Of a DNA stretch of 41,223 nt, positions 1 through 41,223 are shown in pieces (position 1 is the first letter of the stretch; the number at the start of each line of letters is the position of its first letter). The position numbers and the translations under genes were made by a program. The stretch is taken from contig CAIYJV010000254.1 in the NCBI GenBank assembly GCA_903926605.1, forward strand, positions 1 through 41,223. Direction: 5' to 3'. The notes under the pieces were generated by a model. The model worked only from the letters and a program-made list of their open reading frames with translations. It was not told the DNA's origin and did no database searches. The stretch comes from an uncultured Bacteroidota bacterium (GTDB lineage: Bacteria > Bacteroidota > Bacteroidia > Chitinophagales > Chitinophagaceae).

Positions 1-241
1 CAAATACCATTTTCATAAGATCAAATTTTAGCGTTCCAACAAAAGACACCGCGCTTTCCAAAAACAGAACCAGTTGCTTGTCTAACTTTAATATATCGCT
101 CCGGAAAACACACTATAAAATTAAGCAATATTTTTTTCAGGAACAAAATTTCGCTTTTCCAAACCCATCAATTATAATGCTCGTTTTACCTCCGGAAGCC
201 CGAACTTTGAATAGCTACCGCCACATCGTAAAAATGCGCTT
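1..241. promoter_or_regulatory. Upstream region of the DinB-cupin gene
   Basis: AT-rich leader with no convincing gene. GAACTTTG at 202-209 matches the Bacteroidota -7 box TAnnTTTG at all but the first base and lies 32 nt before the ATG at 242. It would give a leader of roughly 28 nt. Nothing else recognisable is seen between 1 and 200. Confidence 0.4.
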
Positions 242-1108
242 ATGAAACAGACCAACTGGTTCGACAGGAAATTTGATTTTTCCAATCCGCAAAACATCAT
301 GCCTTCTATCATAGAACGGTTGGAAGGTACACCCTTGCGGCTACAGGAGAAACTGAAGTCCATACATCCGGCACTATATGCAATGAAACCCGAGGGCCAG
401 TGGTCTATACTGGAACAAATAGGGCACCTTGCAGACCTGGAAGCGTTGTGGCAGACCCGCCTGCACGACATACTCACGGGAAAGCCCGAGATGCATGCGG
501 CAGACCTTGAAAATACCCAAACCCACCGGGCAGGACATAATACGAAAACGGCAGCTACGCTGATCGCAGCCTTTCGCCAGTTACGGGCCGAAACTTTGCA
601 CCAGTTGCGTCAACTTTCGGAATCAGACCTGTTCAAAACCTCGCTGCATCCGCGCCTAAAGACGCCTATGCGGTTGATGGATCTCTTTTTGTTCGTAGCC
701 GAACACGATGACCACCATCTTGCAGCCATAACCACACTAGCCGAAATGCTGATGCAAACCCATCCCGGAATTGGCCCTGCCCACAAGGGGCAGATCCTGC
801 TTAGTTCGGCACTTGCTTCGCAGGAAATTATTCCCGGTTTTTCGGGCAGGTTCGTACATACCGACAATATGACGCTCGTATACTGGGAAGTGCAGCCAGA
901 TTCCATTCTTCCGCAACATGCACATCTTCACGAACAGGTGACGATGATCACCGAGGGTGAATTCGAACTATCTGTGAACGGAGAAACTTCTGTGCTGGTG
1001 CCGGGTATGGTAGCGGTCATACCATCCATGGCGCTTCATTCTGCCCGGGCCCTCACCTATTGCGAGATCACCGACGTTTTCTATCCCCTGCGAACCGATT
1101 ACGTTTAG
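242..1108 (+). CDS. DinB-like domain fused to a cupin domain
   Basis: Two domains in one 288-aa cytoplasmic protein without a signal peptide. Residues about 15-175 form a DinB/YfiT-type four-helix bundle. The pattern GHLADLEALW with H62 and the cluster EHDDHH (H155, H158, H159) supply the usual metal-binding histidines. Residues about 200-288 form a small cupin barrel: QHAHLHEQ (H226, H228, H230) followed by GEFELSVNGE and VPGMVAVIPSMALHSA with H266 as a further ligand candidate. DinB-like proteins are metal enzymes, often thiol- or bacillithiol-dependent transferases; cupins bind metals and small molecules. The substrate cannot be read from sequence. The start at 242 follows a near-consensus -7 box; ATG at 299 is an alternative start. 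Confidence 0.8.
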   Translation: MKQTNWFDRKFDFSNPQNIMPSIIERLEGTPLRLQEKLKSIHPALYAMKPEGQWSILEQIGHLADLEALWQTRLHDILTGKPEMHAADLENTQTHRAGHNTKTAATLIAAFRQLRAETLHQLRQLSESDLFKTSLHPRLKTPMRLMDLFLFVAEHDDHHLAAITTLAEMLMQTHPGIGPAHKGQILLSSALASQEIIPGFSGRFVHTDNMTLVYWEVQPDSILPQHAHLHEQVTMITEGEFELSVNGETSVLVPGMVAVIPSMALHSARALTYCEITDVFYPLRTDYV

Positions 1109-1188
1109 TGGAAAAGGCTTTCGGCTAAGACTATGATTGCCGTCATTTTTCTGCCCGCACATGCCATGTACTTTGGCGGCACGAGTAC

Positions 1189-1587
1189 ATGAAAAAGATC
1201 GTTGTTGTTTTCCTGCTTGTGATTTATGCGCTGGGTGCCACATCTGCCACCATCCATCTGCATTATTGCATGGGGCATCTGGCGGGGCTCTCGCTGGGTT
1301 TCGCCAATCCGGATCATTGCCCGCGGTGCGGCATGTCCCGATCGGCACAGCACAACGGATGTTGCAAAGACAGGTTTCAGACTTTTCATGTAAACGAGCA
1401 TAAAAAATCCAGCAATCAGCAATCAGCCATTTTGGGCTCCATCAGTTGCTGGCTCCCGGCCACCGGAATTGTGTATTGGGCAAACCCAGGCACCACATAC
1501 TATCTGGCCAGATACAAGTCAGGTTTTTTGCTGGTCACCGCTGTATGTAAGAAAATATTCCTTTTGGTGCGAAATCTGCGGATCTGA
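1189..1587 (+). CDS. HYC/CC-type small secreted cysteine-rich protein
   Basis: A 132-aa protein with an N-terminal hydrophobic signal (about residues 3-20) followed by LHYCMGHL (H25, Y26, C27), CPRCG (44-48) and GCCKD (C58, C59). This His-Tyr-Cys and Cys-Cys layout resembles the small Bacteroidota family often annotated HYC_CC_PP. The C-terminal Pro-Pro of that family is not evident here, so the tail after residue 95 may be divergent or slightly frameshifted. The clustered Cys and His suggest a periplasmic metal-binding or redox-sensitive protein; that is inference. The neighbours are an outer-membrane porin and a cytochrome lipoprotein on the same strand. Confidence 0.65.
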   Translation: MKKIVVVFLLVIYALGATSATIHLHYCMGHLAGLSLGFANPDHCPRCGMSRSAQHNGCCKDRFQTFHVNEHKKSSNQQSAILGSISCWLPATGIVYWANPGTTYYLARYKSGFLLVTAVCKKIFLLVRNLRI

Positions 1588-1698
1588 TTCAGATGCCCTG
1601 CCCAAGGGTATTATTGATACGGCCCCGTCTTTCATTTGCCTTTGTAAAGGCGACCGGGGTTTACCAGACTAATAAAGTATTCACGAAAATAAATAAAC

Positions 1699-2832
1699 AT
1701 GAAAAAACTACTCACCGCAACCTGTATGGCGCTGCTGTCGCTGCCTGTAATGGCGCAAGAAAACACAACAGAGAAAAAACAGGAAGGCGCGCAAAACACA
1801 CAATTTATGCTTACCGGTTTCGGTTTCGCCGGATTCACAAAGGCCGGTGATGGCAATGCCACTTTCGGCCCCACCGGGTTCAATCCTATATTCCTTTGGA
1901 AAAAGTCAGACAAGCTCTTCTTTGAGTCTGAGCTGGCTTTTGAAATGGAAGGAGGAGAAACCAAACTCAACCTCGAATATGCTGTCATTCACTACAAGAT
2001 GTGCAGTTATCTGGATCTGGCAGTGGGCAAGTTCCTGAGCCCGTTCGGAATCTTCAATGAACGCATTCACCCTTCATGGGTCAACAAGTTTGCCGACAAT
2101 CCGCTTGGCTTCAACCATGATGTGGGCACAATGGTAGGCCCGATGTCTGAACTTGGCGTCGAGCTGGCAGGTGGTGCACAGATAGGTAAGGGCAAGATCA
2201 ACTATTCGTTCTATATTTCCAATGGCCCAAATCTTATGACCGATACCATGATGGCCGGTATGCTGATGTATAGTAACACTGCCGACAACAATGGCAACAA
2301 GGCCGTAGGTGGACGCATCGGCTATCTGCCATTCAGCAACTCCTGTTTCGAAATCGGACTTTCAGGTCAGTTCGCAAAAGTAGGCGATGCGGGAACCGAA
2401 TACGAAAAAACAGCTGCGAGACTCTTCGCTGTAGACATGGCGTTCAATCATAAGATCCCGGCCCTTAAAAGCCACATAGATCTGAAATGTCAGATGAACC
2501 AGGTGAGTGTGGATAAGGTGACCACTTATCCGGCCATGGCCGGGATGTCATCCGTCTTCGAAAATGTAAGTACCTCAACCTTCGCTCAACTGGCCATCAG
2601 GCCCAGCTATGTAGATAACAACTTTGTAAAAAACCTCGAGCTGGCTGGCAGGTATTCGCACATGGTGCTGCCCACAGAGGCGATGTGGGGCGGCGAATAT
2701 ACGCAGCTTACGGTGGGACTTAATTACTGGCTATCCTGGCATTCTGTCATCAAGTTCGATTACCAGATAAACCAAATAAAAGACGGAGACAGTAAACCAT
2801 CCTATATGGTACAATTCGGACTCGGATTTTGA
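1699..2832 (+). CDS. Outer-membrane porin-like beta-barrel protein
   Basis: A 377-aa precursor with signal peptide MKKLLTATCMALLSLPVMAQ (cleavage about residue 20). A barrel-like pattern of alternating polar and aromatic residues follows, ending in the aromatic SYMVQFGLGF typical of barrel assembly signals. The segment LDLAVGKFLSPFGIFNERIHP resembles phosphate-selective porin O/P-type and related Bacteroidota porins (the 'GK...PFG' element). It probably forms an outer-membrane channel; substrate unknown. The cytochrome lipoprotein begins 24 nt after its stop, so the two are probably co-transcribed. A1-rich sequence precedes the ATG and no Shine-Dalgarno is visible, as is common in this phylum. 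Confidence 0.75.
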   Translation: MKKLLTATCMALLSLPVMAQENTTEKKQEGAQNTQFMLTGFGFAGFTKAGDGNATFGPTGFNPIFLWKKSDKLFFESELAFEMEGGETKLNLEYAVIHYKMCSYLDLAVGKFLSPFGIFNERIHPSWVNKFADNPLGFNHDVGTMVGPMSELGVELAGGAQIGKGKINYSFYISNGPNLMTDTMMAGMLMYSNTADNNGNKAVGGRIGYLPFSNSCFEIGLSGQFAKVGDAGTEYEKTAARLFAVDMAFNHKIPALKSHIDLKCQMNQVSVDKVTTYPAMAGMSSVFENVSTSTFAQLAIRPSYVDNNFVKNLELAGRYSHMVLPTEAMWGGEYTQLTVGLNYWLSWHSVIKFDYQINQIKDGDSKPSYMVQFGLGF

Positions 2833-2856
2833 TTGTGAAACTTATAAAACTACTTT

Positions 2857-3126
2857 ATGAAAAAAATAAAAAATAACATACTCTGGTTGTTTGCGACGGC
2901 TATATTATCGGTGGTATTTGTACAATGCGCCACACCCCAGTCCATTACCGCCAAGACAGGCGTACAACTTTGGGGAGAGAACTGCAACCGGTGTCACAAT
3001 ACCCCGACACCCACTGCGTTCACGGACGCAAACTGGGACGTAGCCCTCAACCACATGGAGATCAAGGCCAACCTCACCAAGATGGAAGCCGAGAAGATCC
3101 TTGAATTTCTGAAGTCTGCCAACTAA
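2857..3126 (+). CDS. Single-heme c-type cytochrome, probable lipoprotein
   Basis: An 89-aa protein: a short hydrophobic N-terminal segment (residues about 8-22) ending in FVQC, a relaxed lipobox with Cys near residue 24, then one heme-attachment motif NCNRCH (CxxCH). The C-terminal helix MEAEKILEFLKSAN and the conserved WDVALNHM segment supply a Met for axial ligation, as in small class I cytochromes. It should be exported, acquire covalent heme and sit in the periplasm on a lipid anchor. It directly follows the porin gene and ends at a strong terminator, so the pair is likely one transcript. The electron partners are unknown. Confidence 0.75.
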   Translation: MKKIKNNILWLFATAILSVVFVQCATPQSITAKTGVQLWGENCNRCHNTPTPTAFTDANWDVALNHMEIKANLTKMEAEKILEFLKSAN

Positions 3127-3159
3127 GCCTTATCCGGCCCCGTTCGGCCCTCATCACCA

Positions 3160-3193
3160 CGCCGCCACAACCAAAATTGTGGCGGCGTTTTTT
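3160..3193 (+). terminator. Rho-independent terminator after the porin-cytochrome pair
   Basis: Perfect 11-bp stem (3160-3170 pairs with 3177-3187), 6-nt loop, then a run of T at 3188-3193. It lies 34 nt after the cytochrome stop codon. Confidence 0.93.
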
Positions 3194-3282
3194 GTGAAGT
3201 AAAATAGGTGTATTCGCTTCTTTGCTTCACGACATTTTCCGGATTCATTTTAGACTTTCGGTATCAAACCGGAGACGTTGTT

Positions 3283-3328
3283 AGCCCGGATGGGCTCAAA
3301 TGTGAATAGCCGGGGTGCCCTCCCCGGC
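3283..3328. repeat. REP-like pair of GC-rich hairpins
   Basis: Two short hairpins 12 nt apart in a gene-free gap of about 280 bp: agccc/gggct (3283-3287 with 3292-3296) and gccgggg/ccccggc (3309-3315 with 3322-3328). Neither is followed by a T run, so they are not terminators. Their form resembles intergenic repetitive palindromic elements of Bacteroidota chromosomes. The rest of 3194-3474 shows no gene. Confidence 0.4.
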
Positions 3329-3462
3329 AAACATATAACCCAACAACAACACTGAAAGCGTTGAACCATGAACGGTGTTTAAATGCCAACGCAAAAAAAC
3401 CGTATTGCGCCCCATTTCCCGGTCAATGATTCTTTTCCTGATTAATTACTAATTTACATGGT

Positions 3463-3470
3463 GAATTTTG
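3463..3470 (+). promoter_or_regulatory. Probable -7 box of hepT/mntA (GAATTTTG)
   Basis: GAATTTTG matches TAnnTTTG except at the first base and ends 4 nt before the ATG at 3475, the same spacing as at arfB, hemW and the BatA gene. It predicts transcription starting at or next to the start codon. Confidence 0.45.
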
Positions 3471-3474
3471 CAGC

Positions 3475-3912
3475 ATGGAAAATAGGGATGTGAGGTGGAC
3501 TCAACGATTTCCAAATTTTCAAAAAGCATTGACAAAACTGGAAGAAGTGGTAAGCTTTCAGGAAACAAGGACGTTGTCCGAACTTGAAAAGGAAGGCATG
3601 ATACAACGCTTTGAATACACTTTTGAGCTGGCTTGGAAAACACTTCGGGATCTTTTGCTGCACAAGGGATATCTGGATATTTCCGGGCCTGGCCCCGTTT
3701 TGGAACAATCTCTTGCTGACGGATTCATCAAAGATGAGGAAGGTTGGCGTAGTATGAAAAAATCGCGGGAGTTGACGTCTCACACCTATAACAATGACAC
3801 AACAACTAATATTGCGAATCGCATAGGGGATACCTATTTTGGTTTGTTGCACGACTTGTGCGAAAGACTGAAAGCGGAGGAAAACGGGAAACAAACAAAT
3901 CGGTTCAGCTAA
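3475..3912 (+). CDS. hepT: HepT-like HEPN toxin (nucleotidyltransferase substrate-binding family)
   Basis: A 145-aa all-helical protein of the HI0074/HepT family. The HEPN RNase signature is present as RELTSHTY: R98, four residues, H103, then Y105, giving the RX4HXY motif. In characterised HepT/MntA pairs the Arg and His cut RNA, and the Tyr after them is AMPylated by MntA to silence the toxin. The gene is followed by the nucleotidyltransferase with a TAATG overlap, the classical order. It lies beside REP-like hairpins, which fits an acquired module. All key residues are intact, so the toxin looks functional. Confidence 0.85.
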   Translation: MENRDVRWTQRFPNFQKALTKLEEVVSFQETRTLSELEKEGMIQRFEYTFELAWKTLRDLLLHKGYLDISGPGPVLEQSLADGFIKDEEGWRSMKKSRELTSHTYNNDTTTNIANRIGDTYFGLLHDLCERLKAEENGKQTNRFS

Positions 3913-4223
3913 TGGAATATGGTCTACCGGCTTCGGCGATCGCTGAAATCAGAAAAGTATTTTACAGTTCGCCGTTGGTAGACGAAGTGATCGTCTTCGG
4001 CTCGCGCGCAATGGGCAACTACAAACCCGGCTCCGATATAGATCTCGCTATTTTAGGTGACAACTTCACCTTCGATGACTTATTGGCCCTTTATATGCGC
4101 CTTGAAAAACTGGAACTACTTTACAAATTCGACCTCCAGAATTTTAATAAAATAGACGACCCTGCCGTGCGTGAACATATTATCAGAGTTGGGAAATCGG
4201 TCTATAAAAGAAAAGAAGACTAA
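3912..4223 (+). CDS. mntA: MntA-like minimal nucleotidyltransferase antitoxin
   Basis: A 103-aa protein from the ATG at 3912, which overlaps the hepT stop codon (TAATG); the frame is open further upstream but this start gives the usual family length. The nucleotidyltransferase signature GSX10DXD is present: G30, S31, then D42 and D44 in PGSDIDLAI. MntA proteins transfer AMP from ATP to a tyrosine of the cognate HEPN toxin; that tyrosine is present in the neighbouring HepT (Y105). The gene is most likely translated by coupling to hepT. Confidence 0.85.
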   Translation: MEYGLPASAIAEIRKVFYSSPLVDEVIVFGSRAMGNYKPGSDIDLAILGDNFTFDDLLALYMRLEKLELLYKFDLQNFNKIDDPAVREHIIRVGKSVYKRKED

Positions 4224-4234
4224 ACCGGTGGTCA

Positions 4235-4804
4235 TCAATCCCCAAACCCGGGATTCATAATATCGTTTATATCCTCGTCCCCATCTTCGTCATCCTGTAT
4301 AGTAGAACCGGAGAAATCAAACTCATGCTTCATTTCCAGATAGTCAATAGCGGCTTTACGGTCCAGATGGCCCGCCATCAGGTCTTTTATATCCATTCCT
4401 GCCAGACTTAGTATCTGGTTTTTTTTGCGGATATCCCTTGCCATTCTGCCCACAAAAAAGATAAGCAGTATACACAGCACCATTACGGCATACACCGCCA
4501 GGGCGAAATGGTCTACATCGCTGCTACCCAGTTTGCTCATCAGCGATTTGCTGTTGTACACTTTCGCCAAAACACTGAACGGATAAATAGTGTGGGCCAC
4601 CGCAATGAATATGATGCCGCCTACCGCCAGCAGATAGCAAATAATCTCAGCCAGCGTGAGCAGCGTATTGCTCATCATACGCTGATGAAGGGGTTTGCGC
4701 AAAGCTACCGACAGGGGGTCCAGCACCTCGATCTGCTCATAGATCAGCCGACGCTCTTCTTTTAGTTCTTTCAGGAGGTCATCCTCCAGCGTAGACAACG
4801 ACAT
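4235..4804 (-). CDS. Membrane protein of unknown function
   Basis: A 189-aa protein, not recognised. Residues 1-45 are charged and probably helical (LLKELKEERRLIYEQI). Two strong hydrophobic segments follow, about 48-70 (LAEIICYLLAVGGIIFIAVA) and about 102-120 (LAVYAVMVLCILLIFFVG). A basic stretch RMARDIRKKNQ and a highly acidic tail (QDDEDGDEDIND) complete it. The topology predicts a two-span inner-membrane protein with both ends on the same side. It is divergent from prfC and has its own -7 box at 4827-4834. Confidence 0.75.
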   Translation of the reverse strand: MSLSTLEDDLLKELKEERRLIYEQIEVLDPLSVALRKPLHQRMMSNTLLTLAEIICYLLAVGGIIFIAVAHTIYPFSVLAKVYNSKSLMSKLGSSDVDHFALAVYAVMVLCILLIFFVGRMARDIRKKNQILSLAGMDIKDLMAGHLDRKAAIDYLEMKHEFDFSGSTIQDDEDGDEDINDIMNPGFGD

Positions 4805-4826
4805 GATGCCAATGGTTATACAGACC

Positions 4827-4834
4827 CAAATTTA
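4827..4834 (-). promoter_or_regulatory. -7 box TAAATTTG of the two-span membrane protein gene
   Basis: Exact match to TAnnTTTG on the minus strand, ending 22 nt before the ATG at 4804. It sits in the 126-bp gap shared with divergent prfC. Confidence 0.65.
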
Positions 4835-4885
4835 GCACATTCGCTATACAATCACCAGATACGTGGTTTCCTCGCTACTATTTCG

Positions 4886-4893
4886 GAACTTTG
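4886..4893 (+). promoter_or_regulatory. Probable -7 box of prfC (GAACTTTG)
   Basis: Seven of eight match to TAnnTTTG, identical to the box before the DinB-cupin gene. It lies 37 nt before the prfC ATG and 51 nt from the opposing -7 box of the neighbouring gene. Confidence 0.4.
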
Positions 4894-4930
4894 CCACCTT
4901 TAATAAAAGTACACATAGAGTATTCATATA

Positions 4931-6523
4931 ATGAAATACGAAAAAGAGATCGGCCTTCGCCGCACCTTCGCCATCATATCTCACCCCGATGCCGGTAAAA
5001 CCACCCTTACCGAGAAGCTCCTCCTTTTTGGTGGTGCCATTCAGGTAGCAGGCGCTGTAAAAAGCAACAAGATCAAGAAGCACGCCACCAGCGACTTTAT
5101 GGAGATAGAGCGCCAGAGGGGTATATCTGTGGCTACATCCGTAATGAGCTTCGAGTACAACAAAACGCTGATCAACCTGCTCGATACTCCCGGCCATAAA
5201 GACTTTGCCGAAGATACCTACCGTACCCTTACTGCCGTGGATAGTGTGATACTGGTGGTAGACAGCGTAAACGGTGTGGAAGACCAGACCCGCAAACTGA
5301 TGGAAGTGTGCCGCATGCGCGACACCCCCGTTATTGTTTTTGTGAACAAGCTGGACCGCGACGGCAAGTATCCCTTCGACCTCATGGATGAGATCGAGAA
5401 AGAACTGAAAATATCGCTGCACCCGCTGTCCTGGCCCATCAATATGGGCAAGGAGTTTAAGGGCGTGTATAACCTTTACGATCATACCCTCAACCTGTTC
5501 ACAGCCAGCCAGAAGTCGACGGAAGAAAATACACTTTCCTTCCCCGACCTCAACGACAACGCACTGGACAACTACATTGGCGAGCGCGATGCCAACCAGC
5601 TGCGCGAAGACGTGGAATTGCTGCATGGCGTATATGGTCCGCTGGACAACCAGAAGTATCTGGATGGCAAAATAGCCCCGGTATTTTTTGGCAGTGCCGT
5701 AAACAACTTCGGCGTCAAGGAACTGCTCGACACCTTCATCAACATAGCGCCCGCACCCCGTGGACGCAATACCGACAAAAGATATATTGAACCCGGGGAA
5801 GACAAATTCACCGGTTTTATTTTCAAGATACATGCCAACCTCGATCCCCGGCACCGCGACAGGATCGCCTTTCTGCGTGTATGCTCCGGCAGGTTTTCGC
5901 GTAATACGTATTATAAGCACACACGTCTGGAGAAGGATGTGCGTTTCAACAATCCCTATTCCTTCCTGGCCCGTGAAAAAGACGTGATCGAAGAGGCGTT
6001 CCCCGGAGATGTGGTGGGTTTGTTCGATACCGGCACGTTCAAGATCGGCGACACGCTCACCGAGGGCGAAAAACTGCAGTTTACCGGCATACCCGAATTC
6101 TCGCCCGAGATATTCAAGGAACTGGTGAACAAAGACCCGATGAAGACCAAACAACTGGAAAAAGGTATTACCCAGCTCACCGACGAGGGTGTGGCGCAGT
6201 TGTTTACCCAGCATGAGGGCCACCGCAAGATAATAGGCTGCGTGGGCGAACTGCAATTTGAAGTGATACAGTACAGGCTGCTACAGGAATACGGAGCCTC
6301 CTGCTCGTTCGTGCCACTGTCGTTCTACAAAGCCTGCTGGATCACCGGTGAGAAAAAAGCCGTGGAAGATTTTGCCCGATTCAAGCAGAACAATATCATG
6401 CGCGACAAAGACGGCAACCTGGTATATCTGGCGCAGAGCGAGTGGTTCCTCAATACCGAACGTCAAAACAATCCGGCGATCGAATTCCATTTTACATCGG
6501 AGTTCAAGACCGCAAAGTCATAG
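4931..6523 (+). CDS. prfC: Peptide chain release factor 3 (RF3)
   Basis: A translational GTPase of 530 aa, the usual RF3 length, that removes RF1/RF2 from the ribosome after peptide release. All GTPase motifs are present: G1 HPDAGKTT (18-25), G2 RGISV (63-67), G3 DTPGHKDF (85-92) and G4 NKLD (139-142). RF3-specific features include the [20 protein letters not shown] segment between G1 and G2 and the C-terminal [12 protein letters not shown] region. The start [20 protein letters not shown] matches the family. The stop is TAG, followed by an in-frame open stretch described under findings. Confidence 0.97.
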
Positions 6524-6661
6524 GCTTTGACGCACATTCCCAAACCCGTACTCGTTTATAACGAGGATGCCCATGTATCGCGTTTGCAACACCATGAAAC
6601 CAGCAAAGCTGCGGTAGAACCAAACAATTAAAGAAACCGAAAAAGCAAACGAATAAAAACT

Positions 6662-7039
6662 ATGAAAAAGAAAATTCTATTTGTAGTAAGCCTCCTTTTT
6701 GGACTGATGTTTATTAACGCCGGGCTCAATAAATTTTTCAATTACATGCCTATGCCCAAGGACATGCCAGAAAGCATGATGAAATTATTTAGCGCTTTTA
6801 AGACCATAACCTGGCTCTTACCGCTTGTGGGTGCGGCCGAAGTTTTAGGGGGCATTCTGTTTATCACCAATAGATTCAGGGCGCTTGGTGCAATAGTCAT
6901 ATTTCCGGTTATGATCGGAATCCTTTTAACCAACATAATAAGCTCACCATCGGGTTTGCCTTTAGTACTCATTCTGCTGGCAATAAACATTTGGGCAATT
7001 ATCGAGAATCGTGAAAAGTTTTTGCCTGTAATTAAATAA
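6662..7039 (+). CDS. DoxX-like small integral membrane protein
   Basis: A 125-aa protein with four hydrophobic segments (about residues 4-22, 48-66, 75-96 and 98-114). The layout FGLMFINAGLNKFFNY then LVGAAEVLGGILFI is typical of DoxX-family proteins, where the first segment carries a G-x-xK pattern. The family includes subunits of quinol oxidases and many small proteins of uncertain, possibly redox-related, role. It stands alone between prfC and a repeat-rich gap. Confidence 0.7.
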   Translation: MKKKILFVVSLLFGLMFINAGLNKFFNYMPMPKDMPESMMKLFSAFKTITWLLPLVGAAEVLGGILFITNRFRALGAIVIFPVMIGILLTNIISSPSGLPLVLILLAINIWAIIENREKFLPVIK

Positions 7040-7059
7040 GTGCTCATTCAATTGTGCCA

Positions 7060-7088
7060 GCGCATACTCGTGTTAAATGAGTATGCGC
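7060..7088. repeat. Hairpin in a repeat-like intergenic stretch
   Basis: Perfect 10-bp inverted repeat gcgcatactc/gagtatgcgc (7060-7069 with 7079-7088), 9-nt loop, no T run. Downstream to about 7200 lie fragments such as gcaaacccgg, tttgtaatccgcg and aatcctgattc, which look like decayed intergenic repeats. No gene is seen between 7040 and 7271. Confidence 0.4.
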
Positions 7089-7250
7089 GGGTAGCTCCGC
7101 TGTTCCGGAATTGCAAACCCGGAAGCCAAGTAAGTGAATTTGTAATCCGCGTAATTTCACGGTGTGTTGCCTAGCCCGGTAATCTCGAATCCTGATTCGC
7201 ACGTATTCTCATCCGATTTCTTCAGTGCACTTTGACGGTTGAAATTTCGT

Positions 7251-7258
7251 TATATTTG
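7251..7258 (+). promoter_or_regulatory. -7 box TATATTTG of the mazE/mazF operon
   Basis: Exact TAnnTTTG, with TTTG at 7231-7234 as a possible -33 element (16-nt spacing). It predicts a transcription start near 7262 and fixes the antitoxin start at 7272, because a TTG-initiated extension at 7239 would begin upstream of this box. Confidence 0.65.
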
Positions 7259-7271
7259 TGACAGGAATATT

Positions 7272-7493
7272 ATGACACATAGTCGCCTATATAAAGTAAC
7301 AGATACGAAATTAGTTATTGAGCTTCCTCCTGGTTTCAGGAATAAGGAAGTGCTTGTTACTGTTGACGACCATCCTGCAACCGGGAATGACAAAATAGCC
7401 CTGATGAAACAAGCTGCAAAAGACCCTTTATTTCTATCAGATATGAATGAAGTCAATGAGGATTTTGAAGGTGTTGAACATGATATGCCATGA
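7272..7493 (+). CDS. mazE: MazE-type antitoxin
   Basis: A 73-aa protein with an N-terminal swapped-hairpin-like half (THSRLYKVTDTKLVIELPPG) and an acidic C-terminal tail (DMNEVNEDFEGVEHDMP). That is the usual build of a DNA-binding antitoxin whose disordered acid tail occupies the MazF active site. Its stop overlaps the toxin start (ATGA at 7490-7493), so translation is probably coupled. The family assignment rests on build and on the neighbouring MazF rather than on a diagnostic motif. Confidence 0.75.
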   Translation: MTHSRLYKVTDTKLVIELPPGFRNKEVLVTVDDHPATGNDKIALMKQAAKDPLFLSDMNEVNEDFEGVEHDMP

Positions 7494-7852
7494 GTTTTTT
7501 CCGCTGGTCTATTTATCGTGCAAATCTTGATCCCGTGGTCGGTTCGGAACAAGGGAAATCCAGACCAGTACTTGTTATCAGCGACAACGAAATAAACGAA
7601 CTCCTAAGCGTTGTCAATGTATTGCCGATTACATCACGAAAAAACCGACGACAAATTTACCCGAATGAAGCATTGTTGGAAAGTGAGTTTTCCGGCTTAC
7701 CCAATGAGTCTATTGTGTTGTGTTACCAAATAAGAACACTTGATAAACTTCGACTTTCTTCAAAGTTGGGAGAGGTACTCAGTGAAAGCAAACAAAATGA
7801 AATATTAGCTGCGCTATGTTTTCAATTGGGAATTGATGACGTCAAATTATAA
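7490..7852 (+). CDS. mazF: MazF/PemK-type endoribonuclease toxin
   Basis: A 120-aa protein with the complete MazF signature. It has an N-terminal IYRANLDPVVGSEQGKSRP loop carrying R25, then VLVIS, LPITS carrying T48, and the late block CYQIRTLDKLRLSSKLGEVL. R25 and T48 fall at the positions of the catalytic Arg and Thr known for Bacillus MazF. It cuts single-stranded mRNA at short sequence motifs; the motif cannot be predicted. It is second in the operon after its antitoxin. No inactivating change is visible. Confidence 0.92.
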   Translation: MSFFRWSIYRANLDPVVGSEQGKSRPVLVISDNEINELLSVVNVLPITSRKNRRQIYPNEALLESEFSGLPNESIVLCYQIRTLDKLRLSSKLGEVLSESKQNEILAALCFQLGIDDVKL

Positions 7853-7979
7853 CCCAACGCCTCTGACAGGTAAACTTTTTTTGGAACACAATAAGTGGTT
7901 TGCAACGATCCAGAGAATCCCATAATCCTGACTATCCTGATTCAGACAATTGTTGGGTTCTCGAATTCTGTTTCTGACA

Positions 7980-9668
7980 TCAGGGCTTCACAATCCGCAG
8001 CACCTGATTCATCTTTTCAGAGTGGGCCTGTAGCAGGTAAACGCCGGCGGCAAGTCCGGTGGTATTGATGGTGGTCTGTGCAGTGTAGCCAGCTATGGCC
8101 GCCACACTTTCGGACCGCACAACCCTACCCCAGATGTCCACTATACGTATGTTTAAAGTACCCGATACCGACAGGTTGACCTGCAACTTGATCTCGTCTG
8201 TAAATGGATTGGGGCTTACCGACAATTGATTCACGGGCAACACTGGAGACTTTACGCTAAGCAAAAAGTCGGAACAGCTGAAATTGGCAATACCGTAACC
8301 GTAGTGGGAATTGGGTGCCCAGTGTATGCTGGCGCAACTGTCTATGGCACGACGCAGGCTGCTGGGGGTGGCTTCGGGGTGCGCCTGCCAGAGACAAGCG
8401 GCCCATCCTGCAATCTGGGGGGTGGAGAAAGAGGTGCCGTTGTCGGCTATGTATTGGGTCCCGTCCACCACATTGGCAGACTGGCCCTGGGCACATACGT
8501 CGGGCTTTATGTTGCCTGCATTGTTGGGTCCGTAGCCACTGGTCGCTGCAATAGTACCATCGGGCTTTACATTGCCCACGGTAAGAGCGCTGTCGGCATC
8601 GCCGGGAGTCAGTATCATGTTCCACGGTGCCGTCTTGGCACCCTCATTTCCGGCAGAGGAAACAAACAGAATTCCTTTTTGGGTTGCTGTATTGACAGCC
8701 TGTGCAGCCAGAGTCGTTTTACCGTCGAACTGGGTAGTAACGTCAAAGTCGTAAATGGGGTTGTCGAACGTATTGTAACCCAGCGAGCAGGTGATAACAT
8801 CTGCCCCCACGCTATCGGCGCGTTCGGTACCACAAAGGAGGTTCACAAGTTCCAGTGGTTGTTCGGTCGGCTCTGTTTCGGTCACATACAGATCGTACAT
8901 GGCTCTTGGGGCACTGCCTACAAAAGTATCGGGCACATAGCCTGCCATGGTGCTCAGTACAGCAGTGCCGTGGTTGTCGTATCCATACACGAAATCTGAG
9001 CCGTACGAGAAGTTGTGCACGTCTATTATGCGGCCGGAGGTACGCAGGCTGTCAAACCCATAGGGGCAGGTGTCTGCACCGACGAAACCGGCATCGAGTA
9101 TGGCGATCATCTTACCCTGTGCCAGGTGGCCCTCGTCGTGCAGTACGTTGCCGTTTACCAGTTGGGTTTGCGCCCAGGTAAAGCCGTAATAGGCGGCATC
9201 GCTGGTGGTACGCCCGGCATAAGGCACTGCCGGCAAAACACTGTCGTGCACAACCTGCTGCTTGCCGTGAAGACCTGTGCCGCCATAATACCCGACTATC
9301 TGCGCGCTGCTTACAAAGGTTAGCGAATTCAGCGACTGGAGCACCCCGGCAGTATCGGCCTCGTTGACCAGTACCACCATCAGGTTTTTCCAACGGGAAG
9401 ATTCATGAAATACACCACCGGTCAGGGTAAGTATACTGTCTATGTACGAATGGTTGACAGGAATATCTGTACTGTCTACTGCAATACCCTGCGCTGTGCG
9501 TCTTGCCAATGCCCGTGCCGACAAATAGGCCGAAGGGCTGGAAAGGGAGTAAGGAGTATTGTTCTTGTCGGTAAAATTTACCTGATACGCACATTGAGGC
9601 TGTTGAGCCCGTGCAAGCATCGGAGCGAGTAAGGCGAACGCAATACCCTGAACTATTTTACGCAACAT
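7980..9668 (-). CDS. T9SS-exported subtilisin-family (S8) serine protease
   Basis: A 562-aa precursor with signal peptide (residues 1-21, ending ARAQ). A propeptide-like region (about 22-150) precedes the S8 catalytic domain with intact triad: D192 in AILDAGF, H233 in DNHGTAV and S413 in NGTSFSTPQ; oxyanion-hole Asn341 lies in SSAGNEG. The C-terminus from about residue 480 is a type A T9SS sorting domain (SVSPNPFTDE ... IVDIWGRVV ... GLAAGVYLLQ). It should cross the outer membrane and be released or anchored at the surface. It begins only 5 nt after the lipoprotein gene, so they form an operon. Confidence 0.93.
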   Translation of the reverse strand: MLRKIVQGIAFALLAPMLARAQQPQCAYQVNFTDKNNTPYSLSSPSAYLSARALARRTAQGIAVDSTDIPVNHSYIDSILTLTGGVFHESSRWKNLMVVLVNEADTAGVLQSLNSLTFVSSAQIVGYYGGTGLHGKQQVVHDSVLPAVPYAGRTTSDAAYYGFTWAQTQLVNGNVLHDEGHLAQGKMIAILDAGFVGADTCPYGFDSLRTSGRIIDVHNFSYGSDFVYGYDNHGTAVLSTMAGYVPDTFVGSAPRAMYDLYVTETEPTEQPLELVNLLCGTERADSVGADVITCSLGYNTFDNPIYDFDVTTQFDGKTTLAAQAVNTATQKGILFVSSAGNEGAKTAPWNMILTPGDADSALTVGNVKPDGTIAATSGYGPNNAGNIKPDVCAQGQSANVVDGTQYIADNGTSFSTPQIAGWAACLWQAHPEATPSSLRRAIDSCASIHWAPNSHYGYGIANFSCSDFLLSVKSPVLPVNQLSVSPNPFTDEIKLQVNLSVSGTLNIRIVDIWGRVVRSESVAAIAGYTAQTTINTTGLAAGVYLLQAHSEKMNQVLRIVKP

Positions 9669-9673
9669 AGCCT

Positions 9674-10441
9674 TTAGTTATGATCCACAGCCTTCATGAT
9701 CACGGTGTAACCATTGGGGCAGTGGGCGGTGGCAGCAGAATATGCTATGTGGGTCCATTCCTTGTAGACCATACCCACATTGTAGGCATAGACTTCTTTG
9801 GCATAGGTGCGATAGGCCTCTACTGCGGTATCTACGTAAGGGTAGTTTGAAGATTCATCGGCCTCAAGCACAGTTACGGTATTGTCGTACTTGTGCAGGT
9901 CGTTGTTGTAAGAAAGCCCTTTATAGGAATAAGTGTAGAACCAGTTATTGAGATAATAATTTTGCGGCAGGTTTACGTTCACCATTTCGTTGCCGGGCCA
10001 GCTCATACCATTTACAATGGGGAACCTCAGCTTCAGATATTTGTTGCCGTCCTGTGTTACTACAAGGCTGTCGCCTGAGGAACGCACATAGAGTACATTG
10101 CCTTCTTTCTGCCAGATATCACCATCAAAGTGACGGTAATAAATACTCATCATATATATCAAAGAATCGTCCAGGCCGCGGGTGGTATCTGTAATAGCAT
10201 ACTTCATCTGAGACTTGATCTCGTATTGTATGCAACTGGTCTCTACCGCGCCTGTGAGCGTGGTGTCGTAACCAGTACCATAATAGATAGAATCTACGTC
10301 GTAGGTCACGTATTTACCCATGACCAACGGAAAGTAATTCCTGGTATAATCAATGTTTTTGTTTGTGGTTTTCACACAGGAAAACAAGCCAATAATACCT
10401 ATCAGCGGTAACCACAAAAACTTCAGAATATTTTTAGCCAT
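9674..10441 (-). CDS. Lipoprotein of unknown function, upstream partner of the S8 protease
   Basis: A 255-aa protein, not recognised. The N-terminus LWLPLIGIIGLFSC ends in a clear lipobox with Cys22. The remainder is rich in Tyr, Thr and Asp, predicted mostly beta, without repeats or catalytic motifs I can name. It is the first gene of a two-gene operon with the T9SS-exported subtilisin (5-nt gap), so a role in the same surface process is likely but unproven. TATATTTA, one base off the -7 consensus, lies about 30 nt before the start. Confidence 0.75.
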   Translation of the reverse strand: MAKNILKFLWLPLIGIIGLFSCVKTTNKNIDYTRNYFPLVMGKYVTYDVDSIYYGTGYDTTLTGAVETSCIQYEIKSQMKYAITDTTRGLDDSLIYMMSIYYRHFDGDIWQKEGNVLYVRSSGDSLVVTQDGNKYLKLRFPIVNGMSWPGNEMVNVNLPQNYYLNNWFYTYSYKGLSYNNDLHKYDNTVTVLEADESSNYPYVDTAVEAYRTYAKEVYAYNVGMVYKEWTHIAYSAATAHCPNGYTVIMKAVDHN

Positions 10442-10542
10442 AAAACTCAGACTGCCCTAATTGGCGTAAATATAAATAAAGAATCGAAAATAAATGCAAT
10501 TTGGCGCCAAAAGCACGAAAAATGAACGTGAAACCGTTCCGC

Positions 10543-11637
10543 TCAATACCCTTTACGTATGATGCCGCCTGCTATCACGTCATCGCCTTCATAAAATACA
10601 GCCGACTGTCCGGGGGCTATACTGTTCACACTATGGCTGAACCGCACCTGCACGCCGGTGCCTTCGGGGCTAAGTATGGCCAGAGTACCCGGGTCGCGGT
10701 AGCGTATCCGGGCCACGGCTTCCATCCCTTCGGTTATGGTTGCGTACTTTACCATATTCAGTCCATCTACCCACATTTCGCTTTGTTGTAGTTCGGCGGC
10801 GTCGCCCAGCACCACCGTATTGGTGTCGGGTTGAATGGCGGTCACGAATACGGGCCTGCCCAGTGCCACTTCCAGGCCCTTACGTTGACCAATGGTGTAA
10901 AACGGATAGCCACGGTGCTGGCCTACTATGGTGCCATCCGTCAGTACAAAGTTGCCATTGTCCACCCTTTCTTCCAGTCCGGGCACATTGCGCTTCAGAA
11001 AACCCCTGTAGTCATTGTCGGGCACAAAGCATATCTCATAACTTTCGGCTTTTTTAGACAATTCGGGATACCCCATGTCCAGCGCTATCTGGCGTACCTC
11101 TGTTTTCAGCAGGTCGCCAAGGGGGTAAATGCTGCGCGAAAGACACTCCTGCTCCAGCCCCCACAGCACATAGCTTTGGTCCTTGGTCAGGTCGCGGGCT
11201 TTAGACAATACATATCTGTTGTTTTCCTCCCGCACTTTTACATAATGCCCCGTGGCTATAAAGTCGCAATTCAGGGCGTTGGCGCGTTTCAGCAAGGCAG
11301 CCCATTTTATATGGGTATTGCACAGCACGCAAGGGTTGGGGGTACGGCCCGCGAGGTATTCTTCAATAAAATTTTCTACTACATGGCTTCCAAACTCCTC
11401 GCGTATGTCCAGTATATAGTGCGGAAAACCATGCTGTACTGCCGCGAGGCGCGCATCATTGAACGAGTCCAGATTGCAACATCCTGTCTCTTTCTTACCC
11501 CCTCCGGACGATGCGTAATCCCATGTCTTCATGGTGATGCCCACTACTTCATAACCCTGGTCGTGCAGCATTACTGCACTCACGGTACTGTCTATACCGC
11601 CGCTCATTGCCACCAGCACTCTGCCGTTCTTGCTCAT
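10543..11637 (-). CDS. mnmA: tRNA 2-thiouridine(34) synthase MnmA
   Basis: A 364-aa enzyme that adds sulfur to U34 of Lys, Glu and Gln tRNAs, taking sulfur from a persulfide relay. It shows the PP-loop SGGIDS (12-17), the motif GRTPNPCVLCN with catalytic C103, and the second Cys C203 in YEICFVPD. These correspond to the C102/C199 pair known in E. coli. The start at 11637 (MSKNGRVLVAMSGG) is chosen over an in-frame ATG at 11670 because an exact -7 box lies between them. Confidence 0.96.
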   Translation of the reverse strand: MSKNGRVLVAMSGGIDSTVSAVMLHDQGYEVVGITMKTWDYASSGGGKKETGCCNLDSFNDARLAAVQHGFPHYILDIREEFGSHVVENFIEEYLAGRTPNPCVLCNTHIKWAALLKRANALNCDFIATGHYVKVREENNRYVLSKARDLTKDQSYVLWGLEQECLSRSIYPLGDLLKTEVRQIALDMGYPELSKKAESYEICFVPDNDYRGFLKRNVPGLEERVDNGNFVLTDGTIVGQHRGYPFYTIGQRKGLEVALGRPVFVTAIQPDTNTVVLGDAAELQQSEMWVDGLNMVKYATITEGMEAVARIRYRDPGTLAILSPEGTGVQVRFSHSVNSIAPGQSAVFYEGDDVIAGGIIRKGY

Positions 11638-11648
11638 AATTAAAGATG

Positions 11649-11656
11649 CAAATTTA
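11649..11656 (-). promoter_or_regulatory. -7 box TAAATTTG of mnmA
   Basis: Exact TAnnTTTG on the minus strand, 11 nt before the ATG at 11637. The predicted leader is about 7 nt, and this box decides the mnmA start. Confidence 0.65.
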
Positions 11657-11731
11657 GGACAAGGCGCCAAATCAGGCCTTAAACATTATGAATGTGCCAA
11701 TAAGGAAGCCAGGGCCAGTCGGCCCACGGGA

Positions 11732-12589
11732 TTATTTTGCGGTTTTGGCAAACCGGTAACCACAACGTATGGATGCCTCGAACAGGGCAGCAACCGGATG
11801 AGAGACACCGCCATAGTCGTTAACATACGTCATGCCAAGACCCATACTGTAACCCAGGTACAGGTGATTGGTAGGGAACATATTGCCACCATAACCTACC
11901 AGCGCACCCACCAGTGCCCGCGAGCTGTTGGTATTCACGGTGTTGCCGGTATAATAATCATAATTGCTTGCGGTGTTCGATCCTAATCCAAGTACCAGGT
12001 TCAGCCCGAGTGAGTGTTTCATACGGTTGAGACTATTAAGATTGGTGTAAAATTTTATTCCCGGCTCCAGATAGTACATGGGATTGAAAAAATTATCGGT
12101 ACTCTGTGTACCCGATGTGCCAGAGTTATTGTTGCTGCTGTAGGTCAGGTAAAAGGGGCAATACAAACTCACCCAACCTCTTTTGTCCAGTGTGCGCTCG
12201 TAGGTAAAACCGAAGCCATGCCCGTTTTCTGTAAAAACAATTGGTGCAACAGCTATAATGTTCTGATCCTTGGGTGCAGACCGCTTGTCCACAAAATGCT
12301 GCGGGGCCACTGGCCTGCCTTCATCGTTCACACCGATACGATCATTGTTTTCTTCAAATACGTCGCTAGAGCCATTCGCGTAGCGTATTTTCATCACGTC
12401 TCCCTTCGGAATGGTGTATTCGGGTCCGTCGGGCCGGTCAAATCTCTTGAAGGTGATCTCGGAGGGAGAGAGCCTTATGAGATTGATCTCTACGATCTCG
12501 CCGTTTTTCTTATACATACGGTCCTGAGCAAAAACGTGGGTCGAGACAACAGCCAGGATCAGCACGAAAAAAATTCTGAATTTGTACAT
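11732..12589 (-). CDS. Outer-membrane beta-barrel protein with N-terminal pilot domain
   Basis: A 285-aa precursor with signal peptide (ends HVFAQ, about residue 22). Residues about 23-80 match a short beta module frequent in Bacteroidota (YKKNGEIVEINLIRLSPSEI ... IPKGDVMKIRYANG). From about residue 110 to the end there is barrel-like alternation (NHLYLGYSMGLGMTYVNDYG, ending IRCGYRFAKTAK). No enzyme motif is visible. It is probably an outer-membrane protein of unknown role. About 300 bp of AT-rich DNA separates it from divergent dxs. Confidence 0.7.
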   Translation of the reverse strand: MYKFRIFFVLILAVVSTHVFAQDRMYKKNGEIVEINLIRLSPSEITFKRFDRPDGPEYTIPKGDVMKIRYANGSSDVFEENNDRIGVNDEGRPVAPQHFVDKRSAPKDQNIIAVAPIVFTENGHGFGFTYERTLDKRGWVSLYCPFYLTYSSNNNSGTSGTQSTDNFFNPMYYLEPGIKFYTNLNSLNRMKHSLGLNLVLGLGSNTASNYDYYTGNTVNTNSSRALVGALVGYGGNMFPTNHLYLGYSMGLGMTYVNDYGGVSHPVAALFEASIRCGYRFAKTAK

Positions 12590-12893
12590 AGTCGAAGTTT
12601 TAATTGATTGGTTAATTGATAAGGGTTTAGGTTTTAAATGACTATAATGAATACTAAAACTAACGTCACTGCATCAAAAATATTGTCAATAAATGAAAAT
12701 CAGTGCAATCTAATATGTTCCGGTTTTTACACTGCAAATACTGTACCAGTTTTTTAAGATTTTATTTTAAGGTCAAATAAAGGTATGAATTTACGTGTTT
12801 ATATTCTGTTTTTTGTGATTTAATTAGTAATGTGACGGGTGACTGATTTCATTTTTACCTAACTTTGCTGGTTTCAGTGTAACCAAACATTGC
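12590..12893. promoter_or_regulatory. Divergent intergenic region with the dxs promoter
   Basis: AT-rich 304-bp gap between divergent genes. TAACTTTG at 12860-12867 is an exact -7 box for dxs, 26 nt before its ATG. No exact box was found for the leftward gene and no gene was seen here. Confidence 0.55.
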
Positions 12894-14828
12894 ATGGGAG
12901 AAATAGAAGCCGGACCGTTACTAAAAGGCATAGACACACCTGACGACCTGAGAAAGCTGGATAAAATGCAGCTTCAACAGGTATGCAATGAGTTGCGCCA
13001 GTTTATCATAGATTGCGTAAGCGTGCATGGCGGGCACTTTGGTGCCAGTCTGGGTGTGGTAGAACTCACCGTAGCGCTGCACTATGTGTTCAACACACCC
13101 GACGACCAGCTTATCTGGGACGTAGGCCATCAGGCTTACGGACACAAGATTCTTACCGGACGACGCAAGGTTTTTCATACCAACAGAAAATATGGTGGCT
13201 TAAGCGGTTTCCCCAAACGAGGAGAAAGTATTTATGACGCTTTTGGCGTGGGCCATTCTTCTACTTCAATATCTGCGGCGCTGGGCATGGCCATAGCCTC
13301 GGAATACAAAGGCGAGCACGACCGCAGGCACATAGCCGTAATTGGCGATGGTGCCATGACGGCCGGTTTACCATTCGAAGCGCTGAACCATGCCGGTGTG
13401 AGCAGGGCCAACCTGCTCATAATACTGAACGACAATAATATGTCCATAGACCCCAATGTGGGCGCCCTGAAAGAATATCTTACCGACATCACCACGTCGC
13501 ACACTTACAATAAATTCCGCGACGAGGTATGGAACATACTGGGTATGCTGCCCACCAAGGATTTTCAGCGCATGGCTTCAAAAATAGAGGCTGGCCTTAA
13601 GGGCGTGGTGTCTAAAAGCAGTAATCTGTTCGAGGCGCTGGGTTTCAGGTACTTCGGCCCTATAGACGGGCACAACGTACTTAAACTCACCGAGACGCTA
13701 AGGGGACTGCAACACATACCCGGACCCAAAATACTGCACATCAAGACCGTAAAGGGAAAAGGGTACGAACTGGCCGAACAGGACCAGACTTTGTGGCACG
13801 CCCCCGGCACGTTCGACAAGATAACAGGGCAAATCAATAAAAAGACCAGCACCATACCCGAGCCGCCCAAGTATCAGGACGTATTCGGCCATACGCTGCT
13901 GGAACTGGCCGAAAGCAACAAAAGCATTATGGGCATAACGCCGGCCATGCCTTCGGGATGCTCTATGAAAATAATGATGGACAAAATGCCCGACCGGGCT
14001 CTGGACGTGGGCATAGCCGAACAACATGCGGTTACACTCAGTGCAGGTCTGGCCACACAGGGCATGACTGTCTTTTGCAACATTTACAGTTCGTTCATGC
14101 AGCGGGCATACGATATGGTGATACACGATGTGGCCATACAAAAACTGCCTGTGATCTTATGCCTGGACAGGGCCGGACTAGTGGGCGATGACGGACCCAC
14201 TCATCACGGTGCCTATGATCTGGCTTTTATGCGCTGCATACCCAATATGGTGGTTAGCGCACCCATGAACGAAAGCGAACTGCGCAACCTGATGTACTCG
14301 GCGCAATTGCCCGAAAACAAATCGCCTTTCGTCATTCGTTACCCCAGAGGTACGGGTGTAATGCCGCAGTGGCGCACACCGTTTGAAAAAATTGAGACCG
14401 GTACCGGCCGGAAAATATGCGATGGCACCGACGTGGCGATTCTCACCATAGGTCATCCCGGCAATTTTGCAGTTGCAGCATGCCGTATGCTGGCCGAAAG
14501 CGATCTATATCCTGCACATTTTGATATGCGGTTCGTAAAACCGCTCGATGAAGCCATGCTGCACGAAATTGCCGGCCGATACAGCAAGATCGTGACCGTG
14601 GAAGACGGTACCGTGGTGGGCGGTTTCGGCTCGGCGGTCATAGAGTTTATGGTGCTGCACGACTATCATCCGCACGTAGTGATGCTGGGCATACCCGACC
14701 GTATCGTGGAACATGGCAAACCCGAAGAGCTGCACCGCGAATGCGGCTATGACGCTAAGTCCATAGCCGAAGCAGTACGTGCATTGATGGAAGTGAAGCA
14801 GTTTGCTACCGGGCACGTGGTTGCCTAG
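12894..14828 (+). CDS. dxs: 1-deoxy-D-xylulose-5-phosphate synthase
   Basis: A 644-aa thiamine-diphosphate enzyme that condenses pyruvate and glyceraldehyde 3-phosphate in the first step of the non-mevalonate isoprenoid pathway. Present are H49 and H80 of the active site (GGHFGASLG, WDVGHQAYGHK), the TPP/Mg motif GDGAMTAG (151-158) with NDN at 179-181, and the pyrimidine-binding block DVGIAEQHAV with its catalytic Glu. The second-half signature YSSFMQRAYDM also fits. Its stop codon overlaps the convergent arfB stop (14825-14828). Confidence 0.97.
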   Translation: MGEIEAGPLLKGIDTPDDLRKLDKMQLQQVCNELRQFIIDCVSVHGGHFGASLGVVELTVALHYVFNTPDDQLIWDVGHQAYGHKILTGRRKVFHTNRKYGGLSGFPKRGESIYDAFGVGHSSTSISAALGMAIASEYKGEHDRRHIAVIGDGAMTAGLPFEALNHAGVSRANLLIILNDNNMSIDPNVGALKEYLTDITTSHTYNKFRDEVWNILGMLPTKDFQRMASKIEAGLKGVVSKSSNLFEALGFRYFGPIDGHNVLKLTETLRGLQHIPGPKILHIKTVKGKGYELAEQDQTLWHAPGTFDKITGQINKKTSTIPEPPKYQDVFGHTLLELAESNKSIMGITPAMPSGCSMKIMMDKMPDRALDVGIAEQHAVTLSAGLATQGMTVFCNIYSSFMQRAYDMVIHDVAIQKLPVILCLDRAGLVGDDGPTHHGAYDLAFMRCIPNMVVSAPMNESELRNLMYSAQLPENKSPFVIRYPRGTGVMPQWRTPFEKIETGTGRKICDGTDVAILTIGHPGNFAVAACRMLAESDLYPAHFDMRFVKPLDEAMLHEIAGRYSKIVTVEDGTVVGGFGSAVIEFMVLHDYHPHVVMLGIPDRIVEHGKPEELHRECGYDAKSIAEAVRALMEVKQFATGHVVA

Positions 14829-15229
14829 TCCAATCCGTTATTTTTCGACCTCCTGGATTCCTTTTTGGCCGAATCTCTTTTTTTGCTATCCAGGCGTGCT
14901 TCTTTAGATGCTTTGGTGGGCTTGGTGGCACGTCGCACACGCGGTACCCGCAGTGCTTTCTCAACCATTTCATGCAGCTTTTTCAACGCAAGTTGTTTGT
15001 TTTCAAGCTGGCTCCGGGTCTCGCTGCAACGTACCAGCAACAGCCCGTCTTTGTTGATATGGTTAGCCAGTTTCAGCAATATCCTTTCCTTTTCGGTTGC
15101 GGTGAGCAGCACAGAATCAGCCACCGGCCAGCATGCCTCGGCCATTGTCTCCACCTTGTTCACGTTCTGGCCTCCGCTTCCGCCACTGCGCGCCGTGCGG
15201 AAAAATACTTCAGGAGAAAGATCCTTCAT
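14825..15229 (-). CDS. arfB: Peptidyl-tRNA hydrolase / ribosome-rescue factor ArfB
   Basis: A 134-aa release-factor-like protein with the catalytic GGQ (residues 19-21) in RSGGSGGQNVNKVET, followed by a single compact domain. A basic C-terminal tail (KKRDSAKKESRRSKNNGLD) would enter the empty mRNA channel of stalled ribosomes. It releases peptides from non-stop complexes. Its ATG at 15229 is only 4 nt after an exact -7 box, predicting a leaderless transcript. The IS630 element ends 73 bp upstream of this start. Confidence 0.93.
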   Translation of the reverse strand: MKDLSPEVFFRTARSGGSGGQNVNKVETMAEACWPVADSVLLTATEKERILLKLANHINKDGLLLVRCSETRSQLENKQLALKKLHEMVEKALRVPRVRRATKPTKASKEARLDSKKRDSAKKESRRSKNNGLD

Positions 15230-15233
15230 GCTG

Positions 15234-15241
15234 CAAAATTA
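15234..15241 (-). promoter_or_regulatory. -7 box TAATTTTG of arfB
   Basis: Exact TAnnTTTG on the minus strand, with 4 nt between the box and the ATG at 15229. The IS630 insertion at 15301 lies about 60 bp upstream, outside the core promoter. Confidence 0.65.
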
Positions 15242-15302
15242 GGAGAAATGCAGCTACAGAAATTTCGTCCTTTTTCCCGTCATCAACCATTGGTCACTGT
15301 TA

Positions 15303-15329
15303 CATAAAGTCCATTAAATAATTACACAA
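15303..15329 (+). repeat. Left terminal inverted repeat of the IS630 element
   Basis: 27 bp, 21 matching the reverse complement of 16389-16415. The preceding TA (15301-15302) is the duplicated target. Confidence 0.88.
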
Positions 15330-15337
15330 TAATATTG

Positions 15338-15345
15338 TATATTTG
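15338..15345 (+). promoter_or_regulatory. -7 box TATATTTG of the transposase
   Basis: Exact TAnnTTTG inside the element, 17 nt before the ATG at 15363, so the IS carries a host-type promoter. Confidence 0.6.
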
Positions 15346-15362
15346 CCGTATAAAACATCTAT

Positions 15363-15887
15363 ATGGCAAGACCTGTATTAAAAGTCGGCAATTTCAAACC
15401 AGAAGACATTAAATCATTGTTCAGGGATGATGAACGATATACAATCGGCATCAGGTTATATGCTGTTTATCAAGTGGCTTTAGGGCAGCCGAGCAGAAAA
15501 CTAGAAGAGCTATACAACACTAGTTTTAAACAGATCACAAACTGGGTCCATCGATTTGAAAAAGAGGGCATAGAAGGATTGCGTGATAAAGCAGGTCGAG
15601 GGAGAACTCCAAAACTTGCAGATGCTCAGCGCAAGCAGATTGGTATATTGCTTAAAGAAGATCCCGGTAAATATGGCTATAATACAGCCACCTGGACAGG
15701 CCCGATGTTGATAGAGTGGATAGATAAAGAATATGGCATTTTATATAAGAAGGCGCAGATTTACAATATCATAAAAGCACTGGGCTTTAGTTATCAAAAG
15801 GGACGAGGTATTTTCCCGGAAACAGAGGGTGAAAAGCAAGAGGTCTTTAAAGAGGCTTTAAAAAAAACTGCTCGAAGAAAAGCCTGA
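15363..15887 (+). CDS. IS630 transposase, N-terminal frame (helix-turn-helix part)
   Basis: 174 aa. Residues about 20-100 form the helix-turn-helix DNA-binding region (LGQPSRKLEELYNTSFKQIT ... VHRFEKEGIEGLRDKAGRGR). A second winged-helix segment (about 105-155: ATWTGPMLIEWIDKEYGIL) and the start of the catalytic domain follow. The meaningful frame ends near KEALKK. Beyond it, ARRKA and a stop are read out of phase with the catalytic part. At 15860-15867 a run of eight A allows a +1 shift (or -2) into the second frame. This is either programmed slippage or a one-base lesion. Confidence 0.88.
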   Translation: MARPVLKVGNFKPEDIKSLFRDDERYTIGIRLYAVYQVALGQPSRKLEELYNTSFKQITNWVHRFEKEGIEGLRDKAGRGRTPKLADAQRKQIGILLKEDPGKYGYNTATWTGPMLIEWIDKEYGILYKKAQIYNIIKALGFSYQKGRGIFPETEGEKQEVFKEALKKTARRKA

Positions 15888-16407
15888 TGCGGTTCTACTT
15901 TATGAAGACGAGTTCTCTTTATCCAATACTGCTACTATAGGATATCAATGGTCTGTCAAAGGACAACAGCCTCAAGTTCAATGTAAACAGAGAAAGAGAG
16001 AACGGCTGACAGCCTTTGGCAGCTTGAATTATGACAGCGGTCAAATAACCGTAAGCTTCGCAGAGAAAGGTAATAGTCATACTTTTAAAAAGCATCTGAA
16101 AAAAGTATTGCGCCAATACAAAAGCGTTTCAAAGATCATAATGGTACTAGACAATGTTGCCTATCATCACGCTAATCGCATAAAGGATTGGTTGGCAAAA
16201 CACTCGCAATTAGAACTTTTCTTCCTTCCCCCGTATAGTCCTGATTTGAACGCTGTAGAACGAGCATGGTGGTACATGCGTAAAAAAATAACTCACAATC
16301 GGTTCGTGAAATCACTTGACGAACGAAAAGCCGTGTTCTGGAAAATGTTCTCCCACTTTCAAATACCCAATAGCGAATTAAGAACCGTTTGTGAAATCAA
16401 TTATTAG
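15862..16407 (+). CDS. IS630 transposase, C-terminal frame (DDE catalytic domain)
   Basis: Open from the A8 run onward in the +1 frame relative to the first part. The first ATG is at 16024, but homology starts upstream at LLEEKPDAVLLYEDEFSLS. The full catalytic triad is present: Asp in LLYEDEF, Asp in MVLDNVAYHHA and Glu in PYSPDLNAVERAWW, the last a hallmark of IS630. Intact DDE residues and intact ends argue that the element is recent and possibly still mobile if the shift is used. It probably has no independent start and is made as a fusion with the upstream frame. Confidence 0.85.
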   Translation, partial: KKLLEEKPDAVLLYEDEFSLSNTATIGYQWSVKGQQPQVQCKQRKRERLTAFGSLNYDSGQITVSFAEKGNSHTFKKHLKKVLRQYKSVSKIIMVLDNVAYHHANRIKDWLAKHSQLELFFLPPYSPDLNAVERAWWYMRKKITHNRFVKSLDERKAVFWKMFSHFQIPNSELRTVCEINY

Positions 16408-16415
16408 ACTCTATG
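16389..16415 (-). repeat. Right terminal inverted repeat of the IS630 element
   Basis: 27 bp, partner of 15303-15329. The transposase stop codon (16405-16407) lies inside it. The TA at 16416-16417 is the second target copy. Confidence 0.88.
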
Positions 16416-16424
16416 TATAATAAA

Positions 16425-16454
16425 GCGGGAGCAACCATATTGGGTTGCTCCCGC
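16425..16454 (-). terminator. Terminator hairpin of the Ig-repeat T9SS gene
   Basis: Perfect 12-bp stem (16425-16436 with 16443-16454), 6-nt loop. On the minus strand it follows the stop codon at 16480 and is trailed by TTTATTA. The IS630 target TA begins 8 bp beyond the stem, so the element landed just after the terminator. Confidence 0.8.
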
Positions 16455-16479
16455 AAAAATCTATTATTGCCATATGCCC

Positions 16480-18645
16480 TTACTCTTTCTGCCAACGCAG
16501 TACTGTATTGGTTCCGTCGCCCGACAGCCTGACTATGTACACGCCCACAGGATACCAGGAATCCTCGATACGGAAACTGGATGTTCCCGCCAGCCACATA
16601 CTGGTCCCGATTACCCGGCCCGACATATCAAATATACGCACCGAAACATCGCTGGTCAGCATGAAATCTGCATACAACGTGGCGGAGCCGCCGTTCTGAA
16701 TAATTCCGTAGGTATTGCCAGCCACGCCTATGCTGTTTACTGCCAGGTTGAAGGTATGAGCCGAAGAGGTATCTGAACAGCTGCCCGAGTCTACTATAAC
16801 CTGATAGTTGGCGGTAACCGTAAACACATAGGTAGCATTGGTTGCGCCTGTGATAATAGTGCCGTTCTTAAGCCATTGGTAAGATGCATAAGTACTGCCC
16901 AGCGCCAGTGTATGCCCCGGCAAAGTATGAATCACCGGTACAGGTAACGGAAGTACCGTAACCACCGACGATGCCGAAACGTTGCCGCAAAGTCCGCCGG
17001 TAATGGTATAATATGCTGTATCAGTACCCGCAGTTACACCGGTGAGCGAGCCCGTAGCACTAATAGAAGCATTGGCGTTGGCGCATGACCAGGTTCCTCC
17101 GGTCACGGCATCGGTGAGGGACACAGACGCGCCAACACATACAGTAGCGGGGCCGCTAACAACGCCTGCTGAAGTACCTGTAACCACTGTAACCGCAAAT
17201 GTGGCTGTAGCCGTACCGCACGAAGACGATACGGTATAGGAGATGACATCTGCACCGGCGGCCATACCGCTGGCCACACCGCTGCCGGATACGGTGGCAA
17301 CAGCTGTGCTCGCCGAGCTCCAGGTACCACCCGTAACTCCATCTGAAAGGGTAACTGTCCCGCCCACGCATATTGTAGATGACCCGGTGATGGTGCCTGC
17401 GTCGGGTGAGGTAACTACCGTAACAGCGAATGTGGCCGATGCGGTACCGCAGGAAGAAACTACGGTGTAGGTGATAACAGCGTTGCCGGCAGTGGCACCT
17501 GATACCACACCATTGGAACTACCCACGGATGCCACTGAAGGTAACGAACTGCTCCAGGTACCGCCCGTAACACCATCTGAAAGCGTGATGGTTCCAGCCA
17601 CACAAACATTGCTGAGCCCGGATATGGTGCCAGCGGTGGGCGTGGAAGTCACATTAAGTAAAGCCGGTGTTGTAGTTGCAGAACCACTGCCATTGGTGGC
17701 TACTAGTTGGTATGCATAGCCGTTTAAGGCCAGTGACGCAGTGGTAATGGTGAGCGTAGCCGTATTATAAGACGAACCATAAACGCCCCCGTCCATACCA
17801 GCTGTAATATCAGTGAACGGTCCGGCTATCCCGGTCGTGCTGCGTTGCCATTGGTAGGTGGTAGCGCCAGTAACAGTGCTGGTCATATTTACCACGGTAC
17901 CTACGCATACTGTAGCAGAAGCAGGTCCCGCAACGATCACAGGCACACCCGAAGCCACAGTGCTCAGACTTACGCTGTCCACAGCAAATGAAGGATCTGT
18001 ACCAACACCATCATCATTATTCACCCAGCGGAAACCGATTTTTACATTCGGATTGTTATCGGCTGAAGACGGAAGCGAGACAGAGTAATTAGACCAAAGT
18101 CCCTGCCCGCTGCACAATGTTGTTTTGCCCGGGTTTGCAAGCAACGACCAGGTGGTGCCGTCATAATACCATACGGTACCATCATCTGTGGTACCATCTC
18201 CGTTTTCTATGTAGTTAAACGTAAGCGTGATGCCGAATTTGCTGGTGCAATTTATGACCGGCGACTCCGCACGCCTGTCTGTCTGTGGCGCAGTAAAACC
18301 AGTACCTCCTGCATCATAACTTGCACCCAGATCGCCCAAAAAGACACTACCCACGTGCAGCGTGGCGCCGGTGGCCGTAGCTGTTACCGCCGCGCAGCCT
18401 GTGCCGCAAACGCCGTTGGTATGACCGTTTTCGGCGCAGCTCACAAACCATGGGTTGGGGTCAGACCCCTCTGTACCCGTCACCGTAAGCGACCAGGTAC
18501 CATTGGGGCCGGTGTAAGCAGTGACCAGCGTACCACTGGTGCTACCGCTTTCAAAATTTTCGGTCCAGAACGTCTGCGCCGACGCCCGCGCACCTGCCAG
18601 CAGGACGCAACACAATAAAGAGAGTTGTACAATTCTTTGCCTCAT
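16480..18645 (-). CDS. Secreted Ig-repeat protein with T9SS type A sorting domain
   Basis: A 721-aa precursor with signal peptide (ends ARASAQ, about residue 24). Residues about 25-230 form a jelly-roll-like module (FWTENFESGS start, then SPVINCTSKFGITLTFNYIE). An Ig-like segment and three consecutive repeats of about 78 residues follow, each with CV(A/G)GT, TLSDGVTGGTWS and SSCGTATATFAVTVV. The last about 75 residues (ADFMLTSDVSVRIFDMSGRV ... WYPVGVYIVRLSGDG) are a type A T9SS sorting domain. It is likely a large surface or released adhesion or carbohydrate-interacting protein. No catalytic motif was seen. Confidence 0.85.
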   Translation of the reverse strand: MRQRIVQLSLLCCVLLAGARASAQTFWTENFESGSTSGTLVTAYTGPNGTWSLTVTGTEGSDPNPWFVSCAENGHTNGVCGTGCAAVTATATGATLHVGSVFLGDLGASYDAGGTGFTAPQTDRRAESPVINCTSKFGITLTFNYIENGDGTTDDGTVWYYDGTTWSLLANPGKTTLCSGQGLWSNYSVSLPSSADNNPNVKIGFRWVNNDDGVGTDPSFAVDSVSLSTVASGVPVIVAGPASATVCVGTVVNMTSTVTGATTYQWQRSTTGIAGPFTDITAGMDGGVYGSSYNTATLTITTASLALNGYAYQLVATNGSGSATTTPALLNVTSTPTAGTISGLSNVCVAGTITLSDGVTGGTWSSSLPSVASVGSSNGVVSGATAGNAVITYTVVSSCGTASATFAVTVVTSPDAGTITGSSTICVGGTVTLSDGVTGGTWSSASTAVATVSGSGVASGMAAGADVISYTVSSSCGTATATFAVTVVTGTSAGVVSGPATVCVGASVSLTDAVTGGTWSCANANASISATGSLTGVTAGTDTAYYTITGGLCGNVSASSVVTVLPLPVPVIHTLPGHTLALGSTYASYQWLKNGTIITGATNATYVFTVTANYQVIVDSGSCSDTSSAHTFNLAVNSIGVAGNTYGIIQNGGSATLYADFMLTSDVSVRIFDMSGRVIGTSMWLAGTSSFRIEDSWYPVGVYIVRLSGDGTNTVLRWQKE
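16945..17645 (-). repeat. Three tandem Ig-like repeat units within the T9SS protein
   Basis: About 230-240 bp per unit, with coding phase kept. Protein units begin AGTISG, AGTITG and AGVVSG and share GVTGGTWS and SSCGTA blocks; the third unit is the most divergent. The DNA similarity of the first two suggests fairly recent duplication. Boundaries are approximate. Confidence 0.7.
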
Positions 18646-18795
18646 AAAAGTGAATTTTTATAAAAGTACTGAAATATCCATATAAATACCATGGCTGTTA
18701 AAAAAAATCTTAATTTCAAATTGCGCCGATTAACACGAAGTTTATACCCCAAGTTGCCTGTGTACGATCGTCGCCACAGAGTGCCTGCGATATAG

Positions 18796-18803
18796 TAGTT
18801 TTG
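18796..18803 (+). promoter_or_regulatory. -7 box TAGTTTTG of hemW
   Basis: Exact TAnnTTTG with 4 nt before the hemW ATG at 18808. It predicts initiation of transcription at about the start codon. Confidence 0.65.
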
Positions 18804-18807
18804 CCCC

Positions 18808-19959
18808 ATGGCCGGTATTTATTTGCACATACCCTTTTGTAAACAGGCGTGCGTGTATTGCAACTTTCATTTTTCCACGTCCATGAAGCAAAAGGAGCGT
18901 GTGCTGGAGGCCATGATGCGCGAGATAGTGCTGCAGAAACCATACCTCGCCGACCATGTCGTGGACACGATCTATTTTGGTGGCGGCACTCCTTCATTGC
19001 TAAGTGCTGATGAGGTGAACCGGTTGATAGATGCACTCTATGCGAATTATAAAATAGGCGATCTGAAAGAGGTGACACTGGAGGCAAATCCGGATGACCT
19101 CGGTACCCCATACCTGAAAGCACTGCGCCATACACCCGTCAACAGATTAAGTATTGGCATACAGTCTTTTCGTGGCGAAGACCTGAAGTATATGCACCGG
19201 GCCCACGACGAGCAGCAGGCGGATTATGCCATAAAAGCATCGCAGGACGCAGGTTTCTCCAATCTTACCATAGACCTCATATATGGTATTCCGGGACTGG
19301 GCGACCAGGCATGGATAGCCAATCTGGACCGGGTGCGCGCATACAGCGTGCCGCATTTCTCGGCCTATGCCCTTACCGTGGAGCCCAGGACAGCACTGCA
19401 CTATGCGGTGACCCAAAAAAAAGCTGAAGCTACAGATCCCGGACAGGCTGCCGGCCAGTTTGAGATACTGATGGAGCGAGCCAGACAAATGGGTTTTGAT
19501 CATTACGAAATATCCAACTTCGGGCTACCGGGTTTTCATGCCATTCACAATACGAACTACTGGATGGGCATACCCTATCTGGGCCTGGGGCCGGGCGCAC
19601 ATTCTTTCAATGGAAACTCCCGCCAATGGAATGTTGCCAACAATGCGCAGTATGCCGCCGGTCTGCTGGAGCATGCAACGCTGAACATGGAACTGGAACA
19701 ACTGTCTGACACAGACACCCTGAATGAATACATCATGACCTCACTGCGCACTATGTGGGGTATGGATATGGCGAAAATAGAGCTACAATGGGGTTCAGAT
19801 GTACGTAAAAAGCTGGATCTGGCGGCGCAGGATTTTATGCTGCAAAAACAGCTCGTCTGGGAAAACGATCATTACCGGGTCACAGATAAGGGAAAGTTGT
19901 TTGCAGACCGTATCGCCTCTTACTTATTCTTTAGCGGGGAGCACGAAAAAAACCGCTAA
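18808..19959 (+). CDS. hemW: Radical SAM heme chaperone HemW
   Basis: A 383-aa radical SAM protein. The N-terminus MAGIYLHIPFCKQACVYCNF holds the iron-sulfur motif CxxxCxxC (C11, C15, C18) followed by the Asn-Phe usual for HemW. The YFGGGTPSLL motif (SAM binding) and EANPDDLG follow, as does SIGIQSF. HemW inserts heme into target proteins and was long misannotated as coproporphyrinogen III oxidase; the HemN-specific second Cys pattern is absent here. The C-terminal winged domain ends GKLFADRIASYLF. Its stop overlaps the convergent DUF4199 gene by 4 bp. Confidence 0.93.
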   Translation: MAGIYLHIPFCKQACVYCNFHFSTSMKQKERVLEAMMREIVLQKPYLADHVVDTIYFGGGTPSLLSADEVNRLIDALYANYKIGDLKEVTLEANPDDLGTPYLKALRHTPVNRLSIGIQSFRGEDLKYMHRAHDEQQADYAIKASQDAGFSNLTIDLIYGIPGLGDQAWIANLDRVRAYSVPHFSAYALTVEPRTALHYAVTQKKAEATDPGQAAGQFEILMERARQMGFDHYEISNFGLPGFHAIHNTNYWMGIPYLGLGPGAHSFNGNSRQWNVANNAQYAAGLLEHATLNMELEQLSDTDTLNEYIMTSLRTMWGMDMAKIELQWGSDVRKKLDLAAQDFMLQKQLVWENDHYRVTDKGKLFADRIASYLFFSGEHEKNR

Positions 19960-20495
19960 AACATGGGGCGCTGTTTCTTCACGATCAGACAAACCAGCAT
20001 ACCGAAAAGGCTGTCCATGACGAGGAAGCCAAAGAAACCGAGCATGGTCTTGCCGAAATGAAAAGTCTTGGCTTCGATGATCTGCTCGTCAAATTTCTTT
20101 GCGGTCGCGTCAATACTCTCATCGGGTACCTTGTGCGTTTCCATATAGGTGATCACCGAGGTTTTCATTTTCTCCAGATAATGCGGATCAAGATACTGGA
20201 AGTAAATATAGCTGTAGATGTAGTAAAGAATGCCTGCAGTGAGCAGCATGACAAATGCCGCGCCAAAAGCATCCTTAAACTCAATAAAGCCACCGTCGGC
20301 CTTTTTGATCTGCGTTACAAAAACACCGATCAGCCCCATATAAAGAATGTACACCAGTCCGCGAATGACGTTATACATGATCACATTGCTCATGAGCAGG
20401 TTGGTGACCGAGAACAGGATGATATAAACAACACCGGTGATGAGGCCGTATTTCACGCTCATTTTATTCCGTTCGGCGACTGTAATGCTTTCCAT
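19956..20495 (-). CDS. DUF4199-family membrane protein
   Basis: A 179-aa protein with four hydrophobic segments (about residues 15-34, 43-61, 75-97 and 148-168). It has the characteristic layout of DUF4199: GLITGVVYIILF, IKKADGGFIEFKDAFGAAFV, then a charged extramembrane helix and a last span. Function unknown; confined largely to Bacteroidota. Its own -7 box TATATTTG (20512-20519) overlaps the 3' end of the dihydroorotase-like gene, so it can be made independently of that gene. Confidence 0.82.
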   Translation of the reverse strand: MESITVAERNKMSVKYGLITGVVYIILFSVTNLLMSNVIMYNVIRGLVYILYMGLIGVFVTQIKKADGGFIEFKDAFGAAFVMLLTAGILYYIYSYIYFQYLDPHYLEKMKTSVITYMETHKVPDESIDATAKKFDEQIIEAKTFHFGKTMLGFFGFLVMDSLFGMLVCLIVKKQRPMF

Positions 20496-20502
20496 AAAAA
20501 AA

Positions 20503-21771
20503 TTAATTGTTCAAATATAGTTGATTGTTGTTGACGATACCCAGAACCCTGCCCGGAAGCATCGCCCCGATAAAGGGGTTGTTCCTGCTGGCCGATCTGA
20601 CCTTTGCATCGGTGAGCGTCGTAGTCCCGTTAGTGGTGAACATGGTTAGTCTGGCTTTCTGTCCTTCGGCAATGATGGGCTGGGTCAGTCCGAAGATATC
20701 GCGGGGTATCAGTGTCATTGCTTCCACCAGCCTGTCTGCAGACACCACTTCCTTTACCGCGTTCCAGGCCACATTGAATGCGATCTCCTGCAATGCCATA
20801 CCATTGGATGCATATTCAAACTCCCGGGTTTTTGCGTCCCACTCGTGTGGTTGGTGATGAGATGCGATACAATCAATTGTGCCATTATTCAATCCTTCTA
20901 TCAGCGCCAGCCGGTCGGATTCTGCTCGTAACGGAGGGTTTACCTTGTATACGCTGTCGTAACCGCGCAACGATTCTTCGGTGAGTGCCAAATGGTATGG
21001 CGTAACCGAACAGGAGACCTGCAGGCCTTCGGCCTTTGCTTTACGTATCATTTCAACCGCTCCCGCTGTGCTGATCCCGGTAATGTGCAATCGGGAACCG
21101 GTATAGCGAAGCAACTCCAGATCGCGGTATACCATCATGGTCTCGGCAATGGCGGGAAGCCCCGGCATACCCAGTTGGGTAGACAGCAGTCCTTCGTTCA
21201 TCAGCCCTCCCGACGAAAGCGACGCATCGTTGGGCATTTGTAGTATCACACCGTTAAAGGCACGCACATATTCCAGCGCCTTGAGCATAAGTCCGGAATT
21301 CTGTATCGGTTTGCGACCATCCGTAAACGCTATGGCACCGCAGCGGCGCATATCCAGCATTTCGGCCAGGTCCTTGCCCTCGGCCTGCTGCGTGGCGCAA
21401 CCCAGCGGATGCAGGTTTACAATATTTCCTCTCGATTTTGCAGTCACAGATTCTACCATTGCGCTGGTGCCCAGAACCGGATTGGTATTGGGCATCAGGA
21501 ATACATCGGTAAAACCACCCGCGGCGGCTGCCTTCAAACCCGTGTTTATGGTTTCTTTATGTTCGTAACCGGGTTCCGCATAATCGGCAAAAACGTCTAC
21601 CCATCCGGGGCTCACCATAAGGCCGTCTGCATGAACAACCGTGGTATTTCCGGGATCGCTGAAATCTCCCGTCTGGGTAATATTGCCGTTTTCTACTAAG
21701 ATATCGGAAACTTTACCGTGCAGCGGGGATTCGGGGTCTATGATCGTAGCCTTGCTGATATAAATATTCAT
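20503..21771 (-). CDS. Dihydroorotase homologue lacking metal ligands (PyrC-like, probably non-catalytic)
   Basis: A 422-aa amidohydrolase-fold protein starting MNIYISKATIIDPESPLHGK; the in-frame ATG at 21819 lies in unconserved sequence. Alignment by eye to class I dihydroorotases is clear (PGWVDV...EPGYEHKETI, FTDVFLMPNTNPV, GLMNEG, VTPYHLALTEESL, QPHEWDAKTREFEYAS). However, the HxH metal site reads F61-A-D63, the substrate Arg is A65, the HCED block is MPND (179-182), PHH is PYH (Y259) and the catalytic Asp of TDHAPH is H305. D151 remains. It therefore probably cannot hydrolyse dihydroorotate. Non-catalytic homologues act as structural partners of aspartate transcarbamoylase in some bacteria; that role here is inference. 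Confidence 0.85.
   Translation of the reverse strand: MNIYISKATIIDPESPLHGKVSDILVENGNITQTGDFSDPGNTTVVHADGLMVSPGWVDVFADYAEPGYEHKETINTGLKAAAAGGFTDVFLMPNTNPVLGTSAMVESVTAKSRGNIVNLHPLGCATQQAEGKDLAEMLDMRRCGAIAFTDGRKPIQNSGLMLKALEYVRAFNGVILQMPNDASLSSGGLMNEGLLSTQLGMPGLPAIAETMMVYRDLELLRYTGSRLHITGISTAGAVEMIRKAKAEGLQVSCSVTPYHLALTEESLRGYDSVYKVNPPLRAESDRLALIEGLNNGTIDCIASHHQPHEWDAKTREFEYASNGMALQEIAFNVAWNAVKEVVSADRLVEAMTLIPRDIFGLTQPIIAEGQKARLTMFTTNGTTTLTDAKVRSASRNNPFIGAMLPGRVLGIVNNNQLYLNN
20512..20519 (-). promoter_or_regulatory. -7 box TATATTTG of the DUF4199 gene
   Basis: Exact match on the minus strand, 16 nt before the ATG at 20495, inside the last codons of the upstream gene. Confidence 0.55.
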
Positions 21772-21874
21772 CGTACACGCGTGTTTTGAACCGGTGTGTC
21801 GCTGCAGGCGACGCGCCAAAAACAGAATAAAGATATTAAGTAATAGACGGTTTACAAAATAGCCCGTTTCAGGC

Positions 21875-23890
21875 TCAGACCTGTTTCCGTGCCAGTAGCC
21901 AGGTTTCAGCCATAAGCATCAGCACGCCAAACAATACGCATATCTTCCAGATGGGAAAACCACCCTGGTTGCCAACTGCCGGGAGTCGTGCTGCGTCTGC
22001 CGGGTCTGCCCAGAATACACCGGGCTGCTTCCATTGGTTTTTCAGTTCGGCTATATCGCGGTATTCCAGTTTGGCTTCATTTCTGTCTCCGTTCAGCGCG
22101 ATCATTGTTGTGTCTCCGGCATGCGCTACCAGTGTATAAAATCCCGGTGTCTGAACCACCTGATCGGGAAACAATTCTACCCCCGCCCCAGCAGCACGCT
22201 GCGGTGGTACCATGTCGGTGGCTCCCTGGTAAAGGTGAACCACATCGCGACCCGCACCGGCCATAAGCGGCAAGTACACTGCCTGATGTTGTCCCGCCGT
22301 GAGTGCATACACGCTGCTGCTGCCAGATTGCATGGCCATCTGGTAAAGAAAGGGTGCGAAGAAGTAGCTTCCGGGGAAATTGCCCGCCGACAAGTCTGCG
22401 GACGTGGCGCAGAGGTATAGGTTGCCCCTGCCCGGCGTGTATCGCGCCAGGAACGGATCGCCGTTGCGGAAACTGAGCACGGATTGCTGGTTGGCGCTGA
22501 TGCCGGCGGTTATCACATAGTGCCAGTTGGCTACCGGCAACTGCACGTTTTCCGGTATTTTTTCAAATAGTTCTTTTACAAGGTCGCTTCCCTGTTGAAT
22601 GCCTGCCACCACCTGCACAGCTGTATCTACTGCCGTAAGGCGGATATCGCCTGCTTTTGACAGGCCCTCATTTATCTGGCTCATGTTGGCTGTCCTGCCG
22701 GGGAACACACAAATGGTCTGACCTGCCTGTAACGCCTCGTTGATCTTTCCACCCAGAGTAGCGTCTATCCCGGTCACACCGTCCAGTATAATGAGGTTGT
22801 AGTCTTTCCATGCATCGCTAACCGTACCTGCCTGATTGATCCTGAATCCATTGTAGGCGCGAAAGGCAGCCTGCACAAATGGGTTGGGCCTGCCTTCATT
22901 TACAACCAGCACTGAAAGATTGGGAGCGGTGCGGGCAGTAATACGGAAAGTGTCGTCGAATGGCAATGTGGCATCGTCTGCCTCCAGTTCCATTTTCTGC
23001 CAGCGGCCGTCGTTCACGGAAAAACTGAGTGTATCGGTGCTTTCGTTTTTTGCGTTGAAGGACAGGGTGGCCACGCTCTTCACTTGCCCGTTTATGATAA
23101 GGCGCACGGTAGGCTGCTCTTTTAAGGGTTTACCTGCGCTGTGGGCACGCAGCACCACATTGTTGGTTTTACCGGCTACAAGTACAGGGTTGGTCAGGTA
23201 AGCAGTGTCTATGGCAATGTCGCTCGGTTCGTCTCCCCTCACGGGCATGGCATAAAACAATACATGCTTCATAGACGCATCGTCTGGCAGGTCGGGGAAT
23301 GCGTTTTGCTGAAAATCAGAGTAGTAGAACAGGGCCACGTCGCCGGGCAATTGTTCCGGACCCAGACTGTGCAACACAGACAATACCTGGCTCACCGTTT
23401 TAGACCCTGAAGTACAATTGATCTGCGTGAGTGCCTGTATGGCTTTTTCTGCGGGTACCGGATAATAGTGCTCCGGTTTGTCATTGGTGAGTATGAGGAA
23501 GCGGCTACCGGGTGCCGATCTTCTTACCTGTGCTATTGCACTTTCCCTCGCCACATCAAGCAGGGTGCGGGCGCCATTGCGCACAGACATACTGTTAGAA
23601 TTGTCTATATAGATCACCCGCAGCGCAGATTCGTTCTGGCTGTGGTTACTGCTGCTGAAGAAGGGCTGCGCAAACGCCAGTATCAGCGACAGCAAAAAAA
23701 GCAATCTGGCTGCCAGCAGCCACTTGTAGCGCACCTGGCTCTGCTTGCGGCTGTGAAGCTGAATATTCCTTAGGAAACGGGTATGCGGGAACATTACCGT
23801 TTTGTACTTCCGCAGGTTGAACAGATGTATCAGTACCGGTATTGCCAGAGCAACCGCCGACCAAAGGAATAATGGGTACAAAAAACTCAC
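21875..23890 (-). CDS. BatA-domain membrane protein with VWA-like region
   Basis: A 671-aa protein. The N-terminus SFLYPLFLWSAVALAIPVLI, then HLFNLRKYKTVMFPHTRFLR, is the BatA/aerotolerance N-terminal domain: two membrane spans (about 5-22, 57-77) bracketing a basic loop. A von Willebrand A-like region follows (YIDNSNSMS ... ARTLLDVARESA), then long periplasmic beta domains and a final span (about 648-666) before LLARKQV. The start is GTG at 23890, 4 nt after an exact -7 box. No BatB/C/D or MoxR genes adjoin it, so this is the free-standing type common in Bacteroidota. Function unknown. Confidence 0.85.
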   Translation of the reverse strand: MSFLYPLFLWSAVALAIPVLIHLFNLRKYKTVMFPHTRFLRNIQLHSRKQSQVRYKWLLAARLLFLLSLILAFAQPFFSSSNHSQNESALRVIYIDNSNSMSVRNGARTLLDVARESAIAQVRRSAPGSRFLILTNDKPEHYYPVPAEKAIQALTQINCTSGSKTVSQVLSVLHSLGPEQLPGDVALFYYSDFQQNAFPDLPDDASMKHVLFYAMPVRGDEPSDIAIDTAYLTNPVLVAGKTNNVVLRAHSAGKPLKEQPTVRLIINGQVKSVATLSFNAKNESTDTLSFSVNDGRWQKMELEADDATLPFDDTFRITARTAPNLSVLVVNEGRPNPFVQAAFRAYNGFRINQAGTVSDAWKDYNLIILDGVTGIDATLGGKINEALQAGQTICVFPGRTANMSQINEGLSKAGDIRLTAVDTAVQVVAGIQQGSDLVKELFEKIPENVQLPVANWHYVITAGISANQQSVLSFRNGDPFLARYTPGRGNLYLCATSADLSAGNFPGSYFFAPFLYQMAMQSGSSSVYALTAGQHQAVYLPLMAGAGRDVVHLYQGATDMVPPQRAAGAGVELFPDQVVQTPGFYTLVAHAGDTTMIALNGDRNEAKLEYRDIAELKNQWKQPGVFWADPADAARLPAVGNQGGFPIWKICVLFGVLMLMAETWLLARKQV

Positions 23891-23894
23891 CGTA

Positions 23895-23902
23895 CAAATA
23901 TA
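23895..23902 (-). promoter_or_regulatory. -7 box TATATTTG of the BatA gene
   Basis: Exact match on the minus strand, with 4 nt before the GTG start at 23890. It supports the GTG start and predicts a leaderless message. Confidence 0.65.
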
Positions 23903-24043
23903 GGATAACGAATGAAAGGAGGGGTTTTAGGATTTGTGAAAATCCTGCGGTTGTTTAGTGGCGCGGCATGGTGAGCGCAGACAGATTGCTTTTGGTGATC
24001 TGCGTATCAAACATTTTTTGCGCATATTTTGCTGCGGGTTAAC

Positions 24044-24051
24044 GACATTTG
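24044..24051 (+). promoter_or_regulatory. Probable -7 box of the pirin gene (GACATTTG)
   Basis: Seven of eight match to TAnnTTTG, with a TTG at 24018-24020 giving a 23-nt spacing. It is 24 nt before the pirin ATG and divergent from the BatA promoter. Confidence 0.4.
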
Positions 24052-24075
24052 TGGCTGGTTTATTAATTTCAGGTT

Positions 24076-24792
24076 ATGGCTAAAACTGTATTTCACCCGG
24101 CAAGCGGACGGGGACATATTGATCACGGATGGCTGAACACGGCGCATTCATTCAGCTTCGCGGGTTGGTATGATCCCGAAAAGGTACACTTCGGTATGCT
24201 CAGGGTGCTGAACGATGATTGGGTAGCACCCGGCATGGGTTTTGGCAAACACCCCCACGACAATATGGAGATCATTACGGTGGTGGTAAAGGGAGCGCTG
24301 GAACACAAAGACAGTATGGGTCATACCGAAACCATTTATCCGGATGAGGTGCAGGTGATGAGTGCCGGCACGGGTATTTTGCACAGTGAATATAATCATG
24401 ATGAAACCGAAGCTGTGGAACTTTTCCAGATCTGGATCTTCCCGGAGCAGCGCAGCGTAACACCGCGGTACGACCAGCGTGCATTTGACCCTGAACTTAG
24501 AAAAGACAGCCTGCTGTTACTGGCCTCACCTGCAAACTCAGCCGACGAGAGTTTGAAGATTCACCAGCAGGCATGGGTGTACCGCACCACCCCCGGCGCC
24601 CACCGGACCATGGCCGCTAATGCCCACAGTAGCAACAGCGGTTTTTATATTTTTGTGATAGAAGGCAGCATAGAGCTGGAAGGCCAAAAACTGGGACGCC
24701 GCGATGCCATGGGGCTTTGGGAGACCGATTCGTTTTCATTCAATACCCAGGAAGACAGTGATGTCCTGATTTTTGAGGTGCCGATGAAATAA
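24076..24792 (+). CDS. Pirin-family bicupin protein
   Basis: A 238-aa cytoplasmic protein with N- and C-terminal cupin barrels. The metal site of the N-terminal barrel is complete: H59 and H61 in KHPHDNMEI, then H103 and E105 in GILHSEYN. These are the ligands known from pirin/YhhW, some members of which oxidise quercetin. The second barrel (about 165-238, GFYIFVIEGSIELEG) lacks a metal site, as usual. The physiological substrate is unknown. The Nudix gene follows within 17-70 nt and may share its transcript. Confidence 0.9.
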   Translation: MAKTVFHPASGRGHIDHGWLNTAHSFSFAGWYDPEKVHFGMLRVLNDDWVAPGMGFGKHPHDNMEIITVVVKGALEHKDSMGHTETIYPDEVQVMSAGTGILHSEYNHDETEAVELFQIWIFPEQRSVTPRYDQRAFDPELRKDSLLLLASPANSADESLKIHQQAWVYRTTPGAHRTMAANAHSSNSGFYIFVIEGSIELEGQKLGRRDAMGLWETDSFSFNTQEDSDVLIFEVPMK

Positions 24793-24808
24793 ACAGCAAG
24801 AATTAGTT

Positions 24809-25447
24809 TTGGAAAAATACACATTAGACACTATACCCGCGCTCCGGCACAGACTCTCCATGCCACTGCCCGGCAGGGCGGCCCAGGAAAAAATGATCGG
24901 GCATGTATTGCCCATTCCCAGAGTTGCCCCCGACCATGCCAAGCTGAGTGCAGTACTTTGTCTGCTGTTTCCCTGGCAAGGAGTGCTAAAGGTGATCTTG
25001 ATGAAGAGGATGGACGACCACACCGCCCATGCGGGACAAGTGAGTTTTCCCGGTGGCAGATACGAAGAAGGTGATGCGGACCTTTGCTGCACGGCTCTGC
25101 GCGAGGCCTGGGAGGAAATTGGCGTGAACCCCGCGAGCGTAGACATATTGGGTGCACTCACACCTATTTACATACCGGTCAGCAACTTTAATGTATTCCC
25201 TTACGTGGGCTTTCTGAATGAAAAACCGGAGTATGCGCTCAGCCATTCGGAGGTATCCTACACCATGGAGGTACCGCTGGATGAATTGTGGCACCCCGAC
25301 CGTAAAACCCGCCGCGACGTGGTCTCGCCGGCTATAAAAAAGGTGATCCCCAATGTAAATGCATACCTGCTCGATGACGGTACTGTGATCTGGGGCGCGA
25401 CCGCCATGATATTGTCTGAGTTGGAAACTATTATGTCCGGCCAGTAA
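24809..25447 (+). CDS. Nudix hydrolase, CoA pyrophosphatase type
   Basis: Up to 212 aa. The CoA-type signature LPGRAAQEKM precedes a Nudix box variant, GGRYEEGDADLCCTALREAW then EEIGV, at about 82-106, with AGQVSFPGGR upstream. Family members cleave CoA or related pyrophosphates. The start is uncertain. The TTG at 24809 retains the N-terminal helix that family members usually have, but it sits inside the sequence TAGTTTTG (24804-24811), an exact -7 box. ATG at 24860 would start right at the conserved LPGRAAQ. Co-transcription with pirin makes the TTG start possible. Confidence 0.85.
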   Translation: MEKYTLDTIPALRHRLSMPLPGRAAQEKMIGHVLPIPRVAPDHAKLSAVLCLLFPWQGVLKVILMKRMDDHTAHAGQVSFPGGRYEEGDADLCCTALREAWEEIGVNPASVDILGALTPIYIPVSNFNVFPYVGFLNEKPEYALSHSEVSYTMEVPLDELWHPDRKTRRDVVSPAIKKVIPNVNAYLLDDGTVIWGATAMILSELETIMSGQ

Positions 25448-25453
25448 CAAAGG

Positions 25454-25696
25454 TTACTTTACCTCCTCGTAGTCAATATATTCTCCGCTGTTTCCGGACC
25501 CGGTGCGTTTTTGCTCAGGCTGCTGCTGCGATGCCTTCATCTGCTGCTCCATTTCCCTGAGCTTGTCCTGCATTTGTTGCATTTGGTGCGTCCGACTGTC
25601 GCCGAATACCATAGACCTGAAAACCGGCAATACGAGTTTATTCAGGATATAGTAGACGATACTTATAATGAGTATCCATTTAATGAGCCATCCCAT
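25454..25696 (-). CDS. DUF4834-family small membrane-anchored protein
   Basis: 80 aa from ATG at 25696: one N-terminal membrane span (WLIKWILIISIVYYIL), then a Met/Gln-rich coiled-coil-like stretch (HQMQQMQDKLREMEQQMKAS), a short linker and the conserved C-terminus GEYIDYEEVK. That ending identifies the Bacteroidota family DUF4834; function unknown. An in-frame ATG at 25732 is rejected because an exact -7 box with a TTTG -33 element lies between the two. Its stop is 7 nt from the convergent Nudix stop. Confidence 0.82.
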   Translation of the reverse strand: MGWLIKWILIISIVYYILNKLVLPVFRSMVFGDSRTHQMQQMQDKLREMEQQMKASQQQPEQKRTGSGNSGEYIDYEEVK

Positions 25697-25702
25697 AATG
25701 CG

Positions 25703-25735
25703 CAAAGGTAGACATACTATTTTATCAGACACAAA
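25703..25735 (-). promoter_or_regulatory. Promoter of the DUF4834 gene (TTTG-N21-TACCTTTG)
   Basis: Minus-strand -33 TTTG (25732-25735) and -7 TACCTTTG (25703-25710) with 21-nt spacing, the most complete Bacteroidota promoter in the window. The ATG follows 6 nt after the -7 box. Confidence 0.75.
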
Positions 25736-26163
25736 TTGCCCGGAAATAAACGGCGTCCTGCGCCGTCCTCAACAAAATATACCGATCGGTAACTGGTATT
25801 GCTGACCCCATTGTGCAATGGCTAGCAGATATATATAGTTAGTGTAATTTGTATTCGTTACTACAGTGAGCGATTGCCATTTTTGTGTTTTATTTTTTTG
25901 TGAATGTAAATTTTATAAATAAATAATATAAATGTTTATTTTGTTCTGATAATTATAATAAAATAGTGTTTAAGTTTAAAAAATAAATAAATAACATATG
26001 CATAAATAATAAATCATCATCTGTCCTGACCAAAATCAGGCGACGTTGAAACCAAGATCAATTTCACATCATATATGCTGTTTTACTTTTGTTACGCAAT
26101 TGTTAATGACAACAAACGCTAAATCAAAACAACATTCAGTTAACAATATATAAAACTGATTTT
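25733..26163. promoter_or_regulatory. AT-rich intergenic region with palindrome and NHL-gene promoter
   Basis: About 430 bp without a gene. It contains a 12-bp perfect palindrome TACCGATCGGTA (25780-25791), a small hairpin acggcg/cgccgt (25750-25766), a very AT-rich tract (about 25880-26010) and an exact -7 box TACTTTTG at 26084-26091. That box has TTTC about 18 nt upstream and would give a leader of about 66 nt before the NHL-repeat gene. Confidence 0.5.
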
Positions 26164-28011
26164 ATGAAAAAGATACTTCTCACATTCGCCGCCAGCCTGC
26201 TTACAGTACTTACAGGCTTCAACACCAACGCTCAGGTCATCAGGACCATAGCCGGTGTAAACGCAACAGGATATGCCGGAGACGGCGGAATTGCCATAAA
26301 CGCATCTATGGCATCAGTCAATAGCATAGTTACCGACCACAACGGAAATATATATGTAAGTGACCGCCAGAATAATACCATTCGCAAAGTAAGTACAAAT
26401 CTTATGATAACAACCGTAGCCGGGTTACCAGGTACCGCCGGTATGGCCGGAGATGGTGGACCAGCGGTTGCAGCCCTCCTGAACAACCCAATGGGTCTGG
26501 CAATAGACGCAACCGGCAACCTTTATATTGCCGACAACGGAAACAACGCTATTCGCTGCATAGATACCAATGGCAATATTCACACCGTTGCAGCCTTAAC
26601 AGGCGTGGCTATCGCAATAGACGCAGCACATAACCTGCTGGTTGCAGACGGGCAAACCAGTATATGGAAAATAGATAACGCTGGAAACGTCAGCACATTT
26701 GCAGGCAATGGCACCGCAGCTTACACCGGCGATGGTGGCGCAGCTACAGCTGCAGCACTCAGGATTCCGCAGGGAGTAACCACCGACCATTCAGGCAATG
26801 TGTACGTTGCAGACGGTGGAAACCACGTGATACGCAAAATAAATACTGCCGGCATCATCAGTACATTTGCAGGCATCCATATACCCGGTTATAATGGTGA
26901 TAATATCGCTGCTGCCACAGCCATGCTCAACAACCCCGCCGGTATTCATGCAGACGCCGCTGGAAATATCTACCTGGCAGACAATGGTAACAACAGGATC
27001 AGGAAAATTGACAACAATGGCACGATCACTACCATAGTTGGTAATGGAACCGCTGGCTTTACAGGCGATGGCCTGAATGCCACTGTCGCAAACCTCACCA
27101 ATCCGAACGACCTTAATATTAACTACAAAGGGAACATCGTTATCGCAGACAATGGCAATTTCGTGATCCGGGAAGTGGTGTATGCGCAACTAACAACTAT
27201 GAATATGGGTTGGGCGACTTCAATGTGTATCGGTACTGCAACCACCTTTTTCCCCATTACAAATAACGACCTTTACAACGTAGGTTACCAGTGGACTGTG
27301 AACGGTGTGAATACCGGAATTACCACTGCCGATTATACCAGCAGCGCACTGGAAAACGGAGATGTGGTGCGGTGTTACATTGTTGACCCATACAGAGGAT
27401 TTGTGCTTGATTCTGAAGCTATGACTGTTGCAAATGTGCTGCCCGAAGTGACTCCAGCCATTTACATTACTGCCAGCACCGGCGACCTCGTGCCAGCAGG
27501 TGCAACCGATGTACTTTTCACAGCAGTAACAGACAATGGTGGTCTGAACCCGCTGTACCAATGGACTCTGGACAACGTAGCTATAGCCGGTGCTACTAAT
27601 GCGACTTTCACTGCCGGTTATCTTGCCGAAGGCACACATATTAACTGCACATTGATCAGTAATGCTAACTGCCTGACGATAAACGAAGTAAACTCTAACA
27701 CCCTTGTAACAGCAACTGGAATCTTAGCCACATTGAACCATATGCCCGGCGGAATCATCAACATCATTCCAAACCCCAACAACGGCACGTTTACAATGAA
27801 GCTAAGGACGGGTACGGATGAAAATACTGCATTCGACTACTGGATCACCGATCTGACCGGCAAAGTAATATGCCACCAGACCGCAAACCAAAATCACGGT
27901 GCAATTGAACTGAACATAAATCTTGATAACAGAATTCCGGAAGGCATGTACCAGATCACACTTGAGCCCAACGGTAAGAAAATAACTGCAGCATTTCTTT
28001 TGGCGAAGTAA
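26164..28011 (+). CDS. Secreted NHL-repeat beta-propeller protein with T9SS sorting domain
   Basis: A 615-aa precursor with signal peptide (ends FNTNAQ, about residue 24). Residues about 25-345 form six NHL-type repeats of about 55 residues, each with AGDGG or TGDGG, then NP.G...D..GN.Y.AD.GN..IRK; together they make a beta-propeller. Two Ig-like segments follow (about 350-520). A type A T9SS sorting domain ends the protein (NIIPNPNNGTFTMKL ... WITDLTGKVIC ... IPEGMYQITLEPNGK). NHL propellers usually bind proteins, RNA or sugars; ligand unknown. It is probably displayed on the cell surface or released. Confidence 0.9.
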   Translation: MKKILLTFAASLLTVLTGFNTNAQVIRTIAGVNATGYAGDGGIAINASMASVNSIVTDHNGNIYVSDRQNNTIRKVSTNLMITTVAGLPGTAGMAGDGGPAVAALLNNPMGLAIDATGNLYIADNGNNAIRCIDTNGNIHTVAALTGVAIAIDAAHNLLVADGQTSIWKIDNAGNVSTFAGNGTAAYTGDGGAATAAALRIPQGVTTDHSGNVYVADGGNHVIRKINTAGIISTFAGIHIPGYNGDNIAAATAMLNNPAGIHADAAGNIYLADNGNNRIRKIDNNGTITTIVGNGTAGFTGDGLNATVANLTNPNDLNINYKGNIVIADNGNFVIREVVYAQLTTMNMGWATSMCIGTATTFFPITNNDLYNVGYQWTVNGVNTGITTADYTSSALENGDVVRCYIVDPYRGFVLDSEAMTVANVLPEVTPAIYITASTGDLVPAGATDVLFTAVTDNGGLNPLYQWTLDNVAIAGATNATFTAGYLAEGTHINCTLISNANCLTINEVNSNTLVTATGILATLNHMPGGIINIIPNPNNGTFTMKLRTGTDENTAFDYWITDLTGKVICHQTANQNHGAIELNINLDNRIPEGMYQITLEPNGKKITAAFLLAK

Positions 28012-28035
28012 GCAGGAGTATAAAACAGAATGGTT

Positions 28036-28064
28036 GAAAGGGGGTGTTAAAAACACCTCCTTTC
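28036..28064. terminator. Hairpin between convergent genes
   Basis: 13-bp stem with one G-T pair (28036-28048 with 28052-28064), 3-nt loop, between the stops of the NHL gene and the GldM-C gene. The plus side runs into gctatttta. It probably serves both directions. Confidence 0.75.
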
Positions 28065-28065
28065 G

Positions 28066-28737
28066 CTATTTTATCTTCAACAGAAGATCGTCGAGCTGGC
28101 GGGTGATGCAATCGGGGCAAGTTGCCTTAATGTCGGTAAAACTAATGACAGAACCGACCGGTGTGCGCGTAATAGCCTGTTCCATATCTCTGGAGATGAG
28201 ATGACCCTTACCTGCAATGTTCACATCGGCTTTATCGTAGTGCGTTTTGAGCGCAAATGACGTGATATGGTAAGGATAGTTATAAAGCGAATTTGGGAAG
28301 TATACATTCAGTCCTACCTGGGCCAGGATGTTCACCTTTGGCGCTTCATTTTCTTTAAGATGACCCAGCCGGGCCAGTGGCGCAGGCACATCGGTGCCAT
28401 AGAACAAAATAGTCTTCAGCGGTTTGTTGGTTGCCTTGTCCATTATGGCCAGCCGCATGGGTTTTTCGGTGGTATAGGGCATGGCCATCATAGTCAGCGT
28501 ATCTTCTATCACATCCACACCACTTATTTTTAGCGTCTTGTCCAGGCTTTTCAGATAAATATCTCCAGGTCTGAAACCAGGACTATACACCTCGATTACG
28601 TTATACGAAGCGGTAAAAAGCAACAAAGTATCCTTGCGTGCGCACCATTTGTTCCAGACATATATACTGTCTTTTTTCTGGGCTGCACAATGCAAACCCA
28701 GAATCAGAGTCAGACACAGGAATAAGAAGTTTCGCAT
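28066..28737 (-). CDS. Secreted protein homologous to the GldM C-terminal domain
   Basis: 223 aa from ATG at 28737. A signal peptide (RNFLFLCLTLILGLHCAAQ) is followed by two beta domains. The second (PAPLARLGHLKENEAP ... LNVYFPN ... YHITSFALKTHYDKA ... VGSVISFTDIKATCPDCITR ... LLLKIK) matches the C-terminal Ig-like domain of GldM, the periplasmic part of the T9SS motor. The GldM transmembrane helix and long N-terminal region are absent. It follows the histidine kinase on the same strand. It might bind T9SS parts or be an unrelated reuse of the fold. Confidence 0.72.
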   Translation of the reverse strand: MRNFLFLCLTLILGLHCAAQKKDSIYVWNKWCARKDTLLLFTASYNVIEVYSPGFRPGDIYLKSLDKTLKISGVDVIEDTLTMMAMPYTTEKPMRLAIMDKATNKPLKTILFYGTDVPAPLARLGHLKENEAPKVNILAQVGLNVYFPNSLYNYPYHITSFALKTHYDKADVNIAGKGHLISRDMEQAITRTPVGSVISFTDIKATCPDCITRQLDDLLLKIK

Positions 28738-28869
28738 GGAATAATGTAATTTAAAAATCATACTGTCACAGTCCCGGTAAAATCCCACGCAATCTAAGAA
28801 AGGTGAGGAACATCCAATAATAATAAAAAGCTAAATTCTTATTTCATTTCAGCTTCTTTTATGAAGCGA

Positions 28870-30846
28870 TCAGGAAATGTTCCTGAACGAAAAATAAAAT
28901 GTGGTACCCTTTCCCAATTCACTTTCCACCCAAATACGGCCACCGTTTTCCGAGACAAAATCGCGGCACAGTTTCAAACCAATATTGGTACCTTTTTCAA
29001 AAGCAGTTCCCTCGGTGCTTTTGTTGAGCGCTTCAAAAAGCGTGGGTATTTTGGCGGGCTCGATACCCTTTCCCGTATCCCGGACCATAAAAACCGTGAA
29101 ACCCTTTATCATTCCCGAGTCACTGGCAACTTCCACCCTGCCACCGTTGAATGTAAATTTCACGGCATTGGCCAGCAGATTGCGTACCACGAACTCGAAG
29201 TGCTCGGTATCGGCGAATATGCGAAGGTTGGCTGGTGTAACATCGGCGAGTGTAATGGATTTCTGGTCGGCTGCGCTGCGTATCAGGCGCAGGCAACTGG
29301 CTATATGTTCCCTGGTGGCAAATTCTTCCTGTTTGAGCTTGCTGCCGCGTATATTGGATTTCCCCCAGTACAAAAGTTTATCCAGTGTGTCTTTGCAACT
29401 GGTGGCAAGCTCACGAATACTGTTTTCGAAATATTGTTTCTCCTCCGGAGTCGAAGAATCATCTGTTGAAAGGTCCAGTAACACCGGTATATTCCCGATC
29501 GGCCCCCTGAGGTCGTGCCCTATTATAGAGAACATCTTATCCTTGATCTCGTTGGCATCGGTCAGTTCCTTGCTTCGTCTTACCAATTGGCGGTTCAACC
29601 TTATGGATTTGCGGTACGAAAATGCCAGAATAATAAGAATAACAAGGTTGCCCACTGTGGCAAAAAGAATGACCCTTCTTTTAAAGGTGTTTTTCTGAAT
29701 CAGCAGTGTAAGCTGTTTCACCTTGGCACGTGACTTCTGAAGATCCCAGGCTTCCTGCAGCCCCACGATCTCGGTAGCTTTCTCCACACCCGATATGCTG
29801 TCCAGCAATCGTTGGCGGCGATCGTTCACCTCGAGTGCCTGGTTGTAGTCGCCCTCCAGCCGGGAGTAGTCCACCATGTGTTTCAAAATGTCCGTCTGCA
29901 GTGCGGGCAAACCGTAGGTACGGGCCAGCCCGGACGCCTTAACAAAATAGTAAATGGCATCTGAGTTGTAGAAGTCAAGATATACCTGACCGATCGCGTC
30001 CAGTGCACGAGCCTCGAGCGGGTGATTTGCGGTATTACGGGAGAATTGTAGTGCGCGCCTGAGTCGTTCTAAAGCGGCGCCTTCGTTATGCAGATTGCCC
30101 AGCAACAAACCTGATTCTATCAATGCAGCTGCATGTAACTCTTCCATTTCCGGCCCTGATGAGCCCTGTAATGCGGACTCGTAGGTTGCCAGCGATTTGG
30201 TATATTCTTTGCGCCCGGCATAAAGCCGGGCCAGATCGTACAGAAGCGTAATGTGCAGTGCATTGCCGGTGTCGGATGCAAGCAGTTCACCTGCTTTTGT
30301 ATAGCAAAGCATGGCCGAGCCCAGGCTATCTGATGTGGCAAATATCTGGCCCTGATGCAACAAAGCTGCTGCATGGCCGCGTCCGTTTTTAGTGGACTCA
30401 AATATGGCGCGCGCGTTTTCGTAGAGATCTGACGCCAGTGTTTTGTTGCCCAGTTGTTCTTCTATTTCCCCTAATTCCAAACAAGTGTGGCCCACACCGC
30501 CCCGCTCATTCGCAAACCTGTACTTGTTCAAAACGTCTTGCAATTTTATAATAGCCGCCGCGGTTCTGCCTTCGCGCAGGTCAATTTGGGCAGACAATCG
30601 CAGCATCGCAGCCTGGCCACGCGTATTTCGTCCGGTGGTAAAATATTGAAGCGCCCCGTTACAAACAGAAGAGGCGGAATCGGTGTTATGGTTGATAAGG
30701 AAACGTATGGATCGGGTAAAGGTGCCGATCTTCACAGAGTCGTTGTCGGACGGTGCTACTTTGGGTACTGTGTTGCCTCCCGTGCGCGCGGCAGCCGTGC
30801 ACACGACAAAGAGCCCCGGTAAGTATAAAAATACACGTTTGAACAC
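28870..30846 (-). CDS. TPR-containing sensor histidine kinase
   Basis: About 658 aa from a GTG at 30846: signal-like FKRVFLYLPGLFVVC, about 330 residues of TPR-type helices (e.g. ALLHQGQIFATSDSLGSAML), a membrane span (RRVILFATVGNLVILIILAF, about 390-410), then the kinase core. The phospho-acceptor His is H444 in FSIIGHDLRGPIGN. The N box is RNLLANAVKF, G1 DTGKGI and G2 GTNIGLKLC, all intact. No response regulator adjoins it. The frame is open to 31035, but the upstream residues look non-coding. TTG at 30873 is the main alternative start; the true start is uncertain. Confidence 0.85.
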   Translation of the reverse strand: MFKRVFLYLPGLFVVCTAAARTGGNTVPKVAPSDNDSVKIGTFTRSIRFLINHNTDSASSVCNGALQYFTTGRNTRGQAAMLRLSAQIDLREGRTAAAIIKLQDVLNKYRFANERGGVGHTCLELGEIEEQLGNKTLASDLYENARAIFESTKNGRGHAAALLHQGQIFATSDSLGSAMLCYTKAGELLASDTGNALHITLLYDLARLYAGRKEYTKSLATYESALQGSSGPEMEELHAAALIESGLLLGNLHNEGAALERLRRALQFSRNTANHPLEARALDAIGQVYLDFYNSDAIYYFVKASGLARTYGLPALQTDILKHMVDYSRLEGDYNQALEVNDRRQRLLDSISGVEKATEIVGLQEAWDLQKSRAKVKQLTLLIQKNTFKRRVILFATVGNLVILIILAFSYRKSIRLNRQLVRRSKELTDANEIKDKMFSIIGHDLRGPIGNIPVLLDLSTDDSSTPEEKQYFENSIRELATSCKDTLDKLLYWGKSNIRGSKLKQEEFATREHIASCLRLIRSAADQKSITLADVTPANLRIFADTEHFEFVVRNLLANAVKFTFNGGRVEVASDSGMIKGFTVFMVRDTGKGIEPAKIPTLFEALNKSTEGTAFEKGTNIGLKLCRDFVSENGGRIWVESELGKGTTFYFSFRNIS

Positions 30847-31007
30847 AGATTTATATTTAATAGTTTTAGACAAGGTACGACAATTTGTACAAAACAGAAA
30901 AATGTGCTGTACGTTTAAGAAAACAGTAAAATGCACCGGATGTCCAGACATGCGAGGCTGGAAATACGTGTGGCGACCAGTCTGAAAGCAGGCAACCAAA
31001 AATAATT

Positions 31008-32666
31008 TTAGTCGAGCTTCGCCCAGGTCATGCAAAGCGATATTTCGCTTTCCTTTTTATACTGGACAAGGCTGGCATAGGTTCCCCGTTTCTCGTCGAA
31101 ATCCGCCCCTTCCACAAAACTACAACGATAAGAATTGTCTGTAGGTTTGCCAAACAAATACGCTTTTGTCACTTCTTGTTTCCGGCCCACTTTGTAATAA
31201 AAAGCATTGGTGAGATTGAAGTTGTACACGGTGTCACCAGGCGCCTCGACCGAATTATTAAAGTTCTTGTCGTAGTCGTTGAAAATTATGTAGTGGTTGC
31301 CCCTGAAATAATACTGATTGGTAAGCACAAACTGCCTGCTGTAGACCTCTGGTGGCCGGTCGCCAAAAATAAAATGTTCATTCTTTTTACGGGCCATTTG
31401 TGTTAACGGATAAAAGTGTTCAAAACTTCGCCGGAATTGCGACAGAGGCAGTATCGTACCCCAAATTTCGTTTCCATCGTCGCCAAACTCGGTCACGCAA
31501 ATATCGCCGAAATATTCTTCGCAGGCGGGTCTTACCTTCACCTCCCTGATATTGCGCTCTAAATAATTCTGAGAAATAAGCGTGCTCATGCCGTTGTCGT
31601 TGGTGTGCAGTGAAACCGGGACTCCGGGAAAATACGTTCCGCTATCCGACCCTGTCAGTTTACTGGTGGCGATCACATTGTTCACGGTTCCGTAACTGAG
31701 GGAAAGGTCGGTTTCTGAAAGCCGGAATAACATGTTTTTTCTCAGACTCTTGTAAGAGACGTAGATGCCAAGTCCCGACTGAAATGGCTTGTTACAAAAA
31801 ACAAAACTGTTCAGGACCCCGGCAAATTTGTTCCAGGTATAGAAGCCATAAAACGGATAATTCTCACGGGTAGCATCCACAGAAACAGGGTAGGCAACGG
31901 TAGCGTTTTTGGGAATGAAATACATGGTAATAAAATGATCGTACTTGGAGGCGCCTTCAAAATTAATTCCGTTGTGATTTGCCCTGCCGTATTCGGTTTC
32001 CTTATCGAGGCTGAGCGAAACCATTATGCCGTTGGGCCTGATCTCCGCGCACAGCACGTTGAGGAAATCATACTTTTTCCGGTCCACTACCAACGGTACC
32101 TCCCTGGATTTGTTGTGGGCAGCATCGTAATAGGCCACTTTCAGATCAGACACCTTAAACTCGGGATCGTCGGTGACAAACAAGATGGCATAGCCACTGT
32201 CTGATGCCTGTTTCATGACATATCCGTAAGTTTTTTTCTTGTGGCTGGGAGACTCGGCTATTATTTTATCCTCCAGCAATCGTCCGGTTGCGCCCTCGTA
32301 GCGCTCGCGGATGAAACAGGTCTTACCGAATTTTTCCTGTTGAAAAAACAGTACCGCTTCTCCGCCAACTTCTATGGCACCCTTGAACACTGCCTCCTGA
32401 TTTTCGTAGCCGTCGAACTGGCTATACGCGTCTTTTCGTTCGGAAACCAATTTGTGCGTGGAGTCGAACACTTTTACCTGGATTGATTTCATAGGATCCA
32501 TGTGAAACAGAAATGTAAATCCATTTTTCAGGCAGAGCACTTTGTTCCAGCCAGAGAGCGGCAGATTAAGGGATTCGGACTGCGTGAACTGTTGTTGCTG
32601 CGACCAGCCAATATGGGCATGACCAACTATTAAAAAAAGAAAAACAATTCTGAAACAAGGCTTCAT
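31008..32666 (-). CDS. Large secreted protein of unknown function
   Basis: A 552-aa precursor with signal peptide (residues 1-22, ending IGWSQ). The rest is aromatic- and charge-rich, predicted mostly beta, with no enzyme motif and no T9SS tail, so it probably stays in the periplasm or outer membrane. Several stretches (SDLKVAYYDAAHNKSREVPL, RKKNEHFIFGDRPPEVYSR) suggest a propeller-like fold, but I do not recognise the family. It lies directly upstream of the histidine kinase on the same strand and could be co-expressed with it. An AT-rich 350-bp gap precedes it. Confidence 0.72.
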   Translation of the reverse strand: MKPCFRIVFLFLIVGHAHIGWSQQQQFTQSESLNLPLSGWNKVLCLKNGFTFLFHMDPMKSIQVKVFDSTHKLVSERKDAYSQFDGYENQEAVFKGAIEVGGEAVLFFQQEKFGKTCFIRERYEGATGRLLEDKIIAESPSHKKKTYGYVMKQASDSGYAILFVTDDPEFKVSDLKVAYYDAAHNKSREVPLVVDRKKYDFLNVLCAEIRPNGIMVSLSLDKETEYGRANHNGINFEGASKYDHFITMYFIPKNATVAYPVSVDATRENYPFYGFYTWNKFAGVLNSFVFCNKPFQSGLGIYVSYKSLRKNMLFRLSETDLSLSYGTVNNVIATSKLTGSDSGTYFPGVPVSLHTNDNGMSTLISQNYLERNIREVKVRPACEEYFGDICVTEFGDDGNEIWGTILPLSQFRRSFEHFYPLTQMARKKNEHFIFGDRPPEVYSRQFVLTNQYYFRGNHYIIFNDYDKNFNNSVEAPGDTVYNFNLTNAFYYKVGRKQEVTKAYLFGKPTDNSYRCSFVEGADFDEKRGTYASLVQYKKESEISLCMTWAKLD

Positions 32667-33018
32667 ATAAGGGTGTTTAAGTTACTTAGAAAATAAACAT
32701 ACAAAATGTGATCGGAATTGCCTACAGGGTAAATTTTTTTTAATCTCTCTGAGCATAAGCAGATAAATATTTTTTCATTTTTATGAATGATAATATTACC
32801 GCAGTAGCAAGTTAGAATTCTAAAAAAATGCAACCGAGGATTAATATTTTGAATATTTCTGACGTCTTGTTTAAGTGTTAATTAAAATAAAACTGATTTT
32901 ATTATAACATAAAAAACAAAACGGGTATATTAAAAATTTGGTATTACAGGGAAAAATCAATAAATTGCTATCTTTTACCAAGGGTTTTCAGTGTTTATCT
33001 GAAATTAAAATACATTAG
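32667..33018. other. AT-rich intergenic region, no gene seen
   Basis: 352 bp between divergent genes, strongly AT-rich. TATCTTTT at 32969-32976 is one base off the -7 consensus for the rightward gene. No hairpin or coding signal was found. Confidence 0.4.
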
Positions 33019-36000
33019 ATGAAGAGACTCTACACTTTTCTGAGCGGGCTTTTAATGGTTTGTTCTTTTACGCTTATCGCCGGCAATGCTCAGGCGCAGA
33101 TAACGGTTGTCCCGGGTGTGACGGCAACCGTACTTGCCAACAAACTCGCTGGTCCCGGCGTGTTGGTGCTTAATGCCACGCTCACGTGTTCATCCAACGC
33201 GTACGGCACGTTTTCGGGTACGTCCACGCTATCTTTTGACAGCGGTATCGTACTCACGAGCGGACAAGCTAACACCACAGGACTCACTACCGGTGCCAAC
33301 GGCCCTGCATCGGGTTTCGCGAGCACTGCCAATGGCACGGCAGGCGATGCGCAACTTACAGCGCTGGCAGGACAACCCACAGAAGATGCCTGTATTTTAA
33401 ACTTCGATTTCAGGCCGGTTGGCGACACTGTAAAATTCGACTACGCGTTCGGATCTGAAGAATACACAGACTTTACCTGTTCGGATTTTAATGACGTGTT
33501 TGGATTCTTTATTACAGGACCAGGTTATGGTGCACCTACCAATCTGGCTAAGATCCCCGGCACTAACATTCCTGTTTGTATCAACAGTGTAAACTGTGGT
33601 GCTACAGGCGGTTACTCTACATCTACCTGCAACGCATTGGGTGCCGGGTCGCCTTTCTGTACCTATTATATCAACAACTCGGCCGGAACAACGATTACCT
33701 ACGATGGTCTTACCAAAACGCTCACGGCGATAGCCCATGTAACACCCTGCGATACCTACCATCTGAAGCTGGGTGTGGCTGATGCATTTGACGATATACT
33801 CGACTCTGGTGTGTTCCTTAAGGCGGGAAGTCTTACATCCATTAGTTTTTCCACAGCGGCTCTTGGTATCAATCCTTTGGACACTGGTTACGGCGCCCAA
33901 TTTTGCATAAGGGGTTGCACGCCGGGTGAGTTTATCTTCACCAATACCGGTTCGTTGAGCGACTCGGTGATCATACGTTTTATGATTGGTGGAACAGGTG
34001 TTAATGGTACCGACTATACTACCATACCCGATAGTACGATCATACATGTGGGACATGCCACCGATACGGTATTCATCCATGGTCTTACAACTGCTTCAGG
34101 TGTTAAAACCGTAACGCTGTATATATATGCTCCTTACTCTTGCGGTGCAGGTCTGACCATAATGGACAGCGTGCAGCTCACCATATACGATTCGGTGAAT
34201 GTGCACATTGTAACGCCTGACACGTCGGTATGTATAGGGCAAATAGTGCCGATTGTGACAACAGGGGCCGCCGGACTTGTTTATTCCTGGTCGCCCGCAG
34301 CTACGCTGAGCAGCAGTACCGCGCAGAATCCGGTTGCAACGACCAGTGTAACTACTACTTATGTGGTCACTGCAACCCTGCCCGGCTCCGGTTGCCCTTC
34401 ATCTTCGGATGCGATAACCGTGACTATTGCCTTGCCACCCACACTGGACGTAGGTGCTTATCTGAAACATACCTGCGTAGGCGTACCACTGCCTGTAGAC
34501 GTGATCGTGACCCCAACTACAGGTACTTATGGATATGCCTGGACACCACCAACCTGGTTCAGCAGCAGTACCATACACAATCCGGTCATCACTCCCACTG
34601 CAGCAGGAGACGTGGAAATATATGTGCACGTAACTACCGGCGCAGTTGGCTGCGATGCTTATGACTCGTTTAAACTGCACGTATTGCCCAACGACTTTAC
34701 GCTTGTGAGTCATGACACGGGTGTATGTTACCCCATGGGTACCTACCAGATCATCGCATATGGCGATACGGAATTTTCTTATGCCTGGGCACCACCCACT
34801 GGTGTATCCAACACAACGATAATAGACCCGCTGATCACCCCTCCTGGCAACATTACATACACCATCACAGGCTCCTATCCCGGATGCCCTGATATGGTAC
34901 ATTCAATATTGTATTACTTCGAACGGCCAATCGTAAATATTGTACCGTCCGACACTACTTTCTGTGTGGGAAGTCCGGTGCCGATACACGTAAATACCTA
35001 TCCCGCAGATTCGCCTTATGCACTGGTATGGACACCGGGAGCGCTCTTGTCTAACCCGGCATTGATAGAGCCCGATTTCTTCAGCCCGGTAAAGGGTGAT
35101 TTCTACTACCACCTTACCATCACCAGTTCGCTTGGCTGTACGTCTACCGATTCTGTACATTTCCATGTGTTGCCCAACGACTTTACACTGGTGAACCAGG
35201 ATACAGGATTATGCTATCCTCCCGGCACCTATCAGGTAATCGCGTACGGAGACGCTGAATTCACGTACAACTGGGTACCTGCGACGGGTGTATCTGACCC
35301 CACAATACTGGAGCCCACGATTTCGCCTACGTCGAATATGACCTATTCCCTTATCGCCACCTATCCGGGTTGTCCCGATATGGTTCATTCGTTTTTGTAC
35401 TATATCGAGCATCCTATTGTAAACATCATACCCAGCGATACGATCTTTTGTATACGTGACGCAGTACCGATAGGTGTTGTTGCAACTCCGGCTGATTCGC
35501 CCTATACAATCTCCTGGAGCCCCAATACTTTACTGAGCAATTCCACCACTATCAATCCATCATTCTTCAGCCCGGTGGCCGGCGCATTCCAGTATTTCCT
35601 GACCATTACCAGCGGCTTGGGGTGTACCAGCACCGACAGTGTGATAATGAGGCCCAGTCCGCCAGCTGCAATAAAAGTGATGCCTGATAGCACCACGATA
35701 GAATATGGTAGTTCGATACAGTTGCAGGCTTTCAATATGTCACCCACATCGGATATGTATTTCCGCTGGGTACCCAATGACGGAACTTTGTCTAACGACA
35801 ACATAAGTGACCCGATTGCAACCCCGGTAGATACCGTAACGGTGTATAAAGTATATGGCATCAACCATTGGGGTTGTCTGGACTCTAATTCTATCAAGAT
35901 CACATTGGAATATCCGACCGATTGCGTGCCCACCGCATTTTCTCCCAATAATGACGGACTGAATGATATCTTCAGACTTTGCCATTTTATGCAGTATGCA

Positions 36001-36195
36001 AAACTTGTGGAATTCAAGGTGTTTAATCGCTGGGGTCAGATGGTGTATGAAAACAACAGTGATCCCAAGCAAGGATGGGATGGCACCTTCAAAGGAATAC
36101 AGCAGGATATGGGCGTATACAATTATGTCATCATTATAGAACGACCCGACCACTCCACAAAGGTGTTTAAGGGCGACGTGACATTGCTGCGGTAA
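33019..36195 (+). CDS. T9SS type B (gliding-type C-terminal) surface protein with choice-of-anchor L domain
   Basis: A 1,058-aa precursor with signal peptide (ends GNAQA, about residue 26). Residues about 30-260 match the choice-of-anchor L domain (VLNATLTCSSNAYGTFSG ... FDSGIVLTSG ... FDYAFGSEEYTDFTCSDFND). A Calx-beta-like segment and a series of PKD/Ig-like modules follow, including a 162-residue unit present twice in tandem. The last 90 residues are the type B sorting domain (AFSPNNDGLNDIF ... FKVFNRWGQMVYE ... GWDGTFKG ... GVYNYVI). It is likely a large T9SS-exported adhesin. A strong terminator follows. Confidence 0.92.
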   Translation: MKRLYTFLSGLLMVCSFTLIAGNAQAQITVVPGVTATVLANKLAGPGVLVLNATLTCSSNAYGTFSGTSTLSFDSGIVLTSGQANTTGLTTGANGPASGFASTANGTAGDAQLTALAGQPTEDACILNFDFRPVGDTVKFDYAFGSEEYTDFTCSDFNDVFGFFITGPGYGAPTNLAKIPGTNIPVCINSVNCGATGGYSTSTCNALGAGSPFCTYYINNSAGTTITYDGLTKTLTAIAHVTPCDTYHLKLGVADAFDDILDSGVFLKAGSLTSISFSTAALGINPLDTGYGAQFCIRGCTPGEFIFTNTGSLSDSVIIRFMIGGTGVNGTDYTTIPDSTIIHVGHATDTVFIHGLTTASGVKTVTLYIYAPYSCGAGLTIMDSVQLTIYDSVNVHIVTPDTSVCIGQIVPIVTTGAAGLVYSWSPAATLSSSTAQNPVATTSVTTTYVVTATLPGSGCPSSSDAITVTIALPPTLDVGAYLKHTCVGVPLPVDVIVTPTTGTYGYAWTPPTWFSSSTIHNPVITPTAAGDVEIYVHVTTGAVGCDAYDSFKLHVLPNDFTLVSHDTGVCYPMGTYQIIAYGDTEFSYAWAPPTGVSNTTIIDPLITPPGNITYTITGSYPGCPDMVHSILYYFERPIVNIVPSDTTFCVGSPVPIHVNTYPADSPYALVWTPGALLSNPALIEPDFFSPVKGDFYYHLTITSSLGCTSTDSVHFHVLPNDFTLVNQDTGLCYPPGTYQVIAYGDAEFTYNWVPATGVSDPTILEPTISPTSNMTYSLIATYPGCPDMVHSFLYYIEHPIVNIIPSDTIFCIRDAVPIGVVATPADSPYTISWSPNTLLSNSTTINPSFFSPVAGAFQYFLTITSGLGCTSTDSVIMRPSPPAAIKVMPDSTTIEYGSSIQLQAFNMSPTSDMYFRWVPNDGTLSNDNISDPIATPVDTVTVYKVYGINHWGCLDSNSIKITLEYPTDCVPTAFSPNNDGLNDIFRLCHFMQYAKLVEFKVFNRWGQMVYENNSDPKQGWDGTFKGIQQDMGVYNYVIIIERPDHSTKVFKGDVTLLR
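34681..35652 (+). repeat. Two tandem 486-bp coding repeats
   Basis: Units 34681-35166 and 35167-35652, each 162 codons, start with VLPNDFTLV and end near GCTSTDSV. Shared protein blocks include PGTYQVIAYGD, YPGCPDMVHS and FFSPV. The DNA has diverged at many third positions, so the duplication is not brand new. Confidence 0.8.
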
Positions 36196-36215
36196 TCACC
36201 ACGATCAACACATAT

Positions 36216-36254
36216 TCGGCCCCCGGTTTCAGAAAACCGGGGGCCGATTTTTTT
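36216..36254 (+). terminator. Rho-independent terminator of the T9SS type B gene
   Basis: Perfect 14-bp stem (36216-36229 with 36234-36247), 4-nt loop, then seven T (36248-36254), 21 nt after the stop codon. Confidence 0.95.
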
Positions 36255-36266
36255 ACGTTGTTCCTG

Positions 36267-36425
36267 TTAATGTCTGAATATCCTGTACAGCATCACAATA
36301 ATGCCGAGCAGGAACATAAAAAGGGAAATCCGGTTCATGCCGTGCATGAGTTTCACGTCTATTTTTTTCGGATCGTTGGGATCCGGCTTGCGCAGGTAGA
36401 AATACCTGAGTATTTGTTGCCACAT
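36267..36425 (-). CDS. Small DUF6728-like membrane protein
   Basis: 52 aa from ATG at 36425: WQQILRYFYLRKPDPNDPKK, then KLMHGMNRISLFMFLLGIIV and a short basic end. One C-terminal membrane span is preceded by a charged, Pro-rich N-terminal part. The pattern 'YLRKPDPNDPK...MHGMNRIS' is shared by small Bacteroidota proteins annotated DUF6728; function unknown. The frame is open to 36575, but the short start agrees with the promoter TTTG-N19-TAATTTTA (36449-36479). Confidence 0.7.
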   Translation of the reverse strand: MWQQILRYFYLRKPDPNDPKKIDVKLMHGMNRISLFMFLLGIIVMLYRIFRH

Positions 36426-36448
36426 AGCACCGTAAGTTTTGGGGTATT

Positions 36449-36479
36449 TAAAATTACGAAGAAAGGCGATGTGGGCAAA
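36449..36479 (-). promoter_or_regulatory. Promoter of the DUF6728-like gene
   Basis: Minus-strand TTTG (36476-36479), 19-nt spacer, TAATTTTA (36449-36456, one base off consensus). The ATG at 36425 lies 23 nt further on. Confidence 0.45.
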
Positions 36480-36568
36480 GAAATGTTTGGTTAGAGCTGA
36501 GGAAACAGGCAGAGCCGCAGAAATCAGATAAAAAACGAAAATTGCTTTTAGTTTTGGATACCCGAACG

Positions 36569-36868
36569 CTACCAATAGATGTTTTTAGATGGAACAAATT
36601 CACAGATGAGGAGCTCCTCATTGGTCTCCAGGAATACTATTGTATATTTCTTTTTTTACGAAATACATTTATACCCCAACAACGATCGTTCAGGGTCGCG
36701 ACAGATAGCATGAATCCTGCGGGAATCTCCAAGTTTTATGAAAAAATCATAGACTTCATCAGTAAATTTTTCCGCCGTGGCCACTAAGCCTTTCGACTCA
36801 ATAAACCAAGCCACTTCGGCGATTCGATCTGAAGCCGATAATTTAATTTCTATTTTTCGCCGGCCCAC
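36569..36868 (-). pseudogene. ParE/RelE-type toxin interrupted by an in-frame TAA
   Basis: From a GTG at 36868 the frame encodes a 70-residue plasmid-stabilisation (ParE/RelE)-type segment (IEIKLSASDRIAEVAWFIES ... RIHAICRDPERSLLGYKCIS). It then meets TAA at 36656-36658. The same frame continues without a gap for 28 more codons (KKKYTIVFLETNEELLICEF, then VPSKNIYW) to TAG at 36569-36571. That continuation is the C-terminal beta strand region expected of the family, so one nonsense change, probably TAT or TAC to TAA, has truncated a 99-codon toxin. The start overlaps the antitoxin by 19 bp. Confidence 0.8.
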
Positions 36869-37020
36869 TTCCTGATTTTATTTTTGCTGTGGGCTCTGGC
36901 TTCTTCAATCGATAAAACCGTTTCGGGTTTTGTTTTTAACGCGGCTTTCTTCTGTAAAGCCAAATAGCTTTCTTCAGGCACCACCACATAAGATTTTTTA
37001 TCTATCACTACCACATCCAT
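36850..37020 (-). CDS. Small antitoxin of the broken ParE-type module
   Basis: 56 aa, starting MDVVVIDKKSYVVVPEESYL and ending HSKNKIRKWAGEK. The N-terminal half has a hydrophobic beta-type start followed by a Pro-Glu-Glu turn. The C-terminal half is a charged helix (SIEEARAHSKNKIRKW), the usual toxin-wrapping tail of short antitoxins. It directly precedes and overlaps the toxin frame, the classical antitoxin-toxin order. No lesion is seen, so it may still be expressed, leaving an orphan antitoxin. Confidence 0.7.
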   Translation of the reverse strand: MDVVVIDKKSYVVVPEESYLALQKKAALKTKPETVLSIEEARAHSKNKIRKWAGEK

Positions 37021-37033
37021 ATCGAAGCTTTTT

Positions 37034-37389
37034 ACAAAAATAAGAATAATTTTTTCGGATGGATATCCAATGTGTTCGAAAATTGAATACCGGCACCAGG
37101 AAATTTACGGCCAATTTCGGCGGTTTCTTGGTTAGTATATTGCAACGCCAGCTGCCGGACGAGTCTCCGGAATAAAATAATTTGGCGTGCGACCAGTTTG
37201 CCAAGGTGTGCAGCCGTTTGTGTCTGGCCTTATGGAATATACAAGCCCATTTGAGATCCCCCAATTACTCAGACTTTCGCCGGGATAGAAACGACGAGCG
37301 ACGTTTTGCCTCTTTAGGTTTGATGCGGTCAAGAAAAACCAGATCATAAGTGCTGCGGCAAATTTTAGAATGGATGGTGGGGCCTTCAT
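37034..37389 (-). other. Possible decayed gene fragment
   Basis: No intact gene. One frame opens at 37389 with a signal-like N-terminus (KAPPSILKFAAALMIWFFLT) and runs to a stop near 37138. Skipping one base there leads into another open frame (NQETAEIGRKFPGAGIQFSN ...) that ends just before the antitoxin start. This may be a frameshifted secreted protein or chance. No family is recognised. Confidence 0.2.
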
Positions 37390-37559
37390 TTTACATTGTT
37401 TTTTGGGGAAGATTCAAAAAAACAGTTGGCGATTCCATACTGTAGCAAGTAAAGATGCTTTGTATTTGTTATTTTATATCAACCGGGCAAAAAAAGCTGA
37501 AAATAGAATCCCGCTGGGCACCCCAGCACGCTCCTGTGAAAAACGCAAAGGGGTATTTT

Positions 37560-38165
37560 TTACTGGTCAGTAACCCGGGATCTGTATATCCAGGTCAGGT
37601 GGCTGCCTGCAAGGAAATCTTGGAATGACATTTTATTACGACCCTTTGGATTGGTGAGTTCGATATAGTACCAATAAGGGTAGACATGAAACTGATAGAA
37701 ACGATAAAAGCGGCGGGTACTGATGTAGTTGAGCTGATGAAAATCGTAGACCACAAGACATTTTACAGCGGTGTCGGGTCCGGGTCTGCCGGGCACCAGT
37801 TCTACGCCGGGTAGTTCGCTCAGTTTGCCATAGGTGCGGCTGATGACGGCGGGCGGAATAATACCTCTGACAAATGCATCGGCATAAGCCCACGAATCCT
37901 TTAGCACATATATTTTCACAGAGTCACATTCGATGGATGTGTCTGAATGGGTGATACACCGCGGATCGGGGGAATAGTCTGTCTGCTCGTATTTGTATTT
38001 TACAGTAATACGGTCGAAATATTTATGCTCCCTTTTGTACGATCTGTAGCCCCGTATCCGGTGAACCTTGCCCTTTGTATCCGTGGCGGTGTACATCCTG
38101 TAGTGACAGGAAAAGTAGCCGGGGAGGAAGAATAACAGAACATACCAGATAATACGTGTGCGCAT
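37560..38165 (-). CDS. Lipoprotein of unknown function
   Basis: 201 aa from ATG at 38165: RTRIIWYVLLFFLPGYFSC forms a lipoprotein signal with Cys near residue 20. A Tyr/Arg-rich, mainly beta protein follows (RFYRFYQFHVYPYWYYIEL). The frame extends to 38303, but that part overlaps the end of the epimerase gene in another frame and is unlikely to be used. No known domain was seen. A 170-bp AT-rich stretch separates it from the decayed region downstream. Confidence 0.68.
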   Translation of the reverse strand: MRTRIIWYVLLFFLPGYFSCHYRMYTATDTKGKVHRIRGYRSYKREHKYFDRITVKYKYEQTDYSPDPRCITHSDTSIECDSVKIYVLKDSWAYADAFVRGIIPPAVISRTYGKLSELPGVELVPGRPGPDTAVKCLVVYDFHQLNYISTRRFYRFYQFHVYPYWYYIELTNPKGRNKMSFQDFLAGSHLTWIYRSRVTDQ

Positions 38166-38226
38166 GATACGGGAGCACACCGAAGATATGAAATTATTTT
38201 CTATTTTAAAAGGATTTTCGGAAAAA

Positions 38227-39273
38227 TCAGTTTTCGGGAGGGTGGCATATGAATTTTGCTCCGCGGAATGTGATACCGGTACCCGGTAAATCGTTTCGGG
38301 CAATCACTCCATTTTCGTAGGTTAGGCCGGTGGCCACGTCTTCGTTCAGCAGGAGGGGACCGTCGAGATCGGCAAAGTCGGCTTGGGGCAACAGATGGGC
38401 AAGGGCAGCCGTACCCACTGTGCTCTCGTTCATAGAGCCCAGCATAACGTGCAAACCGAGTGCCCGTGCCTCACGAATCATGCGGAGCGCGGGCGTGATG
38501 CCGCCACACTTGGTGAGCTTGATATTGATGCCGTGGAACGAGTCGGCGCACAATTTTACTTCCTGTTCTGTTTTGCAGCTTTCGTCGGCAAAGAGTGGAA
38601 TGGGTGAAATTGCTTTGAGTTCCTTCATCGCATCCCATTGGGATCGCTCCAGCGGCTGCTCTATTAGTTCGACATTTAATTTTTGCAGTTCGGGCAGCAA
38701 CATACGTGCATCTTCGAATGTCCAGCCTTCGTTGGCATCAATACGGAAGGGTGCGGTAGTGTGGGTGCGCAGTTCGGCCAGAATGGATATATCGTCCGGG
38801 CGGCTCACCTTGATCTTGTAGGCCGGCATTTTGCGCGACATCATCTTGCGTACCATGATGGCGGGCTGGTCTATGCCTATGGTATAGTCCGTACAGGGAA
38901 TATGGTTCCACTCGGTACCTAGGATTTTGTAGAGTGGTTTGCGGTTCAGCCGCGCATAAAGGTCCCATCCCGCAATGTCGAGTGCGGCAGTAAGAAAATG
39001 CTGACCCGGTATGAGGTGATGCAGAAAGTGCCAGAAACGGTCGGGATCGGTGAGCGCATAACGCTCTATGTCTTTCCGTTTAGATTCCAGCAATGCCACC
39101 ATATCTTCTACCGTAATGTCGTAGTAGGATATGGCGGGTGCCTCACCAAACCCGTAGGTATTGCCCAGACCCAGCGCCACTACCAATGTGGGCTGATGAT
39201 CCTTGGTGCCATGAGCCGTGGTGAACGGATATTGAAAAGCAAGCTGATAGGATTGGTAACGGAGCTGGAGCAT
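38227..39273 (-). CDS. L-Ala-D/L-Glu epimerase (enolase superfamily)
   Basis: A 348-aa enzyme of the muconate-lactonising subgroup. It shows acid-base lysines K153 and K155 (AYKIKVS), metal ligands D179 (RIDAN), E205 (LIEQP) and D230 (FADES), and the opposing lysine K252 (INIKLTKCGG). The late DLDGP motif, whose two aspartates bind the dipeptide amino group, points to dipeptide epimerase rather than another substrate. It would recycle murein peptides. It starts 12 nt after ruvB and is co-transcribed with it. Confidence 0.88.
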   Translation of the reverse strand: MLQLRYQSYQLAFQYPFTTAHGTKDHQPTLVVALGLGNTYGFGEAPAISYYDITVEDMVALLESKRKDIERYALTDPDRFWHFLHHLIPGQHFLTAALDIAGWDLYARLNRKPLYKILGTEWNHIPCTDYTIGIDQPAIMVRKMMSRKMPAYKIKVSRPDDISILAELRTHTTAPFRIDANEGWTFEDARMLLPELQKLNVELIEQPLERSQWDAMKELKAISPIPLFADESCKTEQEVKLCADSFHGINIKLTKCGGITPALRMIREARALGLHVMLGSMNESTVGTAALAHLLPQADFADLDGPLLLNEDVATGLTYENGVIARNDLPGTGITFRGAKFICHPPEN

Positions 39274-39285
39274 GACGGATCGTGT

Positions 39286-40305
39286 TTAAAACAATAGTCC
39301 GTTTGTGGCTTTGGTCCTGCCGAGGTGCTTGTATGCCTTCTCTGTAGCCTCGCGTCCGCGGGGTGTACGCATGATATAACCTTCCTGAATCAGGAAGGGT
39401 TCGTAGACTTCCTCGATGGTCCCGGCTTCCTCGCTCACGGCGGTAGCAATATTGTTGATACCGGCGGGACCGCCCTTGAACTTATCAATAAGCGTGGCCA
39501 GGATTTTGTTGTCCATGTCGTCCAGACCACTCTCGTCCACATTCAGCGCACGCAAGCCGTGTTCTACAATAGCCATATCTATCACGCCATTACCGAGTAC
39601 CTGTGCGAAGTCGCGCATGCGTCGCAAAAGGCCGTTGGCAATACGTGGGGTGCCGCGGCTGCGCTTGGCGATCTCCATAGCGGCATCGGAGGTGATACGG
39701 ACCTGCAACACGGAAGAAGAGCGCACGATAATGCGCTGCAACACATCGGCGGTATAATAATCCAGACGTGATTTTATGCCAAACCTCGACAGCAGGGGTG
39801 CAGTAAGCAAACCACTGCGGGTAGTGGCACCCACTAACGTAAAAGGATTGAGCGTGAGCTGAATAGAACGGGCAGCAGGGCCCGTATCAATCATAATGTC
39901 TATCTTAAAATCCTCCATTGCAGCATAGAGGTATTCCTCGACCACGGTACTGAGCCTGTGTATCTCGTCGATGAACAACACGTCTCTTCTTTCGAGGCTG
40001 GTAAGCAGCCCGGCGAGGTCGGCGGGTTTTTCAATTACCGGACCGCTGGTTTCTTTTATCTGCACACCCAGTTCGTTGGCTACGATGCGCGACAATGTGG
40101 TTTTGCCCAGACCAGGAGGCCCGTGAAAAAGGATATGATCCAGTGGTTCGCCACGCATATTGGCAGCCTTGACGAATATCCGCAGGTTCTCGATCAGCTT
40201 GGGCTGGCCGGAAAAGTCATCTATGGTCTGCGGTCGTATGGTGTTTTCATACTCTCGCTCCTGAGCCGATAACTGGCTAGCCGGACGGATGTTGGATTGG
40301 GACAT
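39286..40305 (-). CDS. ruvB: Holliday junction branch-migration helicase RuvB
   Basis: A 339-aa AAA+ motor that pulls DNA through the RuvA-bound Holliday junction. Walker A is GPPGLGKTT (62-70), Walker [11 protein letters not shown] (110-119), sensor 1 GATTRSGLL (about 157-165), and the C-terminal winged helix ends [15 protein letters not shown]. Neither ruvA nor ruvC is adjacent. An exact -7 box TATCTTTG (40328-40335) lies 22 nt before the ATG. Confidence 0.97.
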
Positions 40306-40327
40306 AACGGGTAAACGTATTGGAAAT

Positions 40328-40335
40328 CAAAGATA
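40328..40335 (-). promoter_or_regulatory. -7 box TATCTTTG of the ruvB-epimerase operon
   Basis: Exact TAnnTTTG on the minus strand, 22 nt before the ruvB ATG at 40305. It should drive both genes. Confidence 0.65.
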
Positions 40336-40423
40336 GGCATGATTACACTTAAAAAGGGTTTTCTGCTGTACTCCTAAACAGAAAAGAGAGGCGGGCTATT
40401 CTGTTATTGCTGGTCGTTTAAAC

Positions 40424-41223
40424 TCATTTTCCATGTGGGGTAGCTACAAACTTTGTGTATGTTACAACACCATTGCCGTGTATGGCACGAAGAACATAAA
40501 CTCCGGTTTGCAGTTCAAGGTACATTGTGCTCTCCTCAAAATAAATGCCATTGTAAAATTTGAGCTGTACGGCCATTTTCAACTCAACCGGTGAGGTTAT
40601 GTCTTTGAATATCCTCCCCTGCATATCAAAAATAGTCAGTCTCTCAATACAAGTCAAACAATCGGCGGATATGTTTAGATAACCGTCGCTAATCGGATTT
40701 GGATAGGTACGAAACGCATTATAATCGATATTACTACTATCCGTTTTCGCAATTGTGTCGGTAAGACAGGATCGCATGTAGGCGGCGGGTAGGTTTGATT
40801 TATCGAAACAGGAATTTTCAAGGGCCGCGTAAGTTGTTTGATGCTTATGAGTGAACTTAAATGAGAAAGAGGGGTTTTGGTAACATAAAGTGTGAGTGGC
40901 ATAAAATACGGGGCCTTGGCTGCAATAACCATTCCAAAATTCATCCCATTTGGCATAATTGCCGAATGTTCCCAACGAAGAACCAATACCCCATATCCAG
41001 TATAGACTGGAATCAGGACTGTTAAATCTTTTCACATACTTGCCGTTAGACAATGTAACGGAGTCCGTCGTAGAAATGGCCAGGCTATCGGGACCAAACA
41101 TTTGGGAATACAAATATCCGTTCAGTGCGGCATTTCCGTGGTAGATCAAATATTCTTTGCCAATCGTATATCCTTCGATTGTACCGCAGACGTTGTGGAA
41201 AATATCGAATGTGGTTGATGGTA
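40424..41223 (-). CDS. T9SS type A sorting-domain protein, 5' end outside the window
   Basis: Partial: the frame stays open to the window edge (residues before the first apparent start read TFDIFHNVCGTIEGYTIGKE), so the true start lies beyond 41223. The visible part is a beta-rich secreted region typical of small Bacteroidota T9SS cargo (GKEYLIYHGN ... LSNGKYVKRF ... YWIWGIGSSLGTFG). It ends in a type A sorting domain (YPNPISDGYLNI ... LTIFDMQGRIF ... LQTGVYVLRAIHG). No catalytic motif is visible in this portion. Confidence 0.8.
   Translation of the reverse strand, partial: PSTTFDIFHNVCGTIEGYTIGKEYLIYHGNAALNGYLYSQMFGPDSLAISTTDSVTLSNGKYVKRFNSPDSSLYWIWGIGSSLGTFGNYAKWDEFWNGYCSQGPVFYATHTLCYQNPSFSFKFTHKHQTTYAALENSCFDKSNLPAAYMRSCLTDTIAKTDSSNIDYNAFRTYPNPISDGYLNISADCLTCIERLTIFDMQGRIFKDITSPVELKMAVQLKFYNGIYFEESTMYLELQTGVYVLRAIHGNGVVTYTKFVATPHGK

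What the first reader, a model, noticed from the sequence alone, without database searches (positions are those of the whole stretch)
20503..21771. Dihydroorotase homologue with every metal-binding histidine replaced
The fold and many surrounding motifs are kept, yet HxH is F-A-D, the substrate Arg is Ala, HCED is MPND, PHH is PYH and the catalytic Asp of TDHAPH is His. Such complete loss with preserved framework implies selection for a non-catalytic role, such as scaffolding aspartate transcarbamoylase or a new ligand-binding function. Automatic annotation would call it an active dihydroorotase.
Basis: partly seen in the sequence, partly recalled or inferred. Interest (0 to 1): 0.6.

Follow-up and report, generated by a model that had tools for sequence, protein, structure and literature searches.

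The report
Inactive dihydroorotase kept as scaffold
This gene is labelled as an enzyme of pyrimidine synthesis, but across most of its class of bacteria the enzyme's working parts have been lost while the protein is kept, most likely as a structural partner of the preceding enzyme, while a second dihydroorotase in the same genome probably does the chemistry.

Summary
The gene is on the minus strand (20503-21771, 422 aa). It is a type-I dihydroorotase homologue (TIGR00857, 338.6 bits, cut-off 279.05) in which all four metal-binding histidines (A. aeolicus His61, 63, 180, 232) are F, D, M, G and catalytic Asp305 is His; Asp153 is kept. The genome has a second dihydroorotase (PRK09236, 669 bits) and one PyrB.

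It is a class-wide family. Of 83 aligned class sequences 82 keep at most 4 of the 6 residues; outside the class 32 of 36 keep all six. The depleted class sequences form one clade (99/97), though single residues were lost repeatedly. dN/dS is 0.03-0.09: not a relic.

Best explanation: a non-catalytic subunit of aspartate transcarbamoylase, as in Pseudomonas class A2. Outside the class, ligand-complete relatives lie directly behind pyrB in 10 of 32 loci; none of 7 PyrI-bearing class genomes has it; a genome with E. coli-type PyrC keeps a depleted copy. No complex was shown.

Serious rival: a BatA-like membrane-protein gene is directly upstream in 64 of 89 class genomes.

The parts
20503..21771 (-). 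pseudo-dihydroorotase (pDHO), 422 aa, the gene of the finding
   Evidence: AlphaFold2 model pLDDT 87.1, best solved matches 4bjh_A and 3d6n_A, Z 54.5 and 54.1
21583..21591 (-). former HxH metal motif, now F61-A62-D63
21577..21579 (-). former substrate Arg, now A65
21319..21321 (-). D151, equivalent of alpha-site ligand Asp153, retained
21235..21237 (-). former His180, now M179 (HCED is MPND)
21076..21078 (-). former His232, now G232
20857..20859 (-). former catalytic Asp305, now H305
21875..23890 (-). BatA-like membrane protein (PF07584, TIGR02226; sub-threshold VWA_2), directly upstream on the same strand
   Evidence: linkage in 64 of 89 class genomes, 0 of 36 out-of-class loci; model pLDDT 79.1
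19956..20495 (-). DUF4199 membrane protein, 7 bases downstream on the same strand; linkage only local (37 of 80 named close relatives; 2 of 82 class loci)

Best explanation
The protein is a catalytically dead type-I dihydroorotase (pDHO) kept as a structural subunit of aspartate transcarbamoylase (PyrB), like PyrC' of Pseudomonas class A2 enzymes. Proposed mechanism: pDHO dimers hold PyrB trimers in an assembly of the kind seen in the Aquifex DHO-ATC dodecamer and so stabilise the PyrB trimer. Carbamoyl-aspartate is cyclised by the second, separately encoded dihydroorotase (PyrC2). Shown here: depletion of the ligands, one clade of depleted class sequences, purifying selection among close relatives, a PyrC2 and a single PyrB in the genome, best fold match to the DHO chain of the DHO-ATC complex, and a co-occurrence pattern with PyrB type. 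Inferred: the physical complex, its stoichiometry, the lack of activity, and that PyrC2 is the working enzyme.
For: 1) Ancestry: in out-of-class relatives the ligand-complete homologue is directly behind pyrB in 10 of 32 fetched loci, and those PyrBs are 57-61% identical to the window's PyrB. In the PyrB tree the 29 rows labelled pDHO fall in one cluster (SH-aLRT 90, not starred) that joins those operon PyrBs (80), while the 7 PyrI-partnered PyrBs lie apart (100, with G232 and an extra PyrB of G287). 2) Exclusion: of 198 class genomes 168 have the homologue (E<=1e-35) and 7 have PyrI over cut-off, with no overlap (an eighth PyrI match, 25.8 bits in G029, is far under cut-off). G232 and G012 also have no pDHO by three searches, and PyrBs of 32% and 43% identity outside the cluster. 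3) 167 of the 168 have PyrB. 4) Where PyrC2 is missing, the old enzyme was not restored in G227: it has an E. coli-type PyrC (459.9 bits) and a homologue lacking His61, His180 and His232 (3 of 6 residues kept). G072 instead has a ligand-complete copy directly behind a pyrB and outside the class clade. 5) A second depleted lineage (G001, G006, G016) is directly behind pyrB in 3 of 3. 6) Fold: 4bjh_A and 3d6n_A head 1000 chains, tied within 1 Z with Thermus 2z00. 7) PyrC2 catalytic residues are invariant in 41 of 41, apart from the first His (Gln in 36). 8) Precedent: P. aeruginosa pDHO is inactive yet needed for ATCase activity (PMC7053772, abstract, introduction and discussion read).
Against: The gene is not next to pyrB in any fetched class locus except G072, whose copy is ligand-complete; it is linked to a BatA-like gene instead. 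22 of 32 out-of-class active loci showed no pyrB in the fetched stretch (flanks 1.5-5 kb). Branch rates do not single out PyrB: partial Spearman pDHO-PyrB 0.44, pDHO-PyrC2 0.59. Loops of low model confidence, which I took as loops A-C, are not unusually conserved (percentiles 52, 62, 54). Four genomes of family f78 have a PyrB (37-49% identity) and no detectable pDHO. The f71 family has a very diverged pDHO with PyrBs outside the main cluster on long branches. G163 has a pDHO-like gene and no PyrB found; G284 likewise lacks PyrB. G168 and G316 (97-98% complete) have a depleted homologue and no other dihydroorotase that I found; the two extra G168 hits are an allantoinase and a hydantoinase by model. 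Depletion is graded: G188 keeps the whole alpha site and Asp305 and could still be active. The PyrI exclusion rests on few independent events.
Confidence: 0.67

Rival explanations
1. pDHO now works with the BatA-like membrane protein encoded directly upstream (N-terminal double transmembrane segment, probable VWA domain), in a cell-envelope or regulatory role, with or without PyrB.
For: BatA-like gene directly upstream on the same strand in 64 of 89 class genomes with a fetched locus and 59 of 80 named close relatives, 0 of 36 out-of-class loci. Median gap between the stop-delimited frames is -2 bases. The linkage persists where pDHO is extremely diverged (G172, G240) and in G163, where no PyrB was found.
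Against: 25 of 89 class genomes do not show the linkage, among them six f1 relatives and four f71 genomes fetched with wide flanks. Loss of pDHO goes with change of PyrB type. Linkage can be operon inertia. Whether PyrI-bearing genomes keep the BatA-like gene was not tested.
Confidence: 0.15
2. The pocket has been rebuilt into a new metal- or ligand-binding site in the window's own family (D63, D151, H305).
For: In 81 close relatives, window included, D63 is kept in 76, D151 in 81, G232 in 80, H305 in 79; the D63/H305 pair occurs in 74.
Against: These are close relatives (mean identity 60%), the best 80 of a pattern scan; D63, D151, G232 and H305 rank at the 64th, 92nd, 85th and 83rd conservation percentile. 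At class level positions 61 and 63 are at the 9th and 6th percentile, so any such site is local and cannot explain class-wide retention.
Confidence: 0.08
3. It is still an active dihydroorotase with unusual chemistry.
For: PMC2770081 (passages read) says that a Zur-linked PyrC paralogue lacking the zinc residues is active; A. aeolicus H180A/H232A stays active (PMC3880350, passages). G168 and G316 have no other dihydroorotase that I found. One class member, G188, keeps the whole alpha site and Asp305.
Against: In the window both alpha-site histidines and the catalytic Asp are gone as well, and positions 61 and 63 drift freely across the class. 161 of the 168 genomes with the homologue also have PyrC2.
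Confidence: 0.05
4. A decaying relic without function.
For: Broken copies exist: two internal stops in G190, two frames in G199.
Against: dN/dS 0.027-0.088 in 11 pairs (a 12th gave no value); no internal stop in 80 named close relatives; present in 168 of 198 class genomes.
Confidence: 0.02

Closest known systems
Pseudo-dihydroorotase PyrC' (pDHO) of class A2 aspartate transcarbamoylase, Pseudomonas
   Same: Inactive type-I DHO homologue of about 45 kDa; a separate dihydroorotase in the genome; the proposed partner is PyrB (PMC7053772).
   Different: Here the gene is not beside pyrB (in Pseudomonas it is, by recall) but behind a BatA-like gene, and the depleted proteins form one clade of a bacterial class. 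The Pseudomonas sequence itself was not compared; the model PRK07627 (that it is the Pseudomonas type is recalled) scores 307 bits, below its 442 cut-off. Complex formation is not shown.
Aquifex aeolicus DHO of the class A1 DHO-ATC dodecamer (3d6n, 4bjh)
   Same: Same fold over the full length, Z 54.1-54.5, 33-34% identity.
   Different: Aquifex DHO has His61, His63, Asp153, His180, His232 and Asp305 and is active in the complex.
Pseudo-DHO domain of fungal CAD-like proteins (ura2)
   Same: Inactive DHO domain retained beside ATCase (PMC7053772 introduction).
   Different: Fused polypeptide of fungi; not compared here.
PRK09236-type dihydroorotase (PyrC2 of the same genome; solved relative 2gwn)
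   Same: Also over the TIGR00857 cut-off (299 bits).
   Different: Its catalytic residues are invariant in 41 of 41, though Gln replaces the first His in 36 of 41; only 26.5% identical to pDHO.

Membership tests
class A2 ATCase pseudo-DHO (PyrC') | homologous to type-I dihydroorotase over its length | tested here: met
class A2 ATCase pseudo-DHO (PyrC') | lacks zinc ligands and substrate residues | tested here: met
   the equivalents of Asp153 and the substrate Asn are retained
class A2 ATCase pseudo-DHO (PyrC') | separate functional dihydroorotase in the genome | tested here: met
   PyrC2 on contig C219, PRK09236 equivalog over cut-off; its activity is inferred
class A2 ATCase pseudo-DHO (PyrC') | forms a dodecamer with PyrB and is needed for ATCase activity | not testable with these tools
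   no complex prediction offered; genomic association only
class A2 ATCase pseudo-DHO (PyrC') | specific kinship with the Pseudomonas PyrC' lineage | not tested
   no Pseudomonas sequence was fetched or put in the trees
active type-I dihydroorotase (TIGR00857) | family model over cut-off | tested here: met
   338.6 bits, cut-off 279.05
active type-I dihydroorotase (TIGR00857) | alpha-site His61/His63/Asp153 and catalytic Asp305 | tested here: not met
   F61, D63, D151, H305

The most novel reading that the evidence does not exclude
In this class the depleted dihydroorotase came to lie behind a BatA-like VWA membrane protein instead of behind pyrB, at about the time its active site decayed (both inferred), and it now links aspartate transcarbamoylase, or some other process, to that membrane protein: a pyrimidine pseudoenzyme acting at the envelope.
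Probability: 0.13. Interest if true: 0.75.

Novelty: new variant of a known kind. Interest (0 to 1): 0.5.

Why it matters
If true, most members of a large bacterial class carry a protein annotated as dihydroorotase that is not one, and their aspartate transcarbamoylase would be a two-subunit enzyme of a type described, in the papers I read, from Pseudomonas and fungi. Pathway models, essentiality calls and inhibitor work that count two dihydroorotases in these bacteria would be wrong. The class-wide linkage to a BatA-like membrane protein gives a directly testable second role.

Tried and rejected
Relic: rejected by dN/dS 0.027-0.088 in the 11 pairs with a value. Only dihydroorotase of the genome: rejected. 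Class-wide new ligand site: not supported, as positions 61 and 63 drift. Coupled evolution of pDHO and PyrB: inconclusive, PyrC2 correlates as well or better (41 genomes, one topology from the three genes joined). Loop conservation as an interface sign: no clear signal; the loop limits were mine, from low pLDDT, because the passages of PMC3880350 that I saw give none. A single loss event for every residue: withdrawn after a recheck, since single residues need 4 to 12 changes on the tree; what holds is one clade of depleted sequences. Absence of pDHO in f71 and f58-g108 genomes at E<=1e-35 proved false: diverged copies exist, so I took them off the list of losses; G301 has a pDHO fragment. G241, G267 and G282 are 67-81% complete and were left out of the list; the extra hit of G241 is a PyrC2-type protein and that of G267 is unclassified. 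The BatA-like protein had no solved sequence relative at E<=1; its model was not searched by fold. Literature: eight searches, seen as listings only except for the papers named in the text; none listed a Bacteroidota pseudo-dihydroorotase. Subscription papers are mostly not held.

Full report
What is there. The gene is a 422-codon frame on the minus strand, 21771 to 20503. It matches TIGR00857 (dihydroorotase, multifunctional type) at 338.6 bits over a cut-off of 279.05; none of the equivalog models among the 25 families shown (of 35) reaches its own cut-off. The nearest solved sequences are chains named dihydroorotase, including that of Aquifex aeolicus. The AlphaFold2 model (mean pLDDT 87.1) matches best the DHO chain of the Aquifex DHO-ATC complex, 4bjh_A (Z 54.5) and 3d6n_A (Z 54.1); Thermus 2z00 (53.8) is tied with them.

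The active site. With ligands as given for A. aeolicus in passages of PMC3880350, His61, His63, His180 and His232 are F61, D63, M179 and G232; catalytic Asp305 is H305; the substrate Arg is A65; Asp153 is kept as D151. Not everything is lost: D151, N95 and H309 remain.

It is a family, not a freak. Of 148 genomes of the phylum, 136 have a relative at E<=1e-20; of 198 of the window's class, 168 at E<=1e-35. I aligned 83 class sequences (window included; four are partial or broken) and 36 from outside the class, out of 101 out-of-class genomes with a match. The sequences are those whose loci the searches returned or that I chose. In the class the number of the six ligand and catalytic residues kept is 0 in 2, 1 in 23, 2 in 31, 3 in 20, 4 in 6 and 6 in 1; outside it is 6 in 32 of 36. 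The one complete class copy, G072, lies outside the class clade and directly behind its own pyrB. One more class member, G188, keeps the alpha site and Asp305 and lacks only the beta-site histidines; A. aeolicus DHO without those two is reported active (PMC3880350, passages), so G188 may be active.

Origin. In a tree built without the active-site columns, 53 depleted class sequences form one clade (SH-aLRT 95). In a careful tree of 63 rows, with ten long-branched rows left out and 30 of the remaining 44 class rows used, support is 99/97, and 98% of 200 bootstrap trees have it. Depletion therefore began once within this sample, from ligand-complete relatives, but single residues went repeatedly: the fewest changes per residue on the first tree are 4 (His232), 5 (His61), 6 (His63), 6 (Asp153), 9 (Asp305) and 12 (His180). 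A separate depleted lineage (G001, G006, G016) exists elsewhere in the phylum.

Selection. Among named close relatives dN/dS is 0.027-0.088 in 11 non-overlapping pairs; a twelfth gave no value. Across 78 class sequences the old metal positions 61 and 63 fall to the 9th and 6th conservation percentile, from the 98th and 99th in 32 active relatives, while framework residues such as G56, D59, P67, G68, H306 and P308 stay among the most conserved. Within the window's own family the picture differs: among 81 sequences D63 is kept in 76, D151 in 81, G232 in 80 and H305 in 79. That set was gathered with two sequence patterns and cut to the best 80, so it is biased to similar sequences; residues 254-261 lie in one of the patterns.

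The rest of the pathway in this genome. The genome (3.97 Mb, 426 contigs, 97% complete) has a second TIGR00857 protein on contig C219, a PRK09236 dihydroorotase by its equivalog model (669 bits, cut-off 535), nearest to the solved 2gwn. I call it PyrC2. Its other catalytic residues are invariant in 41 of 41 genomes compared; the first His of HxH is Gln in 36 and His in 5; 2gwn has the same Gln. A third, weak TIGR00857 match (27.9 bits, C384) is far under cut-off. One PyrB lies on C332 next to a pyrR gene (169 bits, cut-off 138).

Who keeps the pseudo-enzyme. Of 198 class genomes 168 have it (G072's complete copy included), 191 have PyrB (E<=1e-40), 183 have PyrC2 (E<=1e-60) and 7 have PyrI over cut-off. 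Cross-counted: 167 of the 168 have PyrB, 161 have PyrC2, none of the 168 has PyrI over cut-off. Of the 24 with PyrB but no strict hit, 8 proved to hold a very diverged or partial copy (G172, G240, G185, G219, G249, G276, G303, G301), 3 are 67-81% complete (G241, G267, G282), and 13 remain: the 7 with PyrI, then G232 and G012 (these nine PyrBs are 32-43% identical to the window's and lie outside its cluster), and four of family f78 (one of them 82% complete) with PyrBs at 37-49%. The PyrBs of the 29 tree rows labelled pDHO fall in one cluster (SH-aLRT 90) that joins the PyrBs of operons with active DHO at 80; neither support is starred, and the f71 and f78 PyrBs sit on long branches. In out-of-class loci pyrB is directly upstream of the active dho in 10 of 32, and in 3 of 4 depleted ones; in the other 22 active loci no pyrB was seen in the fetched stretch.

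Natural controls. G227 lacks PyrC2 but has an E. coli-type PyrC (459.9 bits), and its homologue still lacks His61, His180 and His232. In the 7 PyrI-bearing genomes and in G232 and G012, PyrC2 is the only TIGR00857 match at E<=1e-12, which supports PyrC2 as the working enzyme; E. coli-type PyrC was not searched for there. Unfavourable: G168 and G316 have the depleted protein, no PyrC2 and no E. coli-type PyrC over cut-off; the two extra G168 hits are an allantoinase and a hydantoinase by model. G167, G226 and G321 also lack PyrC2 but are 60-91% complete.

Neighbourhood. The gene lies 103 bases behind a BatA-like gene and 7 bases ahead of a DUF4199 gene, all on one strand. The BatA-like gene is directly upstream in 64 of 89 class genomes with a fetched locus, in 59 of 80 named close relatives, and in 0 of 36 out-of-class loci. 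The 89 are not a random draw, and some loci have short flanks. The protein has the BatA N-terminal domain, a sub-threshold VWA match and a model of pLDDT 79.1. This linkage is the strongest point for a rival role. I could not test whether PyrI-bearing genomes keep that gene.

Tests that did not help. Branch rates of pDHO correlate with PyrC2 (partial Spearman 0.59) at least as well as with PyrB (0.44), so they do not point to one partner. Three loops of low model confidence, which I took to be the loops that order on ATC binding in Aquifex, are not specially conserved.

How it most likely works. By analogy with P. aeruginosa, where an inactive pDHO is required for ATCase to trimerise and be active (PMC7053772: abstract, introduction and discussion read), I infer that this pDHO is the non-catalytic subunit of a PyrB holoenzyme, and that PyrC2 took over catalysis before or while the ligands were lost. 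The complex itself is not shown.

Organism. The nearest named relatives are Chitinophagaceae-type genomes (Flavipsychrobacter, Taibaiella and unnamed Bacteroidetes bins; up to 65% identity over the full length). That the class is Bacteroidia is inferred; the tool gives only kinship codes.

Novelty. Pseudo-dihydroorotases are known from Pseudomonas and fungi. Eight searches of the paper library, seen as listings, showed no description of this class-wide family or of the BatA linkage. I rate it a new variant of a known kind.

Noticed in passing
window 21875-23890; loci: A BatA-like membrane protein gene is directly upstream of the pseudo-dihydroorotase in 64 of 89 class genomes and in 0 of 36 out-of-class loci.
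   Followed up: partly
L337 (G227:C69:11855-12871): A class member without PyrC2 has an E. coli-type PyrC (TIGR00856, 459.9 bits) and still carries a ligand-depleted homologue.
   Followed up: yes
L097 (G188:C88:15288-16544): The only class-clade copy that keeps the whole alpha metal site and Asp305; possibly still active.
   Followed up: no
L046, L047, L048 (G016, G006, G001): A second, separate ligand-depleted dihydroorotase lineage directly behind pyrB in another class of the phylum.
   Followed up: partly
L340-L346 (G240, G172, G219, G276, G303, G249, G185): Extremely diverged pseudo-dihydroorotases, 25-30% identical to the nearest others, most in open frames of 381-424 residues.
   Followed up: partly
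G182, G217, G247 (family f68): Three genomes 91-99% complete without PyrB, PyrC2 or pseudo-dihydroorotase in these searches; possibly pyrimidine auxotrophs.
   Followed up: no
L195 (G190), L194 and L196 (G199): Pseudo-dihydroorotase gene with two internal stops, and in two frames, respectively; assembly error or decay.
   Followed up: no
L268, L288: Records titled Azovibrio restrictus and Phycisphaerales carry this Bacteroidota-type gene at 59% and 55% identity; the bins are probably mislabelled or contaminated.
   Followed up: no
L002 1444-2775: PyrC2 has Gln for the first His of HxH in 36 of 41 genomes, as in solved 2gwn, and yet seems to be the working enzyme.
   Followed up: partly
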